NCBI GenBank assembly: GCA_017456585.1
Contig: JAFTJD010000046.1
Location: forward strand, 1-64,000
DNA length: 64,000 bases
DNA from: Lachnospiraceae bacterium
GTDB taxonomy: Bacteria > Bacillota > Clostridia > Lachnospirales > Lachnospiraceae
Reading direction: 5' to 3'
Part shown: piece by piece, positions 1 to 64,000 of the stretch
How positions within the stretch are numbered: position 1 is the first letter of the stretch
Layout: every line of letters begins with the position of its first letter
Notes under the pieces: generated by a model
Told to the model about the DNA's origin: nothing
Databases searched by the model: none
The model's input: the letters and a program-made list of their open reading frames with translations, nothing else
Position numbers and translations under genes: made by a program

Positions 1-710
1 TATTCATATTTATTATTTTGATGCCGCTTCTTACCATGCGTATTATGTCAGAGGAGAGACGTAATAAGACAGACCAGCTTCTTTTGACAGCACCAGTTTC
101 GGTAGGCGCGATAGTTGTAGGCAAGTATCTTGCTATGCTTACAGTATTCCTTGTACCTGTTATAGTAGTAGCATTTTATCCGCTTATACTTGCACAGTAT
201 GGTGAGGTTCATATGGAATCTTCATATCTTGCAGTATTTGCTTACTTTATCGTGGGAGCTTCATTTATAGCAGTTGGTTTATTTATATCATCTATTACAG
301 AGAGCCAGATTATTGCTGCCGTATTATCATTTGCAGCGTTATTCGTTTCATATCTTAGTGAAGATATAGCAGAACTTGTATCTGCTACACCTCTCACATC
401 ACTTATCGGCTTATTTGTTTTATTGGCAGTAATGTGTAGTATATATTATCTTCTTACGCGTAATGCCATGGCAGCAGGTATAGCGTTTGGCGTAATAGGT
501 GTGGCGATGGTGATTCTGTTCATCGTTAAGAAGTCAATTTTTGAAGGTGTTTTGATTACTGTAATTTCAAGCTTTAGCTTGGTTTCATCAGCTAATAATC
601 TCATGACTATGGGTATGCTTGATTTAACAGAGGTAGTATATTATGTATCTGTTATCGCCTTCTTTATCTTCATTACTGTACAGTCGATACAGAAGAAGAG
701 ATGGAACTAG
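1..710 (+). CDS. ABC-2 type permease, GldF-like (5' end outside window)
   Basis: The reading frame is already open at position 3, so the gene begins before the window; a start near position 18 would be an artefact of the edge. About 235 residues are visible, with roughly six hydrophobic segments. The opening part, including MRIMSEERRNKTDQLLLTAP, matches the conserved cytoplasmic loop of ABC-2 permeases of the GldF/NosY type. The product is a membrane permease that would pair with an ATPase encoded upstream. The stop codon lies within the ribosome site of the next gene, a GldG-like protein, which supports one operon and one complex. The transported substrate is unknown. Confidence 0.85.
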   Translation, partial: FIFIILMPLLTMRIMSEERRNKTDQLLLTAPVSVGAIVVGKYLAMLTVFLVPVIVVAFYPLILAQYGEVHMESSYLAVFAYFIVGASFIAVGLFISSITESQIIAAVLSFAALFVSYLSEDIAELVSATPLTSLIGLFVLLAVMCSIYYLLTRNAMAAGIAFGVIGVAMVILFIVKKSIFEGVLITVISSFSLVSSANNLMTMGMLDLTEVVYYVSVIAFFIFITVQSIQKKRWN

Positions 711-721
711 GAGGTGCCAAG

Positions 722-2137
722 ATGAGTTCGAATAATAAATTTAAAAATAAAGCCTTTAAAAAGGGTACTTATAGTGTTGGTATGATATTCGCCGTATTGG
801 CAATTATAGTATTGATTAATATGCTTGTAAGAGAATTGCCGGCTAATATTACTAAACACGATTTTTCAAGTTCAAAATTATATACACTTACCGATACAAC
901 CAAGGAATTCCTTGCGACAATTGATAAAGATGTAAGTCTTTACCTTGTAGCCGCACAGGGTTCAGAGGATGCTAATCTTTATGAGATGCTTGATAAATAT
1001 GCAGCTTCATCCAAGCATGTTAAATTCGAGCAGGTTGACCCGATTCTTCATCCGGATTTCGTAGCTAAGTATACAGAAGATATTTTATCTGCGAACAGTG
1101 TTATTGTAGATAGTGGTGTAAGAAATGCTATCGTTGATTATGAGGCTATGTCAACTACAGTACTTAATTATGATACTTACACTTATGACTATGCTTTTGA
1201 TGGTGAAGGTCTTGTAACAAGTGCAATTAACTATGTATTGACGGATGATGTTCCTGTTGTATATTTTACAAAAGGACATGGAGAAGAGCTTGTGAGCTCT
1301 AAGTTCGAGGGAATGATTACTAAAGCAAGCGTTAAGTTTGACAGCGTGAATGTTCTTGATAACAATGGTGTTCCGGAGGATTGTGATGTTCTCTTTATCT
1401 GCCCTATGGCCAATGATTTTACTGCTACAGAGGTAGAATTGATTATTGATTACCTTGAAAAGGGTGGTGCACTTATATTCGTTTCAGGTGCCATAACAGC
1501 AGAGCATCCTAACATTAATACATTGCTTGAGTATTATGGTTTGGAATTAACAGGCAGCTACGTTGTAGAGAATAATTCTAAGTATTATTTCCAGCAGAGC
1601 ATCTATCCAAGACCAATTAAGAAATCACATGCGATAACTAATTCACTTATCGCAAAGGGTACATCAGTACTTTTACCTATTTCACAGGGTATCGAGATAA
1701 GAGATGATAAGAGAAGCAGTGTTAATGTTACAGAATTACTTTTAACTTCAGATAATTCATTTGTAAAGATGAATGACAATGCAACCTTTGTTATGCAGGA
1801 TGGAGATATTCCGGGACCTGTGGCACTTGGTGTGGCGCTTGAAGAGTCTCATGACGGAGTGAAAACCAAGCTTGCTGTATACGGAAGTACATGGCTTATA
1901 AGTGATTCTGCGGATCAGGATGTTGCCGGTGGAAACTATGCTATGCTTATCAATACAATTAACTGGATGACTGATATTGATGCTAATATCACAATTCAGG
2001 CAAAACCTACTACAATCCAGCTTTTTGAAATGTCACAGGCAGATATTTACAAATGGATGATAATCCTTGTAGTTGTTATTCCGGTAGCATTTGTCGGAAC
2101 AGGATTCACAGTATGGTTTGTAAGGAGAAGAAAATAA
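722..2137 (+). CDS. GldG-like ABC transporter auxiliary membrane protein
   Basis: A 471-residue protein with one N-terminal membrane segment (about residues 18-38), a large external part and a C-terminal membrane segment ending in positive residues (WFVRRRK). The central region (DVLFICPMANDFTATEVELI, then a segment like GGALIFVSG) looks like the GATase-like fold of GldG / ABC_transp_aux proteins. ATG 722 was chosen over an in-frame ATG at 701 because AGGAGGTG at 708-715 sits just before it and overlaps the stop of the permease. The gene ends in TAATG, shared with the start of the next gene. Such proteins accompany GldF permeases; outside gliding bacteria the cargo is unknown. Confidence 0.8.
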   Translation: MSSNNKFKNKAFKKGTYSVGMIFAVLAIIVLINMLVRELPANITKHDFSSSKLYTLTDTTKEFLATIDKDVSLYLVAAQGSEDANLYEMLDKYAASSKHVKFEQVDPILHPDFVAKYTEDILSANSVIVDSGVRNAIVDYEAMSTTVLNYDTYTYDYAFDGEGLVTSAINYVLTDDVPVVYFTKGHGEELVSSKFEGMITKASVKFDSVNVLDNNGVPEDCDVLFICPMANDFTATEVELIIDYLEKGGALIFVSGAITAEHPNINTLLEYYGLELTGSYVVENNSKYYFQQSIYPRPIKKSHAITNSLIAKGTSVLLPISQGIEIRDDKRSSVNVTELLLTSDNSFVKMNDNATFVMQDGDIPGPVALGVALEESHDGVKTKLAVYGSTWLISDSADQDVAGGNYAMLINTINWMTDIDANITIQAKPTTIQLFEMSQADIYKWMIILVVVIPVAFVGTGFTVWFVRRRK

Positions 2138-3606
2138 TGAAGAACAAGAAGTTTTTGTTACTTATGGCAATAGTTGTATGCGCACTTGTGGCGGGGTACT
2201 TTATTGTTAAGGCTATTCCTTCCAACGACAATACTACGGGAGAAACTACTTCGACCGATACTACGGAAGCAGCTAAACCAACGATACCTCTTATAGAAGA
2301 GAACTATGAGAATGTTGTAAAGATAAGACTCATTAACGAGTATGGTGATGAGATATACTTTAAGAATGAAGAAGGAACCTGGGTTTCTGACAGAGACTTA
2401 ACGGCTTACCTTAATCCTGAGATTCTTAATCGTATGGCAATATATGGCTCATCATTGTTTGGAATTACTAAAGTAGAAGACGGGGAGAATAACCTTGCAC
2501 TCTTTGGCCTTGATAATCCGGCATATACTGTTACATTGACATATAATGATGATAAAACAGTTACCTTTAACATTGGGGATAAGAATCTGGTTACTGAAGA
2601 ATATTATTTCATGAGAGAAGGGCTTGAAGGTGTATATACTGTTACTAAGGCCTTCCCGGGATACTATAATTTCGGTTTCGAAGATATTAGAATGTACGAG
2701 GATATTAGAATTCCGACAGAAACCCCACAGCTTCAGGAGATGGCGATCGGCTATGGTGATCAGAAATGGCACATAAAGCGATTTGATGAAGGTAGTGTGC
2801 ATGATGTGTCAGGTGTTAGAGCTTGGTTTATGCTTGACCTTTTCGAACACGAGACTGCGATTGACACAACTAATCTTGAGGCACTTCAGACGTGGTTTAC
2901 CGTACTTGGTTTAGACATTTGTGATATTTACAAGGCTACAGCAGAACAGCTTGAAACTTACGGACTTGCTGACGGTAAGGAAAAGGGCTATCTCTATTAT
3001 CGCTTCGCTGATGCTGATGATACTAATATAGAGTATGAAGAAAAGATTTGGCTTGGTAATAAAACGGAAGACGGTGAATACTATTACGTAAAGCCTGACG
3101 GAAGAAGCGGCGTATACAGAATGTTGGCGAAGAATATAGATGCCCTGCTTGTATATGAGGAAGAGGATCTTCTGCAGAAATATATAAGTGTTATCAACAT
3201 CGATACGATAGAGAGCTACTCAATTAAGTCTAAAGATTTGTCTTATGAGGCTACAGTACAGAAGACAGGTACTAATGATGCACCGGTATATAGACATTAT
3301 AATAATGGCAAAATCCTTGATAAGGCAGCTGCCGGCAGCTTCTATGCAGATTTAATCGGTATATATGCGGAGAAAGGTTATGTAGCGAAGGAAGATGCAA
3401 CAGGTGAAGAAGTATTAAAGATTACATTTAATCGTAATACAGAGATTATGCCTGTGTATGAGGTTACATTCTATGAATATTCCGTAAGCTATTATACAGT
3501 TGCTGTTAACGGACAGGTTTCGTACCTTATTAATGCGAGAGATTTTAAGAGCTTGCAGGAGACAATTACAGCATTTGTAGCGAATATACCATACTCAAAT
3601 GAATAA
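2137..3606 (+). CDS. DUF4340 domain-containing exported membrane-anchored protein
   Basis: A 489-residue protein with an N-terminal membrane anchor (KNKKFLLLMAIVVCALVAGY), a Thr/Glu-rich linker, and a long soluble domain with tandem DUF4340-like segments (EEGTWVSDRDLTAYLNPEIL near residue 75; similar blocks later). DUF4340 proteins are usually encoded directly behind GldG-like genes, as here, and are thought to form the external part of that ABC complex; the function is unproven. The start ATG overlaps the preceding stop (TAATG), so translation is probably coupled. A strong hairpin terminator follows at 3629-3664. Confidence 0.8.
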   Translation: MKNKKFLLLMAIVVCALVAGYFIVKAIPSNDNTTGETTSTDTTEAAKPTIPLIEENYENVVKIRLINEYGDEIYFKNEEGTWVSDRDLTAYLNPEILNRMAIYGSSLFGITKVEDGENNLALFGLDNPAYTVTLTYNDDKTVTFNIGDKNLVTEEYYFMREGLEGVYTVTKAFPGYYNFGFEDIRMYEDIRIPTETPQLQEMAIGYGDQKWHIKRFDEGSVHDVSGVRAWFMLDLFEHETAIDTTNLEALQTWFTVLGLDICDIYKATAEQLETYGLADGKEKGYLYYRFADADDTNIEYEEKIWLGNKTEDGEYYYVKPDGRSGVYRMLAKNIDALLVYEEEDLLQKYISVINIDTIESYSIKSKDLSYEATVQKTGTNDAPVYRHYNNGKILDKAAAGSFYADLIGIYAEKGYVAKEDATGEEVLKITFNRNTEIMPVYEVTFYEYSVSYYTVAVNGQVSYLINARDFKSLQETITAFVANIPYSNE

Positions 3607-3628
3607 AAAATTTTAATATGCACATATT

Positions 3629-3664
3629 AATGGCAAAGGGCATGGCTCTTTGCCATTTTTATTA
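3629..3664 (+). terminator. Rho-independent terminator of the GldFG/DUF4340 operon
   Basis: A perfect 10-bp stem (AATGGCAAAG at 3629-3638 with CTTTGCCATT at 3648-3657), a 9-nt loop and a T-rich tail. It lies 22 bp after the DUF4340 stop and just ahead of the ribosome site of the lipoprotein gene. Confidence 0.8.
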
Positions 3665-3683
3665 TGTAAAGGAGAATACTGAT

Positions 3684-4007
3684 ATGAAAAAAATCAAAAC
3701 GCTTGTACTTGTTGTGTCAGCAGTATTGGCTATTGGTCTTTTAGCAGGCTGCGGCTGCGGAACTCCTATGGAGGATGAGACATCTGATACAACTTCAGAG
3801 ACTCAGACGACAGAAAGAGATACTACAGAAAGAAACACTACGGCGAATACCACAGCAAATACTACAACCAATCCTACAACAGATGGTGGTCTTATTGACG
3901 ATATCGGTGATATGGGTGAGGATGTAATAGATGGCGCTGAGGATATCGGAAACGATATTGGAAATGAGATTAATCAGGATGCGAACAACGCACGTAGCAG
4001 ACGCTAA
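3684..4007 (+). CDS. Small Thr-rich lipoprotein
   Basis: A 107-residue protein. It starts with KK and a hydrophobic stretch, and has a lipobox (LLAGC) with the acceptor cysteine at residue 23, so it should be an acylated surface lipoprotein. The mature part is low in complexity: a Thr/Asn/Glu-rich segment (TTERDTTERNTTANTTANTT), typical of a flexible spacer, followed by acidic Gly/Asp/Ile repeats (DDIGDMGEDVIDGAEDIGND). No catalytic domain is visible. The start at 3684 is supported by AAAGGAGA at 3668-3675. It lies after the terminator of the previous operon and may be read through at a low level or have its own promoter. Function unknown. Confidence 0.7.
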   Translation: MKKIKTLVLVVSAVLAIGLLAGCGCGTPMEDETSDTTSETQTTERDTTERNTTANTTANTTTNPTTDGGLIDDIGDMGEDVIDGAEDIGNDIGNEINQDANNARSRR

Positions 4008-4116
4008 TATTTAATATTATTGTCCTGACTGCTGATATCAGGGTCCAAGGTAAAAGTCTTATCATATAAGTATTAATGTTTCTTTGACCTTTTGACCCTG
4101 ACATCATGTACATATT

Positions 4117-4145
4117 TTAACAAAAACATCTTAAGTGCATATAAT
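4117..4145 (+). promoter_or_regulatory. Sigma-A type promoter for the amidase gene
   Basis: TTAACA (4117-4122), a 17-bp spacer, and a perfect TATAAT (4140-4145), 27 bp before the amidase start. Confidence 0.65.
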
Positions 4146-4172
4146 AAACAAAAAGATATAGAGGAATGAACT

Positions 4173-4988
4173 ATGGCAAGAATCGTTATTGATCCGGGGC
4201 ATGGTGGTAGTGACTCGGGAGCAGTGTACGAAGGACGAAGAGAAAAAGATGATAATCTGAGATTAGCACTCAGGGTAGGAGAGATATTAGAGAACAACGG
4301 AGCAGATATCGTATATACAAGAACGACAGATGTATATAACACTCCTTTTGAGAAAGCAATGATGGGTAATAATGCTGATGCAGATTATTTTATCTCATTC
4401 CATAGAAATGCTTTGCCGACACCTAATACCGGAACAGGTATTGAAACGTTAGTGTTCAGTAATCAAGGAGAAGCGGCAAATATTGCGAGTAGCATTAATG
4501 CAGAGCTTGCGGAACTTGGTTTTACGGACAGAGGTGTTATTGAGAGACCTAATTTGGTTGTACTTAGAAGGACTAGAATGCCGGCTGTTCTTGTAGAGGC
4601 AGGATTCATAGATAATGAAGCAGACAATGCTAAGTTTGATGCTGAATTTGAACAAATAGCACAGGCGATAGCTGACGGAATATTAAACAGTGTTAATGTA
4701 GCATCGACAAGCGCAATGGTGTATGATTTGCCATTTCCACCCGGCAGACCATGCATGCCATTATTCAGAATCCAGGTAGCGGCATATATTAATTATAATA
4801 ATGCAGCGGCAACACTTGATAACCTTCTTGCACAGAATCTTCCGGCATTTATCATACGTGAAGATGAGCTATATAAGGTTCAGGTAGGTGCATATGAAAT
4901 CCTCGATAACGCAATCAGGATGGAAAGAAGATTAAGAGAGGCCGGCTATAATACTTTTATTGTCAGTGGATGTCAGGGGCGTCTCTAA
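4173..4988 (+). CDS. N-acetylmuramoyl-L-alanine amidase (Amidase_3) with C-terminal SPOR domain
   Basis: A 271-residue protein. Residues 1-175 are an Amidase_3 zinc hydrolase that cuts the amide bond between muramic acid and the peptide of peptidoglycan. The zinc and catalytic residues are in place: DPGHGG (His10), Glu24, SFHRNA, and VEAGFIDN. Residues about 195-265 form a SPOR-like domain (RIQVAAY, then YKVQVGAY), which binds peptidoglycan. There is no signal peptide: the protein begins directly at the first beta strand (MARIVIDPGHGG). This layout resembles CwlC, the mother-cell lysis amidase of Bacillus, but a lysin released by another route is also possible. It has its own promoter, and its 3' end overlaps the convergent AraC gene by 26 bp. 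Confidence 0.85.
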   Translation: MARIVIDPGHGGSDSGAVYEGRREKDDNLRLALRVGEILENNGADIVYTRTTDVYNTPFEKAMMGNNADADYFISFHRNALPTPNTGTGIETLVFSNQGEAANIASSINAELAELGFTDRGVIERPNLVVLRRTRMPAVLVEAGFIDNEADNAKFDAEFEQIAQAIADGILNSVNVASTSAMVYDLPFPPGRPCMPLFRIQVAAYINYNNAAATLDNLLAQNLPAFIIREDELYKVQVGAYEILDNAIRMERRLREAGYNTFIVSGCQGRL

Positions 4989-5823
4989 ACTTTCTGGGAG
5001 AGACACCATAATATTTGCGAAACGAGGTGGAAAAATGTTCGGGTGAAGAATAACCAAGTATTTCTGATATGGTAGATATGCTTTTGGTTTTATCCCCTAA
5101 CAATATGGCAGCGGCAGACATTTTTGCTTCTGCCTTTTTTTCTTGGAAAGATTTGTTATAGTATTCTTTAAGAAGTCGTTCGGTCTGTCTTGGACTTAAG
5201 CTTAATCTTTCTGAGAGAGTGGTAAGTGAAAGCGAATCGTATTCATATAAGAAATACTCCTCTATTATTCTGGATTTGTTATCAGTAACGCCGATAACAT
5301 TAATATTTTCATTAGAAATCAGGACTTGCTCGTAATTACGGACAAGTTTGATTAGTATAGTTGACAGCAGGAGCTCCGCGTGTGTTATATAACCTATATA
5401 TTTATGTTCAAGCTCGTTGAATACCTGCTTCATTGTGCTGTTTATATCATGGGAATCCTCTCCAAACCAGAAGTCTTTGTTTAAGAAGGCATGAATAATC
5501 GGAGAGAGCTTCTTCTGAGAAGGAAGCTTGGGCATACGAAGATATATGCAGTACTCGACCATGGGATTATCGGCATCAGGAAACTGTGCATGCTCAACGT
5601 GGGGACCTGTGACAAACAGTGTGTTGGGCGTGATGTCGTATGATTTACCATTCGAGATAAGCTTGCCATATCCGTATGGAATATAGTGTATCTCCCAACA
5701 GTTATTACCGTGACTATGTGAAGGGATGGTCTGAGTAAAACGCTCTGATATCAGGTTGAGGATATCTATGGTTATATTATCGACAGTCAGTGTTAATCCG
5801 AGATTCTCATAGGAAGTTTTCAT
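4963..5823 (-). CDS. AraC family transcriptional regulator with N-terminal cupin
   Basis: A 286-residue protein. The N-terminal half is a cupin-like sensing domain (HSHGNNCWEIHYIPYGYGKL, then ITPNTLFVTGPHVEH), which in this family binds a sugar. The C-terminal 100 residues carry the two AraC helix-turn-helix motifs (LSLTTLSERLSLSPRQTERL and ISEILGYSSPEHFSTSFRKY). It is transcribed away from the GH29 fucosidase gene and shares a 230-bp divergent control region with it. The likely role, by position only, is sugar-dependent control of the fucoside cluster. Its 3' end overlaps the end of the amidase gene. Confidence 0.85.
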   Translation of the reverse strand: MKTSYENLGLTLTVDNITIDILNLISERFTQTIPSHSHGNNCWEIHYIPYGYGKLISNGKSYDITPNTLFVTGPHVEHAQFPDADNPMVEYCIYLRMPKLPSQKKLSPIIHAFLNKDFWFGEDSHDINSTMKQVFNELEHKYIGYITHAELLLSTILIKLVRNYEQVLISNENINVIGVTDNKSRIIEEYFLYEYDSLSLTTLSERLSLSPRQTERLLKEYYNKSFQEKKAEAKMSAAAILLGDKTKSISTISEILGYSSPEHFSTSFRKYYGVSPRKFRDAPDIH

Positions 5824-5913
5824 GTGAAGGCTCCTTTGCAGATATTTATAATATCATATCACATAATCTATAAAAATACGACATGTTTTAGGAAGAAAAG
5901 ACAGAAATATCTC

Positions 5914-5941
5914 TTAAATAAATATATTCACGAGTTATAAT
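5914..5941 (+). promoter_or_regulatory. Candidate promoter of the fucosidase cluster
   Basis: A perfect TATAAT at 5936-5941 with a weak TTAAAT 16 bp upstream, in the divergent region between the AraC gene and GH29. A weak -35 would fit a gene that needs an activator. Confidence 0.4.
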
Positions 5942-6054
5942 ATAGTATATTAGGTTTGTTTGTTGCGCGCACAATACCTTGCCAGCAAAGCACTTAGGAA
6001 TTAAATGTTTCGCAAATGTTAACTATGAGTATAACAAGGAGGGTTACAACTGTT

Positions 6055-7533
6055 ATGTACGATATGAAACCATATTTAGAGGAAATTGAGAAGGTAATAG
6101 CGAAGGGACCGTTTAAGGATACATGGGAATCCTTGTCTAAATATAATGTGCCTGAATGGTACAGAAAGGTGAAGTTTGGAATTTTTATACATTGGGGCGT
6201 GTATAGTGTACCTGCTTTTGGGAGTGAATGGTATTCTCGTAATATGTATATTAAGGACTCCAAAGAATATAATCATCACATAGAGACATACGGACCACAT
6301 GACAAGTTCGGATATAAGGATTTTATACCGATGTTTAAGGCGGAACATTTCGATGCAAAGGAATGGAGCGACCTTTTTAAAGAGGCAGGTGCGCAGTATG
6401 TAGTTCCGGTAGCAGAACACCACGATGGTTTCCAGATGTATAAGAGTGAAATGTCTGAGTGGAATGCCTATGAAAAAGGCCCTAAGAGAGACGTGCTTGG
6501 TGAGCTTGAAGCGGCATTTGGTGAAAATGGAATGGTAACAGGAGCGTCTACACACAGAGTGGAGCACTGGTTCTTTATGGGACATGGCAAGGAATTCGAA
6601 AGTGATGTAAAAGAGCCAATGGAGAGAGGAGACTTTTACTGGCCGGCTATGAAAGAGGCTGACCACATGGATGTTTTCTCTGAGCCTGTTCCTACTGAAG
6701 AATACCTTGAGGATTGGCTGGTAAGAACTTGTGAACTCATAGATAAATATCGTCCGAAAATATTATATTTTGACTGGTGGATACAGCATAGTGCGGTGAA
6801 ACCATACCTTAGAAAGCTAGCAGCGTATTACTATAACAGAGCCTATGAATGGGGCGAAGGTGTAGTAATTAATTATAAGCATGATGCATTTGTGTTCGGA
6901 AGTGCAGTGCCGGATGTTGAGAGAGGACAGTTCTCCGAGATTAAGCCTTTTATATGGCAGACAGATACAGCTGCTGCGCTTAATTCATGGGGCTATACAG
7001 AGAATAACAGATATAAAAAATCAGAGGATATCATCTGTGACCTCGTTGATATCGTAAGTAAAAACGGTCGTTTGCTGCTTAATGTCGGACCAAGAGCTGA
7101 TGGAATAATTCCGGATGGTGATAAGCAGATACTTCGTGAGATAGGTGAGTGGCTTAAGGTAAACGGCGAAGCCATCTACGATACAGATGTATGGAGAACC
7201 TATGGCGAAGGCAGTGCTAAGATAGAGGAAGGACAGTTCACAGACCGAATAAAGAAGAACTTTACCTCTGAGGATATAAGATTTACGACCAAGAACGGAT
7301 ATGTCTATGCGACAGTTCTTAAAGGCAACGAAGAAGGTAAGTATGTTATTAAGTCGCTTGCACATAAAAAGGGCTCAACCGTATCGCAGTTTAGCGGAAT
7401 TATACAGGATGTTAAGCTGTTGGGTTATGACGGAGAACTTGCATGGGAGATGACGGAAGAAGCTCTTATTATTAATGTTAAGAATGAGCATAATATAGGA
7501 ACACCTATTGTGTTTAAAGTGACTATTAATTAG
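6055..7533 (+). CDS. Alpha-L-fucosidase, GH29
   Basis: A 492-residue enzyme without signal peptide, therefore cytoplasmic. GH29 hydrolyses terminal alpha-L-fucose by a retaining mechanism. Family marks are KFGIFIHWGVYSVPAFGSEW near residue 40, the AEHHDGF block, THRVEHW, and the nucleophile region YFDWW with Asp240. The ending fits a small C-terminal beta domain. ATG 6055 was chosen over ATG 6016 because AAGGAGGG at 6036-6043 stands before it. It is the first gene of a run of four same-strand genes (GH29, GH95, YczE-like, GH95-like), which suggests breakdown of fucosylated glycans such as xyloglucan, rhamnogalacturonan side chains or host glycans. Confidence 0.9.
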   Translation: MYDMKPYLEEIEKVIAKGPFKDTWESLSKYNVPEWYRKVKFGIFIHWGVYSVPAFGSEWYSRNMYIKDSKEYNHHIETYGPHDKFGYKDFIPMFKAEHFDAKEWSDLFKEAGAQYVVPVAEHHDGFQMYKSEMSEWNAYEKGPKRDVLGELEAAFGENGMVTGASTHRVEHWFFMGHGKEFESDVKEPMERGDFYWPAMKEADHMDVFSEPVPTEEYLEDWLVRTCELIDKYRPKILYFDWWIQHSAVKPYLRKLAAYYYNRAYEWGEGVVINYKHDAFVFGSAVPDVERGQFSEIKPFIWQTDTAAALNSWGYTENNRYKKSEDIICDLVDIVSKNGRLLLNVGPRADGIIPDGDKQILREIGEWLKVNGEAIYDTDVWRTYGEGSAKIEEGQFTDRIKKNFTSEDIRFTTKNGYVYATVLKGNEEGKYVIKSLAHKKGSTVSQFSGIIQDVKLLGYDGELAWEMTEEALIINVKNEHNIGTPIVFKVTIN

Positions 7534-7623
7534 TCGGATGTAAAATATAGCGCTGTAAGTAGCTTATGATGAGAATATAGAATGCATGGACATATATTGT
7601 CGAAGGAAAAGAGGAGGATTAGT

Positions 7624-9879
7624 ATGAGATTATGGTATGAACAACCGGCAGCAAGATGGGAGGAAGCACTTCCTCTTGGCAATGGTCGTATGGGAGCTAT
7701 GATATACGGCAAAGTATGGACGGAAGAAATACAGTTAAATGAAGAGAGTATGTGGTACGGAGGCAAAGTGGACCGTAATAATCCGGATGCCCTTGCTAAC
7801 CTTCCGAGGATAAGGGAACTTCTTAAGAACGGAGAAGTATACAAAGCCGAACGACTTATGAAATATGCATTGTCCGGCACTCCGAATAGCGCACATCCGT
7901 ATCAATCGCTCGGCAATATGATGTTTAATTTTGCCGTACCTGATTCTATGGTTGGACAGGCGAAAGGCAGAGAGACGGATGGATATATAAGAGAGCTTAA
8001 TCTTGATGAGGCATGTGCTAAGACTACTATTAACTGGAACGGAGTTAAGTGGAGTAGGGAAGTATTCCTGTCACAGCCTGATGATTGTATGATAGTGCAT
8101 TTTGCGTCTGATAAGCAAGCAACTATAAGCTTTGATGTTCATCTGGTTCGTGAACGCTTCTACGACGGTGTTAAGAAGGTCGGAGATGACGGAATCTGCC
8201 TCTATGGTGATCTTGGCAAAGATGGCTTTGATTTTGAGCTTTGTCTTAGGGCAAAATGCGTGGGAGGAAGCCTGGAAGTAATAGGTGAGCACATTGTTGT
8301 TGAAAATGCGGATGAGGTGACATTATTCTTTACGGCTAATACTACATATCATACGGAAAATGTGGGAGAGTGGAATTATAGTACAATAAGTAAGGCAATG
8401 GCGTATAGCTATGATGAGCTTAAGAAGCGTCATATAGATGATTACAGAAGCCTTATGGACCGAGTAGAGCTTAAGCTTGTTACTGATGAGGAATATATGG
8501 AGGCGGATAAGGAACCGACTGATGTCAGAATGAAAAATATCGCAGAGGGCAAAGAGGATATTGCCATGATGCAGACATATTTTCAGTTTGGACGATATCT
8601 GCTTATAGCATGCAGCAGACCGGGAACACTTCCTGCGACACTTCAGGGTATATGGAATCAGCAGATGAAGCCTTCATGGGATTCCAAATATACAATTAAT
8701 ATTAATACGGAAATGAATTATTGGCCGGCAGAGACTTGTAATCTCTCTGAATGTCATCTGCCGCTGTTCGAGCTTATTAAGAAAATGGTTCCTAACGGCG
8801 AACGTACGGCCGCAACTATGTATGGTTGCAGAGGCTTCGTAGCGCATCATAATACGGATATATGGGGCGATACAGCGGTTCAGGATCATTGGATTCCGGG
8901 TTCATATTGGGTTATGGGAGCGGCATGGCTTTGTACACACCAATGGACGCACTATATTTTTACCAAGGATGTTGAGTTCCTTCGTGAAAGTTTTCCGATT
9001 ATGCGAAAGGCTGCATTATTCTTTGTAGACTTCTTAATTGAAGATGACGGATATCTTAAGACTTGCCCGTCTGTATCTCCGGAGAATAGATACATAGCGC
9101 CAAATGGCGAAAAGGGTGCTAACGGACTTGGCGTAACGATGGATAATCAGATTCTTAGGGACTTGTTTACACAGTGTATTAAAGCGTCCGAGATACTTGG
9201 TATTAATGATGAATTAAATGATAAGCTTAAAGAGACTTTGGCGCGATTGGCACCTACAAGAATAGGTAAATACGGACAGATTATGGAGTGGGATAAGGAT
9301 TATGAAGAGGCTGACCCCGGACACAGACATATCTCACATCTGTATGGCTTGTTCCCGTCAGAGCAGATTAGGGTTGATGAGACACCGGAGCTTGCAAAGG
9401 CTGCAAGAATTACGTTGGAGAGAAGACTTGCTAACGGTGGCGGGCATACAGGCTGGAGCCGCGCATGGATTATTAATCATTATGCGAAGCTGTGGGACGG
9501 CGACGAGGCATATAACAATATACAGAAAATATTAGAGAAGTCTACATTAACCAACCTGTTTGATAATCATCCGCCGTTCCAGATAGATGGTAACTTTGGC
9601 GCAACGGCAGCATTTGCCAATATGCTTGTACAGAGTAGTGAAAAATGCGTTATTCTACTACCTGCATTACCTTCAAAGTGGAAGAATGGTTCGGTAAAAG
9701 GACTCTGTGTTGTAGGTGGGGCTGAGATTTCACTTGAATGGCATAAGAATCAGCTTACATCCGTTACCATAAAGGCTACAAGATGTGACTGGGAAAATGA
9801 AATACGGTATAAAGACAACAAGAGACTTGTAAGTTTGAAAAAAGGTGAACAACTTTGCTTGCTGCAACAAGAAATATAA
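7624..9879 (+). CDS. Alpha-L-fucosidase family GH95
   Basis: A 751-residue enzyme of normal length for single-domain GH95, without signal peptide. It opens with WYEQPAARWEEALPLGNGRM, the hallmark GH95 start. The catalytic set known from Bifidobacterium AfcA can be matched: the Asn pair in TININTEMNYWP (Asn359, Asn361), the general acid in SVSPEN (Glu487), and Asp655 in QIDGNFG. GH95 enzymes are inverting and remove alpha-1,2-linked L-fucose; some members act on L-galactose. ATG 7624 is preceded by GAGGAGGA; an in-frame ATG at 7582 has no such site. It lies 90 bp behind GH29. Confidence 0.92.
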   Translation: MRLWYEQPAARWEEALPLGNGRMGAMIYGKVWTEEIQLNEESMWYGGKVDRNNPDALANLPRIRELLKNGEVYKAERLMKYALSGTPNSAHPYQSLGNMMFNFAVPDSMVGQAKGRETDGYIRELNLDEACAKTTINWNGVKWSREVFLSQPDDCMIVHFASDKQATISFDVHLVRERFYDGVKKVGDDGICLYGDLGKDGFDFELCLRAKCVGGSLEVIGEHIVVENADEVTLFFTANTTYHTENVGEWNYSTISKAMAYSYDELKKRHIDDYRSLMDRVELKLVTDEEYMEADKEPTDVRMKNIAEGKEDIAMMQTYFQFGRYLLIACSRPGTLPATLQGIWNQQMKPSWDSKYTININTEMNYWPAETCNLSECHLPLFELIKKMVPNGERTAATMYGCRGFVAHHNTDIWGDTAVQDHWIPGSYWVMGAAWLCTHQWTHYIFTKDVEFLRESFPIMRKAALFFVDFLIEDDGYLKTCPSVSPENRYIAPNGEKGANGLGVTMDNQILRDLFTQCIKASEILGINDELNDKLKETLARLAPTRIGKYGQIMEWDKDYEEADPGHRHISHLYGLFPSEQIRVDETPELAKAARITLERRLANGGGHTGWSRAWIINHYAKLWDGDEAYNNIQKILEKSTLTNLFDNHPPFQIDGNFGATAAFANMLVQSSEKCVILLPALPSKWKNGSVKGLCVVGGAEISLEWHKNQLTSVTIKATRCDWENEIRYKDNKRLVSLKKGEQLCLLQQEI

Positions 9880-9899
9880 GAATTATGTAAGTTGAAGCA

Positions 9900-9926
9900 A
9901 TGGGCATGCTTGCTAAGCATGTCCAT
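9900..9926 (+). other. Intercistronic hairpin
   Basis: A 12-bp stem with one G-U pair and a 3-nt loop (core CATGCTT-GCT-AAGCATG) in the 80-bp gap between GH95 and the YczE-like gene. No T tract follows, so an mRNA-stabilising or processing hairpin is more likely than a terminator. Confidence 0.5.
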
Positions 9927-9959
9927 GATAATAGAATTTGAAATGGAGATTTGAACTTA

Positions 9960-10607
9960 ATGAGTGCATCAAAGAGAAACAAAGGAAAAGAATTATTAAA
10001 AAAAATAATTATAACGCTGGTAAGTGTACTTATCATGGGAATAGCATTGTCGGTTCTTGGAATAATAGATGAAGGAATGGATTCCTTTACATATATGAAT
10101 ATAAGTATTTCGGACAGTATGGGATGGAGTCTTGGCAACTGGGAGATACTTCTTAATGTAATACTTTTTATTCCGGTCATAATATGGGGGAGAAAGCATA
10201 TCGGCTTAGGCACTCTGTTCAACATGACACTTGTCGGATATACGATAGATGTCTGCTCATGGTTCTGGAGTAAAACAGATATTGCTAAGTGGATTGAAAT
10301 ATTGCCGCTAAGAATTGCAATAATGCTTGTGGCAGTAGCCATATTTGTATTTGCGGCGGCATTCTATATGTCAACAGACCTTGGAACATCTCCGTGCGAT
10401 GCTTTGCCGATGATGTTTTCTGAACGCTTTATTAAGATACCGTTTAAGCTTGTAAGATTTCTCTGGGATGCTATCCTGGTACTTATAGGATTTATATTCA
10501 GCGGTAAAGTAGGAATAGTTACGATTCTTATGGTATTATTCTTAGGACAGACGATAGCTTTGGTACGAAACTGGATGAGGAGGGGAACATATAATGAAAA
10601 TGAATAA
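9960..10607 (+). CDS. YczE/YitT-like integral membrane protein
   Basis: A 215-residue protein with about five hydrophobic segments. The block YMSTDLGTSPCDALPMMF is typical of the YczE/YyaS (YitT-related) membrane family, which has no settled function. ATG 9960 is preceded by GGAG at 9945-9948. Its last 14 bp overlap the start of the second GH95 gene in another frame (ATGAAAATGAATAAG), so the two are likely translationally coupled. A sugar-uptake role is possible from context, but this family is not a known sugar transporter. Confidence 0.75.
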   Translation: MSASKRNKGKELLKKIIITLVSVLIMGIALSVLGIIDEGMDSFTYMNISISDSMGWSLGNWEILLNVILFIPVIIWGRKHIGLGTLFNMTLVGYTIDVCSWFWSKTDIAKWIEILPLRIAIMLVAVAIFVFAAAFYMSTDLGTSPCDALPMMFSERFIKIPFKLVRFLWDAILVLIGFIFSGKVGIVTILMVLFLGQTIALVRNWMRRGTYNENE

Positions 10608-13044
10608 GGATACATTATTTATGACTTATCCTTCTACATGGTGGCATGACCTGTGGAGAGAGGGCTTGGTAACCGGTAACGGAATAGTCGGAGCCAATGT
10701 CTATGGTGGCGTTAAAGAAGAGACTGTTATGATAACGCATAGCAGCCTGTGGCATAACGGCGTGAATGATAAGCTTCCGGATGTGAGTGATGCGTTCAGA
10801 CGTCAGCGCAAAATGATGGATGAGGAGAACTTTAAGGAAGCAAGCTGGGAGGTTGTGAATGAGCTAAATAAGAAGGGTTATAAGAGTACGCTTGAATCTC
10901 CGTTTGCACTTGCTGATTTGAGTATTAAGCTTCAACCGATTAAGGGTTTCGCGGATTATGTGCGTTATGTACACATGGATTCAGGCGAAGTCGGTTGTGA
11001 GTGGAAGGATGGAGATAGCTTAAGAACATCTACTCTCTTTGTGTCAAGAACGGATGATTTGATTATCAAAAGAATCACATCATCAGATAAGGATTTGGAT
11101 GTTACATTCAACATAGACGCACATGTCAATAAAGGCTCTGATGGGCTTAAAGTATACGGACAACACATATTAGACTCAAAGTGCAAGGACATATCTGAGC
11201 AATACATAGATTATACTGCTGTCAATAAAGATGATGGCAATGGCTTATATGGTGTATCGGCGCGTATCATTCCTGTGGATGGCGAAGCCATGGAAACAAA
11301 GCAGGGTGTCAGAGTTGTCGGCAGTAGTGAGATAATAGTGGTACTTAAGGTGTTTGTTAATAAGGCAGTAGAAAGCAGAGTTGCGGCAATAGACAATGCA
11401 AGAAAATATATTACTGACTGCATAGAGGCCTATACAGGTACAGGCAAAGACTTGAGTAAATTGTATTCGTATCTCATTACAAGGCATAAGAAGTTACATT
11501 TTAAATATTATAACAGTGCAGATTTTTCTTTGGGATACCGGGGAAAATATCATAGTAATGAAGAGCTTCTGGCAGCGGCTTTCAGAGGAAAACAATCGAT
11601 AGAATTGATTGAAAAATTATGGAAGTATGGCAGATATCTCTTTATATGCGGCACTTGTGAAAATGGTTTTCCGTTTTCAATGTATGGCTTATGGGCAGGC
11701 GATTATAGGCTAATGTGGCCTCACAATATGGCGAATGAAAACATCGAGATGATATACTGGCATGCATTTGCAGGTAATCTGTTAGAGTTTAATAAAGCCT
11801 TCTTTGAATATTATAATGATAAGCTTCCTACTTTTAAGGATAATGCAAAGAAGCTGTTTGGAATGAAGGGTATATATATGACTGCCGGAACTACGCCGGG
11901 AGTGGACAGACCTAATCAGGTTGTGCCTGTTATCATGAACTGGGTAGGTGCAGCAGGATGGATTGCACAGCATTATTACAGATATTACAGACATACCGGT
12001 GATGAAAAATATCTCACGGAAGTGATATTGCCATATATGAATGAGGTAGCAGATTTTTATGAGGATTTCATAGAATTTTATCCGAATGGCAATATTAAAT
12101 TCTATCCAAGCGTTTCGCCTGAGAATACTCCGGGTAATTTTATGCCGCCCGCACATATACAGATGGCACATCCGATGCCGACAACGGTCAATTCAACTAT
12201 TGATTTGGCTATAGTTAAAGAGTTCTTTACAAGCATGTGTAAGATAGCAAAAGAGCATGGCATGAGCGAGGATAAGATAGCAATCTGGAATAAGATTCTT
12301 ACTTCAATTCCTGAGTATAAGACAACCAAGGACGGCGCAATCAAAGAATGGCAGGATGACCGCTTTGAGGAGCGATATGACCACAGACACTTGTCGCACA
12401 TATATCCGGTATTCCCGGGATATGAGATTAATGATCTTCATGGTAATGAATTAATGCCTGCATTTAAGAAAGCGGTAGAGCTTAGAAAGATAGATGCCCA
12501 GACGGGTTGGTCAATGGCACATATGGCAGCCATATATGCTCGTATGGAGGAAGCTGATAAAGCTATGGAATGTCTTGATAATATGGCTAAATCATCGCTT
12601 ACCAATAATTTCTTCACGCTTCATAATGACTGGAGAGGAATGAACATATCCTTGTGCATGGACCCGGCGCCTGTGCAGCTTGACGCGATAATGGGTTATG
12701 TTAATGCAGTACAGGAGATGGTATTATATTCTTCTGAAGACTTCATAAAGCTTTTACCTGCTATTCCTGAAGAACTTGCAGCAGGAAGTATCAAAAACTT
12801 CAGATATGTCAATGGTTATATATCCATGCGTTGGAATAAGGCTAAGAACAAGTTCCGGGCAGAAATTGAATCAATACGCAAGCATAAAATAAGCGTAAAA
12901 CTTCCTAAAGCTTTTGGCGATTTTATGTTTAGTACAATCGGTGTTGATGGTGTTCGTAATGAGTCCGGCGCAATAGTTGAATGGAAAGATGGACTGTTAG
13001 AACTTTGCTTGGAAAAAGGTGAAAGAGTTATTATAGAAGCTTAA
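10594..13044 (+). CDS. Divergent GH95-family glycoside hydrolase
   Basis: An 816-residue protein related to the GH95 at 7624 but much diverged. The opening is WREGLVTGNGIVGANVYGG instead of the usual ALPLGNGRMGA. The catalytic positions still seem present: NENIEMIYW keeps both Asn residues (381, 383), SVSPEN holds Glu510, and PVQLDAIMGY keeps Asp697, but the DGNFG motif has become DAIMG. The DHRHLSHIYPVFPG block is shared with classical GH95. GAGGAGGGG at 10577-10585 supports the start. The enzyme is probably active on an alpha-linked L-sugar or a related residue; the exact sugar cannot be told from sequence. It is the last gene of the cluster. Confidence 0.8.
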   Translation: MKMNKDTLFMTYPSTWWHDLWREGLVTGNGIVGANVYGGVKEETVMITHSSLWHNGVNDKLPDVSDAFRRQRKMMDEENFKEASWEVVNELNKKGYKSTLESPFALADLSIKLQPIKGFADYVRYVHMDSGEVGCEWKDGDSLRTSTLFVSRTDDLIIKRITSSDKDLDVTFNIDAHVNKGSDGLKVYGQHILDSKCKDISEQYIDYTAVNKDDGNGLYGVSARIIPVDGEAMETKQGVRVVGSSEIIVVLKVFVNKAVESRVAAIDNARKYITDCIEAYTGTGKDLSKLYSYLITRHKKLHFKYYNSADFSLGYRGKYHSNEELLAAAFRGKQSIELIEKLWKYGRYLFICGTCENGFPFSMYGLWAGDYRLMWPHNMANENIEMIYWHAFAGNLLEFNKAFFEYYNDKLPTFKDNAKKLFGMKGIYMTAGTTPGVDRPNQVVPVIMNWVGAAGWIAQHYYRYYRHTGDEKYLTEVILPYMNEVADFYEDFIEFYPNGNIKFYPSVSPENTPGNFMPPAHIQMAHPMPTTVNSTIDLAIVKEFFTSMCKIAKEHGMSEDKIAIWNKILTSIPEYKTTKDGAIKEWQDDRFEERYDHRHLSHIYPVFPGYEINDLHGNELMPAFKKAVELRKIDAQTGWSMAHMAAIYARMEEADKAMECLDNMAKSSLTNNFFTLHNDWRGMNISLCMDPAPVQLDAIMGYVNAVQEMVLYSSEDFIKLLPAIPEELAAGSIKNFRYVNGYISMRWNKAKNKFRAEIESIRKHKISVKLPKAFGDFMFSTIGVDGVRNESGAIVEWKDGLLELCLEKGERVIIEA

Positions 13045-13085
13045 TCCAAAATGTTACCAATTAGTATGAGGATTCCTAGGTTTGC

Positions 13086-13114
13086 TTGACATTTATTTCT
13101 CATAGTGATAGACT
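13086..13114 (+). promoter_or_regulatory. Promoter of trpS
   Basis: A perfect TTGACA (13086-13091), a 17-bp spacer and TAGACT (13109-13114), about 50 bp upstream of the trpS start. The 121-bp gap after the GH95-like gene is too short for a classical T-box leader, and no T-box motif was seen. Confidence 0.6.
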
Positions 13115-13165
13115 AAAACAATACAAAATTACAATATTTAGATGAATTATGGGAGAGATAATTTT

Positions 13166-14170
13166 ATGTTAGATGGAAAAAAGATGCTTTTTAGCGGAAT
13201 GCAGGCGACCGGAACATTAACACTTGGTAATTACCTTGGAGCATTAAAGAACTGGCTTACAATGAGCGAGGAATATGAATGCTTCTATAGTGTTGTAGAT
13301 TTACATTCTATTACAGTTCGTCAGGATCCGGCGGAGCTTAGAAAGAGAGCACGTAATCTTCTTACACTTTATATAGCAGCAGGACTCGATCCTGTCAAAA
13401 ATTGTATTTATTATCAGTCACATGTGTCAGGACATGCTGAACTTGCTTGGATTCTTAACTGTTTTACTTATGTCGGAGAGTTAAATCGTATGACACAGTT
13501 TAAGGATAAAGCAGCGAAACATGCAGATAATATTAATGCAGGTCTTTACACATATCCTGTTCTTATGGCAGCTGATATTCTGTTGTTCCAGGCAGACGTT
13601 GTTCCTGTAGGAATCGACCAGATGCAGCATCTTGAGATTACAAGAGATATTGCTGAGAGATTTAACAATATTTACGGAGATGTATTTACTATACCTGAAG
13701 CATACCTTGGCAAGACAGGTGCGAAGATTATGAGTCTTCAGGAGCCTACCAAGAAGATGTCAAAGTCTGATGAGAATCCTAATGCAAGCATTCTTCTTAT
13801 GGATGACACAGATACTATTATCCGTAAGTTTAAGAGAGCAGTAACAGATTCTGATAATACTATTCTCTATAAAGATGAGAAACCGGGTATTAAGAATCTT
13901 ATTGATATCTACAGCAGCGTTACAGGTAAGACTCCGGCTGAGGTAGAGAAAGAATTCGACGGTAAAGGCTACGGCGATTTTAAGCTTGCAGTAGGCGAGA
14001 CTGTCGCAGATATGTTAAAACCGGTTCAGGACAAGTTTAATGAGCTTTCTAAAGATAAGGAATATATTGACGGCATAATCAAAGCTAATGCAGAGAAGGC
14101 GTCATATGTTGCTAATAAGACTCTTAGAAAGGTTAAAAAGAAAGTTGGTTTTCCGGAGATGATAAGATAG
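13166..14170 (+). CDS. trpS: Tryptophan-tRNA ligase
   Basis: A 334-residue class I aminoacyl-tRNA synthetase that charges tRNA-Trp; the length is normal for TrpRS. The N-terminal block FSGMQATGTLTLGNYLGALK carries the HIGH-type signature (here TLGN). The VPVGIDQMQHLEITRDIAERF block is typical of TrpRS, and KKMSKSDENPNASI is the KMSKS loop. ATG 13166 is preceded by GGGAGAG at 13151-13157; an in-frame ATG at 13142 lacks a ribosome site. It has its own promoter. Confidence 0.95.
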   Translation: MLDGKKMLFSGMQATGTLTLGNYLGALKNWLTMSEEYECFYSVVDLHSITVRQDPAELRKRARNLLTLYIAAGLDPVKNCIYYQSHVSGHAELAWILNCFTYVGELNRMTQFKDKAAKHADNINAGLYTYPVLMAADILLFQADVVPVGIDQMQHLEITRDIAERFNNIYGDVFTIPEAYLGKTGAKIMSLQEPTKKMSKSDENPNASILLMDDTDTIIRKFKRAVTDSDNTILYKDEKPGIKNLIDIYSSVTGKTPAEVEKEFDGKGYGDFKLAVGETVADMLKPVQDKFNELSKDKEYIDGIIKANAEKASYVANKTLRKVKKKVGFPEMIR

Positions 14171-14395
14171 GCATAGCACATGTTGTTGCGATGCACATTT
14201 TATGGCTGGAAGAATATATTATAATGTGAGAAGGAGTTGGGGCGAGTTAAAGAAGTCACGGAGCGACTTATACATATTCAATTATATTAATTGAAGATGA
14301 AAATACGCAAATCCGGCTTTTTTACGACGCGAAGCGTCCTAATAACCCTTCAAGCCGCTTGCTTTATATAAATGAAAGCATATGCTACAATGAGA

Positions 14396-14435
14396 ACGTC
14401 ACAAGATAATCCATAGGGTGTCTTGTGACGTTTTT
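14396..14435 (+). terminator. Strong Rho-independent terminator
   Basis: A perfect 11-bp stem (ACGTCACAAGA at 14396-14406 with TCTTGTGACGT at 14421-14431), a 14-nt loop and five T's. It is 226 bp beyond trpS and may end trpS transcripts or a short leader starting from the extended -10 element just upstream. Confidence 0.8.
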
Positions 14436-14494
14436 GTATAGTTAAGAAAGCGTAAAGATAACGTAAAAGCTGTGTTAAGGATGGCTCCGGCTAA

Positions 14495-14523
14495 TTGACG
14501 AGCTTTTTTTATTTAAATATAAT
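14495..14523 (+). promoter_or_regulatory. Promoter of the Na/phosphate symporter gene
   Basis: TTGACG (14495-14500), a 17-bp spacer and a perfect TATAAT (14518-14523), 29 bp before the start codon. Confidence 0.65.
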
Positions 14524-14552
14524 TAAATCGATAAATAACTTAGGAGGAGTAT

Positions 14553-16208
14553 ATGGATATTACGGTTTTTATTGGTTTGTTAGGAGGTCTTGCGCTGTTT
14601 CTGTACGGTATGCAGATGATGAGCGATGGCCTTGAGGGTGCTGCGGGCAACAGAATGAAAAGTATTTTGGAAAAGCTTACATCCAATCGTTTCCTGGGAG
14701 TAATCGTAGGTGCAGGAATTACGATGGTAATTCAGTCGTCATCAGCAACAACAGTTATGGTTGTAGGCTTTGTTAACTCAGGTATGATGACACTTAATCA
14801 GGCGGTTTGGATTATCATGGGTGCTAATATCGGTACAACTATTACAGCACAGCTTGTATCACTTGATATTGGTATGGTAGCACCGCTTATAGCATTTGTC
14901 GGTGTTGCCATATTGGTATTCTTTAAGATGCCGAAGCTTCATCATTATGCAAAGATTATGGCAGGCTTCGGAGTGCTCTTTATCGGTATGGAGATGATGG
15001 GCGATGCGATGGTACCACTCAGAGATTCGGAAATGTTTGTTTCATTTATGACGAATTTCAGTAATCCTGTACTTGGAATAGTAGTTGGTATGGTGTTTAC
15101 GGCCATTATTCAGTCATCATCAGCTGCGGTTGGTATACTCCAGACATTAGGTAACAGTGGACTTATTGGATTTAAGAGTTCGGTTTTCGTATTATTCGGT
15201 ACTAACATAGGTACTTGTGTTACAGCGTTACTTGCATCAGCAGGTGCTAACCGTAATGCAAAGAGAACAACGCTTATTCATTTGATGTTTAACATTATCG
15301 GAACTGTTATTTTTACAATACTTTGTGTAACATTTCCGATTACGGATTTTGTGGCCTCAATTACACCGGGTAAGTTAGATTCACAGATTGCTAATATGCA
15401 TACCTTGTTTAATATAGTTACCACGATTTTGCTTATTCCTTTTGGAAACTACCTTGCGAAGCTTGCAACACTTATTCTTCCGGATTCCAAAAGAAATGCA
15501 GCAAAGAGGCAGGATATTGCCAAACAGAGTCCGCTTCTGTCATTTGTTGAAGCTAGTGATAAGGGAAGAATTCATCTGGGTTATTCAGCTATACATACAG
15601 ATGTGTTATCACAGGAAATTGAGCGTATGTTGAAGCTTGCGTGTGAAAATGTTGAACGTTGTTACAGTGCGGTAATTGAGGGTAATACGTCTTACATGGA
15701 CAAAATTGAGGAGACAGAAGATACCATTGATGATATGAATAACATAATATCACAATATATCTCCAAGATTCTTGTGCATAACAACAGCGGAAAGAATGTA
15801 GCAGATATTGAACAGTATTTCCTTATTACAGGTAATGCAGAGCGAATAGGAGACCATGCGCTTAATATTGCCGGTTATGTTTCAAGTATCAAGGACAGAG
15901 GAATTGTTTTCTCGGATGGCGCTAAGGCAGAGCTTGAAGAGATGAGAGATATTACTAAGAAGGCTATTGAAAAGGTTATGGTACGAGATGACGATATGAC
16001 TGAATGGCTTTCTAAGATTGCCGCTATGGAGCAGAAGATTGATGATATGACAGTATCATATCGTGACAGTCATCTTAACCGTATGCGTGAAGGCAAATGT
16101 TCAGAAGAGGCATGCGTATTATATTCAGAACTTCTTACAGATTTTGAACGAATCGGTGATCATGTACTTAATATCGCTCAGGCATACTCTAAGATGTATG
16201 TAATGTAA
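14553..16208 (+). CDS. Na+/phosphate symporter (NptA-like) with PhoU domain
   Basis: A 551-residue protein. Residues 1-310 hold about eight hydrophobic segments with the two inverted QSSSA repeats (IQSSSATTVMVVG and IQSSSAAVGILQ) that define the Na/Pi-II family. Residues about 345-550 are a cytoplasmic PhoU-like helical domain with the repeated pair ITGNAERIGDHALNIAGY and LLTDFERIGDHVLNIAQA. It imports inorganic phosphate with sodium, and the PhoU part likely regulates the channel. TAGGAGGAG stands just before ATG 14553. It is transcribed alone and converges on the heparinase-like gene across a long hairpin. Confidence 0.9.
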   Translation: MDITVFIGLLGGLALFLYGMQMMSDGLEGAAGNRMKSILEKLTSNRFLGVIVGAGITMVIQSSSATTVMVVGFVNSGMMTLNQAVWIIMGANIGTTITAQLVSLDIGMVAPLIAFVGVAILVFFKMPKLHHYAKIMAGFGVLFIGMEMMGDAMVPLRDSEMFVSFMTNFSNPVLGIVVGMVFTAIIQSSSAAVGILQTLGNSGLIGFKSSVFVLFGTNIGTCVTALLASAGANRNAKRTTLIHLMFNIIGTVIFTILCVTFPITDFVASITPGKLDSQIANMHTLFNIVTTILLIPFGNYLAKLATLILPDSKRNAAKRQDIAKQSPLLSFVEASDKGRIHLGYSAIHTDVLSQEIERMLKLACENVERCYSAVIEGNTSYMDKIEETEDTIDDMNNIISQYISKILVHNNSGKNVADIEQYFLITGNAERIGDHALNIAGYVSSIKDRGIVFSDGAKAELEEMRDITKKAIEKVMVRDDDMTEWLSKIAAMEQKIDDMTVSYRDSHLNRMREGKCSEEACVLYSELLTDFERIGDHVLNIAQAYSKMYVM

Positions 16209-16278
16209 AAAGTGAGGAAAAGTTTGGAATAATTAATATATTATATATTACATATTGAGAAAATCATTACAGACTTAA

Positions 16279-16357
16279 GTGCCCTGTTGCTTCTTTCATA
16301 TGTACTCTTTGTCGGATTGTCCGGTAAAGAGTCCATATGAAAGAAGCAACAGGGCAC
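16279..16357. terminator. Long perfect inverted repeat, probable two-way terminator
   Basis: Arms of 24 bp pair without mismatch (16279-16302 with 16334-16357). After one mismatch the stem continues for 7 bp (ACTCTTT/AAAGAGT) and ends in a small CGGA-TTG-TCCG hairpin. It sits between the convergent nptA-like and heparinase-like genes. The T tracts are short, and the stem is far longer than terminators usually need. Confidence 0.6.
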
Positions 16358-16372
16358 CTTTGAGTTCTTGGG

Positions 16373-18235
16373 TTATTCAATGCTTAGTTTAATAGAAGGT
16401 TCGTGGGTGGTAATAAGAATTCTGTATATACTATGCTCCCATGCAGTTTTTAGACGTGCATCCTCTATAGGGATTTCCTCGTATGAAACGTCGCAATAGT
16501 TGCTGTTAATGACAATTTTGCCAAGCGTTCCTACGGATATAGTATTCGATTCAACAGCCGGAGCTTCATAGGTCATGATAGAAAGCACACAATTGTTTTC
16601 TGCGGTTTCATCAGTGTAAATGATGCTGTCTTCGATGGTTATATTGCTTCCTTTGTTGAGGGTAAGACATCTCTTATAGCTACAAATGCCAGCCTCGGCG
16701 GGATAGGCTTTGGCGATATCCATGGAAATGGCAGCAAGCTCATCGGAGAAAGAATATTGGACGTCACAAGCGGCATATTCACGACCATCTTTTTGCATAA
16801 CTCCGTTAATGGTAGGAAGATTGTGATATGCAGACTGCATTGCCCAAAGTTCATATCTGTCTGCCGAAAAGGTTTTCTTGGTATAGGTTTCGACACCGAC
16901 ATCGATGATAAAAGGTTTGCCGTTTTTGTATACGGTAAAGCTTCCGGTATCATTATGGTTGTGGCTGTCGGCATTATGTCCTGCTTTGGCAGCAAGATAG
17001 AGAGTGTCATCACGGGATATGAATAAGCCGACACTTTCGTAATAGAGGTCGCGGTATTCTGTTTTTGATTCAGGATAGGTAAGTATTTCTTTGTATGCAA
17101 ATGCGTTCTGTATGTGATAGAAAAGATTGATTTCTTTGGAAAGCAGCTTGTCTTCGTTTACTTTGTATTCTTTAGCGGCGAAGCTTTGCATAGCACTACT
17201 TTCTATACATTTGCCAAATAAGAATTCGCGGACTCCGGCTCTTCCGGCAACAGGAGAGCAGTCGGCAAAATTAACATAATACTTATCATCTACATGTACA
17301 TTCATTATGTAGAGTGCAATGTTTTTGATTTTTTCGTTGCCATAAAGAGGAGTCACCTTGCCGTTTGTTATGTTGTTTAGGAGTTCCATGGTGTTAAAAA
17401 GACACAACCCTGCATGGCGATAGTACTGTGCTCCCTCGTCACAGCAACCGTCTTCTCCGTAATCTCTTACAAATGCACTAACGCAGTCACAGGCTTTCCT
17501 AAAGATGGATTCCTTAAATTCTGCTGTATTAATAGCATGTAATTCTTGTGATTGTTGGTCGGAGTGTGCTGCCTGAGGATTTCGCTCAAGGTCGGCAAGA
17601 AAGGCTGCAATCAGAACGTTCTGGGTACACCATATAGTCCAGTTGCAGGTTTTCTTATTATTTTGTCCCATCCACCACACGTTAGTTTCTATAAATGGGA
17701 TGAGCACACGATTAGTTATCTCATGTACGATTCGTTCGTATATGAAAGGGTGAACGCTGTCAAAGGCATCCTTAAGAAGATAGCCTGCTGTTGCAAGTAA
17801 GGCGGCTGTTTCGCACGCGAATAAGTCGATTACCGGCCTTGTTACATCAGGAAGCAGCTGGTTTGGAAGACCGGGATAACTGTTGTGCGGAGGCAACTGC
17901 CAGGCACTTTCTTCACATATCGAAAAAATACCATTTATTATGTCGTCGAGGAAACGGCCTTTATATTCCATGCATTCAGCCATGATTAATGCATTTATCG
18001 CGTATCTTTTGGAAAAATTGACATCTTCAAATGCTACTCTGTTCCCTGTCCTTAAAAATGTCATGTAGGTGGTTGCAGGAATGGATGGAAAACTATAATT
18101 TAAATATTTTTCGCCCTCTTTTATGATGGTATTTTTGAATGCAACGGGGATTTCCTCGTATGCTTCGCGGTCAGATGCCGGCTTGTAATAGTTATATGGC
18201 TGTAGATTAGAATAATCTTTTAAGTATGTAAACAT
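16373..18235 (-). CDS. Heparinase II/III-like polysaccharide lyase
   Basis: A 620-residue protein without signal peptide. The N-terminal 330 residues are an alpha-helical (alpha/alpha toroid) part rich in aromatic residues (NVWWMGQNNKKTCNWTIWCT). The C-terminal half contains the Hepar_II_III block AGHNADSHNHNDTGSFTVYK with the catalytic-type His/Asn residues, then GKPFIIDVGVETY, typical of PL12/PL15/PL21-related lyases. Such enzymes cleave uronic-acid-containing glycans by beta-elimination; the substrate here is unknown, and unsaturated pectic or alginate-like oligomers are possible. The start at 18235 is supported by CCGGGAGG just upstream on this strand; a longer in-frame start at 18298 lacks one. 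It is divergent from the GH35 gene. Confidence 0.8.
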   Translation of the reverse strand: MFTYLKDYSNLQPYNYYKPASDREAYEEIPVAFKNTIIKEGEKYLNYSFPSIPATTYMTFLRTGNRVAFEDVNFSKRYAINALIMAECMEYKGRFLDDIINGIFSICEESAWQLPPHNSYPGLPNQLLPDVTRPVIDLFACETAALLATAGYLLKDAFDSVHPFIYERIVHEITNRVLIPFIETNVWWMGQNNKKTCNWTIWCTQNVLIAAFLADLERNPQAAHSDQQSQELHAINTAEFKESIFRKACDCVSAFVRDYGEDGCCDEGAQYYRHAGLCLFNTMELLNNITNGKVTPLYGNEKIKNIALYIMNVHVDDKYYVNFADCSPVAGRAGVREFLFGKCIESSAMQSFAAKEYKVNEDKLLSKEINLFYHIQNAFAYKEILTYPESKTEYRDLYYESVGLFISRDDTLYLAAKAGHNADSHNHNDTGSFTVYKNGKPFIIDVGVETYTKKTFSADRYELWAMQSAYHNLPTINGVMQKDGREYAACDVQYSFSDELAAISMDIAKAYPAEAGICSYKRCLTLNKGSNITIEDSIIYTDETAENNCVLSIMTYEAPAVESNTISVGTLGKIVINSNYCDVSYEEIPIEDARLKTAWEHSIYRILITTHEPSIKLSIE

Positions 18236-18367
18236 AAATGCCTCCCGGATATGATAAATAGTGAATTCGTATGTTTTACATGCATGAGTAATTTGCATAT
18301 AAACAGTTTATCATAATGGAGTTTTATTTACAATCCATGTGTTTGCTTATAATTAGAGAAAAATGAC

Positions 18368-18396
18368 TTGCAAGCACATGTTGCGTGAGATAAAAT
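18368..18396 (+). promoter_or_regulatory. Candidate promoter of the GH35 gene
   Basis: TTGCAA (18368-18373), a 17-bp spacer and TAAAAT (18391-18396), 40 bp upstream of ATG 18436, in the divergent region with the heparinase-like gene. Confidence 0.5.
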
Positions 18397-18435
18397 GAGA
18401 GAGTGAAAAACTATATCAGAAAGGGTAGGAATTAT

Positions 18436-20202
18436 ATGAAACATACATTTGAAGTTAAAGATAAGTTTTATATTGACGGAGAACCTATACAGATAATATC
18501 CGGTGGTATGCATTATTTTAGAATTGTGCCGGAGTATTGGAGAGACCGTCTTGAGAAGATGAAGGCTATGGGATGTAATACGGTTGAGACTTATGTTCCG
18601 TGGAATATGCATGAACCGCGTAAGGGTGAATACAATTTTAAGGGAATGCTTGATGTAAAGAGATTTATTGAGATAGCAGACGAGCTTGGATTGTATGTAA
18701 TTGTGCGTCCGTCACCATATATTTGTGCAGAGTGGGAGCTTGGTGGTCTTCCGGCATGGCTTCTTAAAGAGGATGGCATGCGTCTCAGAGGAATGTATGA
18801 GCCTTATCTTAAGCATGTAAAAGAATATTATGCGAAGCTTTTTGAGATTCTCGCACCGCTTCAGATTACCGAAGGCGGGCCTGTTATCATGTTCCAGGTA
18901 GAGAATGAATACGGATATTATGGAGATGATACCAAATATCTTCTTACCCTTATGGATTACATGAAAGAATATGGCGCAAACGTTCCGTTCGTAACATCTG
19001 ACGGTCCATGGGGAGATGCGTTAAGATGCGGACAGGTTCCGGGTACACTTACAACTGCTAATTTCGGTTCGAAGGTTGAAAGCCAGTTCAATGTGCTTAA
19101 GAGATACACTGACGGACCGCTTATGTGTATGGAGTTCTGGGTTGGCTGGTTTGACAGCTGGGGATGCGGTAAGCACAACACATCTAACCTTGAAGAGAAT
19201 AAGAAGGACCTTGAGGATGCGCTTAAGTTTGGCAATATTAATATATACATGTTTATCGGAGGAACCAATTTTGGTTTCATGAACGGTTCTAATTATTATG
19301 ATGTGCTCACACCTGATGTTACATCATATGATTATGATGCTGTTCTTACAGAATGGGGTGATATCACTCCTAAGTACGAGGCGTTCCGTGAGATTATAAG
19401 TAAGTTTGCACCGGTTGGAGATATGAAATTCTCCACAGAGGTTAAGAAGATAGCATACGGAGAGTGTAAGGAAACAGGAAGAGTAAGCTTATTTGAAACA
19501 CTTGATGATATATCTGCACCGATTGTTTCAACATATCCAATGAGCATGGAGAAGCTTGGGCAGAATTATGGCTATACGTTATATCGCTCGAAGCTTGAAA
19601 AGGAAAGAGATATTTCCAAGATAAGACTTTATGATGCGAATGACAGAGCTAATATTTTTGTTAATCAGAAGCATCTTATTACCCTTTATGACCTTGAACT
19701 TCTTAAGGAGCATGGTGTAAGCTGTAAGTTCTTAGAGGATGGCTTAGAAGATAATTACATAGATATTCTTACAGAGAATATGGGGCGTGTTAATTTCGGA
19801 CCAAGAATTGAGAAACAGCGTAAGGGAATCGATGGTACGGTTTCTCTCAACGGACATGGTCATTTTAACTGGGAGCAGTATACACTTCCGCTTGATAATG
19901 TCGATAAGATTGACTTCGATAAGCCATATAAGGAAGGAGTTCCTGCATTTTACAGATACACCTTTGAGGCAAATGAGATAGGAGATACATTCCTTGAACT
20001 TGAGGGCTTCGGAAAGGGTGTAGCATTTATCAACGGCTTTAATCTCGGCCGTTATTGGGAGATTGGACCACAGAAGCGTCTCTATGTTCCGGGGCCGCTT
20101 ATTAAACCAGGCACTAACGAGATTATTGTATTCGAAACAGAAGGCAAGGTTGGCGATAAGGTAAGACTTCTTGATGAGCCGGATCTTGGTAAAAACGAAT
20201 AA
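18436..20202 (+). CDS. Beta-galactosidase, GH35
   Basis: A 588-residue enzyme, cytoplasmic (no signal peptide). GH35 removes terminal beta-galactose with retention. The N-terminal TIM barrel opens with GEPIQIISGGMHYFRI and AMGCNTVETYVPWNMHEP. The acid/base lies in FQVENEYG (Glu158) and the nucleophile in LMCMEFW (Glu233). GGTNFGFMNG is another family block, and two jelly-roll domains follow, ending with the GFNLGRYWEIGPQK signature. ATG 18436 gives the normal start of the family; an in-frame GTG at 18403 is less likely. Galactan or xyloglucan side chains are likely substrates. Confidence 0.93.
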   Translation: MKHTFEVKDKFYIDGEPIQIISGGMHYFRIVPEYWRDRLEKMKAMGCNTVETYVPWNMHEPRKGEYNFKGMLDVKRFIEIADELGLYVIVRPSPYICAEWELGGLPAWLLKEDGMRLRGMYEPYLKHVKEYYAKLFEILAPLQITEGGPVIMFQVENEYGYYGDDTKYLLTLMDYMKEYGANVPFVTSDGPWGDALRCGQVPGTLTTANFGSKVESQFNVLKRYTDGPLMCMEFWVGWFDSWGCGKHNTSNLEENKKDLEDALKFGNINIYMFIGGTNFGFMNGSNYYDVLTPDVTSYDYDAVLTEWGDITPKYEAFREIISKFAPVGDMKFSTEVKKIAYGECKETGRVSLFETLDDISAPIVSTYPMSMEKLGQNYGYTLYRSKLEKERDISKIRLYDANDRANIFVNQKHLITLYDLELLKEHGVSCKFLEDGLEDNYIDILTENMGRVNFGPRIEKQRKGIDGTVSLNGHGHFNWEQYTLPLDNVDKIDFDKPYKEGVPAFYRYTFEANEIGDTFLELEGFGKGVAFINGFNLGRYWEIGPQKRLYVPGPLIKPGTNEIIVFETEGKVGDKVRLLDEPDLGKNE

Positions 20203-20240
20203 ATGATGGGGTGCTGTCTTTTTGGCACCTCGTGTGATTC

Positions 20241-20547
20241 CTCCAATTTTACAGCCTAAAGAGTGAAATACCATTACCAAGCTGTAAAAATTGGAGAAGG
20301 CACGGCTAAATTACCTACTGAACAAAGAGCTCTTGAGCTCCGGTAGGTAATTTCGCCGTGCCTTTTCTAATTTATACCCACTGGTCAACGAGTTTACTGG
20401 CTCCGGTAGGTAATTTAGCCGTGCCTTTTCTAATTTTTACCTACTGCTCAACGAGGTCGCAGGCTCCGGTAGGTAATTTCACTGTAATTTTACTGGTTTT
20501 TACCTACTGGGAGTAAGAGAAAGCACCGGCTAGTAGGTAAAAACCAG
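20241..20547. repeat. Tandem hairpin array 1 (63-bp period, CCTACT...GGTAGG units)
   Basis: This fills most of the 479-bp gap (20203-20681) between GH35 and the GNAT gene, where no coding region is visible. First comes a hairpin with arms CTCCAATTTTACAGC / GCTGTAAAAATTGGAG (20241-20255, 20281-20296). Then a 23-bp-arm hairpin (20297-20319 with 20342-20364), one mismatch and one wobble. The block CCGGTAGGTAATTT recurs at 20340, 20403 and 20466, exactly 63 bp apart. A last unit has perfect 16-bp arms (20493-20508 with 20532-20547). Each unit places CCTACT about 34 nt from a GTAGG arm. The spacer-plus-palindrome build is unlike CRISPR. Confidence 0.85.
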
Positions 20548-20598
20548 AAAAGTCATGTTCTCCCGGCAAGAAAAGCCATGTTCTGTCAGCGAACTTTA

Positions 20599-20627
20599 TT
20601 GCAGAATTGTGTAAAATGTGGTATGAT
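20599..20627 (+). promoter_or_regulatory. Promoter of the GNAT gene
   Basis: TTGCAG (20599-20604), a 17-bp spacer and TATGAT (20622-20627), 54 bp upstream of the start. Confidence 0.5.
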
Positions 20628-20681
20628 TAGGAGAGGTATGTATATTGATAAAATGCGTAAAGAGAGTTATATGGGAGAACT

Positions 20682-21098
20682 ATGATTACATTAGTAGAGA
20701 ATAAACTTGATGTGGAGACGTATCTTGCATTGAGAGCATCAGTTAATTGGAAGAAGTTAAGCAAAGAACAGGCACAGAAAGCACTTGATAATAGCTTGTA
20801 CATAATCTGTGCGTATGATGGGGACAGACCTGTCGGAATGGGAAGAATCGTTGGAGACGGTGCGGTAATATGCTATGTGCAGGACTTGGTAATATGTCCG
20901 GATGTACAGGGAAAAGGCATCGGAGGACAGATTCTTTCGAGACTTAAGGAATATGTTAATGACACACTCAAGCTTGAGAATACAGAGATGATGTTTGCAC
21001 TTATGTGTGCAAAAGGTAGAGAAGATTTTTACAAAAAATATGATTTTATTGCCAGACCGACAGATAATCTCGGACCGGGTATGATTCAATATCTGTGA
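20682..21098 (+). CDS. GNAT family N-acetyltransferase
   Basis: A 138-residue protein of typical single-domain GNAT length. The acetyl-CoA binding motif A is clear (VQDLVICPDVQGKGIGGQIL, with the Q-G-K-G-I-G core), and IICAYDGDRPVGMGRIVGDG is the preceding strand pair. The end (YKKYDFIARPTDNLGPGMIQ) resembles the small cytoplasmic group that includes PA4794/YjgM-like enzymes. The substrate is unknown; it could be an amino acid, polyamine, antibiotic or peptide. ATG 20682 is preceded by GGAGAA. It is followed by malQ after 123 bp and probably transcribed separately. Confidence 0.85.
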   Translation: MITLVENKLDVETYLALRASVNWKKLSKEQAQKALDNSLYIICAYDGDRPVGMGRIVGDGAVICYVQDLVICPDVQGKGIGGQILSRLKEYVNDTLKLENTEMMFALMCAKGREDFYKKYDFIARPTDNLGPGMIQYL

Positions 21099-21221
21099 TA
21101 TAAGAGGCATGCGTTGCTCATGGCATACAGAAGTGTTGCTCAAGCACGCAAAGGTGTTATCATGGCACACAGCAATTCATAGTATCATAGAGATATATAA
21201 CACAATACTTAGGAGGCACAC

Positions 21222-22709
21222 ATGGATAAAAGAATGGCCGGAATTCTTATGCATCCGACCTCATTTCCTTCGCCGTACGGAATCGGAGATATGGGACAGG
21301 GCGCATACGATTTTGTGGATTTTTTGGCAGAGGCCGGGCAGAAACTTTGGCAGGTATTGCCGCTTGGACCGACAGGTTATGGAGATTCGCCTTACCAGCT
21401 GTTTTCATCTTTCGCAGGACAGCCGCTTATTATAAGTCTTGATGAGCTGTTAAAGGACGGCCTGTTTGAAGAAAGAGATGTTATGGATATTCCGGAGTGG
21501 AACAGCACTGCTGTTGACTATGGTAAAGTACTTGAATATAAGAGCAGGCTTTATAAGAAGGCATATAATAGATTTTTACTTAATCAGGATGAAGAACGTG
21601 CATATGATTATCAGCGTTTTATCAGAAATAATGCTTTCTGGCTTGAGGATTATTGCATGTATATGGCGTGTAAGGAAGCCTTTGGAGGAATAGCATGGAC
21701 GGAATGGAATGAGCGTTACAAGAATCCTTCAGCATACGACAAGGAAGCCATAAGTAAAGAATTAAGTAATGAGATGGAATATTATCGTTTTATTCAGTAC
21801 ATTTTCTTTACACAATGGATAAAACTTAAGGAATATGCTAACGATAAAGGGATACGAATAATAGGAGACATGCCGATTTTCGTTGCTTATGACAGTGCGG
21901 ATGTATGGGCGCATAAGGAACTTTTTCAGTTGGATGAAGAGGGATTTCCTGTTGTGGTTGCAGGTGTTCCGCCGGACTATTTTAGTGAAACGGGACAGCT
22001 CTGGGGTAATCCGCTTTATGATTGGGATATAATGAAGGCTGATGATTATGATTGGTGGATAGCAAGAATAAGGCAGCAGCTTACATTGTATGATTATGTG
22101 AGAATAGACCATTTCAGAGGTTTTGAGGCTTACTGGGAGATTGACTATGGGGAAGAAACTGCCATAAACGGTAAATGGGTTAAAGGACCGGGACACGATC
22201 TTTTTAATAGAATTAGAGAGGTGTTCGGAGAGAAGCTTCCGATTATTGCAGAGGACTTGGGTGTGATTACACCTGAGGTTGAAGAACTTAGAGATGATTT
22301 CGGCTTGCAAGGAATGAAGGTGTTGCAATTTGCTTTCGATGGCGGAGCGGATAATCCGTTTTTGCCACATAATTGTGTGCCTAACAGTATCTGCTATACC
22401 GGAACTCATGATAATGATACCACACTTGGTTGGTACGCTACGGCTTCAGAATATACAAGAAAGCACTGTGAGGATTACTTGGGTGTTAGCGATGAAAGTA
22501 TGGCATGGGTAATGATTAAGACTGCATACGCAAGTGTATCGAAGATGGCTATTGTGCCTATGCAGGATGTGCTTGAGCTTGGTTCAGAGGGCAGGATGAA
22601 TACGCCGAGTATGCCTTCGGGCAATTGGAGCTGGAGATGCGAGGAGACAGCATTTTCTAAAGAATTATCAGATAAACTTCTGCGTTTGGCAGAGCTTTAT
22701 GGAAGATAA
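21222..22709 (+). CDS. malQ: 4-alpha-glucanotransferase (amylomaltase), GH77
   Basis: A 495-residue enzyme of the usual bacterial length. It transfers segments of alpha-1,4-glucan between maltodextrins in the cytoplasm. Family marks: HPTSFPSPYGIGDMGQGAYD at the start, the nucleophile in VRIDHFRGFEAYW, the acid in PIIAEDLGVITPEVE, and the third carboxylate in YTGTHDNDTTLGWY. TTAGGAGG stands before ATG 21222. No maltose transporter is nearby, so a housekeeping role in glycogen or maltodextrin turnover is more likely than a local operon function. Confidence 0.95.
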   Translation: MDKRMAGILMHPTSFPSPYGIGDMGQGAYDFVDFLAEAGQKLWQVLPLGPTGYGDSPYQLFSSFAGQPLIISLDELLKDGLFEERDVMDIPEWNSTAVDYGKVLEYKSRLYKKAYNRFLLNQDEERAYDYQRFIRNNAFWLEDYCMYMACKEAFGGIAWTEWNERYKNPSAYDKEAISKELSNEMEYYRFIQYIFFTQWIKLKEYANDKGIRIIGDMPIFVAYDSADVWAHKELFQLDEEGFPVVVAGVPPDYFSETGQLWGNPLYDWDIMKADDYDWWIARIRQQLTLYDYVRIDHFRGFEAYWEIDYGEETAINGKWVKGPGHDLFNRIREVFGEKLPIIAEDLGVITPEVEELRDDFGLQGMKVLQFAFDGGADNPFLPHNCVPNSICYTGTHDNDTTLGWYATASEYTRKHCEDYLGVSDESMAWVMIKTAYASVSKMAIVPMQDVLELGSEGRMNTPSMPSGNWSWRCEETAFSKELSDKLLRLAELYGR

Positions 22710-22775
22710 TCGGGATATAGCATATATATGGATTGATTATAATGAAAGGACTTTGCCGTATGGCATGGTGATAGT

Positions 22776-23507
22776 ATGATTCGAAGTATTTTAGTAATTT
22801 TACTTTTAGTTTTATATGGTATTTTCAGTATTGTGGCTTTACCGATACTTGCTTTGGTTGGAAAGATTAATAAGACTGCAAGGGATAAAGCAACCTTTAC
22901 GATAGTTATTGCGACATTTAAGATGATTCTTTTCTTGTCGGGAATTAAGATTATAGTTAAAGGTAAGGAGAAGATACCGACAGATTGTGCGGTATTGTAT
23001 GTAGGCAATCACAGAAGCTATTTTGATATAGTTTCGCTTTACACCATCATAGCACCTTTGGCGGGATTCGTTGCTAAGGTAGAGATGAAGAAGGTGCCGC
23101 TTCTTAACATCTGGATGAAATATATGAATTGTCTTTTCCTTGACAGAAATGATATAAGACAGGGACTTAAGGTTATTCTTGAAGGAATAGAGGCTATGAA
23201 GTCCGGAATTTCAATGTGTATTTTCCCTGAAGGAACACGTAATAAGGCTGAGAATGAGGCAGAGCTTTTACCATTTAAGGAAGGCAGCCTCAAGCTTGCA
23301 GAGAAGTCCGGCAGTCCGATAGTTCCGGTTGCACTTCATAACACTATTAACTGTTTTGAAAAAACCTTCCCAAGAATAAGAAAGACAACTATTTCTATTG
23401 AGTTTGGTGAACCGATATATATGGATAAACTCGAGAAAGAAGAAAGAAAGTTCCTTGGAGCGAAGGTAAGAGATATTATAATAGAGATGCTTAAGAATAC
23501 TAATTAG
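22776..23507 (+). CDS. plsC: 1-acyl-sn-glycerol-3-phosphate acyltransferase
   Basis: A 243-residue membrane enzyme that adds the second acyl chain to make phosphatidic acid. An N-terminal hydrophobic segment anchors it. The catalytic motif is VGNHRSYFDIV (NHx4D), the glycerophosphate-binding motif is FPEGTRNK, and LPFKEGSLKLAEKSGSPIVP is the later block. The ribosome site before ATG 22776 is weak (GGTGATAGT). It lies 66 bp behind malQ. plsC paralogues are common, so this may not be the main one. Confidence 0.88.
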   Translation: MIRSILVILLLVLYGIFSIVALPILALVGKINKTARDKATFTIVIATFKMILFLSGIKIIVKGKEKIPTDCAVLYVGNHRSYFDIVSLYTIIAPLAGFVAKVEMKKVPLLNIWMKYMNCLFLDRNDIRQGLKVILEGIEAMKSGISMCIFPEGTRNKAENEAELLPFKEGSLKLAEKSGSPIVPVALHNTINCFEKTFPRIRKTTISIEFGEPIYMDKLEKEERKFLGAKVRDIIIEMLKNTN

Positions 23508-23542
23508 TTCTAAGATAAATGTTGATAAGGAGGTTCGCGAAT

Positions 23543-24607
23543 ATGGGGCAGAATAATGGTGAAAAATATGTGGCATATATTGGCTCATATACTCATGGCA
23601 AAGCCAAGGGAATAACGATTTGCGATGTAGATGTTGAAAAAGGAAGATGTACAAAACGTAAAGAGGTAGAGATTAATAATCCGTCATATATGGTGGCAGC
23701 TAACAGCGGGAAATATCTTTACTCGATATGTGATGAAGGACTTGCAGCGTATTTAATACTTCCTGATGGGGATTTGGAGCTTATTAACAGGGCATCCATT
23801 AATGGTATGAGAGGATGTCATATTACGATTAACAAGGATGATTCCTATCTTTTCGTAGCAGGATATCATGATGCTAAGGCTACTGTTGTGAAAGTAAGAG
23901 AAGATGGCGGAATCGGTGAAGTTACAGATGAAATGTATAACCATGGACTCGGTAGCGTAGGAGAGAGAAACTTTAGAGCGCATATAAGCTGCGCAGCACT
24001 TACACCGGATGAGAAATATCTCATGGTCTGCGATATGGGTATAGACCAGGTTAAGGCATATCGCTTCGATAAGGCAAAGGGTAAACTTAAGCTTGTTGAC
24101 ATCTTAAGATGTGAGCTTGAATCTGCTCCGAGAACAATGATATTTAGTCCTGATGGCAGATTCGCATATCTTTTATGCGAACTTAAGAATTACATAAGTA
24201 TATACACATATCAGGATGGAGGAAAAGGTCCGGTATTTGAACTTATAGAAAGAGTGTCTGCGGTAGAGAACAGGCAATCCAATATAACAGCAAGTGTTGC
24301 GATAAAGATGTCAAAGGACGGCAAATATGTATTCGTAACAAGTGCCGGCGGCAATGGACTTGCATTTTTCAGAAGAAATGTAGAGGAAGGAAGATTAAGA
24401 AGACTTTCAGTACTTCCGATAAGTGGTGAATTTCCGAAGGACTTTATGCTTTTACCCGATGAGAAACATTTTGTTTCACTTAACCACGATTCTAATCAGC
24501 TTACATTCTTTACTTTGAATTATGAGCAGGGAATAATCATTATGAATGGTCATCCTATTGACATTGAGAAACCTAATTGTGGAATAATTGTTAAAATTAA
24601 TAATTAA
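23543..24607 (+). CDS. Lactonase family protein (6-phosphogluconolactonase-like beta-propeller)
   Basis: A 354-residue protein with the repeated strands of the seven-bladed YbhE/Pgl propeller: KYVAYIGSYTHGKAKGI at the start, NPSYMVAANSGKYLYSI, RAHISCAALTPDEKYLMVCD, and a closing KHFVSLNHDSNQLTFFTLN. Proteins of this family hydrolyse 6-phosphogluconolactone or other sugar lactones; assignment to a given lactone is uncertain. No signal peptide. AAGGAGG at 23527-23533 supports ATG 23543 over an in-frame ATG at 23519. It is 35 bp behind plsC and 19 bp before fhs, so the three may be co-transcribed. Confidence 0.82.
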   Translation: MGQNNGEKYVAYIGSYTHGKAKGITICDVDVEKGRCTKRKEVEINNPSYMVAANSGKYLYSICDEGLAAYLILPDGDLELINRASINGMRGCHITINKDDSYLFVAGYHDAKATVVKVREDGGIGEVTDEMYNHGLGSVGERNFRAHISCAALTPDEKYLMVCDMGIDQVKAYRFDKAKGKLKLVDILRCELESAPRTMIFSPDGRFAYLLCELKNYISIYTYQDGGKGPVFELIERVSAVENRQSNITASVAIKMSKDGKYVFVTSAGGNGLAFFRRNVEEGRLRRLSVLPISGEFPKDFMLLPDEKHFVSLNHDSNQLTFFTLNYEQGIIIMNGHPIDIEKPNCGIIVKINN

Positions 24608-24626
24608 AAATTTATAAGAGGTGCCT

Positions 24627-26294
24627 ATGAAAACAGATATCGAAATAGCTCAGGAAGCTAAATTAATACCTATAACAGAGGTCGCAAAACAGCTTGATAT
24701 AGAAGCTGATGACTTGGAACTTTACGGAAAATATAAAGCAAAATTATCAGAGGAACTTTGGGATAAGATTAAGAACAGACCGGATGGTAAGCTTGTTCTT
24801 GTTACTGCAATTAACCCTACACCGGCAGGTGAGGGTAAGACTACTACCAGTGTCGGAGTAGGTCAGGCATTTGCAAAGATTAATAAGAAAGCGGTAATAG
24901 CTTTAAGAGAACCGTCACTTGGACCATGCTTTGGAATTAAAGGCGGTGCTGCCGGCGGCGGATACGCACAGGTAGTTCCTATGGAGGATCTTAATCTTCA
25001 TTTTACAGGTGATTTCCATGCAATAACTTCTGCGAACAATCTTTTGGCTGCATTGCTTGATAATCATATTCAGCAGGGTAATTCACTCGGAATTGATCCT
25101 AATCAGATAGTGTGGAAGCGTTGCCTTGACATGAACGACAGAGTTTTGAGAAATGTTGTTGTGGGCCTTGGAAAGAAGCTTGATGGTGTTGTACGAGAGG
25201 ATCATTTCTGTATAACTGTTGCATCTGAGATAATGGCTATTTTCTGTTTGGCAGAGGATCTGGATGATCTCAAGAAACGTCTTTCCAATATAATAGTAGC
25301 GTACACATATGAGGGCAAGCCTGTAACAGCAGCAGACCTTAAGGCAGTCGGCGCAATGATGGCACTTTTGAAGGATGCCATGAAGCCAAACCTTATACAG
25401 ACTCTGGAACATACACCGGCCATCATTCATGGAGGGCCTTTTGCGAATATTGCACATGGATGTAATAGTGTGAGAGCTACAAGAATGGCACTTAAATTAG
25501 CTGATTATGTAATTACAGAGGCAGGCTTCGGTGCAGACCTTGGCGCAGAGAAGTTCTTTGATATTAAGTGTCGAATGGCAGGGCTTAAGCCGGATGCGGT
25601 TGTGCTTGTGGCTACAGTACGAGCACTCAAGTATAACGGTGGTATTCCTAAGACAGAACTTGGAGCTGAGAATCTTGATGCACTTAAAGCAGGAATTGTC
25701 AATCTCGAGAAGCATATTGAGAATTTGCAGAAATATGATGTGCCGGTAATCGTTACGCTTAATAAATTCAGCACTGACAGCGAGGCTGAGCTTGCGTATG
25801 TTAAGGCATTTTGCGAAGAAAGAGGCTGTGATTTTGAACTCTCAGAAGTATGGGAGAAGGGCGGCGAAGGTGGTGTAGCTCTTGCTAAGCGCATAGTTGA
25901 GACCCTTGAAACAAAAGAAAGTCATTTTAAAGTTCTCTATAATGATGAGCTTAGCATTAAAGAAAAGATAGAAGTAGTATGTAAAGAAATATATGGTGCT
26001 GCCGGCGTTACATTTGATGATGCTGCTAATAAGGCTATCGCTAAGATAGAGGAATTGGGATTTGGTAATATGCCGGTATGTATGGCAAAGACACAGTATT
26101 CACTTTCAGATGACCAGACTAAGCTTGGACGACCAAGTGGATTTACTGTTAATATCAGAGAGGCGTATATTTCTGCGGGAGCAGGCTTTGTTGTTGCTTT
26201 GACAGGTACGATTATGACAATGCCGGGTCTTCCGAAGGTTCCGGCAGCGGAGAGAATCGATGTTGCAGATGGAAAAATAATAGGGCTGTTTTAG
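24627..26294 (+). CDS. fhs: Formate-tetrahydrofolate ligase
   Basis: A 555-residue enzyme of full family length. It makes 10-formyl-tetrahydrofolate from formate, ATP and tetrahydrofolate, feeding one-carbon metabolism and acetogenesis-type pathways common in Clostridia. The P-loop is in [20 protein letters not shown]; other blocks are [39 protein letters not shown] and the closing [23 protein letters not shown] 24627 is preceded by AGAGGT; a GTG at 24621 is possible but lies inside that site. No folate genes are adjacent. Confidence 0.96.
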
Positions 26295-26309
26295 GCTTAT
26301 GATAAGTGA

Positions 26310-26346
26310 GGCCGGTGTCATCTGTGTATGGACGGATGCTCCGGCC
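26310..26346 (+). other. Hairpin between fhs and the response regulator
   Basis: GGCCGG at 26310-26315 pairs with CCGGCC at 26341-26346, and part of the inner sequence also pairs (CATC/GATG). No T tract follows. It could end fhs transcription weakly or mark the leader of the next operon. Confidence 0.35.
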
Positions 26347-26381
26347 GACATCTTATATTGGCAGATGTGGGAGGAAGAAAC

Positions 26382-27098
26382 ATGGCAATAGCTAATATTT
26401 TGGTTGTTGATGATGAAAAGGAAATTGCGGAATTAGAGGAATTATATCTTTCAAATGACGGATATGATGTGTGGAAAGCATTTTCAGGAGAAGAAGGGCT
26501 TGCTATTCTTGAAAAAGAGAATATAGACCTTGCACTTATAGATATAATGATGCCGGGAATGAGCGGACTGGAAATGTGTAAGCAGATAAGAAAGAACAGT
26601 AATATACCGATAATTATGGTCAGTGCCAAGTCAGGAGATGGGGATAAGATTCTTGGTCTTGCCACCGGAGCAGATGATTATATTACGAAGCCATTTAATC
26701 CGCTTGAGCTTACAGCAAGAGTTAAGTCACAGCTTAGAAGATATAAGCAGTTTAATCCGAATAGTATACAGCAACAGGATAATACTGTTGAAGATGAATT
26801 TGATATAAGAGTTAAGGGGCTTGAGATAAGCAGAAAAGACCACAAGGTTGTTGTATATGGCGAAGAGATTAATCTTACACCTATCGAGTTCGATATTTTA
26901 TATCTTATGGCATCTAATCCGGGTAAGGTGTTTAATGCAGATGAGATTTTTGAGAAGGTATGGAACGAAGAAGTGTTTGGAGCCAATAACACGGTTATGG
27001 TTCACATAAGACGACTTAGGGGTAAGTTAAAAGACGATACACGTGATGAGAAAATAATAAAAACAGTATACGGAGTTGGCTATAAAGTTGAGAGATGA
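26382..27098 (+). CDS. OmpR-family response regulator (VanR-like)
   Basis: A 238-residue two-domain regulator. The receiver domain begins ANILVVDDEKEIAELEELYL, has the phosphoacceptor Asp54 in LIDIMMPGMSGLEM, and the conserved Lys in YITKPFNPLEL. The C-terminal winged helix is clear (LTPIEFDILYLMASNPGKVF, then VMVHIRRLRGKLKDD and VYGVGYKVER). GGGAGGAAG before ATG 26382 rules out the in-frame ATG at 26328. The sensor kinase gene overlaps its end. With the export genes behind it, envelope-stress or antibiotic sensing is a reasonable guess. Confidence 0.92.
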   Translation: MAIANILVVDDEKEIAELEELYLSNDGYDVWKAFSGEEGLAILEKENIDLALIDIMMPGMSGLEMCKQIRKNSNIPIIMVSAKSGDGDKILGLATGADDYITKPFNPLELTARVKSQLRRYKQFNPNSIQQQDNTVEDEFDIRVKGLEISRKDHKVVVYGEEINLTPIEFDILYLMASNPGKVFNADEIFEKVWNEEVFGANNTVMVHIRRLRGKLKDDTRDEKIIKTVYGVGYKVER

Positions 27099-28218
27099 TT
27101 ATGGTAGCGGAATAAGAATTAAGATTTTCTTCTTTTTTCTAATAAGTCTTATTAATACGGTAATTGTAGAGGCGTTCGCATATTATAATTTTAAGATAAT
27201 TCAAGATTATAAATGTGAAGTAGAATATATTAATACAGGGTATATGTCAGAGTCTCATTTGACTAATCTTCAGGTTGTGTTAATGATTGTGCTCGGAATG
27301 ATAGTGTTTCTTGCAAGCTTCATGATTCTGGTAGAAGATATTGCAAACTACATCATTGAGATAAATAAGAGCATAAGAAGAATCGCTGCTGGTGACTTTA
27401 ATGAGATTGTTGAAGTGCGCGGAAGAGATGAGCTGTCTTATATTGCATCAAGTCTTAATGACATGACGGACAAGCTCCTTGTTCTTATGGAAAAAGAGCG
27501 AGATTCCGAGCGTTCAAAGAACGAACTTATAACAAATGTTGCACATGACCTTAGAACTCCGCTTACTTCCATAATCGGATATATGGATTATCTCATGATG
27601 AAGAAGGATTTAACAGATGAAGATAAAGCCAAATATATTCAGATGGTATATTCTAAGGCTAAACGTCTGGAGAAGCTCATAGAAGATCTTTTTAGTTTTA
27701 CCAAGCTTAATCATGGTAAGATAGCAATGTCGGTTGGCAAGGTTGATATTGTTATGCTTATAAATCAGCTGCTTGATGATTTTTACCCCAGCTTTACCAA
27801 TAACTCATTGGAATACGAATTCGTATGCAATGAGTCTTCGATTATTATAAATGCTGACGGTAATTTGTTGGCCAGACTTTTTGATAACCTAATTAATAAT
27901 GCGATAAAATACGGCAAAGAAGGTAAGTATATTCGTGTATATATAAAGGATTATAAGGATACGGTCAAAGTAACGGTGGTTAACTATGGTTACGTTATTC
28001 CGAAAGAGGATATCAGTAAGCTGTTTAACAAGTTTTTCAGGGTAGACCAGTCACGTTCGGAGAATACCGGCGGAACAGGTCTTGGACTCGCTATAGTAAA
28101 GAATATTGTTGATATGCATAAAGGAGATATCAATGTTAAGAGTGATCTTAACGGAACCCGTTTTGAGGTCACTCTTAACAAAGAATTTGATGTTAATGAA
28201 GAAGTGTTTGGAGCATAG
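27088..28218 (+). CDS. Sensor histidine kinase (VanS-like)
   Basis: A 376-residue membrane kinase. Two membrane segments flank a short outer loop of about 35 residues, then come a HAMP domain, a HisKA domain with His153 in NVAHDLRTPLTSIIGYMDYL, the N box LFDNLINNAIKYGKEG, and the G boxes near GGTGLGLAIVKNIVDMHKGD. The only in-frame starts near the regulator's end are TTG codons (27076, 27088); no ATG is available. 27088, 13 nt after CGGAG, was taken, giving an 11-bp overlap with the regulator gene. The short sensing loop is typical of kinases that sense through the membrane or a partner transporter. Confidence 0.85.
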   Translation: MRDDYGSGIRIKIFFFFLISLINTVIVEAFAYYNFKIIQDYKCEVEYINTGYMSESHLTNLQVVLMIVLGMIVFLASFMILVEDIANYIIEINKSIRRIAAGDFNEIVEVRGRDELSYIASSLNDMTDKLLVLMEKERDSERSKNELITNVAHDLRTPLTSIIGYMDYLMMKKDLTDEDKAKYIQMVYSKAKRLEKLIEDLFSFTKLNHGKIAMSVGKVDIVMLINQLLDDFYPSFTNNSLEYEFVCNESSIIINADGNLLARLFDNLINNAIKYGKEGKYIRVYIKDYKDTVKVTVVNYGYVIPKEDISKLFNKFFRVDQSRSENTGGTGLGLAIVKNIVDMHKGDINVKSDLNGTRFEVTLNKEFDVNEEVFGA

Positions 28219-28231
28219 TTTGGAGGCAATT

Positions 28232-30580
28232 ATGGCAAAATTAAAAAAGCTTATATTTGTGAATATGTTTGTTGCATGCATGCTTTTATTTGGGTTTTGC
28301 CTGGAAGTAAAGGCTTCTTATTATGAAATTAATACTTCTGTAGGTTTTGATGGTGGTGCTAAACACGGTAGATATATTCCGGTTAAGCTGGATATTTATT
28401 CAGAAGAAAGCTTTGAGGGCACGTTGTCAATTCAGGTTGAATATGAATCGGGAAATATTGAGGTCGTATCATATCCACTTACTATTCCGGAAAATGATGC
28501 GGTTTTGTTTCAGACATATATTCCTTTTTTTGTTAAGAATACGGATATTAAATTTGTACTAAAGAATCTTGAAGGTGAAGTGGTTAAGAGTAAAATTGCA
28601 ACTATTGAAACCTTGGAGGAGGATTATACGGAGTTATTCGTAGGTGTCCTTTGCCAGAGAAGAATCTATGCTAATCTGTTCGATAATATCAATATCGGTG
28701 AGTATACCGATACAGCTTTTCCTTATATTTTTACGAACAGCTTTATGTTAAAGGCTTCGGATATCTGGGGAGAAACAAGGTATACATTAGATTGTATAGA
28801 TGTAATAGTTGTTATGGCAGATTCTATATCCACTTTGTCTAAGGAGCAGATAGACATGCTCCTTGCCTGGGTGGAATCGGGTAAGACGCTGATTGTAGAA
28901 TATGATGAGATGCTTGCGGCTGATTTGTTTGGTGAGCTATATGATATGGTAATCAGTGAACAGAAGAATGAAGATGAGTTAAGACCCGGTTTTTGGGTAA
29001 CAGCTGCTAATTATGGAAGCGGACGAATAAGTTTTATGTCGGGAGCAACCGATAAAGATCTTTATTCATATACAGATGACGTAGAGATTCTCGGTAAATC
29101 TATGGGAAAGTCACTGACTCTTGAAATGGTAGACGAGATAGTTAATTATGACCTGTATTATGATAATTATGATAATTCATATGACGTTCAATATATGCTT
29201 AATTCAGTACAGGGTAAAGAAAAACCTAATATTATGGAATATATTATTATCGTAGTTGTCTACATAATAGTGGTAGGGCCTATTCTGTATTGTGTATTAA
29301 GGTTGTTAAAGAAGATAAGCTATGTATTTATATGTGTAGTGGTATTGATGGTGATATTCTCGTACGCAATATATGATATGGGCTCAAATACACGTTTTTC
29401 GGAGATGTTCCTTCAATATGCAACGATTGTTGAGATAGGGAAAGAGGACATAGAAGAAAAAGTATTTTTTAGCATTAATACGCCGTATAGCGACACATAT
29501 TATCTGAAATTTAACCCACAGTATACGGTAAAGACGCTTCTTGCGACTGGTGAGGCGATTGATGAGCAAGGAGATTATGTAGAGATTCTTTATGGTGAAG
29601 GTACAACAAGAACAACCATAAAGAAGAATGTTCCGTTTTCGAAGGAATATTTTGAGGCTGACAGGTTAATAGAGGATAAGAGTAAATGGAATATAGATGT
29701 ACAAGTTACTTATTATGACGGAATTCTCACAGGTCATATTATCAATAATACGGGTAAAACTCTAAAAAATACCGCCTTGTTGCTTTATGACAAGCTTGTA
29801 ATGGTTGGAAATATTGAGGCCGGACAAAGTGTAAATATAGATTTACTTAATACAGCTATTTTACCATATTATGCCGGTGATGTTGCCGATATGGTGGTAA
29901 GAAACAGTCAGACATCTGAAAATGATAAAGAAGATGATGTGACAAAAGCAGAGCAGGAAGGTATGGTGGAATATCTTATCAGTTCATATTTTGACAGTAA
30001 GAAAACGGATTCACTTTTTATCGGATTTGCGGAAGGAGTCGAGCAAGAGCTTCAGATAGGAACTCCATGTGAAGCATATGGAAGTACTATGTTTTGCAAG
30101 GATATAGATGTGAATCTGACTATAGGAAGTATTGCGTATGAACCTGTTAATTATAAAGATGTAGTCAGTATGGACAGCAGTACTAACTATGATGCATATT
30201 CCAATACCACCTATGGTTCGAGGGCACGTTTGCAATACAATTTTACAGACAAAGAATCTATAGCAAGAATTGTATTTGATATACCTGAGTCTAAGAAGAC
30301 CGGTAATAATGATTATTATGGTATATTTGATGGTGAGGTTCTGTTTTACAATAATGTTACTCTTGAATATGATGAGATTAATATTAATCAAGAATATTTT
30401 GACATCATAGATATTGCGGATTATTTAAAGGAGACAGAAGACGGTTACACACTTATAGTGCAATATAACATAGAAACGAAGGGAAAATATCGATATACTG
30501 AGATTAAAATGCCTACAGTTTCTGTTATGAGGAGAATTGGCTATGCTCAAAGTGACGAATTTGAAGAAGAAATACGGTAG
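28232..30580 (+). CDS. Large exported membrane protein of an ABC operon (unknown family)
   Basis: A 782-residue protein. A signal peptide (LIFVNMFVACMLLFGFCLEV, cut near KA-SYYEI) is followed by about 320 external residues with beta-rich Ig-like character and a GATase-like segment (DCIDVIVVMADSISTLSKEQ, then LLAWVESGKTLIVEYDEM). Two membrane segments follow near residues 330-375, joined by a positive loop (RLLKK), so the last 400 residues should again be outside. No catalytic motif was recognised. ATG 28232 is preceded by GGAGG; it lies 13 bp behind the kinase and overlaps the ATPase gene by 38 bp. The layout recalls GldG-type partners of ABC permeases, an inference from architecture and position. 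Confidence 0.7.
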   Translation: MAKLKKLIFVNMFVACMLLFGFCLEVKASYYEINTSVGFDGGAKHGRYIPVKLDIYSEESFEGTLSIQVEYESGNIEVVSYPLTIPENDAVLFQTYIPFFVKNTDIKFVLKNLEGEVVKSKIATIETLEEDYTELFVGVLCQRRIYANLFDNINIGEYTDTAFPYIFTNSFMLKASDIWGETRYTLDCIDVIVVMADSISTLSKEQIDMLLAWVESGKTLIVEYDEMLAADLFGELYDMVISEQKNEDELRPGFWVTAANYGSGRISFMSGATDKDLYSYTDDVEILGKSMGKSLTLEMVDEIVNYDLYYDNYDNSYDVQYMLNSVQGKEKPNIMEYIIIVVVYIIVVGPILYCVLRLLKKISYVFICVVVLMVIFSYAIYDMGSNTRFSEMFLQYATIVEIGKEDIEEKVFFSINTPYSDTYYLKFNPQYTVKTLLATGEAIDEQGDYVEILYGEGTTRTTIKKNVPFSKEYFEADRLIEDKSKWNIDVQVTYYDGILTGHIINNTGKTLKNTALLLYDKLVMVGNIEAGQSVNIDLLNTAILPYYAGDVADMVVRNSQTSENDKEDDVTKAEQEGMVEYLISSYFDSKKTDSLFIGFAEGVEQELQIGTPCEAYGSTMFCKDIDVNLTIGSIAYEPVNYKDVVSMDSSTNYDAYSNTTYGSRARLQYNFTDKESIARIVFDIPESKKTGNNDYYGIFDGEVLFYNNVTLEYDEININQEYFDIIDIADYLKETEDGYTLIVQYNIETKGKYRYTEIKMPTVSVMRRIGYAQSDEFEEEIR

Positions 30581-31490
30581 GAAGCAGGTACTCAAGGGTA
30601 TTAATATGGAGGTTGCGACCGGTAGTATATATGGTTTTGTCGGGCAGAACGGAGCAGGCAAAACTACGACAATGCGTATTATAACGGGACTTTTGGCTGC
30701 GGATTCGGGAATGGTGGAATTCGAGGGTGTAGATTTACTTAAGAAAAGCAAGCTTATAGCTGATATAGTGGGATATGTTCCGGATTATTTTGGAGTATAT
30801 AATAAGCTGAGAGTTCTGGAATATATGGAATTTTTTGCACTTTTGTACGGGATTAGTGCTAATAAAGCAAGAAAGAAAAGCCGGGACATGCTTGAAATGA
30901 TGGGACTTGAGCATGTAGCCAATCAATATGTAGATGAGTTATCACGAGGAATGAAGCAAAGAATCTGTATGGCAAGAACCTTGCTTAGTGATCCTAAACT
31001 TCTTGTACTTGATGAACCGACTTCGGGAATGGACCCGCAGTCGAGAATAGAATTTAAGAGACTTCTTAAGGAATTGAGCGCACAGGGCAAATCTATAATT
31101 ATCAGCTCACATATATTGCCTGACTTGTCGGAAATATGTGATAGTATAGGTATTATTGATGAGGGCAGGATGCTTTATGAAGGCAAGATGGATGGTGTCA
31201 GTACAGATGTTAACATATCTAATCCTTTGGGGATAAGAGTTATTGAGAATCGTGATGAAGCTATAAGATGTATAAATGAAAGCTCTTTGGCACAGTCTAT
31301 AGCAATTGACGGCAATGACATTCAGGTTGCTTTTTTAGGCGATAACAAGAGTGAAGCCGAGCTTTTGGAGAAAATGATTGCTAATGGTGTAAGGGTTACT
31401 TTTTTCGGAAGAAAACGAGATAACCTTGAAGATGTATTTATGCGCCTTACGGAGCAGGAGGATGAAAGGAGTAAGCGGAATCGTGTTTAG
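30543..31490 (+). CDS. ABC transporter ATP-binding protein
   Basis: A 315-residue ATPase. Walker A is FVGQNGAGKTTTMRI, the signature LSRGMKQRI, Walker B LLVLDEPTSGMDP, and the switch His lies in IIISSHILPDLSEIC. It has the extra C-terminal 90 residues common in ATPases that drive ABC-2 permeases of the drug, bacteriocin or gliding type. GAGGAGA at 30528-30534 supports ATG 30543. It overlaps both neighbours (38 bp with the membrane protein, 29 bp with the permease), so the three proteins are surely made together and most likely form one exporter. Confidence 0.92.
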   Translation: MLKVTNLKKKYGRKQVLKGINMEVATGSIYGFVGQNGAGKTTTMRIITGLLAADSGMVEFEGVDLLKKSKLIADIVGYVPDYFGVYNKLRVLEYMEFFALLYGISANKARKKSRDMLEMMGLEHVANQYVDELSRGMKQRICMARTLLSDPKLLVLDEPTSGMDPQSRIEFKRLLKELSAQGKSIIISSHILPDLSEICDSIGIIDEGRMLYEGKMDGVSTDVNISNPLGIRVIENRDEAIRCINESSLAQSIAIDGNDIQVAFLGDNKSEAELLEKMIANGVRVTFFGRKRDNLEDVFMRLTEQEDERSKRNRV

Positions 31491-32391
31491 GGGGAATCCA
31501 ATTTATCGCAAGGAAATATCCATAGATGCAAGAGCGGCAAGAGTATTTTCTCTTATACTTATTTTTAACTGTATTCTTGCTATCGTTACATTCGTGTTAT
31601 TTTTTACCTCGCTTAACGGAGTCAGCAGCATGAATGCGCTTAATTACAGCGGACTTGTGGATATGTATACCTTAATGGCATATATTGAATTCGGAATAGT
31701 GTTTCTTGTCATTCCTTCTATTACAGCAGGTTCAATTACCGGAGAAAGAGAAAGAAAGACTCTTGATATTATGCTTGTCGGAAGCAGACATTCATGGATG
31801 GTAGTATGGGGCAAATTTAAGGCATGCATACAGCTTATGCTAGTTGTTCTTTTCTCCAGTGTGCCTATACTTTCAATTGTATTCGTTTATGGCGGAATAA
31901 GGCTTCTTAATATCGTGCACTTGATTTTTATTATAACTTTGGCAGGAGTGTACATGGGAAGTGTAGGAATTTTCTGCTCATCGGTTTGTAAGAAGACTAC
32001 TTCAGCTATTATACTTGCATATTCAGCGGTTTTGATTTTGATATTGATTACGACAGTTCTTAACTTTTTCTTTGCCAATATGGAATCGCATGGTGTATAT
32101 GATGCGAATTATATTGCATTGCATTTTAATCCGATGGCACCGCTTGCTTACCTTGTAAGTGAACAGCTTGAAACGTCGAATATTCTTTCGGATTTTATTT
32201 TTACAAAGACATCTGATGTAACTACAGATATGCTTATGGAAGAGTGGCTGCGTAACAGCATTATTGTGCAGACAGCATTAAGTGCGGTATTGTTGATTCT
32301 GTCGGCAGTTATAATTAATCCGCTTAAGTTCAATTTTGTAAGGAGAGCATGGATGAAATATGGAGAAAGAAAAGATGCTAAGAAGAATTGA
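31462..32391 (+). CDS. ABC-2 type permease
   Basis: A 309-residue membrane protein with about six hydrophobic segments. The early loop MARK ITGERERKTLDIMLVGSRHS is the conserved ABC-2 permease motif, also seen in the permease at the left edge of the window (there SEERRNKTDQLLLTAP). GGAG at 31451-31454 stands before ATG 31462. It overlaps the ATPase gene and the PHP gene. The cargo is unknown. The regulator, kinase, exported protein, ATPase and permease together form a self-contained sensing and export unit. Confidence 0.85.
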   Translation: MKGVSGIVFRGNPIYRKEISIDARAARVFSLILIFNCILAIVTFVLFFTSLNGVSSMNALNYSGLVDMYTLMAYIEFGIVFLVIPSITAGSITGERERKTLDIMLVGSRHSWMVVWGKFKACIQLMLVVLFSSVPILSIVFVYGGIRLLNIVHLIFIITLAGVYMGSVGIFCSSVCKKTTSAIILAYSAVLILILITTVLNFFFANMESHGVYDANYIALHFNPMAPLAYLVSEQLETSNILSDFIFTKTSDVTTDMLMEEWLRNSIIVQTALSAVLLILSAVIINPLKFNFVRRAWMKYGERKDAKKN

Positions 32392-33223
32392 TTTGCATGT
32401 TCATTCTAATGCTTCGGACGGAACCTGTAAACCGGCGGAGCTTGTGGAGTTGGCTTTGGAGAAAGGTCTTGCGGCATTTGCACTGACGGACCATGATACT
32501 ACTGATGGTATTGCTGAGGCAATTAGTGCTGCAAGGGACACTGATCTTGAGGTTGTTCCGGGAATTGAATTGTCTACTGAGTATAATGGTAAAGATGTTC
32601 ATGTATTGGGATATGATATAGATTATGAGAATGAAGCATTCCTTGAGAAACTTAAATGGTTTAAGAATCAAAGAGATGTTCGTAATGAGGAAATGCTTGA
32701 GAAGCTTTACAAGCATGGATTTGAGAAAATGACCATGGATAATCTTATGAGAGCTTATCCGGATGCAGTAATAACCAGAGCGCATTTTGCAAGATATATG
32801 TTGGAATGTGGTTATATAAAGAATACTAAGGAAGCCTTTGATAAATACATTGGCGATGAATGTCCTTTTTTTGTGCCAAGAAGAAAAATTACACCTAATG
32901 ATGCGATAGAATTCATACTTAAGTATGGAGGCATACCTGTCTTGGCGCATCCGCTTTTGTATGGAATGGATAAGGAAGCTTTAAGAACTGCCATATTATC
33001 CTTTAAAGAGGCAGGGCTTGTGGGGATTGAGGCGATATATTCGTTGAATTCAGGCGCTGATGAGAGAAGAATGAAGAAGCTTGCAGGGGAGTGCGGACTT
33101 CGTGTAACCGGAGGCTCGGATTTTCATGGAACGAATAAGCCGGGTATATATATGGGAACAGGTAAAGGTAATTTATATGTTCCATACGAATGTCTTGAAG
33201 CATTAAGACATTATGAGAGCTAA
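32360..33223 (+). CDS. PHP-domain phosphoesterase (YciV/TrpH type)
   Basis: A 287-residue metal-dependent phosphoesterase. The PHP motifs occur in order: DLHVHSNASDGT, LTDHDTTDG, VPGIELST, TRAHFARYM, PVLAHPLLYG and GGSDFHGTNKPG. The YciV/TrpH (RNase AM) group hydrolyses nucleoside 3',5'-bisphosphates and trims RNA 5' ends, so a role in RNA or nucleotide turnover is likely. Its start overlaps the permease gene by 32 bp; ATG 32375 with GGAG at 32362 is an almost equal alternative. It is the last gene of the overlapping operon; topB follows after 32 bp. Confidence 0.85.
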   Translation: MEKEKMLRRIDLHVHSNASDGTCKPAELVELALEKGLAAFALTDHDTTDGIAEAISAARDTDLEVVPGIELSTEYNGKDVHVLGYDIDYENEAFLEKLKWFKNQRDVRNEEMLEKLYKHGFEKMTMDNLMRAYPDAVITRAHFARYMLECGYIKNTKEAFDKYIGDECPFFVPRRKITPNDAIEFILKYGGIPVLAHPLLYGMDKEALRTAILSFKEAGLVGIEAIYSLNSGADERRMKKLAGECGLRVTGGSDFHGTNKPGIYMGTGKGNLYVPYECLEALRHYES

Positions 33224-33255
33224 GTTATTGTAATATTATAAAAGGTAGGGAGCAG

Positions 33256-35268
33256 ATGGGAAAATCGCTTTATATTGCAGAGAAACCAAGCGTTGCGCAG
33301 GAATTTGCGAAGGCGCTTAAGATAAATGCAAAGAGAAAAGACGGATATCTTGAATCGGAAGAAGCAGTTGTAACATGGTGTGTAGGTCATCTTATAACGA
33401 TGAGTTATCCCGAAGTGTATGATCCGGCACTTAAACGCTGGAGCCTTGAGACACTTCCGTTTCTTCCGAAAGAGTGGAAGTATGAAGTTATTCCTGCTGT
33501 AGAGAAGCAGTTTAATATAGTTAAGGAACTTCTTAACAGAAGTGATGTTGAGACAATATATGTTTGTACTGACTCCGGACGAGAAGGAGAGTACATATAT
33601 CGTCTTGTAGAGCAGATGGCAGGGGTAGAAGGCAAAAACAGAAAGCGAGTATGGATTGACTCGCAGACTGAGGAAGAGATTCTTAGAGGAATAGAGACGG
33701 CTAAGGATTTATCAGAGTATGATAATCTTTCAGCATCGGCATATCTTCGTGCCAAAGAAGACTATCTTATGGGTATTAATTTCTCAAGAGTTCTTACATT
33801 AAAATACGGAGACAATGTAAGTAATTATCTGAGAACCAACCGTAAGGGAGCCATAGCGGTCGGAAGAGTTATGACCTGCGTGCTTGGCATGATTGTTAAT
33901 AGGGAAAGAGAGATAAGGGCTTTTGTGAAAACACCTTTTTACAGAGTGCTGGCAAATGTAGCTGTGGAAAGCGGCGGATTTGATGCGGAATGGAGAGTTA
34001 CCGAAGAGTCAAAATACAATCAAAGCCCATATTTATATAAAGAAAATGGCTTTAAGGAAAGCGAAAAGGCAAAAGAGCTTATAGAATATCTAAGTGATGA
34101 AGAGCCAATAAAGGCAACAGTAAAGAAGGTAGAACGTAAGAAGGAAAAGAAAGCGGCACCGCTTCTTTATAACCTGGCGGAGCTCCAGAATGATTGTTCC
34201 AAAAGATTTAAACTAAGTCCTGATGAGACGCTTAGGATAGTGCAAGAACTTTATGAAAAGAAGATGGTGACTTACCCTAGAACGGATGCCAGAGTTTTAT
34301 CTACGGCAGTAGCTAAAGTTATATATAATAATATAAGAGGTCTTAAGAGTCATCCTACTTCAGGCATGTTTGCACAGGAAATTCTGGATAAAGGCATGTA
34401 TAAGGGGCTTGAGAAAACTAAATATGTAAATGATAAGCAGATTACTGACCATTATGCCATCATACCTACGGGACAGGGGGTAAATGGACTGGCAAGTTTA
34501 CCGGGCTTGGCAAGAGGCGTATATGAGCTTATTATGCAGAGATTTCTTAGCATTTTCTATCCGGCTGCAGAGTATAGTAAGCTTTCAGTGGAGCTTACAA
34601 GAAAGACAGAAACATTTTTTGCAAGCTTTAAGGTTCTTCTTGATGAAGGTTATATGAAGGTTCTTGGCGGAGCCTATGAGAAAAAGAAGGATGAATCCGG
34701 TAAGGACGATAAAGAGGATGCAGAGGATGTTAAGTGTGATGCTTCCATGCTCGAGGCACTTGCCAAGTTAAAAAAAGGCGATGTGCTTGAGATTAAGAAC
34801 TTTCAGATTAAAGAAGGCGAAACATCACCGCCGAAACGCTATAATTCCGGTTCCATTATTCTTGCAATGGAGAATGCCGGACAGCTCATAGAGGATGAAG
34901 AACTTCGAGCGCAGATAAAAGGTAGCGGTATAGGCACAAGTGCAACCAGAGCAGAGATACTTAAGAAGCTGGTAAATATAGAATATATCAATCTTAACAA
35001 AAAAACTCAGATTCTTACACCAACACTTCTTGGAGAGATGGTTTATGAGGTAGTAAATGCCTCAATAAGACATCTTCTTAATCCGGAGCTTACGGCTAGC
35101 TGGGAGAAAGGTCTTACACTTGTAGCTAATGGTGAAATAACGGCGGACGAATATATGGAGAAGCTCGAAGGCTTTGTATCGAGAAGAACCATGGCTGTTA
35201 CAGGACTTAACAACCAGAGCTTGCTTCGCAATAATTTCGATGTAGCAGCTAGTTACTACACCAAATAA
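33256..35268 (+). CDS. topB: DNA topoisomerase III
   Basis: A 670-residue type IA topoisomerase. The Toprim domain starts with SLYIAEKPSVAQEFAKAL and holds CTDSGREGEYIYR. The active-site tyrosine is Tyr340 in MVTYPRTDARVLS, and LPGLARGVYELIMQRFLSIF and GIGTSATRAEILKKLV are later family blocks. A charged insert lies near residues 475-495 (KKKDESGKDDKEDAEDVKCD). No C-terminal zinc fingers are present. Chromosomal TopB removes catenanes and supports recombination. No conjugative element genes are adjacent, so it need not be a mobile-element copy. GTAGGGAG precedes the ATG. Confidence 0.93.
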   Translation: MGKSLYIAEKPSVAQEFAKALKINAKRKDGYLESEEAVVTWCVGHLITMSYPEVYDPALKRWSLETLPFLPKEWKYEVIPAVEKQFNIVKELLNRSDVETIYVCTDSGREGEYIYRLVEQMAGVEGKNRKRVWIDSQTEEEILRGIETAKDLSEYDNLSASAYLRAKEDYLMGINFSRVLTLKYGDNVSNYLRTNRKGAIAVGRVMTCVLGMIVNREREIRAFVKTPFYRVLANVAVESGGFDAEWRVTEESKYNQSPYLYKENGFKESEKAKELIEYLSDEEPIKATVKKVERKKEKKAAPLLYNLAELQNDCSKRFKLSPDETLRIVQELYEKKMVTYPRTDARVLSTAVAKVIYNNIRGLKSHPTSGMFAQEILDKGMYKGLEKTKYVNDKQITDHYAIIPTGQGVNGLASLPGLARGVYELIMQRFLSIFYPAAEYSKLSVELTRKTETFFASFKVLLDEGYMKVLGGAYEKKKDESGKDDKEDAEDVKCDASMLEALAKLKKGDVLEIKNFQIKEGETSPPKRYNSGSIILAMENAGQLIEDEELRAQIKGSGIGTSATRAEILKKLVNIEYINLNKKTQILTPTLLGEMVYEVVNASIRHLLNPELTASWEKGLTLVANGEITADEYMEKLEGFVSRRTMAVTGLNNQSLLRNNFDVAASYYTK

Positions 35269-35332
35269 ATATAATCATTTGCAATATAGTTTCGCGAATG
35301 GCTAAATATATATTAAAAAGGGAGAGAAAGAA

Positions 35333-36004
35333 ATGGATAATTTAAAAATTAGTAAGCTTTATGATTTGACACAGACAATTGCAGCACCGCTTCTTGAAAC
35401 GGTAGAATATCCTTGGGAGGCACTGAGTAAGATAAGTGCATTTATTAAGGAGACAGGAGAGAAGCTTGATAAGGATGAGTATGAGTGCAAGGGTGAGAAC
35501 ATCTGGATTGCCAAAAGCGCTAAGGTGGCACCTACAGCAAGCATTACTGGGCCATGCATTATATGTGCTGATGCTGAAATCAGACACTGTGCATTTATCA
35601 GAGGTAATGCGATAGTCGGAGAAGGGGCTGTTGTCGGTAACTCAACAGAGCTTAAGAATGTTATCTTGTTTAATAAGGTGCAGGTGCCTCATTATAACTA
35701 TGTGGGTGATTCAATACTTGGTTATAAATCACATATGGGTGCAGGCTCTATCACATCTAATGTAAAATCTGATAAGAAGCTTGTAAAAGTGGCTTATGGA
35801 GATAAGAAGATAGAAACAGGCCTTAAGAAGTTTGGGGCAATGCTTGGAGATAATGTTGAGGTAGGATGCGGTAGCGTGCTTAATCCGGGAACAGTAGTCG
35901 GAAGAGAAAGTAATATTTATCCATTATCATCTGTAAGAGGATATGTACCGGAGAAGAGCATATATAAGAAGCAGGGAGAAGTAGTTACCAAACAGGCAGA
36001 ATAG
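35333..36004 (+). CDS. Left-handed beta-helix nucleotidyl/acyltransferase-like protein
   Basis: A 223-residue protein. The N-terminal 60 residues are helical. The rest is built of hexapeptide repeats of a left-handed beta helix (IAKSAKVAPTASITGPCIIC, AFIRGNAIVGEGAVVGNSTE, MGAGSITSNVK, VGCGSVLNPGTVVGRESNIY). It resembles the C-terminal part of sugar-phosphate nucleotidyltransferases, and homologues are often named UDP-N-acetylglucosamine pyrophosphorylase-related. The N-terminal nucleotidyltransferase domain is missing, so that activity should not be assumed; an acyltransferase role or a structural role is possible. It stands between topB and GH28 on the same strand. Confidence 0.75.
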   Translation: MDNLKISKLYDLTQTIAAPLLETVEYPWEALSKISAFIKETGEKLDKDEYECKGENIWIAKSAKVAPTASITGPCIICADAEIRHCAFIRGNAIVGEGAVVGNSTELKNVILFNKVQVPHYNYVGDSILGYKSHMGAGSITSNVKSDKKLVKVAYGDKKIETGLKKFGAMLGDNVEVGCGSVLNPGTVVGRESNIYPLSSVRGYVPEKSIYKKQGEVVTKQAE

Positions 36005-36055
36005 ACTGTTTACCGGACTAAGGTATAAATGAAGGTTACGATTTGGGAGGAAAAG

Positions 36056-37606
36056 ATGAAAACAGAATTGTTATGGGTATCGGCAAGATGTGCTGTGATA
36101 GAAGTGAAAGATTGTGGGTATTACGAGTCAGATATACCGCACAAGGTTTTTGTAAACGGAGAATCGAAATTTGAAACAAAGAAGAATATAGTTACGGTTG
36201 ATGCTCTTTTGCCAAATTCAGAGTATGATATTGCGATTGAGCATGACGGAGAGAAAAGTGTTGTAAAGGTAGTTACAAAGGAAGAATACGTTACTCTTGA
36301 TGTAAAAGCTTTCGGAGCAAAAGGTGACGGTGTAAATAATGATACTGCTTTTATTCAGACTGCCATTATGGCATGCCCGAAGAATGGAAGGGTTCTGATT
36401 CCGGCAGGTACTTATAAGGTTACTCCGATTTTCTTGAAAAGCGATATGACTCTTGAGATAGCAGAAGGAGCAGTAATTGAGGCTTATACAGACAGAAATA
36501 TGTTTCCGATTCTTCCTGGACAGATTGAGTGTAACGATAAAGAAAAGGAATATCTGCTTGGTACATGGGAAGGTAATCCGGAGGATACTTTTGCTTCCGT
36601 TATTACAGGCATAAATCTTGAGAATGTAACGATTACAGGTAAAGGAACAATAGATGGTCAGGCTGGAAGAGATAACTGGTGGGATAATCCTAAGGTAAAA
36701 AGAATTGCTTGGAGACCACGCATGATTTTCCTTAACAATTGTAAGAATGTTACGGTACACGGCATAACGGTTAAGAATAGTCCATCATGGAATGTGCATC
36801 CTTATTTCTGTGAAAATTTACATTTCTATGATATGAATATAATCGGACCAAAGGATTCACCTAATACTGACGGACTTAATCCTGAGTCATGTAAGAATGT
36901 GGATATAATAGGTGTATATTTTTCGGTTGGTGATGACTGTATTGCTATCAAATCAGGTAAGATTTACATGGGCGCGAAATACAAGACCCCTTCAGAGAAT
37001 CTTTATATCCATCAGTGTTGTATGAGAGACGGACATGGTTCTATTGTAATAGGAAGTGAGATGGCAGGCGGAGTTAAGGAACTCAAGGTGTCTGAATGTC
37101 TTTTTATCCATACTGACAGAGGTCTTAGAATCAAGACCAGACGTGGTCGTGGTAAAGACGGAATTATAGATGGAATTGTATTCGAAAACATTATCATGGA
37201 TAATGTACTTGTTCCGATAGTATTTAACATGTTCTATTTCTGTGATCCGGACGGACACAGTGAATATGTTCAGTCTAAGGAAATGTATCCTGTAGATGAA
37301 CGTACACCTTACCTCGGAAGTTTCCTTTTCAAAAACATCGAGGCGAAGAACTGCCATGCGGCAGCAGCATATATGTACGGACTTCCTGAGCAGAAGATAG
37401 GTGAAGTTACATTTGAAAATGTATCCGTTACATATGCTGAGGACAAAGAAGAATTCGTCCCTGCTATGATGGATGGTGCAGAAAAAGTAACCGGAGTCGG
37501 AATATTCGCTAAGAATATGAAGAAGCTTACACTTAAGAATGTTACTATAGAAGGTCAGACCGGTGATGCGATTATCGCGTGTGACGTCGACGAACTTGTA
37601 GACTAA
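36056..37606 (+). CDS. Polygalacturonase-type glycoside hydrolase, GH28
   Basis: A 516-residue enzyme without signal peptide. Residues 1-85 look like a fibronectin-III-type module (FVNGESKFETKKNIVTVDAL), common in exo-acting GH28. The right-handed beta helix holds all catalytic marks: NTD (270-272), Asp293-Asp294 in GDDCIAIKSG, His327 in GHGSIVIGSE, and RIK (358-360). It hydrolyses alpha-1,4-galacturonan; cytoplasmic location and the N-terminal module suggest an exo-enzyme acting on imported oligogalacturonides. GGGAGG at 36045-36050 supports ATG 36056 over ATG 36029. It converges on the AraC sensor gene of the pectin transporter. Confidence 0.93.
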   Translation: MKTELLWVSARCAVIEVKDCGYYESDIPHKVFVNGESKFETKKNIVTVDALLPNSEYDIAIEHDGEKSVVKVVTKEEYVTLDVKAFGAKGDGVNNDTAFIQTAIMACPKNGRVLIPAGTYKVTPIFLKSDMTLEIAEGAVIEAYTDRNMFPILPGQIECNDKEKEYLLGTWEGNPEDTFASVITGINLENVTITGKGTIDGQAGRDNWWDNPKVKRIAWRPRMIFLNNCKNVTVHGITVKNSPSWNVHPYFCENLHFYDMNIIGPKDSPNTDGLNPESCKNVDIIGVYFSVGDDCIAIKSGKIYMGAKYKTPSENLYIHQCCMRDGHGSIVIGSEMAGGVKELKVSECLFIHTDRGLRIKTRRGRGKDGIIDGIVFENIIMDNVLVPIVFNMFYFCDPDGHSEYVQSKEMYPVDERTPYLGSFLFKNIEAKNCHAAAAYMYGLPEQKIGEVTFENVSVTYAEDKEEFVPAMMDGAEKVTGVGIFAKNMKKLTLKNVTIEGQTGDAIIACDVDELVD

Positions 37607-37702
37607 TTTATGTCCTTTGGTTATGGATATTAGTATATTTGCACACATTACGATGATAGATTCCTGTTAAGACATTTGAAAAACGTCAGCGCTTAACGAA
37701 GA

Positions 37703-37770
37703 AAATGAGGAGTAATGCATATCAGATAAATCAATTTTTGAGTTTATCTGTATTGCATTACTCCTCATTT
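37703..37770. terminator. Long inverted repeat, two-way terminator
   Basis: Arms of 28 bp (37703-37730 and 37743-37770) pair with only two adjacent mismatches around a 12-nt loop. It lies between the convergent GH28 and AraC-sensor genes, with A-rich and T-rich flanks (GGTTTTTATC on the right). Confidence 0.75.
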
Positions 37771-37779
37771 GGTTTTTAT

Positions 37780-40077
37780 CTACTCTTCATTGGCGGCACC
37801 TCGTATCGCGGTAGGTGTAGCACCGTGTACCTTCTTAAAAGCACGACGGAAGGAGGTTGGGTTATTATAGCCGACCTCAACATATATCTCTGAAAGAGCT
37901 GTGTCGGTATTCTTGATTAGGTCTAACGCTCTGTCCATACGAAGCTTCTCAAGATATTCAGAAAAATTTTCATTGGTTTCCGCTTTAAAGAGGAATGAAA
38001 AATAACTTTCCGATATACTGAATTCATCAGAAATCTTTTTGAGACTTAAGGATGAATCGTTATAGTTATTGTTAAGATACTGCTTGATGGTCGCAATAAG
38101 CTGGTTGCTGACAGGTTTCTGTTCGAACAAGTTTGAAAGTGTAAGAGCAATCTGTTCCATTATGTCGACGGTCTTATGCATTAATAATAAAGAATCAATA
38201 TTAGCAAGAGCTGGTTCATTTGTTTCTGATGCTGTGATACTGTATCTTATTTTGACAAGAGTATTACGGATATCAGATAGTAACCAGGATAAGATGTTGG
38301 CCGGAAGACTTCTAAGCTCATAATTTTCGCGGCGTATAATCTTGAAAATCTCTGCGACCTGCTTGTCATTCGAAGATCGGATGAAGCTTGATAACTGGTT
38401 AGCCAATTCAGCAGGATAGTAGTAAGAATTACTTGTACGTTCTATCTCCCAATTGCAGATGAAGAAGCTGTTCTTATTAATATATGAAGCAGCTTCCATT
38501 GCCTGATGGTAGGATTGCCAAACATAATTGAGGCGGTGGTTTCGTTTGCCGAGCCCTCCGTATATCCAGATGGAATGCTCCTCCTGAAGAAAATCATGAA
38601 GTAAAACAAATTTATGACGCATATGTCTGGTGAAACTGTCAAGTTCTTCGTCTAAAGATACCAATAGCATAACAGAAAATGTATTAATATCTTCATTATA
38701 CACATATATGTTGTTTCCAAAATATTCATACAATGAATTAACAATCAACTCTCTATAACTGTCCTGAGATACTGACGACATAAGGTGCTGTGAAGCTGTG
38801 GTGTCTTTATCACCTATTAAATCAGGAGAAAATTCCGGAGGCATGGAGCTTCCGGAGATAAAACTGGGTTCTCCGATAAAGGTTTTGAGGTAAAGAACAC
38901 AGAAACGATAGTCTGCCGGATTAACTCCGAGAAAGTTAGTAATCATATTAAGTTCTGCACCCTCAGCCACTGCACCTTTAAATAATTTGGATATGCAGGA
39001 GCTGTATACATATGGTTGCTGTTTATCGAGAGTCTCGCGAAGATCACGATTCTCTGAAAGGGAGGTCTCGAGGCTGTTACTCATGGATATAATCGGGGCA
39101 ACATTTCTCTTGGAGAGACCATATATTAATCCAAATGATGATAAAACAGAGAACAGTATTGTTAACAAATACACGTACTGATAGGCGACAAGCTCATGAA
39201 GCATATTATCTGTAGGTGTTATAAGGTAATAATTCCAATTATTATAGGAAGAATTCTTGTGTGAAATTATAAATTTGCCGGCGTTGGTATTAGCTTGGCG
39301 CACATTATCAAGAAGAATCTTCTGGTTCTCGGAATTGACAACAGCTGAAGCGTCATAGGATAGAGCCTGTGAATTCTTGGCAAGAGTCATTATTGAATTG
39401 CCAAGTTCATCGGTTATATACAGGCATGCCCCGTTTGCAAGGTCAATATCGGAGAAATGCTCGAGTAATTCTGCCTGATCGACAATAAAACATGCAATTG
39501 GCGGTTTCGGGTCATTTCGGAATGTGAAAAGTTCTACCTTATATAAATAGGAACCATCGGTTGCACCATACGGTGCAAGTGAAATAAATTTAAACATATC
39601 ATCATATGAAGACATCGTTTCATACCAGTCGTCATATAACCTTGTATCATAATGAAGAGTATAGTCATAATACAGACGAGGGTCATTAAACATATATGAT
39701 GATAAAAATTTGTCCGTGTTAGGTAAATATATGTACGATTTAGAAATAGGAAGCAGATTCTCAAGCGCAAGGATATCTTTTAGGTACTGCATGGCATTAT
39801 GTGCAAGCAGATAAAGCGCGGGAGAAGGTTCTGTCTGTCGGGTAAGCTCTTTTATTTCGCTGTTAGAAGATATCTGCTGTGAAAGTGTTGAAAAAAGACT
39901 TAAAGCAGTATCCATTGAATCAACATTATCGCTTAACAAAGAAGCATTACGTTTATATAAATCATTCTTGGTAGAAGAAATACCGGTATAGTAAAAAATG
40001 AATCCCATTACCAAAAAAAGTATTATTACAATACTATATGAAAGTACAAATTTTTTGAGAAAATTATTATGTGTCAT
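37780..40077 (-). CDS. Membrane-anchored AraC family regulator (extracellular sensor)
   Basis: A 765-residue protein. Membrane segments near residues 9-30 and 295-315 flank a large outer domain of Cache type (TKNDLYKRNASLLSDNVDSM and onward). The cytoplasmic part contains a poorly conserved middle region (residues 345-640) and a C-terminal AraC DNA-binding domain (SLKKISDEFSISESYFSFLF, then LSEIYVEVGYNNPTSFRRAF). This layout matches YesS-like regulators, which in Bacillus control rhamnogalacturonan use. AAGGAG stands before the start at 40077. It is divergent from the sugar transporter genes, which are its likely targets. Confidence 0.88.
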   Translation of the reverse strand: MTHNNFLKKFVLSYSIVIILFLVMGFIFYYTGISSTKNDLYKRNASLLSDNVDSMDTALSLFSTLSQQISSNSEIKELTRQTEPSPALYLLAHNAMQYLKDILALENLLPISKSYIYLPNTDKFLSSYMFNDPRLYYDYTLHYDTRLYDDWYETMSSYDDMFKFISLAPYGATDGSYLYKVELFTFRNDPKPPIACFIVDQAELLEHFSDIDLANGACLYITDELGNSIMTLAKNSQALSYDASAVVNSENQKILLDNVRQANTNAGKFIISHKNSSYNNWNYYLITPTDNMLHELVAYQYVYLLTILFSVLSSFGLIYGLSKRNVAPIISMSNSLETSLSENRDLRETLDKQQPYVYSSCISKLFKGAVAEGAELNMITNFLGVNPADYRFCVLYLKTFIGEPSFISGSSMPPEFSPDLIGDKDTTASQHLMSSVSQDSYRELIVNSLYEYFGNNIYVYNEDINTFSVMLLVSLDEELDSFTRHMRHKFVLLHDFLQEEHSIWIYGGLGKRNHRLNYVWQSYHQAMEAASYINKNSFFICNWEIERTSNSYYYPAELANQLSSFIRSSNDKQVAEIFKIIRRENYELRSLPANILSWLLSDIRNTLVKIRYSITASETNEPALANIDSLLLMHKTVDIMEQIALTLSNLFEQKPVSNQLIATIKQYLNNNYNDSSLSLKKISDEFSISESYFSFLFKAETNENFSEYLEKLRMDRALDLIKNTDTALSEIYVEVGYNNPTSFRRAFKKVHGATPTAIRGAANEE

Positions 40078-40249
40078 TTAAACTCCTTATGCAATATAAA
40101 GTCTGTATAAAGATACATATACGATTATACATTAAGAGACATTTTTTTTCAATTCAAAAAAGTTGTAAAAAATGTATGGAAAAAAACTTGAATTTACAGG
40201 CTTTTTGGGCACTTCTAAAAAAATGTTCATCAATCAAAAAGATTGTTTC

Positions 40250-40279
40250 TTGTTAAAAATGTACAAAATGATGTATTAT
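40250..40279 (+). promoter_or_regulatory. Candidate promoter of the sugar transporter operon
   Basis: TTGTTA (40250-40255), an 18-bp spacer and TATTAT (40274-40279), 69 bp upstream of the solute-binding gene. The 271-bp divergent region is A/T rich and likely holds the AraC operator. Confidence 0.5.
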
Positions 40280-40348
40280 TAGTTTATCGATTGGGGCAAA
40301 AGTTCCAAACCAAGAGAGAGCTTTAAAAATTTAAGGAGGGTAAAATCG

Positions 40349-41890
40349 ATGAAAAAAAGTAAGAAGTTTTTAGCCGTTGCTTTAGCAGCAACAATGGCTG
40401 TCACAGCTCTTGCAGGTTGTAAGAAAGACAAGAACTATGCAGAGCAGGTTGACAAAATTACCATCATGGTAGATGGTACACTCTTTACTCTTGCAAATGG
40501 TAGAGACCAGTTTGAAGCAAGACTTGAAGAGTTAATGGGTGTAGAGGTTGACATTATTCAGCCTGACCATTCTGGTTACTATGACACAGTTAGCCAGACA
40601 TTTGCTAATCCGGATACATCAACATGGCCGGACGTAGTTCTTTTAGGTTCTACATATTATGCAACTTATGCTAACAGTGGTGTTTTAGCAGACATTTCAG
40701 ATTACTATGAGAATTCTGAACTTAAGAAGTCAGGCCGTATTATTAATGAAGGCTTAATCGATGGTCTTTACATCAACGATGGCTTATACGGAATTTCACC
40801 TGCACGTGGTAACGGATGTATTACATATGTTAAGAAGGCTTGGTTAGACAGATGTGGTCTTACAGCTCCTACAACATACGCTGAGTATATCGCTATGCTT
40901 GATGCATTCATGAAGGGCGATCCTGATGGCAACGGTGTTAACGGTGATACACCTTACGCTGTAACATCTGCTGGTATCGTTAATGCAGAAGCTCCTTACG
41001 TAAACTACTTACCTGAGTTCTTCCAGGATGCATATCCGGATTTCTACCAGAAGGCAGACGGAACATGGGTTGACGGTTTCACAGAGCAGGCTATGATTGA
41101 TGCTATCAATCGTTTAACAGATGCTTATGCAAAGGGATATCTTGATCCTGAACTTGTAACAAACGGAACAAAGGATTGCCGTAACAAATTCTTCGAGGAT
41201 AAGTGCGGTGTATTCACATACTGGGCTGGTAACTGGGCTAATACATTAGCTACAAACCTTGAAGCTAAGGGTCTTGATTCAGAGTTAGTTAACCTTGAGC
41301 CTATCGCAGAGGTTGGTAACTATATCGAGCGTCAGGCAACTGTATGGTGTGTAACATCAGCTTGTGAGAATCCTGAGGCAGTATTCAACTTATTCTTCGG
41401 TACAATGTTAGACGGTGCTGACGGACAGCAGCTCTGGACATATGGTGTAGAAGACGTTCACTGGTCAACAAAGGCTGAGACAAACGTTATCAACGCTGGT
41501 TTAGAGACAGAGAAGAAGTACGTAAGTGAAGAAGGACAGTTCCACTGGAAGACAAACCTTGAGACAGGTGCAGCTCTCTACTCAAAGGCTCATATCGATA
41601 AGTTACTTGCAATCACAACATTCGCAGATCCTGCAAAGGATGTAGGTAATGCAGATGTTAATCCTAGAATTACAGCATCAGCTAAGGTATTCAATGAGAA
41701 TTCAGTTCTTGCTCCTGTAATCACATCTAACGATGTTATGGAGCAGTACCAGAGTGGTATCATGTCATTAAGAATCCAGTTAGTATCTGAGTGTGTAACT
41801 AACGGTTTATCAGTAACAGATGCTATGGCTAGATACAATGCAGAAGTTGGTACACAGGTTAAGGCAATTCTTGATTCATTAAACAAATAA
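40349..41890 (+). CDS. Carbohydrate ABC transporter solute-binding lipoprotein
   Basis: A 513-residue lipoprotein: signal KKSKKFLAVALAATMAVTAL, then AGC with the acylated Cys24. The rest is a family-1 extracellular binding protein of the large LplA type (DKITIMVDGTLFTLANGR, DAFMKGDPDGNGVNGDTPYA, the last resembling a Ca-binding loop). It captures oligosaccharides; placement between GH28 and CE8 suggests oligogalacturonides. AAGGAGGG precedes the ATG. Its codon use (many ACA, GCT, TAC) looks stronger than that of its neighbours, as expected for the most abundant subunit. An attenuating hairpin follows. Confidence 0.93.
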   Translation: MKKSKKFLAVALAATMAVTALAGCKKDKNYAEQVDKITIMVDGTLFTLANGRDQFEARLEELMGVEVDIIQPDHSGYYDTVSQTFANPDTSTWPDVVLLGSTYYATYANSGVLADISDYYENSELKKSGRIINEGLIDGLYINDGLYGISPARGNGCITYVKKAWLDRCGLTAPTTYAEYIAMLDAFMKGDPDGNGVNGDTPYAVTSAGIVNAEAPYVNYLPEFFQDAYPDFYQKADGTWVDGFTEQAMIDAINRLTDAYAKGYLDPELVTNGTKDCRNKFFEDKCGVFTYWAGNWANTLATNLEAKGLDSELVNLEPIAEVGNYIERQATVWCVTSACENPEAVFNLFFGTMLDGADGQQLWTYGVEDVHWSTKAETNVINAGLETEKKYVSEEGQFHWKTNLETGAALYSKAHIDKLLAITTFADPAKDVGNADVNPRITASAKVFNENSVLAPVITSNDVMEQYQSGIMSLRIQLVSECVTNGLSVTDAMARYNAEVGTQVKAILDSLNK

Positions 41891-41916
41891 TAATTAAAGC
41901 TAGATGAAATGTTGGG

Positions 41917-41947
41917 TATGGAGCCGCCACTTGTCGGTGGCTCCATA
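41917..41947 (+). terminator. Intercistronic attenuator hairpin
   Basis: Stem TATGGAGCCGCC/GGTGGCTCCATA type: 12 pairs including one G-U (41917-41928 with 41936-41947), followed by TTTC only. Between a binding-protein gene and its permeases such a partial terminator would keep binding-protein mRNA in excess. Confidence 0.7.
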
Positions 41948-41969
41948 TTTCACGAAAGGAAGTCGTGAA

Positions 41970-42932
41970 ATGAGTAAAATTAAGAGTAAAAATAATACTG
42001 AAAATAGTGTAGTGGTTAATAAAACTCCACTCAAGCTTAGAATTTATAAATATCGCTGGTTTTACTTGATGTTTATACCGGTGTTCATTTTCCTTTTAGT
42101 ATTTAATTACCTGCCTATGACAGGTATCAGGTATGCATTTTATTCCTACCGTAATGCATTCAATATCAAATGGGTAGGACTTGCAAATTTCGAAAGATTG
42201 TTTGAGACATCCGCTTTTTGGACCTCATTTGTAAATACATTGGTAATTAGTGTAACCAAGCTTGTACTTAATACAGGTATGGCAGTTGTAATATCGCTTC
42301 TTCTTAACGAGATGGTTAATCTTGTATTTAAGAAGTTCACACAGACCATCATTTACTTACCACACTTTATGTCATGGGTAGTAACAGCGTCGGTATTCAC
42401 ACTTATTCTTTCTACATCAGAGTCAGGTCTTGTTAACTCAATGTTGGTGAGTCTGGGTATTCTGGCGGAAGGAGAAGAGATATATTTCCTGGCAAGTAAG
42501 GAATATTGGCGAGTAGCATATTACATAATCAATATCTGGAAAGATACAGGTTGGGGAACAATTATTTTCCTCGCAACCTTGTCGGGAATTAATCCTGAAC
42601 TTTATGAGGCTGCAAAGATTGATGGTGCAGGAAGATGGAGCTGTATTAAATACATAACTATCCCTAGCCTTTCAAACACAATTATAACAGTACTTATTCT
42701 TAATCTTGCTAAGATTATGAACTTGTTTGAATCAGTATTCGTACTTATCAATGATAATGTTATCGATGTTGCACAGGTATTACAGACATATACTTACTCC
42801 ATAACATTTGCAGCGGCACCTGATTATGGATTCTCAACAGCGGTAGGTCTTTTCAGATCACTCGTTGCTTGTATACTTGTACTTATATGTAACTTTATCA
42901 GTAAGAAAATCCGTGGACGCGGTATTGTATAG
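41970..42932 (+). CDS. Carbohydrate ABC transporter permease (LplB/UgpA-like)
   Basis: A 320-residue inner-membrane permease with six predicted membrane segments. The first segment region contains RWFYLMFIPVFIFLLVFNYL, typical of the LplB/YtcP group, and the cytoplasmic EAA loop is YEAAKIDGAGRWSCIKYITI. It forms the pore with the second permease. AAAGGA at 41955-41960 precedes ATG 41970; the in-frame ATG at 41904 falls inside the attenuator region. No ATPase gene is present, so the pair probably works with a shared MsmX/MsmK-type ATPase. Confidence 0.92.
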   Translation: MSKIKSKNNTENSVVVNKTPLKLRIYKYRWFYLMFIPVFIFLLVFNYLPMTGIRYAFYSYRNAFNIKWVGLANFERLFETSAFWTSFVNTLVISVTKLVLNTGMAVVISLLLNEMVNLVFKKFTQTIIYLPHFMSWVVTASVFTLILSTSESGLVNSMLVSLGILAEGEEIYFLASKEYWRVAYYIINIWKDTGWGTIIFLATLSGINPELYEAAKIDGAGRWSCIKYITIPSLSNTIITVLILNLAKIMNLFESVFVLINDNVIDVAQVLQTYTYSITFAAAPDYGFSTAVGLFRSLVACILVLICNFISKKIRGRGIV

Positions 42933-42946
42933 TGGAGGTGGGAATT

Positions 42947-45076
42947 GTGAATAAAGAAAAGAAATTTAGCGGAATTCGATGCGCCTCTGCAGTTATCGGT
43001 TTGATTGCGATAGTTGCGTTCTTTCTTCCGATAAACAGTGCAATAGGAACATTTAGTTTTGATATGACTCATTCTTATAACATTATCGATGTTATACAGA
43101 TTATTTTTGGTGGAAAAGAGCTTATTGCTGATACGTCTACACCATTTTATGCACAGTTAATACTTTCATGTATATTATTGGTTCTTGGATTTGTCAGTGT
43201 GATAGTGCTTACATTACTTACATTCCTTAATAAGAATGTATCTGTAAGAAGAGTTGTTGCAGTATTTGGTCTTGTACTTGTTGTTATAGGTGGTATTTCA
43301 TATAACTCATCCATGACCAATATGGCAAAGACAGGTAATAATTATTTTGGAGTATATCCTGAGTTTAAGATTAACCAGAAGGTTAAATCAGGTAGTGTTA
43401 ATAACTGGGCAGATAAGATTCAGTTAATGATAGACGATGCAGAGACATTATTTACAGATACTACTAAGAGAACAGAAGCAGTTAAGACTTTAAATGATCT
43501 TAAAGCGAAGTCACTTAGTCTTGATTACACCGCAAAGAAAAAAGACAAAGTTGCATATAATGAAGAGATTTTTGAAGGTATCAAGGGATTGTTCCCGTTT
43601 GAACAGCAGGTAGAGGTATTTGAGAAATATTTCTCAACTATGACGAAGACTGTATCAGCTATATCCTCAACATATGGACTTGGATTTTTAGCTATTATTG
43701 TATTGATGATTGTTCTTTGTTCAACTAACTATTCTGAAAGAAATGCTAACGGATATGCTAACAATGGTATTAGAGCTAACTGTATGTTCGTTGGAATAAT
43801 GGGCATAGCACTTGCATGTACGATGCTTTTACCTATGCTCACAGTAACCGGCGGAACTACAGAAGCTACCGGACTTAAGGGAGTATCATTATTAATCGGT
43901 TTGATAATGCTTCCTAAACTTGCAGACCTTAAGAGTGCTTTCGCAAATGTGGGTATAGCAGTATCAAATGCAGCAGATGTTGATCTTGCACTTGTATGGT
44001 TGTCAATTGCTCTTATGCTTGTAGCAGTTGTATGTATGGTGGTGTTTATCATCATGGCAGCTAAAGCTATCAAATTCAAGTTAAGAAGAGTATTTGCAAT
44101 AGCGGCAGCGGTTACATTTACTTTAGGTTCATTTATCTTTAATCAGGGCTTTGGAGCAAGCGGTGTTAAGCTTAGCGCAGTAATGTTCTTGGTTATAGGA
44201 CTTTTAATAGCAGGTGCACTTATACCATTTACGGTATATATTGATAAAGAGCGTTATAAGGCATTCTCAATCGTGAATGTAGTATTATTCTTAATTATAT
44301 GTGCATTTATCGTTGTACCGCTTTGGAAGGTATTTATCGATTCCATCGATATGACAGCAGGATATGGTATGAGATTATGGCCGGAGAAATTCACTCTTGC
44401 AGGATATCTTTCAATTATAACCAATCCGAATATGTCAACACCACTTTTGATATCGGTATTTACAACTGTTATAGGTACACTTCTTGGACTTATACTTGCA
44501 ACACTTGGTGCTTATGTACTTATTCAGTTTGATATGCCGGGTAGAAACTTACTCGCCGGAATGCTTATGTTCACACTTATTTTCCAGGCAGGTATGATTC
44601 CTACATATCTCGTAATGGTTAAGTTACATTTGTATAACACATTATGGTCGGTAATCGGTATTTTAAGTATTAACGTATATAACCTCGTACTCATGAGAAA
44701 CTTCTTCGAAGGTATTCCGAAGAGTTTGTTCGAGGCAGCGTCTATTGACGGATGTTCTCCAATGGGTATTTTTGGTAGAATTGTGCTTCCACTTTCTAAG
44801 GCAGCACTTGCCTCAATCGGACTTATGTATGCGGTTGCATTCTGGAATGATTATACTAACTTCAAGTTGTATATCTCCAACACCAACCTTCATAACTTCC
44901 AGATGAGACTTAGAGCGATGATATTCAGTAGTGAGATGCCTAACAATACAGAGATTTCAAGTAACACACTTCAGAACGCAGCGGTTATGGTTGCTATCCT
45001 TCCTTTCATGATAGTATATCCGTTCTGCCAGAAGTACTTCGTTAAGGGTATTAATATCGGAGCAGTAAAAGAATAA
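42947..45076 (+). CDS. Carbohydrate ABC permease (LplC/UgpE-like) with large N-terminal membrane domain
   Basis: A 709-residue protein. Residues about 440-709 are a normal CarB-type permease (VVPLWKVFIDSIDMTAGYGM, EAA loop FEAASIDGCSPMGIFGRIVL, and the expected final segment). The first 430 residues are an added membrane domain with about nine hydrophobic segments. It includes an external loop of about 110 residues (near 120-230, rich in Lys/Asp, from NNYFGVYPEFKINQKVKSGS). Standard permeases of this type have 270-310 residues. GTG 42947 is chosen because GGAGGTGGG (42934-42942) lies before it; a GTG at 42932 overlaps the previous stop. The frame is continuous, so no fusion by frameshift is needed. 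Confidence 0.88.
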   Translation: MNKEKKFSGIRCASAVIGLIAIVAFFLPINSAIGTFSFDMTHSYNIIDVIQIIFGGKELIADTSTPFYAQLILSCILLVLGFVSVIVLTLLTFLNKNVSVRRVVAVFGLVLVVIGGISYNSSMTNMAKTGNNYFGVYPEFKINQKVKSGSVNNWADKIQLMIDDAETLFTDTTKRTEAVKTLNDLKAKSLSLDYTAKKKDKVAYNEEIFEGIKGLFPFEQQVEVFEKYFSTMTKTVSAISSTYGLGFLAIIVLMIVLCSTNYSERNANGYANNGIRANCMFVGIMGIALACTMLLPMLTVTGGTTEATGLKGVSLLIGLIMLPKLADLKSAFANVGIAVSNAADVDLALVWLSIALMLVAVVCMVVFIIMAAKAIKFKLRRVFAIAAAVTFTLGSFIFNQGFGASGVKLSAVMFLVIGLLIAGALIPFTVYIDKERYKAFSIVNVVLFLIICAFIVVPLWKVFIDSIDMTAGYGMRLWPEKFTLAGYLSIITNPNMSTPLLISVFTTVIGTLLGLILATLGAYVLIQFDMPGRNLLAGMLMFTLIFQAGMIPTYLVMVKLHLYNTLWSVIGILSINVYNLVLMRNFFEGIPKSLFEAASIDGCSPMGIFGRIVLPLSKAALASIGLMYAVAFWNDYTNFKLYISNTNLHNFQMRLRAMIFSSEMPNNTEISSNTLQNAAVMVAILPFMIVYPFCQKYFVKGINIGAVKE

Positions 45077-45089
45077 TTAAGCTAATAAG

Positions 45090-45132
45090 GGCGTATTGTA
45101 CAATATAATTCTTTATCCTTGTGCAATACGCC
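45090..45132 (+). terminator. Terminator of the sugar transporter operon
   Basis: GGCGTATTGTAC (45090-45101) pairs with GTGCAATACGCC (45121-45132), 12 pairs with one G-U, 13 bp after the permease stop. The T tract is weak. Confidence 0.6.
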
Positions 45133-45227
45133 ATCTCTCTATTTATAGGCTGGGTGCATGTCATGATAATGTTGTGGATGATGTTTCCCTCTGGGACACG
45201 CTCTCTAATATGAGATATACTGTGGCA

Positions 45228-45423
45228 TTAATCCTACCGAATTGGCGAGAGAAAGCTTGTAAGGTAGGACGAAAGTGAGGAATAATGGAAGTTAATCCTA
45301 CCGAATTGGCGAGAGAAAGCTTGTGAGGTAGGACGAGAGTGAGGAATAGTGGAAATCAATCCTACTGAGATACGTCAGAAGAATGATTATAGGGTAGGGC
45401 GAAAGAAATGAATAATGAAAATT
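45228..45423. repeat. Tandem hairpin array 2 (64-bp period, CCTACC...GGTAGG units)
   Basis: Three direct copies begin with ATCCTAC at 45231, 45295 and 45359, exactly 64 bp apart. Copies 1 and 2 differ at a few positions; copy 3 is more diverged. Each has CCTACC/CCTACT pairing with GGTAGG about 36 nt further on, followed by a G/A-rich tail (GACGAAAGTGAGGAATAATG). This array and two terminators fill the 421-bp gap 45077-45497, in which no gene is visible. Confidence 0.85.
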
Positions 45424-45427
45424 AAGA

Positions 45428-45459
45428 AGCTCTACTTCATGATATCAAGAAGTAGAGCT
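45428..45459. terminator. Two-way terminator between transporter and pectin methylesterase
   Basis: AGCTCTACTTC (45428-45438) pairs perfectly with GAAGTAGAGCT (45449-45459), 11 bp with a 10-nt loop, between two convergent genes. AAATATTT follows. Confidence 0.65.
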
Positions 45460-45497
45460 CAAATATTTATAAGAATTATGCAATCACCAATACAGAA

Positions 45498-46508
45498 TTA
45501 TGCCAAACACTTGAAAATATAAGCTTTATCAGTATCATCATCAGCCGAGAGGTCATAAGATTTAGCCTCATCGTCAGTAAGTATATGAACAAATGGTGCG
45601 CGGTGTGAGATGTCTGCGCCGGGACCATAGTTGTTGTATTCTCCGAAAAAGATTGTTTCGTGAGCGTGTGGCTTATCCCAGTCGTGCCAGCCTTCGGAGT
45701 AAATGTGTTCGCCGATATAAGAATTCATTACTATCATCTTTGCATAATCACGCCACGGACGTCCAAGATAGATTTTTTTAGATGGACAATCTGAAGTAAA
45801 ACGACAGTGGTTGAATATGTAACCGATTTTGCGACCTTCAGGTGTCGAAGGCGCCGCTACATAGCCACAGATAAGCTCCTCACGATATACAGAGAAAAGC
45901 TCGCAATTCTCAAAATATGCTGCTGCGCTTCCAAAGATAAAATCAACATCGCCTTCTATATAACAGTTTTTGTAATAGTGAGCTTGGTTACGGCGAGGTG
46001 CAAATTCTTTTGGACCGCGGAAACCATGCTTTTGCAGTTCGTTAGGTGGAAGCGGAGCTGTAAATAATGTGTCCTGACGACCTAGAAGACGACAGTTTTC
46101 GAAAAATAAATTGTCACCATCAGCATAAAGGGCAAGTGCCTGTCCAATTTTAACGCCTGCTCCGGCGTTGTTTTCCAGAGTAAGATTTCTTAATGTTACG
46201 TTATCTGCATCAATAAAAAAAGTTGCAGTACGGAAGGTGCCGTATTTATTACCGTCAGCGTGGATTGCCTGAGCATAATCGCCATGAGTAATCGTAACAT
46301 CGGAAGCGTTATCTGAAGTTCCCTGTATTACAAGGTTATGAATATTAACAGTTAATCGCTCATGGTATGTGCCGGGAGCAAGATTGATAGTGATGGTATC
46401 ATTTGTGCCATGCTTTTGACGAAGCTCGAGGGCAACCTTCAGTGCTTCTTCAATGGACGAATATGAGTTGTTATCTGCTGGATTTACATTTATTTGTAGC
46501 TGTAACAT
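45498..46508 (-). CDS. Pectin methylesterase, CE8
   Basis: A 336-residue protein without signal peptide. It removes methyl groups from galacturonate residues of pectin. The parallel beta helix carries the family marks: GQALALYADGDNLFFENCRL, the first catalytic Asp in GRQDTLF, the second in EGDVDFIFGSAAAYFENC, and YLGRPWRDYAKM with the conserved Arg and Trp. The start at 46508 (MLQLQINVNP) follows AAAGGA by 13 nt; a longer in-frame start at 46556 lacks a ribosome site. A cytoplasmic CE8 would act on imported methylated oligogalacturonides, in line with the neighbouring transporter and GH28. Confidence 0.92.
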   Translation of the reverse strand: MLQLQINVNPADNNSYSSIEEALKVALELRQKHGTNDTITINLAPGTYHERLTVNIHNLVIQGTSDNASDVTITHGDYAQAIHADGNKYGTFRTATFFIDADNVTLRNLTLENNAGAGVKIGQALALYADGDNLFFENCRLLGRQDTLFTAPLPPNELQKHGFRGPKEFAPRRNQAHYYKNCYIEGDVDFIFGSAAAYFENCELFSVYREELICGYVAAPSTPEGRKIGYIFNHCRFTSDCPSKKIYLGRPWRDYAKMIVMNSYIGEHIYSEGWHDWDKPHAHETIFFGEYNNYGPGADISHRAPFVHILTDDEAKSYDLSADDDTDKAYIFKCLA

Positions 46509-46648
46509 TTTGTCTTGATAATCCTTTCTTGTAAAAATTCTATAATATAATTTCATGTGTAAGAGTGAATCTTGACTGTTAAATATATGGCTTCATATAA
46601 ATATAAAAATGTTTTATATAAAAGCATTATGACTTTGTGTAAATCAAC

Positions 46649-46677
46649 TTGAAATTAGATATAGTTTAGCATAAAAT
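46649..46677 (+). promoter_or_regulatory. Promoter of the esterase gene
   Basis: TTGAAA (46649-46654), a 17-bp spacer and TAAAAT (46672-46677), about 85 bp upstream of the start codon. Confidence 0.5.
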
Positions 46678-46760
46678 ATGAAATATATAAAGAAAATAAT
46701 CAAAAATAAGTATAATTGTGAGAAACACATAGAATTTATCTAAATGAAAGAAGGTAGAAT

Positions 46761-47825
46761 ATGCACATCGAAAAATATTATGGAAGTCTTCTTAATATGC
46801 AAAAGAAATTTGATAAAAGGGCAAGGCAGGATTATTTCCGAGGAACAACTAAAGAAGAGTTCCTTAGCTGGCAGAAGGATACCAGAGAGATGCTTTGGAA
46901 GCTTCTTGGACTTGATATGATGGAAGAGTGTGAACTTACACCGGTTACAGAAGAGGTAGTAACCTTGGAGAATGGGATTGTAAGAGAAAAGGTCATAATT
47001 CAGACTGAGCCGGATGTGTACATGCCTATGTTCATACTCATACCACCGAAGAAGGATGGAGAGAAGCTAAGCTGTTTCCTTGCACCATGCGGACATCAGG
47101 GTGGCGGAAAATATAGCGTTGCAGGCTGCTATGACATCCCGATGATAAAGGAGAAAATTGATTTTTTCAACTATGATTATGGAATGAAGCTTGCGAAGCT
47201 GGGATATGTTGCGATATGCCCTGACACAAGAGGCTTTGGTGAGCGAAGAGACGAATATCTTCATGGAGATACTAGGAAGGAAGTGCTTGGTTGCAGCTGC
47301 TTTCATCTTGCACATATGGCAGAGCCTTTAGGACAGACGGTTGCAGGTATGTGTACATGGGACCTTATGCGCTTAATAGATTATGTGGAACAAAGAGGCG
47401 AGTGGAGAACGGATAATATATCTTGCCTGGGCTTTTCCGGTGGCGGAATGCAGACGCTCTGGCTCGCAGTCTTTGATGAGAGAGTGAAGCTCGCCGGAAT
47501 AAGTGGCTATATGTACGGTTACAAGGATTCACTTTTGGAGCTTAATGGCAACTGTAATTGTAATTACATACCGCATCTTTGGGAACATCTTGATATGGGA
47601 GATATCGCATCGCTTATCGCACCGAGAAGAATTATGATACAGTCTTGCAGAGACGATAAGCTTAATGGTAAGCGCGGCCTTGATAATGTATACGAGCAGG
47701 TCGATATCATAAGAAATGCATATAAGCTGTTCGATATGGATGATGTTATGATGGATAAAATGCTTGTACATGATATATGTGAGGGACCACATCATTTCCA
47801 TGACAGTATTTTGGAGAAAATTTGA
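46761..47825 (+). CDS. Alpha/beta hydrolase, putative carbohydrate esterase
   Basis: A 354-residue protein without signal peptide. It has an alpha/beta hydrolase core with the nucleophile Ser in CLGFSGGGMQTLWLA, a likely acid in SCRDDKLNGKRG and His in EGPHHFHDS. The region PCGHQGGGKYSVAG and CPDTRGFGERRDEYLHG are typical of the acetyl-xylan-esterase/dienelactone-hydrolase-like group of large esterases. Deacetylation of imported pectin or xylan oligomers would fit its place beside CE8, but the substrate is not shown. GAAGGTAG precedes the ATG; its promoter lies in the region divergent with CE8. Confidence 0.8.
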   Translation: MHIEKYYGSLLNMQKKFDKRARQDYFRGTTKEEFLSWQKDTREMLWKLLGLDMMEECELTPVTEEVVTLENGIVREKVIIQTEPDVYMPMFILIPPKKDGEKLSCFLAPCGHQGGGKYSVAGCYDIPMIKEKIDFFNYDYGMKLAKLGYVAICPDTRGFGERRDEYLHGDTRKEVLGCSCFHLAHMAEPLGQTVAGMCTWDLMRLIDYVEQRGEWRTDNISCLGFSGGGMQTLWLAVFDERVKLAGISGYMYGYKDSLLELNGNCNCNYIPHLWEHLDMGDIASLIAPRRIMIQSCRDDKLNGKRGLDNVYEQVDIIRNAYKLFDMDDVMMDKMLVHDICEGPHHFHDSILEKI

Positions 47826-47878
47826 AATCTAGATTTATGAATGGGCACGGCTAAACTGTTACAATTGGAGGTATGTAA

Positions 47879-48499
47879 ATGGCGATAAAAGCGATATTGT
47901 TTGATTTCGATGGAGTATTAACCATTGATAAAACAGGTTCGACTACAATAACAAACTATATTTCTGAGAAGTCAGGTATTCCGTTGGACTTGATTAAGTC
48001 AAGCTATTATAAATATAATAAAGGGTTGCTTTACGGGGAAATTACCCATGAAGATATGTGGAATGATTTTTGCGACGATATAGGGGATAAGCTGGATTAT
48101 CAGATTTTGATTGACTCATTTATAAATACAGCACTTGACGAAAAAATGATTGATTTAATTAAGATACTAAAGAAAAATTATCTAATTGGAATGGTGACAG
48201 ATAATAAGAGTGACAGAATTGAGACGATACTAAGAAGCTATAATCTGAAAGAATATTTTGATGAGGTTGCAGTTTCGGCTAAAGTGCATTCCCGTAAAGA
48301 CAGTGAGGATATATTTAAGTATGTGCTTGATAGTTTGAAGGTTAAAGCAGAGGAATGTATATTTATCGATAATACAGCTAAAAATTTAATTGTTCCGGAC
48401 AATATGGGAATGCAAACGATTCTTTTTGATGATGAAGAAAGAGCTTTTGATGCTTTTGAAGAGAAGATACTTGATATGTTAGATTCTAATATCATATAA
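47879..48499 (+). CDS. HAD superfamily hydrolase
   Basis: A 206-residue protein. Motif I is LFDFDGVLTID with the nucleophile Asp, motif II is IGMVTDNKSDR, and motif IV is CIFIDNTAKNLIVPDNMGMQ. The cap of four helices (residues 20-85) is of the beta-phosphoglucomutase/phosphatase-like type. It probably dephosphorylates a small phosphate ester; beta-phosphoglucomutase is possible, but the specific cap motifs are not clear. GGAGG at 47866-47872 precedes the ATG. A two-way terminator follows. Confidence 0.85.
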   Translation: MAIKAILFDFDGVLTIDKTGSTTITNYISEKSGIPLDLIKSSYYKYNKGLLYGEITHEDMWNDFCDDIGDKLDYQILIDSFINTALDEKMIDLIKILKKNYLIGMVTDNKSDRIETILRSYNLKEYFDEVAVSAKVHSRKDSEDIFKYVLDSLKVKAEECIFIDNTAKNLIVPDNMGMQTILFDDEERAFDAFEEKILDMLDSNII

Positions 48500-48503
48500 C
48501 AAA

Positions 48504-48549
48504 AAAGAGAGTATACCTGCCTGAGATTAAGGCTTGATATACTCTCTTT
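48504..48549. terminator. Two-way terminator
   Basis: AAAGAGAGTATA (48504-48515) pairs perfectly with TATACTCTCTTT (48538-48549), 12 bp, with an A tract on the left and T-rich sequence on the right, between the convergent HAD and zinc-ribbon genes. Confidence 0.8.
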
Positions 48550-48588
48550 ATATTTTGTGTAAAATCGCTGGTTGTTATAAGTAAATGA

Positions 48589-48999
48589 TTAAGGTAGCTT
48601 CTTGCCACACTGATTGCAATAAAGATAATCTCCATCAACCTTAGTGCCGCAGTAAGGGCAGAACTTGCTGTTAGAAGTTGAACTTCCTGTGGAACCTTGC
48701 TTATCAATGGAAGAAGCGGTAGTGTATGATGTATTACCGAAATACTCGTTAAACGGATCAGGCTCTTCGTTGTCGTCTGTTATATCAAAGGAAGAATATC
48801 TGTTTTTGCCGGTGGCATTTTTGAAATTGTAAACAGCTGAAGCCACTGCCATGCCTATAAATACCAGACCGAATAAAGCAAAAGGACCCGCTCCTATGCT
48901 TAATGCAAATATCATCCAAAAGACACCAAATATGGCTGCAAATACACATGAAACACCACTCATCATCGATGGACCACGTCCGGGTTTAATGCTTTTCAT
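48589..48999 (-). CDS. Membrane protein with C-terminal zinc ribbon
   Basis: A 136-residue protein with two membrane segments near residues 12-60 (SCVFAAIFGVFWMIFALSIG and FALFGLVFIGMAVASAVYNF), a Ser/Thr-rich linker, and a C-terminal zinc ribbon with two Cys pairs (CPYCG and CNQCG). Such zinc_ribbon proteins are common in Lachnospiraceae, and their role is unknown. The start at 48999 follows CGGAGG. A good promoter lies 33 bp upstream. It is transcribed alone, divergent from the recombinase gene. Confidence 0.8.
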   Translation of the reverse strand: MKSIKPGRGPSMMSGVSCVFAAIFGVFWMIFALSIGAGPFALFGLVFIGMAVASAVYNFKNATGKNRYSSFDITDDNEEPDPFNEYFGNTSYTTASSIDKQGSTGSSTSNSKFCPYCGTKVDGDYLYCNQCGKKLP

Positions 49000-49031
49000 A
49001 TATGAAACCTCCGAAATAAATACTAGTTCTT

Positions 49032-49060
49032 ATTATATATAACTAATTATAAAAACGCAA
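49032..49060 (-). promoter_or_regulatory. Promoter of the zinc-ribbon membrane protein gene
   Basis: On the minus strand TTGCGT (49060-49055), a 17-bp spacer and a perfect TATAAT (49037-49032). Confidence 0.6.
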
Positions 49061-49208
49061 TAGAGATTGCAAGCTATGTTAGTGACAAATCATATAAATG
49101 AATGTCAGCAACGCTAAGAGGAACATTCCAAAAGATATTAAGTCTTTCGAATAATATAATAATCCCCGAAAGCATAGAATTAGTAAACACTTCTTAAGGG
49201 ATGATATT

Positions 49209-50186
49209 ATGCTTGCAGCGATATATTGCCGCTTGTCGAAAGAGGATAGCGGTCGTGAAGAGGGCGCAAACAGTGAGAGTATAGTCAATCAGCGAAAGCT
49301 TCTTAGCGACTATGCAGTTAAACATGATTTTGATATATATGATTATTATATAGATGAAGATAGAAGCGGGCTTGACAGAGAACGTCCGGATTTTCTAAGG
49401 CTTATAGAAGATGCGAGGCTCGGAAGATTTGAGGTTGTTCTATGCAAGACGCAGTCGAGATTTACAAGGGACATGGAGATGGTTGAGAAATACATCCATG
49501 GCCTTTTTCCTTTATGGGGGATAAGATTTATAAGCGTTGTGGAGACCTATGATACGGCGATAAAAGGCAATAAAAAGGCTCGACAAATAAGCGGGCTTGT
49601 TAATGAGTGGTATTGTGAGGATTTGTCGGACAACATAAAAGCAGTTCTGCACAAAAAGATGAGGGACGGGGAGTTTATCGGTTCCTTTGCCTGCTATGGA
49701 TATGTGAAATCTGCAGACAGACATGGTTTGGAGATTGAAGAGGAAACGGCAGAGGTGGTAAGGAAGATATATAGAATGTATCTTGATGGGGATAGTAGTA
49801 GAGTTATAGCTGCGAAGCTCACAAGTGCGAAGATACCTACGCCTACTGCATGGAAGCAGATGAAAGGCTTAAAGTATAAGAATCCTGCGGCGGCGAAGAA
49901 GGAATATATAATTGATAAACAGATAGAAAATGGTGCTACCGATAATGAGCTGCAGATTGATAAAAGATTTACATGGAGTAATAATACTATAAAAAAGATT
50001 CTTTCTAACGAAACCTATATTGGTACACTTGTGCAGGGAAAGGAGCAAAAGGTAAGCTTCAAGAGCAAGAGGATTAGGACAGTTCCTAAAGAGGCATGGA
50101 TTAGAGTAGAGAACCATCATCCTGCGATTATAGATTATGAAACATTCGAGAAAGTAAGGGGACTTAGAAAGAGTAGAATGAGGTAG
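49209..50186 (+). CDS. Short large-serine-recombinase-type protein (resolvase + Recombinase domain)
   Basis: A 325-residue protein. The catalytic resolvase domain holds Ser10 in YCRLSKEDSG, the Arg residues in KTQSRFTRDMEMVEKYIHGL, and ends near residue 140. The Recombinase domain follows (GYVKSADRHGLEIEEETAEV to TIKKILSNETYIGTLVQGK). The protein then stops at GLRKSRMR, where large serine recombinases usually continue for another 150-200 residues with a zinc beta-ribbon and coiled coil. It may be a truncated relic of an element or a short natural form. No cargo genes, excision partner or flanking att repeats were recognised. The ribosome site AAGGGATG is modest. Confidence 0.8.
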   Translation: MLAAIYCRLSKEDSGREEGANSESIVNQRKLLSDYAVKHDFDIYDYYIDEDRSGLDRERPDFLRLIEDARLGRFEVVLCKTQSRFTRDMEMVEKYIHGLFPLWGIRFISVVETYDTAIKGNKKARQISGLVNEWYCEDLSDNIKAVLHKKMRDGEFIGSFACYGYVKSADRHGLEIEEETAEVVRKIYRMYLDGDSSRVIAAKLTSAKIPTPTAWKQMKGLKYKNPAAAKKEYIIDKQIENGATDNELQIDKRFTWSNNTIKKILSNETYIGTLVQGKEQKVSFKSKRIRTVPKEAWIRVENHHPAIIDYETFEKVRGLRKSRMR

Positions 50187-50229
50187 ATAAGGTACATATA
50201 TAAGAATGTTGTTTACATGTTAAGAACCA

Positions 50230-50266
50230 TTACAAACGTCAGCACTTAGTGGTGCTGCGTTTGTAA
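50230..50266. terminator. Hairpin between recombinase and AraC genes
   Basis: TTACAAACG (50230-50238) pairs with CGTTTGTAA (50258-50266), and inside it CAGCAC (50240-50245) pairs with GTGCTG (50252-50257), with one unpaired T. It lies between convergent genes; no clear T tract follows. Confidence 0.55.
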
Positions 50267-50342
50267 CGATGAGAGTGTATCTTGGATGAAACCTTCGCTG
50301 TGGATATCTGCATTATATAAAAGTAGATATATTAGTATTGTT

Positions 50343-51236
50343 TTATTCAGTGACAACAGTAACTATGCTGTTTCGATAGGCGCGTGGTGAATAACCGGTG
50401 TGCTTTTTGAATACATTACTAAAATATAAAGGGTCGGAATATCCAAGCTGTTCGCTTATTTCAGAAACAGATTGGGTGCTTGAACCAAGGAGTCTTTCAG
50501 CTTCGCGGATTCGAAGAGCGGTATGATACTGTTGTATGGTCATACCGGTCCTTTTTTTGAACCCTTCTTCAAGGTATTTGTAGCTTAATTTCATGTGTTC
50601 TTCTATTTTCTGCGAATTAAAGGGCTCATCACGATGCGTTCTAAGGAAACTGACGATTTCGTCTGCACGGATATCCTTTATGGTTGTTGGAGTCTTAAAC
50701 TGAAGACGGTAACAGTCAACCAGAATATCAGAGAGCATGGCATTGACACGAAGCTTTCTGAACGGGTCGTCTGAATTATAGACGGAAGCTAATTCTTTAA
50801 GCTTATATTCAAGATTACTGCCTAAGAGGTTGTCTATTCGTTTAGGAAGAGTAATCATGGTTTCTCTAAATTCGCGAGGACGGATACGATAACGCTCAAG
50901 TGAAATCTGAGGAGTAAATTCAGCCACAGGTGCATTGCTGTATAAGGAATCGTAAGCATCGGGCAACCTGAAATGCACATAAGCAAAAGAAGTTCCGGGC
51001 ATAATCAGTTTCTCTCCCCAGTGTTTTGTATAACTTTTTAAGAAAAAGAGAGTTCCTTCACTAAGTATGTATTCTGTGCCATCCTCAACGATAGGAAGCT
51101 CGCCCTTCATTATGTACAGCAATACATGAAATGGAGCAGTACGCTCTATATGTTTAAAAGGATTATGCGTTGTTCTTATATCGGCAAGACCTACAAGTGG
51201 TTGTTCTGAAATTCTGTAACTTATCAGGTGATTCAT
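50343..51236 (-). CDS. AraC family transcriptional regulator with N-terminal cupin
   Basis: A 297-residue protein. The N-terminal cupin-like domain (APFHVLLYIMKGELPIVEDG, then LSEGTLFFLKSYTKHWGEKL) likely binds a ligand. The C-terminal AraC domain is complete (FNSQKIEEHMKLSYKYLEEG and SEISEQLGYSDPLYFSNVFK). AAGGAGGAACAT stands before the start at 51236. It is divergent from the ABC exporter operon and close to GH51, so it may control either. It is separate in sequence from the regulators at 4963 and 37780. Confidence 0.88.
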   Translation of the reverse strand: MNHLISYRISEQPLVGLADIRTTHNPFKHIERTAPFHVLLYIMKGELPIVEDGTEYILSEGTLFFLKSYTKHWGEKLIMPGTSFAYVHFRLPDAYDSLYSNAPVAEFTPQISLERYRIRPREFRETMITLPKRIDNLLGSNLEYKLKELASVYNSDDPFRKLRVNAMLSDILVDCYRLQFKTPTTIKDIRADEIVSFLRTHRDEPFNSQKIEEHMKLSYKYLEEGFKKRTGMTIQQYHTALRIREAERLLGSSTQSVSEISEQLGYSDPLYFSNVFKKHTGYSPRAYRNSIVTVVTE

Positions 51237-51329
51237 ATGTTCCTCCTTAATCGGAATATTTTATATGTTTAACAGAATAAAAGGCATTTAATTATATCTA
51301 TAATCGGATTATAATATATCAAAGTTGAA

Positions 51330-51357
51330 TTGACAATAGCTCAAATTGTAATAAAAA
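51330..51357 (+). promoter_or_regulatory. Candidate promoter of the ABC exporter operon
   Basis: A perfect TTGACA (51330-51335) with TAAAAA 16 bp further on (51352-51357), just ahead of AAAGGAGG at the first exporter gene. Confidence 0.4.
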
Positions 51358-51378
51358 AATAAAAAGGAGGAATAATTC

Positions 51379-53145
51379 ATGCATCAGATAAAATGGTTGT
51401 GGAAGAACCTTAAAGGATATCATGCTATATACGTTTTTGCCCTGTTTTTATCGGTGTTTGGCAATGTATTGCAGCTTACTGTGCCTGTTTTTTCACAGAA
51501 GATAGTAGACTTGTTCTTGGGCGCAGATATGGCACTTAATCTTGCTAACCTTGAAACTAAGAGAGGATTGCTTATAGGGCTTATCTTTGCGATGATAGGT
51601 GCGACGATGTTTAGGGCACTTGTTTCCTATACGGCGAATACTACATATGAATATACTTCACAGAAGATGATTTATTCGATTAGAACACATATGTTTAGAG
51701 CTATGCTTAATCAGGATATGCCTTTTTATGATAAATACCGTACAGGAGATATCATGACAAGACTTACAGGTGACCTTGATGCGATAAGACATATGGCTTC
51801 ATGGATTGTCAGAATGGTAGTAGAGTGTGTTACGATGATACTTATCGGAATGGCATATTTTATATATCTTGACCCGCTTATAGCTGTAAGTCTTATAACA
51901 GTCGGACCGGTGATTTTCATCATTGCGTTAAGCTTTAGAAAGAAAATTGCGCCGATGCACAGAGAACTTCGTGAAACTATGGCACAGCTTAATACAGCGG
52001 CACAGGAGAATATCTCAGGAAACAGAGTGGTAAAGGCGTTTGCAAGAGAAGATTATGAGATAGAACATTTTGATGAGAAAAACCAGACATTTAGAAAGAA
52101 ACATATAGAGACAGCACTTTTACATATCAAATATTTTCCGTATATAGAGGCATGTGCGAATCTTTTGCCGGTTATACTTCTTGTGGTTGGTGGTATATCC
52201 CTGATAAACGGAAGAATTACAATGGGTGAATATGTTGCATTTAACGGTATGACATGGACTATATCGAATCCGATGAGAAGGCTTGCGGATATTGTTAACC
52301 AGTATCAGCGTTTCCAGGCAGCAGCGAAGAAAGTGCTTGAGATAGAGGATTCCATGCCTGAGATATGTGATAAAGATAATGCAGTTGACCATGAAGAGAC
52401 TTTCGAGGGTAACATAGAATTTAAGAACGTAAGCTTTTCTTACGGAAACACAGAGGTTTTGCATGATGTAAACTTTAGCATCCGAAAAGGTGAGACGGTT
52501 GCTATTATGGGTGAAACCGGAAGTGGTAAAACTACACTTATTAACATGATTCCACGTTTCTATGATGCTACCAAAGGTCAGGTGCTTGTAGATGGAATAG
52601 ATGTAAAAGACCTTAAGCTTAAACAGTTAAGAGAGAGTATTGGTATGGCGATGCAGGATGTACTTCTTTTCTCGGATACTATTGATGGTAACATCGCTTA
52701 CGGTGATTCAGATATGCCGGAGGAGATTGTACATCAGTTCGCAAAAGCGGCAGCTGCATCTGAGTTTATAGAGAAAATGCCGGAGAAATACCAGACTATT
52801 ATCGGCGAGAGAGGTGTGGGTATCTCGGGCGGACAGAAGCAGCGTATATCACTTGCGAGAGCACTCGCTATGAGACCTGCTATTCTCATACTTGATGATA
52901 CTACTTCGGCTGTAGACCTTGAGACAGAAAGCTATATTCAGAACAGTCTTAAGAACCTTGATTTTGAATGTACCAAGATTATTATTGCGCAGCGTATTTC
53001 TTCAACGAAGGATGCTGATAAGATAATTATTCTAGAGGATGGTAAAATAGCTGAGATGGGAACTCATAAGGAGCTTCTTGCCAATAAGGGCTATTATTAT
53101 CAGGTGTACATGCTTCAGAACGGAGGTGAAGCAATAGATGGCTAG
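51379..53145 (+). CDS. ABC exporter half-transporter, degenerate-site subunit
   Basis: A 588-residue fused transporter: six membrane segments (residues 15-305), then an ATPase domain. Walker A is normal (GETGSGKTTL, Lys384) and so is the signature (GISGGQKQRIS). However, the Walker B catalytic Glu is Asp507 (LILDDTTSAVD) and the switch His is Gln538 (IIAQRIS). This is the usual look of the degenerate half in heterodimeric exporters of the BmrC/TM287 type. It overlaps the second half gene by 8 bp. Such pairs export drugs, peptides or lipids; nothing local fixes the substrate. AAAGGAGGAAT precedes the ATG. Confidence 0.92.
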   Translation: MHQIKWLWKNLKGYHAIYVFALFLSVFGNVLQLTVPVFSQKIVDLFLGADMALNLANLETKRGLLIGLIFAMIGATMFRALVSYTANTTYEYTSQKMIYSIRTHMFRAMLNQDMPFYDKYRTGDIMTRLTGDLDAIRHMASWIVRMVVECVTMILIGMAYFIYLDPLIAVSLITVGPVIFIIALSFRKKIAPMHRELRETMAQLNTAAQENISGNRVVKAFAREDYEIEHFDEKNQTFRKKHIETALLHIKYFPYIEACANLLPVILLVVGGISLINGRITMGEYVAFNGMTWTISNPMRRLADIVNQYQRFQAAAKKVLEIEDSMPEICDKDNAVDHEETFEGNIEFKNVSFSYGNTEVLHDVNFSIRKGETVAIMGETGSGKTTLINMIPRFYDATKGQVLVDGIDVKDLKLKQLRESIGMAMQDVLLFSDTIDGNIAYGDSDMPEEIVHQFAKAAAASEFIEKMPEKYQTIIGERGVGISGGQKQRISLARALAMRPAILILDDTTSAVDLETESYIQNSLKNLDFECTKIIIAQRISSTKDADKIIILEDGKIAEMGTHKELLANKGYYYQVYMLQNGGEAIDG

Positions 53146-54916
53146 AAATACATATGGTGTAGATGAAAAATTAGAAACCCCGTTTAGTTTCGAACATCTA
53201 AAAAGAGCATCGGTCTATATTGTAAAATATAAGAATAAAATGCTTCTGGCACTTCTAATCAGTGCAATTGCTTCGGCAACAGGACTTTTGGCACCGCTTC
53301 TTACACAGACGGCACTTGATGAGTCCATTCCGAATAAAGATGTGAGACAGCTTATAACACTTGCCATTTTTCTGGCAGGAACATACGTGATAAGTATAAT
53401 TCTTGCGACTGTTCGTTCTAAGATTATGACGGTTGTCGGTCAGGATATTATATATGACATAAGAAAGGACTTATTTGCACATCTTCAGAAGCTTCCTTTC
53501 CAGTATTATGATGACCGCCCTCACGGCAAGATTCTTATACGTGTTGTAAACTATGTAAACTCTGTATCTAACATGCTTTCAGGTGGTATTATCAATATTA
53601 TCCTTGAGTTCTTAAATATGTTCTTTATTCTTATATTTATGCTCATGGTTGATGTTGGACTTACCTTTGTGGTGCTTTCGGGTATGATTCCTTTTGCCAT
53701 AGTAATCGGAATAATTAAGAAGCGTCAGAGAAGGGCATGGCAGGACCAGTCAAATAAAAGTTCTAACCTTAATGCATATTTACAGGAAAACATAGTAGGT
53801 GCTAAGGTTACACAGATATTTGTAAGAGAAGAAGAGAATGCAACGATTTTTGACGGCCTTGCGGAGAAACTCCGTAAAGCATGGATGAAAGCGGTTAATT
53901 ATAATAACCTGCTTGGTCCGTCAGTAGATAGCATTGCCATAATTGTAAGGGGTGCGATATTTGCAGTGGGACTCCTACTCCTCGGTCCCACCGCAATATC
54001 AGTAGGTACAATAGTTGCCATGACTTCGTATGCAGCACGTTTCTGGCAGCCTATTATGAATATCGCGAACCTTTTTAATGATTTTATCAATAATATAGCT
54101 TATCTTGAGCGTATATTCGAAACTCTCGATGAGCCTGTGACGATAGATGATAAAGAGGGTGCTGAAGATATCGGAGATATTAAGGGCAAGGTTGAATTTG
54201 AGAATGTTACATTTGCCTACGAAAAAGATAAGACAGTGCTTGAAAATGTATCTTTTACGGTTAATCCGGGTGAACGTATTGCACTTGTAGGACCTACGGG
54301 TGCAGGTCAGTCGACGATTGTTAGCCTTATATCAAGATTCTATAATGTTAACGAAGGAAGAATTCTGGTTGACGGTAAGGATATATCTGAGGTTACGCTT
54401 AAATCGCTCCGTTCACAGATGGGAATTATGCTTCAGGACAGTTTTATATTCAGCGGAACTATCGCGGATAATATAAGATATGGTAAGCTTGATGCCACTC
54501 AGAAAGAGATTGAAGCAGCCGGACGTACGGTTTGTGCTGACAGATTTATAAGGAAAACTACTGACGGATATATGACAGAAGTTAAGGAAAGAGGTGCGTT
54601 GCTGTCACAGGGACAGAAACAGCTTATATCCTTTGCAAGAACGCTTTTATCAGATCCAAGGATTCTTATTCTGGATGAAGCAACTTCAAGTATTGATGTT
54701 CAGACGGAAAAAGATTTGCAGGAAGGACTTAATGAGCTTCTTAAGGGCAGAACTTCATTTATTATTGCGCATAGACTTTCTACAATCCGTAATTGCGACC
54801 GCATTATGTATATTAACAATAAGGGAATAACGGAGTGCGGAAGCCATGATGAGCTTATGGCTAAGAAGGGTGATTATTATCATCTTTACACGGCACAGAT
54901 GAAAGAAGTTTCTTAA
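53138..54916 (+). CDS. ABC exporter half-transporter with Walker A Lys replaced by Gln
   Basis: A 592-residue fused transporter, partner of the preceding gene. Six membrane segments are followed by an ATPase domain with a proper catalytic Glu514 ([11 protein letters not shown]) and His545 (IIAHRLS). The signature is [11 protein letters not shown]. Walker A reads GPTGAGQST: residue 391 is Gln (CAG at 54308-54310) where Lys is otherwise nearly invariant; one base change from AAG would explain it. In heterodimers this subunit supplies the Walker motifs of the active site, so the change should strongly weaken ATP hydrolysis. The frame is otherwise intact. Confidence 0.92.
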
Positions 54917-54921
54917 AGCGA

Positions 54922-54950
54922 TTGACTATTTTTTGACAATATTATATTAT
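54922..54950 (+). promoter_or_regulatory. Candidate promoter of the GH51 gene
   Basis: TTGACT (54922-54927), a 17-bp spacer and TATTAT (54945-54950), directly behind the exporter stop codon. It would give a leader of about 78 nt containing the hairpin at 54953-55016. Confidence 0.5.
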
Positions 54951-54952
54951 GG

Positions 54953-55016
54953 AGGTAGTTGTGCCGATGCCATTGGATTAAGTCTAAATGATGTTGACAT
55001 AACTACCTTATTTTTT
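54953..55016 (+). terminator. Hairpin with T tract in the GH51 leader
   Basis: AGGTAGTTGTG (54953-54963) pairs with CATAACTACCT (54998-55008), 11 pairs with one G-U, then TTATTTTTT. It may end the exporter operon or act as an attenuator for GH51 transcripts from the promoter just upstream. Confidence 0.6.
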
Positions 55017-55034
55017 AAGAAAACGGAGGGAAAT

Positions 55035-56534
55035 ATGGCAAAATTTTATGTAAATCCTAATATAAAAAGGGGTAAGATTAACAAAGAAATATACGGCCAT
55101 TTTTCAGAGCATCTTGGAAGATGTATCTATGAAGGTCTTTATGTAGGCGAGGATTCTAATATTCCTAATACTAATGGTATGAGAAATGATGTAGTTGAGG
55201 CACTTAAAGAAATGAAGCTTCCGGTACTTCGTTGGCCGGGTGGATGTTTCGCAGACGAGTATCACTGGAAGGACGGAATTGGTCCGAAGGAAACACGTAA
55301 GAAGATGATTAACACACACTGGGGCGGTGTTGTAGAGGATAACAGCTTCGGTACACATGAATTTATGGAGCTTTGCGACCAGCTTGGATGTGAAGTATAT
55401 GTTAATGGTAATGTGGGAAGCGGCACTGTTCAGGAGATGTCTGAATGGGTTGAGTACATGACATTTAGCGGAGTGTCACCTATGGCTGACCTTCGTGCGA
55501 AGAACGGTCATGAGAAGCCTTGGAAGCTTAAATATTTTGGCGTTGGTAACGAAAGCTGGGGCTGTGGCGGTAATATGACACCTGAGCACTATGCTAACGA
55601 GTTCCGTCGTTATGCTACTTTCGTAAGACATTATCCTAACCCTGATGAGCCGGATTTGCCACGTGTACAGAAGATAGCATGTGGCCCTAATGTTGGTGAT
55701 TATCACTGGACAGAGGGTGTTATGAAGACAGCAGGCTGGATAGCAGATGGTCTTTCACTTCACTATTATACAGTTCCATTTACATGGGAGAAGAAGGGAA
55801 GCTCAACAGACTTTGATGATAAGACATGGTATCTTACACTTAAGAAGACACTTCTTATGGAAGAGCTTATTAACAACCACCTGGCTATCATGGATCACTA
55901 TGACCGTTCACGTAAGACTAAGCTTATCATTGATGAGTGGGGAACCTGGTATGATGTAGAGCCGGGAACCAATCCGGGCTTCTTGTATCAGCAGAACACC
56001 ATGAGAGATGCTCTTGTAGCAGGTATCAATCTTAACATATTTAACAAACATTGTAACCGTATCGAGATGGCTAATATTGCACAGCTCGTTAACGTACTTC
56101 AGGCAGTAATTCTTACTGAGGGCGAGAAGATGGTGCTTACACCTACATATCATGTATTTAACATGTACAAGAATCATCAGGATGCACAGCTTATCGAGAG
56201 TTACATCGAGACAGAGAAGATTGGTCTTGAGGATAAGAACATGGTGCCTAACCTCTTAGAGTCATGCTCAATCAATGAAAATGGTGTGGTTACAGCAACT
56301 ATTACCAATCTTTCTATTACAGATGCATATGATATCGAGGGTGTGTTTACTGATTCATCAATTAAATCAGTTAAAGCAACCATACTTACTAATGAAATGC
56401 ATGCACACAATACTTTCGATGCACCGGAGACTGTAAAGCCCGTTGAATTTACAGATTATAAGATTACAGACAAGGGCGTAAATTTCAAGATTCCTGCATG
56501 TAGTGTGCTTGAACTTGAAATTGAGATGAATTAA
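55035..56534 (+). CDS. Alpha-L-arabinofuranosidase, GH51
   Basis: A 499-residue enzyme of the compact bacterial GH51 type, without signal peptide. It releases alpha-L-arabinofuranose from arabinan or arabinoxylan oligomers by a retaining mechanism. The start region [20 protein letters not shown] and [15 protein letters not shown] are family hallmarks. The acid/base is Glu173 in [11 protein letters not shown], and the nucleophile is Glu301 in [11 protein letters not shown]. The C-terminal beta sandwich ends in [16 protein letters not shown] before ATG 55035 excludes an in-frame start at 54933. Together with GH43 and GH28 it completes a pectin/arabinan set. Confidence 0.95.
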
Positions 56535-56539
56535 TCTAG

Positions 56540-56568
56540 TTGACATTTGTGTCAATTGAGTGTAGAAT
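56540..56568 (+). promoter_or_regulatory. Promoter of the zinc-ribbon protein gene, with palindrome at -35
   Basis: A perfect TTGACA (56540-56545), a 17-bp spacer and TAGAAT (56563-56568). TTGACA is also the left arm of a 6-bp inverted repeat TTGACA-TTTG-TGTCAA (56540-56555), which could bind a repressor. Confidence 0.65.
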
Positions 56569-56604
56569 TGAATAAAAATATTTTACTTTTTAGGAGGAAT
56601 AATT

Positions 56605-57531
56605 ATGGCATTTTGTGCAAAATGTGGAGCACAGATGGAAGATAATGTAGCTTTCTGCCCTGCTTGTGGCGCATCAACAGCTACAGAAGAGACACCTAAT
56701 GTGCAGAACGAGGCAGTAGCACCTGTTGCTAATGAACAAAAGAAACCTTTCCCTACTAAGCTTGTTGCTATTATCGGAGGAGCAGCTGCAGCGCTTATTC
56801 TTTTAGTAGTAATTCTTGTAGTAGCTTTAGGAGGCGGATATAAGAAGCCGGTTAAGACACTTCTTTCAGCTTACAAGAAGGGCGAGAATAACTATGAGGT
56901 ATATGCTAAGACAATGCCTAAGGCAATGTATAAGGCATATTTTGATGGACTTGACTTACTTTTCACACTCGATGATCAGTATCAGAAGGATTTTGAAAAG
57001 GATTCTGCAAGATATTATGAGGATGAGTTCGATGGCTTAGAAGAGCATTATGGTAAGTATAAGCTTTCATTCGAGGTTAAGGATTATGACGAGTTAAAGA
57101 AGAGTGAGATTAAAGAAATAGTAAGCTACTATGAGGATTATGCTGAAGCAGTAAAGGATTACACAGATGCTGATGACCTTATGGATTTAGTTGACGAAGC
57201 TATGGAATATGACGATTTCGAAGATGAGTACGAGGATGTACTTACTGAGAAGAATGTTAAGAAGATAGCTAAGTATTTCGAAGGTATCTACAAAGAGTTC
57301 AAGGATGTAGAGATTAGCAAGGCATACATCGTAGAAGTAGATGTAGAAATCGAGGGCGAAGATGATGATTGGGATTATACATACGAGATTTATGTTGCTA
57401 AGCTTAATGGCAGCTGGGGTATAGTATCAGACCATGTTTATGATATAGCTGGTTCTTACGCTTCTGGATACTGGCTTGAGAGTCGCTTAGAAGATATTAT
57501 GTGGGATATCACATACTACGGAGAGGACTAA
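56605..57531 (+). CDS. Zinc-ribbon membrane protein with external domain
   Basis: A 308-residue protein. An N-terminal zinc ribbon (CAKCG and CPACG) should lie in the cytoplasm. A Glu/Ala-rich linker and one membrane segment (residues 51-73, LVAIIGGAAAALILLVVILV) follow, then about 230 external residues rich in Asp, Glu, Lys and Tyr (YYEDEFDGLEEHYGKYKLSF; DDFEDEYEDVLTEKNVKKIA). The external part resembles the repeated helical modules found in many Firmicutes zinc-ribbon anchors; function unknown. TAGGAGGAAT precedes the ATG, and it has its own promoter and terminator. Confidence 0.85.
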   Translation: MAFCAKCGAQMEDNVAFCPACGASTATEETPNVQNEAVAPVANEQKKPFPTKLVAIIGGAAAALILLVVILVVALGGGYKKPVKTLLSAYKKGENNYEVYAKTMPKAMYKAYFDGLDLLFTLDDQYQKDFEKDSARYYEDEFDGLEEHYGKYKLSFEVKDYDELKKSEIKEIVSYYEDYAEAVKDYTDADDLMDLVDEAMEYDDFEDEYEDVLTEKNVKKIAKYFEGIYKEFKDVEISKAYIVEVDVEIEGEDDDWDYTYEIYVAKLNGSWGIVSDHVYDIAGSYASGYWLESRLEDIMWDITYYGED

Positions 57532-57558
57532 TAATTTAGTTACATAATGAGTTGATTT

Positions 57559-57603
57559 AAGAAGTAATTCTAAGGTTGAGACCTTGGAATTACTTCTTTT
57601 TTG
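57559..57603 (+). terminator. Strong Rho-independent terminator
   Basis: An 18-bp stem with one G-U pair (57559-57576 with 57581-57598), loop TGAG, and a tail of T's, 28 bp after the zinc-ribbon gene. Confidence 0.9.
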
Positions 57604-57774
57604 TTGGATTTTTTAAACTTAGTTGTTTGAGTTTAATTATTTGAATGAGTCCTCTAACCATGTAGAATTGCGGCAAGTATTACCAGAGTGTTTATCTGAA
57701 AGCAGGGTATTATATTAAGTAGGTGTTATGTATGTAAAAATGTATTTAGCAATTATGTATCTGGGGGAATAACG

Positions 57775-58704
57775 ATGCCTGGTCTATCCACACATTATCT
57801 TTTCGGAATAAAAGCATTAAAGAATATTAAAGGTAGTAAGCTTCACGCATTAATCAAGGAATATCCTTGTGTGTATGCCTTGGGGCAGCAAGGACCGGAT
57901 TTACTTTTTTATTACCCGTCTTATATAAAAAATGGAAATATTGGGGTTCGCATGCATGAAGAACGTACTGCAGATTTTTTTCACAGTATGCTCAAATATA
58001 TAGATAAATATTCAGAAAATGAAAGGGAGAGGAATGTTCTTATTGTCTATTTTGCCGGATTTCTCGGACATTACGTTTTAGACCGCACTTTTCACCCTTA
58101 TGTATATGCCTTTTCGACAGAGGGGTGCACGCTCAAGCAGCATGGAAGACATTTTAAGATAGAAGCAGATATAGATGCTTATTTTTTAAAGAATATTAAG
58201 AAAACTCATCCAGGTTTTTTTAAAGGCGGTAAGACGCTTGCTTTATCACCATGGGAAGAAAATGCTATAATTCATATGTTGAGGAATGTGATATTTTACA
58301 CATACGGAGAAAAACTAGGCAGGCGCCGATTGAAAATCACCCTTTGTATTATGCGCATGGTGCATGCACTACTTAGAGATAAACGGGGGATAAAGAAGAG
58401 GCTTATTACATCCGTAGAAGCAAAAATGCTTGGATTCCAGTTGCTTGGAGGATTGGTGCCCGAATACAGAGAAAACAAAAAAAGCAAGGCAACACTTAAT
58501 ATTTCCCGCGATAACTGGAAGAGTCCATGGGAGGATGAAGAGAGAAACAAATCTGTTCCGGATATGCTTCGTGCAGCAAAAGAGGAATATACCGGTATTC
58601 TTATGGAACTGGATTCCTTGCTTGCAGGTTTGGGTAAAGATAAAAAGAAATTTATTGATTTCATAGGGTGTTATTCTTATAAGACCGGAAGGCTAGTCTT
58701 ATAA
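57775..58704 (+). CDS. Zinc-dependent phospholipase C-like protein
   Basis: A 309-residue protein of the Zn_dep_PLPC family. It begins MPGLSTHYLFGIKAL, with the family's early His, then QQGPDLLFYYPSY, HEERTADFFH, and the metal-binding block GHYVLDRTFHPYVYAF followed by KIEADIDAYFL. No signal peptide, so it differs from secreted clostridial toxins and is more likely a cytoplasmic hydrolase of unknown substrate. GGGGGAAT stands before ATG 57775. Its stop codon lies in the first copy of a 20-bp tandem repeat, and a long hairpin array follows. Confidence 0.85.
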   Translation: MPGLSTHYLFGIKALKNIKGSKLHALIKEYPCVYALGQQGPDLLFYYPSYIKNGNIGVRMHEERTADFFHSMLKYIDKYSENERERNVLIVYFAGFLGHYVLDRTFHPYVYAFSTEGCTLKQHGRHFKIEADIDAYFLKNIKKTHPGFFKGGKTLALSPWEENAIIHMLRNVIFYTYGEKLGRRRLKITLCIMRMVHALLRDKRGIKKRLITSVEAKMLGFQLLGGLVPEYRENKKSKATLNISRDNWKSPWEDEERNKSVPDMLRAAKEEYTGILMELDSLLAGLGKDKKKFIDFIGCYSYKTGRLVL

Positions 58705-58757
58705 TCTATGGTGTTATCTTATAATCTATGGCGTTATCTTATAATCTATGGCGTTAT
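58698..58757. repeat. Three tandem 20-bp repeats
   Basis: CTTATAATCTATGGYGTTAT occurs at 58698, 58718 and 58738. Copies 2 and 3 are identical and copy 1 differs by one base. The first copy contains the stop codon of the phospholipase C-like gene. Confidence 0.95.
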
Positions 58758-58776
58758 TTGCGTTGGAACTTGAAAC

Positions 58777-58818
58777 TTTACAGCCTGACGACTAGGTTTG
58801 CGTGAGTCAGACTGTAAA
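58777..58818. repeat. Hairpin TTTACAGCCTGAC...GTCAGACTGTAAA
   Basis: 13-nt arms (58777-58789 with 58806-58818) with one mismatch. It resembles the hairpin at 20241-20296 (TTTTACAGCCT...GCTGTAAAA) and, as there, stands directly before a 63-bp hairpin array. Confidence 0.7.
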
Positions 58819-58840
58819 ATCATCATGACGATTCAGAGAA

Positions 58841-59070
58841 TTACCTACTGAGAAGTATCTAGGCTGGTGCCGGTAGGTAAAAAGTCCAGAATAAATCGTA
58901 GAATTACCTACTGAGAAGTATCTAGGCTGGTAACAGTAGGTAAAAAGTCCAGAATAAATCGTAGAATTACCTACTGAGAAGTATCTAGGCTGGTAACAGT
59001 AGGTAAAAAGTCCAAAATAAATCATAGAATTACCTACTGGGAAGTATCTAGGCTGGTAACAGTAGGTAAA
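58841..59070. repeat. Tandem hairpin array 3 (63-bp period, four units)
   Basis: TTACCTACTG begins at 58841, 58904, 58967 and 59030, exactly 63 bp apart. In units 2-4 it pairs perfectly with CAGTAGGTAA; in unit 1 the right arm is CGGTAGGTAA, so one pair becomes G-U. Loop (AGAAGTATCTAGGCTGGT) and spacer (AAAGTCCAGAATAAATC) are nearly constant. With the repeats upstream it fills most of the 632-bp gap 58705-59336. Because 63 is a multiple of three, the minus strand stays open across it, but that frame is just the repeat translated. Confidence 0.95.
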
Positions 59071-59210
59071 ATCTCAATTGTAGAAAAAACGAATTCGTCG
59101 TATATAGTAAAAATGACAATTAATAAGTATGTGTAAGAAAAATTTGCAATTTATTATGCGATTAACATGGTTAAAAAATTGGTCAAATGCGCTCAAATGC
59201 AATTTGCGGC

Positions 59211-59239
59211 TTGTAAAAAATATAACTGTCCGTTATAAT
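59211..59239 (+). promoter_or_regulatory. Promoter of the small membrane protein gene
   Basis: TTGTAA (59211-59216), a 17-bp spacer and a perfect TATAAT (59234-59239), about 97 bp upstream of the start codon. Confidence 0.6.
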
Positions 59240-59336
59240 GTACATATAGATAGCGTATCCTTAGTATATCAGAGAGATGAATGTGTGGTTACTAATCTTG
59301 CTACACAGATTATTCAGATATACGGAGGATACGGAT

Positions 59337-59540
59337 ATGTACGAACTTGAGAAGTATGATTTTTTTCACACAAGCAAAATAATAGTTGCGGCACTAATTC
59401 TTGTAGGAGCTGTGCTTCTTCTTGGCTTGGCGTGGATATTTATTGTAAAAATGGGAATGTCTGTAGGAGAATGTAAATATCTGGGACTTATGGCAGTTTT
59501 GTTCGTAATAGTAGTTATTGGTGCGGTGAAGGGCGCATGA
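59337..59540 (+). CDS. Small two-segment membrane protein
   Basis: A 67-residue protein (MYELEKYDFFHTSKIIVAAL at the start) with two hydrophobic segments, about residues 15-36 and 48-66, joined by a short loop containing one Cys (SVGECKYLG). ATG 59337 follows CGGAGGATA; a longer in-frame start at 59277 has none. A good promoter lies upstream. No family was recognised. It stands 132 bp before the WYL regulator gene on the same strand. Confidence 0.6.
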   Translation: MYELEKYDFFHTSKIIVAALILVGAVLLLGLAWIFIVKMGMSVGECKYLGLMAVLFVIVVIGAVKGA

Positions 59541-59672
59541 CGAAGCTTTACATAACTGGACAGTACATGACGAAACCTGCTATAGCATAACGTGACAGAG
59601 TATATAGCAACGGCATTTTAACAACGGCGCTTTAGAGAATTGCAGACATTCATATACTAAGGAGGAAAGTAT

Positions 59673-60662
59673 ATGCCTAAGTCTGCTAATCAGAAACTTA
59701 AATTAATGTATTTGGCTGATATTTTTATGGAACGCACGGATGAAACGCATTATCTGTCTATGAAACAGATTTTGGAGGCGCTGGATGCTTACGGAATCAA
59801 GGCAGAACGTAAATCAATCTATGATGATATCGAACTGTTGGGACAGTATGGTCTTAATATCGAGGGAGAGAAGGTGAATGGTAGGTACGGATATCATTTA
59901 CTTGAGCATAGGTTTGAACTTGCGGAACTTAAACTATTGGTAGATGCGGTGCTTGCATCGAGATTTATAACTGCGAAGAAGTCGCAGGGACTTATTGAGA
60001 AGCTTTGTAGTCTGGTAAGCAGATATGAGGCGAAGCAGTTGCAGAGACAGCTTTTTGTGACGGAAAGAATTAAGACGGTAAATGAGAGTGTTTTTTACAA
60101 TATAGATGAATTGTATGCGGCCATAAATGCAGATTCGAAGATAGAGTTTGAATATTATGAGTGGTCTTTGAAGAAGGAGCTTGTTCTTAGACCTAATGGT
60201 AAGAAGAAGGATATAAGTCCGCTTGCGCTTATCTGGGATGATGAGAACTATTATCTTGTGGCATATGACACGGAAGCTGATAAGATAAAGCATTATCGTG
60301 TTGACAAAATGCGTAATATAACAGCAACCGGACAGAAGCGTGATAATAAAGAGAGATATTCGGATATAGATATGGCATTGTATGCTGAGAAGATGTTTGG
60401 GATGTTCGGCGGAGATGAGATGACAGTTACCATGGAATGTACGAATGAGCTTGTGGGAGTAATTATTGACAGGTTTGGAAAGGATCTTATGCTTGTGCCG
60501 AAGGCGGATAACAAATTTACTGTTCATTTCAAGATTCAGTTAAGTAAACAATTTCTTGCGTGGGTATTTTCACTTGGCGACAGGGTGAAAATAATTTCTC
60601 CGACTGAAGCTGTTGAAGCAATGAAAGAGGAGATAAGGAGACTGGCTGAGCAGTATTTATAA
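59673..60662 (+). CDS. WYL-domain transcriptional regulator (HTH-WYL, YafY type)
   Basis: A 329-residue protein. The N-terminal winged helix (SMKQILEALDAYGIKAERKS, IYDDIELLGQYGLNIEGEKV) is the DeoR-like HTH of this family. The WYL domain lies near residues 150-220 (IEFEYYEWSLKKELVLRPNG, SPLALIWDDENYYLVAYDTE), and a WCX-type C-terminal part follows. WYL domains sense nucleic-acid or nucleotide ligands in several characterised members. Here the target genes are unknown. AAGGAGGAAA precedes the ATG; a hairpin terminator follows. Confidence 0.9.
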   Translation: MPKSANQKLKLMYLADIFMERTDETHYLSMKQILEALDAYGIKAERKSIYDDIELLGQYGLNIEGEKVNGRYGYHLLEHRFELAELKLLVDAVLASRFITAKKSQGLIEKLCSLVSRYEAKQLQRQLFVTERIKTVNESVFYNIDELYAAINADSKIEFEYYEWSLKKELVLRPNGKKKDISPLALIWDDENYYLVAYDTEADKIKHYRVDKMRNITATGQKRDNKERYSDIDMALYAEKMFGMFGGDEMTVTMECTNELVGVIIDRFGKDLMLVPKADNKFTVHFKIQLSKQFLAWVFSLGDRVKIISPTEAVEAMKEEIRRLAEQYL

Positions 60663-60729
60663 GAAGAATTATAATATGTATTGAGAGCAGAATAGGAATA
60701 TTAGAATTGAATATGAGCAAGAAATAGAT

Positions 60730-60778
60730 ATGCAGGAGGTTCCGGTAGATATTAAATCCGGTGCTTCCTGCATATTTT
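60730..60778 (+). terminator. Terminator after the WYL regulator
   Basis: ATGCAGGA (60730-60737) pairs with TCCTGCAT (60766-60773) and CCGG with CCGG inside, with wobble pairs and one mismatch between; ATTTTAT follows. Confidence 0.6.
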
Positions 60779-60812
60779 ATATAGATATAAGTTGGGAGCA
60801 GTTACAATTCGA

Positions 60813-62741
60813 ATGGATAGTCAAAAAAGGGAAAATCTTCTTAATCTTGCACTTGAAACGTCGGAGGAGGAACGGAACCGATCGGTAGAACTTCAGACGG
60901 GATATAATGATGTGACCGGATTGTGGGAAGTTATAGTAAGATATGTGAATGATATCGGAAGGCTAAGGGATGAAGGCATAGAGGTTGTTGAGCTTCTTGG
61001 TAATTATGCGATATTAAGACTTACGAGAGAACAGTTGTTAGAGATATCAGCAGATAGTGATATTACATATATTGAGGTGCCTAAAAGGTTGTTTTTCGGA
61101 GTTCAAAGGGGAAAAGAGGCGTCTTGTATATTGCCGTTACAGATATCGGGTGGTGATGCGGATATGGATTTAGGAAGACAACGAAACATTAATACTATAC
61201 AACAAGCATCCCGACCGCAGCTATATGGGGCAGGAGTGTTTGTCGGATTGGCAGATTCAGGGATTGATATACTTCATCCCGCATTTAGATATGCCGATGG
61301 AAGCACGAGAATTATACGGATATGGGATCAGACAAAGGAGTTTTCAGCAGATGGCAGGGCTCCTTTTGATTATATGAGAGGGAGAGAATATACGAGGGAG
61401 GAGATAAATGAAATGATTGCGGCATATGAGAACGGAAGGATTAATAGGAATGAGCTTCCGTGCGTAGATGTCAGCGGCCATGGTACTGCGGTGGCAGCAA
61501 TTGCTGCCGGAAGTGATATGACATTAGGCGAGAGCGAGAATAATGCAGTATCGAATGTTGGGGAGATAAGAGAGAGGAGATTCGGCAGAAACGAACAGAA
61601 CACGGCACTGAATGGTAGTGTGCGAGAGACGATATTGGGCAGAGGAGTGCAGGGGGTGGCACCGGAAAGCGATATTGTAGTTGTGAAGCTGGGCATCTCA
61701 GACGAAAAATCTTTTCCACGAACCACGGAGCTTATGATGGCAGTGGATTATCTTGTAAGAACAGCTTTGGAGCTTGGTAACCCCATCGCAATAAATATAA
61801 GTATTGGTAATACATATGGTTCACATGACGGAACGGCACTCCTTGAAACATATCTTGAAGCGGTGGCTGACATTGGAAGAAATGTTATTGTGATAGGTGC
61901 CGGAAACGAAGGGAATGCAGGCGGACATACAGAGGGAGTTTTGCAGGTTGGAATACAAGAAGAGGTTGAACTTGCAGTTGCTTTATATGAGACCAAGCTA
62001 AGCTTGCAGATATGGAAATATTATGCAGATATTTTTGAGGTGAGCATAGAAGCACCTGACGGGACAATAATAGGACCATTTGGGGATATGGCCGGAGCAG
62101 CGCAATATAATGTGGGACAGACTAAGCTTTTGGTGTATTATGGTGCGCCTAAACCATACGAAAGTGCACAGGAAATATACATCGAGTTTATATCGGTTGA
62201 AACAGGTGGCTATATAGGGAGCGGAATTTGGACGGTGAGGATTAATCCTATAAGCATAGTAGAAGGTACTTATCACATGTGGCTTCCTGATAATTCAGGA
62301 CTAAATTTGAGTACAAGATTTCTTAATCCAACACCGGATGTTACGCTTACAGTGCCTTCAACAGCGTCTAAAGTAATAACTGTGGGTGCATATGATGCGG
62401 CAAGAGATACATATGGAGATTTCTCCGGAAGAGGCTTTACAAGGGTTACTAAGAGGATAAAACCGGAGTTGGTTGCGCCCGGAGTTGATGTGACTACGGC
62501 AAGGGTAGGTGGTGGGACTACGGTTGTGACAGGCACGTCTTTTGCGGCACCTTTTGTTACAGGGGCGGCGGCTCTTCTTATGGAGTGGGGGATTGTTAAA
62601 GGAAATGATGCTTTTCTATACGGCGAAAAGGTTAAGGCTTATCTCATAAGGGGAGCCAGACAGCTTCCGGGGGAGGAGACTCCATCCCGAAAAACCGGAT
62701 GGGGTGCGCTGTGTGTTACCGACAGTATCCCAAAGAGATAG
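60813..62741 (+). CDS. Subtilisin-like serine protease, S8 family, Csp-like
   Basis: A 642-residue protease without signal peptide. The triad is intact: Asp148 in GLADSGIDILHPAF, His223 in SGHGTAVAAIAAG, Ser576 in GTSFAAPFVTGAAALLMEWG. An N-terminal prodomain-like region (residues 20-100, TGLWEVIVRYVNDIGRLRDE) and a large jelly-roll-type insert between the oxyanion region (GAGNEGNAGG) and the Ser match the Csp proteases of Clostridia, which process spore cortex lytic enzymes during germination. No cspA/C partner or sleC is visible here, so the germination role is unproven. ATG 60813 is not ideally spaced from GGGAG (15 nt). The stop codon lies inside a repeat remnant. Confidence 0.88.
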   Translation: MDSQKRENLLNLALETSEEERNRSVELQTGYNDVTGLWEVIVRYVNDIGRLRDEGIEVVELLGNYAILRLTREQLLEISADSDITYIEVPKRLFFGVQRGKEASCILPLQISGGDADMDLGRQRNINTIQQASRPQLYGAGVFVGLADSGIDILHPAFRYADGSTRIIRIWDQTKEFSADGRAPFDYMRGREYTREEINEMIAAYENGRINRNELPCVDVSGHGTAVAAIAAGSDMTLGESENNAVSNVGEIRERRFGRNEQNTALNGSVRETILGRGVQGVAPESDIVVVKLGISDEKSFPRTTELMMAVDYLVRTALELGNPIAINISIGNTYGSHDGTALLETYLEAVADIGRNVIVIGAGNEGNAGGHTEGVLQVGIQEEVELAVALYETKLSLQIWKYYADIFEVSIEAPDGTIIGPFGDMAGAAQYNVGQTKLLVYYGAPKPYESAQEIYIEFISVETGGYIGSGIWTVRINPISIVEGTYHMWLPDNSGLNLSTRFLNPTPDVTLTVPSTASKVITVGAYDAARDTYGDFSGRGFTRVTKRIKPELVAPGVDVTTARVGGGTTVVTGTSFAAPFVTGAAALLMEWGIVKGNDAFLYGEKVKAYLIRGARQLPGEETPSRKTGWGALCVTDSIPKR

Positions 62742-62776
62742 GACGAAAGCGAGGAAGAAGTAGAATCAATACTAGA
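62739..62776. repeat. Partial copy of the 64-bp repeat on a stop codon
   Basis: TAGGACGAAAGCGAGGAAGA, followed by AGTAGAATCAATACT, matches the G/A-rich tail of the units at 45228-45423 (TAGGACGAAAGTGAGGAATA, then GAAATCAATCCT). Its first three bases are the stop codon of the subtilase gene. The left half of the unit is missing. Confidence 0.6.
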
Positions 62777-63003
62777 GCAGAGCAAGCGAGAAGTAAAAAA
62801 ATGTAGAAAGTAAGGAAGAACCAAGAATATATGAGAAAACGTGGGATTACATGTTGAAAAAAATAGATATATGTGTGAAAATATATATGAGAATCAACAA
62901 TTTCAGTTTATTAATATGCTAAATATTTCTTAAACTGATTCAACTACTATAGTAGGGTAACTTGTAATAAGGCCAATAATCAAGTCAAATGGGAGGTACA
63001 AAT

Positions 63004-64000
63004 ATGAGCTACAGAATTAATGAAGATACAACAGGAGCATATCCATATCACATAAGAGATGTGCATATCAGTGATCCGTTTATTTTTGCAGATCCGATAA
63101 CCGGTAAATATTATACTTATGTACAATTTATTGACAGAAAACGCTTCCCTGAGATAGAGGTGTCAGAGCCTTGTTTCTTTGTGCTGGAGAGTAGGGATTT
63201 GATTAACTGGTCAAAACCTGAGATATGTTTTAGAAAAGGCGATTTCTGGGCAGATATGGATTATTGGGCACCGGAGATGCATTTTTGGAAAGGAAAATAC
63301 TATCTGATTTCTTCATTTAGGGCAAAGGGAACATATAGAAGATGTCAGTGTCTTGTCGGTGAATCTCCCAAGGGACCATTTAAACCGATAAAACAGGAAC
63401 CTGTGACTCCTGATGGATGGCATTGTCTGGATGGAACATTATATGTAGACAGAAGAGATAATCCGTGGATGGTATTCTGTCATGAGTGGCTTCAAGTTAA
63501 TGATGGACAGATATGTGCAATTCCGCTTAGCGAGGATTTGGGAGAGGCGATAGGCGAACCGATTATCCTTTTCCGTGCAAGTGATGCCCCTTGGACTTCA
63601 CAGAAGCTTGTTGAAGGTAAAGGCGGAGGCTGGGTAACTGACGGACCATTTCTGCACCGATTGTCTAACGGTGAGCTTATCATGCTCTGGTCAAGCTTCT
63701 CGGAGGTAGGAAATTATACTACCGGATTTGCCAAATCCTTGAGCGGAGATATAAGAGGCCCATGGGTTCAGAATGAGAGAGTTCTCTACGCCATGGACGG
63801 AGCACATGCGATGTTGTTTAAATCTTTCGGAGGCCAACTTATGATGTCTCTTCACTGTCCGAACAGACATGAGGCAAAGAGAATATTGCTGTTTGAGATG
63901 GAGGAAAGAAGCAGCGGGTTATATGTTGTGAATGAAGTGACAGGCAACTGGTACGATAAGGCAGGAGGTATTGCTGCAAGATATAATTATCGTACTCCTT
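63004..64000 (+). CDS. Glycoside hydrolase family 43-like (3' end outside window)
   Basis: 332 residues are visible and the frame is open at the right edge. The five-bladed propeller of GH43 is clear: VHISDPFIFADPITGKYY holds the general base Asp, WAPEMHFWKGKYYLISSF is the first blade, CLDGTLYVD holds the second Asp, and GGWVTDGPFLHR stands where most GH43 enzymes have a Glu-Gly-Pro general acid (Asp213 here). No signal peptide. GGGAGG precedes ATG 63004. Likely substrates are arabinose- or xylose-containing side chains; alternatives are GH43-like enzymes with altered chemistry. Confidence 0.85.
   Translation, partial: MSYRINEDTTGAYPYHIRDVHISDPFIFADPITGKYYTYVQFIDRKRFPEIEVSEPCFFVLESRDLINWSKPEICFRKGDFWADMDYWAPEMHFWKGKYYLISSFRAKGTYRRCQCLVGESPKGPFKPIKQEPVTPDGWHCLDGTLYVDRRDNPWMVFCHEWLQVNDGQICAIPLSEDLGEAIGEPIILFRASDAPWTSQKLVEGKGGGWVTDGPFLHRLSNGELIMLWSSFSEVGNYTTGFAKSLSGDIRGPWVQNERVLYAMDGAHAMLFKSFGGQLMMSLHCPNRHEAKRILLFEMEERSSGLYVVNEVTGNWYDKAGGIAARYNYRTP

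What the first reader, a model, noticed from the sequence alone, without database searches (positions are those of the whole stretch)
58777..59070. TTTACAGCCT hairpin precedes the 63-bp array at two separate loci
At 20241-20296 and again at 58777-58818 a hairpin with arms (T)TTTACAGC(CT).../...CTGTAAA(A) stands directly upstream of a 63-bp array, in the same orientation. The arrays lie 38 kb apart behind unrelated genes. A fixed leader hairpin plus a variable number of units suggests a defined element with a head and a repeated body.
Basis: seen in the sequence. Interest (0 to 1): 0.6.

Follow-up and report, generated by a model that had tools for sequence, protein, structure and literature searches.

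The report
Nuclease-linked arrays of phased DNA palindromes
The odd hairpin is the worn end unit of a tandem array of 63-base palindromes, and such arrays belong to an apparently undescribed gut-bacterial system: a small DNA-cutting enzyme gene with arrays of matching palindromes repeated at whole turns of the double helix.

Summary
The hairpin is real at both sites, but it is not a separate leader. It is the outermost unit of the array, in register (62 and 63 bp before the next unit), with a compensated stem (TACAGCCT instead of TACCTACT). The genome has three such units, all at array ends and none free. Most of the roughly ten array loci lack it; three end in TACCGCCT units instead.

One array (contig C48) flanks an unannotated 265-aa PD-(D/E)XK nuclease-like gene on both sides. 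Relatives of that protein occur in Lachnospiraceae, Butyrivibrio, Treponema and Fibrobacter. Of those testable, 94 of 145 have a tandem array within 700 bp upstream (controls 2 of 120), usually of unrelated sequence but shared geometry. The best-defined units (29 of 77) are a 36-39-bp palindromic core, TAC…GTA, plus a linker. Unit length is about 10.5 × n bp (n = 5-9), and n changes at least 24 times on the protein tree. The two closest relatives (53-54% identity) carry this genome's stem.

Most likely the nuclease binds double-stranded cores on one helix face and spreads or maintains the arrays. Binding and cutting are untested. I found no description of this system in open-access literature.

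The parts
58779..58816 (+). End unit of the second array (the finding's 'leader hairpin'): 38-bp core TACAGCCT-22-AGACTGTA, exactly 63 bp before the next core
58842..58879 (+). Array unit core TACCTACT-22-GGTAGGTA
58905..58942 (+). Array unit core TACCTACT-22-AGTAGGTA
58968..59005 (+). Array unit core TACCTACT-22-AGTAGGTA
59031..59068 (+). Last array unit core TACCTACT-22-AGTAGGTA
20250..20286 (+). End unit of the first array: 37-bp core TACAGCCT-21-AAGCTGTA, 62 bp before the next core
20312..20349 (-). Array unit core TACCTACT-22-GGTAGGTA; following linker in reverse orientation
20375..20412 (-). Array unit core TACCCACT-22-GGTAGGTA (one extra mismatch in the stem)
20438..20475 (-). Array unit core TACCTACT-22-GGTAGGTA
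20501..20539 (+). Last array unit core TACCTACT-23-AGTAGGTA, forward orientation (mixed-orientation array)
45232..45424 (+). Third array, a sister family: three 64-bp units with stem TCCTACC/GGTAGGA (first two cores 38 bp); a relative lies at contig C10:7298

Best explanation
The hairpin is the oldest or outermost unit of a tandem array of palindromic DNA-binding sites. The arrays are the target, and probably the product, of a single-gene PD-(D/E)XK nuclease system. The nuclease gene sits directly downstream of one such array (C48 in this genome); the arrays in the window are gene-less satellites with the same stem. SHOWN: shared stem with compensatory changes; gene-array association across genera and phyla; a 36-39-bp TAC...GTA core in the best-defined arrays; unit length quantised in helical turns. 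INFERRED: the protein binds the two arms of each core in double-stranded DNA, with neighbouring cores presented on the same face of the helix so that bound proteins touch or synapse; it cuts or nicks cores, and recombination-dependent repair at the break adds units, homogenises the interior of arrays and occasionally seeds new ones. End units escape homogenisation and keep older stem versions (TACAGCCT, TACCGCCT), which is why a different hairpin stands at the array edge. Separate confidence: end-unit reading 0.9; nuclease-array pairing 0.93; recognition as phased duplex DNA 0.65; nuclease-driven amplification and spread 0.4.
For: End unit: register of 62/63/63 bp and homologous linkers; 46 units of this genome give 97% paired stem cells and 24 cells changed on both sides against 6.0 in shuffles (0 of 500), collapsing when the partner is slid; genome-wide only 3 TACAGCCT cores, all terminal. 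Pairing with the nuclease: C48 array on both sides of the gene; upstream periodicity in 54 of 69 homologue loci against 14 of 71 downstream and 2 of 120 control windows, and in 40 of 76 against 10 of 77 in a second set drawn from genome contigs; the second homologue in this genome also has a ~64-bp repeat at its contig end. Cognate stem: the two closest relatives found carry TACCTACT/AGTAGGTA arrays up to their start codons: L126, 53% identity, and G227, 54% identity. Of 396 other family genomes only 3 have this stem and all 3 have the nuclease (base rate 61 of 200). Same-genus G096 has neither gene nor hairpins and an array-less W1 site. Stem constant and interior variable between loci, here and in G009. 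Phasing: 87 periods fit 10.50n + 0.47 (n = 5-9, residual SD 0.97), best modulus 10.6, R = 0.86, with at least 24 changes of n on the protein tree. Core: 29 of 77 array consensuses have TAC...GTA at span 36-39 against 0.3 in shuffles; TAC is the top outer triplet of 64. Protein: high-confidence model (pLDDT 95.5); nuclease domain matches PADLOC PDC-S68 in all 57 members (best 8e-33) and HEAT_CxxC_PDDEXK in 31 (best 4e-8), plus phage Holliday-junction resolvase and endonuclease families; invariant RSKxE...PDF...EH.
Against: No binding, cutting or movement has been measured. The catalytic lysine of PD-(D/E)XK is not conserved (invariant E-H instead), so activity is uncertain. About a third of homologues with usable upstream sequence show no array, and in 48 of 77 arrays the TAC core was not recovered from the consensus. 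Arm-to-arm spacing is less sharply fixed than the period. No target-site duplication or precise insertion was seen. The N-terminal domain, which I expected to be DNA-binding, matched nothing in the PDB. The naive Rayleigh value ignores relatedness; the tree count is the safer test. The period analysis was built here by a simple ungapped autocorrelation.
Confidence: 0.6

Rival explanations
1. Defence or immunity: the nuclease is an anti-phage effector and the array is its phased operator or a self-tag that holds it harmless on the chromosome; dispersed arrays are further sinks.
For: Arrays lie in the promoter region, close to the ribosome-binding site; the nuclease domain is shared with the candidate defence proteins PDC-S68 and PDC-S69; in-phase operators are a classic device for cooperative repression (general knowledge).
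Against: No conserved partner genes and neighbours are mostly housekeeping genes; gene-less arrays outnumber gene-linked ones in this genome; closest relatives share the same stem, which is not needed for a simple autoregulator spread over the genome.
Confidence: 0.22
2. Passenger nuclease: the arrays are an older repeat family with its own spreading mechanism, and the nuclease is a homing-type gene that settles in them.
For: At C48 the gene interrupts an array with units on both sides; most arrays in this genome have no gene.
Against: Array and gene are associated at family-wide scale, mostly on the 5' side; array sequence follows the protein; the array-free congener also lacks the gene.
Confidence: 0.12
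3. REP/BIME-type elements moved by a RAYT (HUH Y1 transposase) acting on single-stranded hairpins.
For: Intergenic, palindromic, dispersed, clustered, mixed orientation at 20.3 kb; covarying stem.
Against: The associated gene is PD-(D/E)XK-like, not HUH; the stem ends in TAC/GTA with a 22-base interior rather than a GTAG- or CGTC-tagged short hairpin; quantisation in helical turns points to duplex DNA. RAYT presence in this genome was not tested.
Confidence: 0.06
4. A guide-RNA array (CRISPR- or TIGR-like), with the 22-base interior as the guide.
For: Regular unit length, nuclease gene next door.
Against: Units inside an array are nearly identical, so there is no spacer diversity; two interiors have no exact match in 2.9 million viral contigs; no Rfam family matches in the arrays; RNA does not explain 10.5-bp steps.
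Confidence: 0.04
5. One reading: an element with a fixed leader hairpin (head) and a repeated body.
For: All three TACAGCCT units stand at array ends.
Against: They are in register, have homologous linkers and are absent from most arrays; in linker orientation they stand at opposite ends in the 58.8-kb and C42 arrays.
Confidence: 0.06

Closest known systems
REP / REPIN / BIME elements with RAYT (TnpA-REP) transposases
   Same: Intergenic palindromes, dispersed and clustered, with a cognate single nuclease gene whose relatives pair with different palindromes
   Different: Here the gene is PD-(D/E)XK-like, the palindrome is a ~38-bp core with 8-bp arms and a 22-bp interior ending in TAC/GTA, and units form head-to-tail arrays whose length is a whole number of helical turns
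CRISPR and TIGR-Tas repeat arrays
   Same: Regular repeat units next to a nuclease gene
   Different: No variable spacers within an array; unit length varies 53-96 bp in helical steps; no guide-binding domain detected
Iteron and centromere-like phased binding-site arrays, looped operators (from general knowledge)
   Same: Repeated protein-binding sites in helical phase
   Different: Those belong to replication, partition or repressor proteins; here the linked gene is nuclease-like and arrays are dispersed through the genome
PADLOC PDC-S68, PDC-S69 and HEAT_CxxC_PDDEXK candidate defence proteins
   Same: Homologous C-terminal PD-(D/E)XK domain
   Different: PDC-S68 models are of about 1200 aa; the present protein is a ~265-aa stand-alone with its own N-terminal domain and an array
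Homing endonucleases
   Same: Small single-gene nucleases that spread by break repair
   Different: No intron, intein or allelic empty-site homing seen; the target-like sequence is a tandem array that also occurs without the gene

Membership tests
REP/RAYT | GTAG or CGTC tag at the foot of a short hairpin | tested here: not met
   Cores start with TAC and end with GTA, arms 8 bp, interior about 22 bp
REP/RAYT | Associated HUH Y1 (RAYT) transposase | not tested
   The gene linked to the arrays is PD-(D/E)XK-like; the genome was not searched for Y1 transposases
REP/RAYT | Intergenic, dispersed, palindromic, clustered | tested here: met
CRISPR / TIGR arrays | Unique spacers between conserved repeats | tested here: not met
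   Units within an array nearly identical
CRISPR / TIGR arrays | Interiors match foreign DNA | tested here: not met
   Two interiors, no exact match in viral contigs; few sequences tried
PD-(D/E)XK nuclease superfamily (linked protein) | Core fold and homology to PD-(D/E)XK nucleases | tested here: met
   PADLOC PDC-S68 and HEAT_CxxC_PDDEXK, phage resolvase/endonuclease families; Foldseek matches to restriction-enzyme and resolvase folds are weak
PD-(D/E)XK nuclease superfamily (linked protein) | Intact D...(D/E)xK active site | tested here: inconclusive
   PD and E invariant, the K position is not; invariant His follows the Glu
Known structured RNA family | Rfam match in the arrays | tested here: not met
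   No match in the window or in the arrays at the other loci scanned
Mobile element with defined ends | Empty site and target-site duplication | tested here: inconclusive
   Array-less orthologous W1 site in G096; junction not resolvable, no duplication visible
Phage- or plasmid-borne element | Full-length gene on phages or plasmids | tested here: not met
   Plasmids and IMG/VR: only the nuclease domain, partial matches; one unannotated 4.2-kb 'phage' clone

The most novel reading that the evidence does not exclude
A widespread, undescribed class of bacterial self-propagating repeats: a stand-alone PD-(D/E)XK nuclease assembles on helically phased palindromes, and its cutting and repair amplify and seed the arrays, with enzyme and palindrome co-evolving.
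Probability: 0.38. Interest if true: 0.9.

Novelty: categorically new. Interest (0 to 1): 0.8.

Why it matters
If right, a large uncharacterised nuclease family of gut and rumen bacteria (61 of 200 sampled family genomes; more than 570 loci in GTDB genomes) comes with its own readable target sequences, so binding specificity can be predicted from the genome and tested at once. The unit lengths, locked to whole helical turns while the sequence drifts freely, would be an unusually clear natural record of protein-protein contact along DNA. The system may also explain many tandem arrays that break short-read assemblies of these bacteria.

Tried and rejected
Fixed leader (head and body): rejected by register and by arrays without it. 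Rfam RNA: none in the arrays. Pfam, NCBIfam and PDB sequence searches of the protein: no credible hit. AP2/integrase-like N-terminal DNA-binding domain: suggested by strand order only; fold search found nothing, so not claimed. Guide-RNA reading: interiors not found in viral contigs. Conserved neighbour gene: none; recurrent neighbours (guaA, ABC transporter, tuf/fusA, holA, named by eye from their sequences) are few. Insertion site of the 58.8-kb array in G096: flanks not syntenic. Constant arm spacing as the cause of phasing: arm spacing is looser than the period. Literature: REP/RAYT, TIGR-Tas, candidate RNA and CRISPR papers only; subscription papers are not covered.

Full report
WHAT WAS CHECKED. 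The window lies in contig C40 of a 2.22-Mb, 76%-complete assembly of 86 contigs. Both hairpins are present, at 20250-20286 and 58779-58816, and each is followed by palindromic units at 63-bp spacing. Genome-wide, the TACAGCCT palindrome occurs three times (both window sites and C42:288-327) with no hits for the control pattern.

THE HAIRPIN IS A UNIT. Printed at 63 bases per line, the hairpin falls in register with the array: 62 bp before the next core at 20.3 kb (one base is missing from its interior), 63 bp at 58.8 kb, 63 bp at C42. The linker behind it is homologous to the array's own linker, plainly so at C42. What differs is the stem, and both arms differ together: TACCTACT/AGTAGGTA, TACCGCCT/AGGCGGTA, TACAGCCT/AGGCTGTA. 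Over 46 distinct units of this genome, 97% of stem cells are paired and 24 cells changed on both sides, against 6.0 in shuffles (none of 500 reached it); sliding the partner by one to three columns destroys the signal. TACCGCCT units end the arrays at C26, C36 and C48 and occur as lone hits at C12 and C81. C66 and C77 have neither kind of end unit.

ORIENTATION. The linkers show that C36, C48, C66, C77, C83 and the 58.8-kb array run one way, C26 and C42 the other, and the 20.3-kb array is mixed. The TACAGCCT units therefore do not mark one defined end of the element.

THE NUCLEASE. At C48 the array is interrupted by one open reading frame of 265 aa (L023:245-1042) with units on both sides, the last upstream unit ending about 20 bp before the start. 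No Pfam, NCBIfam or PDB sequence match was found. The family alignment has invariant RSKxE...YE...PDF...EH-G residues. The C-terminal half matches PADLOC PDC-S68 in all 57 members (best 8e-33) and HEAT_CxxC_PDDEXK in 31 (best 4e-8), and phage Holliday-junction resolvase and endonuclease families. AlphaFold gives pLDDT 95.5; Foldseek finds restriction-enzyme- and resolvase-like folds, weakly. The lysine of the classical motif is not conserved, so catalysis is inferred, not shown.

THE ASSOCIATION. Of 200 family genomes, 61 have a homologue. Upstream of the gene, an ungapped self-comparison finds tandem periodicity at 54 of 69 homologues with enough sequence, against 14 of 71 downstream and 2 of 120 random windows from the same genomes. 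A second set from the GTDB collection (Lachnospiraceae, Butyrivibrio, Treponema, Fibrobacter and others; partly overlapping, e.g. L162 equals L042) gives 40 of 76 against 10 of 77. The second homologue in this genome, at C67, also has a ~64-bp repeat where its contig ends. The full-length protein is not on plasmids or in IMG/VR; the one phage-collection match is an unannotated 4.2-kb clone without a detectable array. No neighbour gene is conserved.

COGNATE STEMS. The closest relative in the GTDB scan, L126 (53% identity, a roe-deer rectum Lachnospiraceae MAG), has a 63-bp array with the same TACCTACT/AGTAGGTA stem running up to the gene. Among 396 other family genomes only G227, G125 and G137 contain this stem. 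All three have the nuclease, and in G227 the stem lies directly upstream of a 54%-identical homologue. The same-genus genome G096, 99% complete, has neither the gene nor TACC-type hairpins, and the genes flanking the 20.3-kb array are about 160 bp apart there with no array. Between loci of this genome the stem is constant and the interior varies; G009 shows the same, with a gene-less array at C83. The stem is thus what is conserved in trans.

GEOMETRY. Across 87 upstream arrays the unit length clusters at 51-54, 61-64, 72-75, 84-86 and 95-96 bp. The best modulus is 10.6, and the regression is 10.50n + 0.47 with n = 5-9 and residual SD 0.97 (harmonics above 100 bp were halved). On a tree of the 87 proteins n changes at least 24 times, for example 53 against 75 bp within one well-supported clade (L049, L181), so the steps are not one inherited length. 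In 29 of 77 array consensuses the core is TAC...GTA with complementary arms and a span of 36-39 bp, against 0.3 (maximum 1) in shuffles, and TAC ranks first of 64 possible outer triplets. The core stays near 38 bp while the linker grows in whole turns. A single-stranded or RNA hairpin does not need this; a protein that meets its neighbour along the duplex does.

MECHANISM. Shown: end-unit nature, compensated stems, gene-array pairing, cognate stems in the closest relatives, phasing. Inferred: dimeric binding to the two arms in duplex DNA, same-face contacts between neighbours, cutting, and repair-driven amplification and seeding, with homogenisation weakest at array ends. The main rival keeps the phased binding but makes the array an operator or safe harbour of a defence nuclease.

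NOVELTY. It works somewhat like REP-RAYT pairs but fails the hairpin-tag criterion, and its linked gene belongs to another nuclease superfamily. It is not a guide array. Open-access literature searches found no description; subscription papers could not be checked, so 'categorically new' is provisional.

Noticed in passing
window 45232-45424; C10:7298 (L026): A second palindrome family, stem TCCTACC/GGTAGGA, 64-bp units, with no nuclease homologue found beside it; its cognate gene may lie in the missing quarter of the assembly.
   Followed up: partly
window 58697-58757: Three copies of a 20-bp repeat (TCTTATAATCTATGGCGTTA) across the stop codon of the upstream gene, about 20 bp before the array.
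   Followed up: no
window 16279-16357: Very strong inverted repeat, 38-nt arms with a 3-nt loop, between convergent genes.
   Followed up: no
L020 about 3228-3350 (C26): Next to the C26 array lies another long inverted repeat (AACTTG.TAACATGCAC... / ...GTGCATGTTACCAAGTT), apparently a different element.
   Followed up: no
C67:20496-21546 (L030): Second nuclease homologue of this genome with a ~64-bp repeat of unrelated sequence at the contig end, suggesting two independent gene-array systems in one genome.
   Followed up: partly
The same nuclease domain ends the ~1200-aa PADLOC candidate defence protein PDC-S68; how it relates to the stand-alone, array-linked family is open.
   Followed up: partly
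L138, L156, L200 (Treponema and Treponemataceae): Spirochaete members have the longest units (86 and 95-96 bp, 8 and 9 turns) with long perfect arms such as TACGGACGAAAT.
   Followed up: partly
Many nuclease homologues lie within about 700 bp of contig ends, as if the arrays break short-read assemblies.
   Followed up: no
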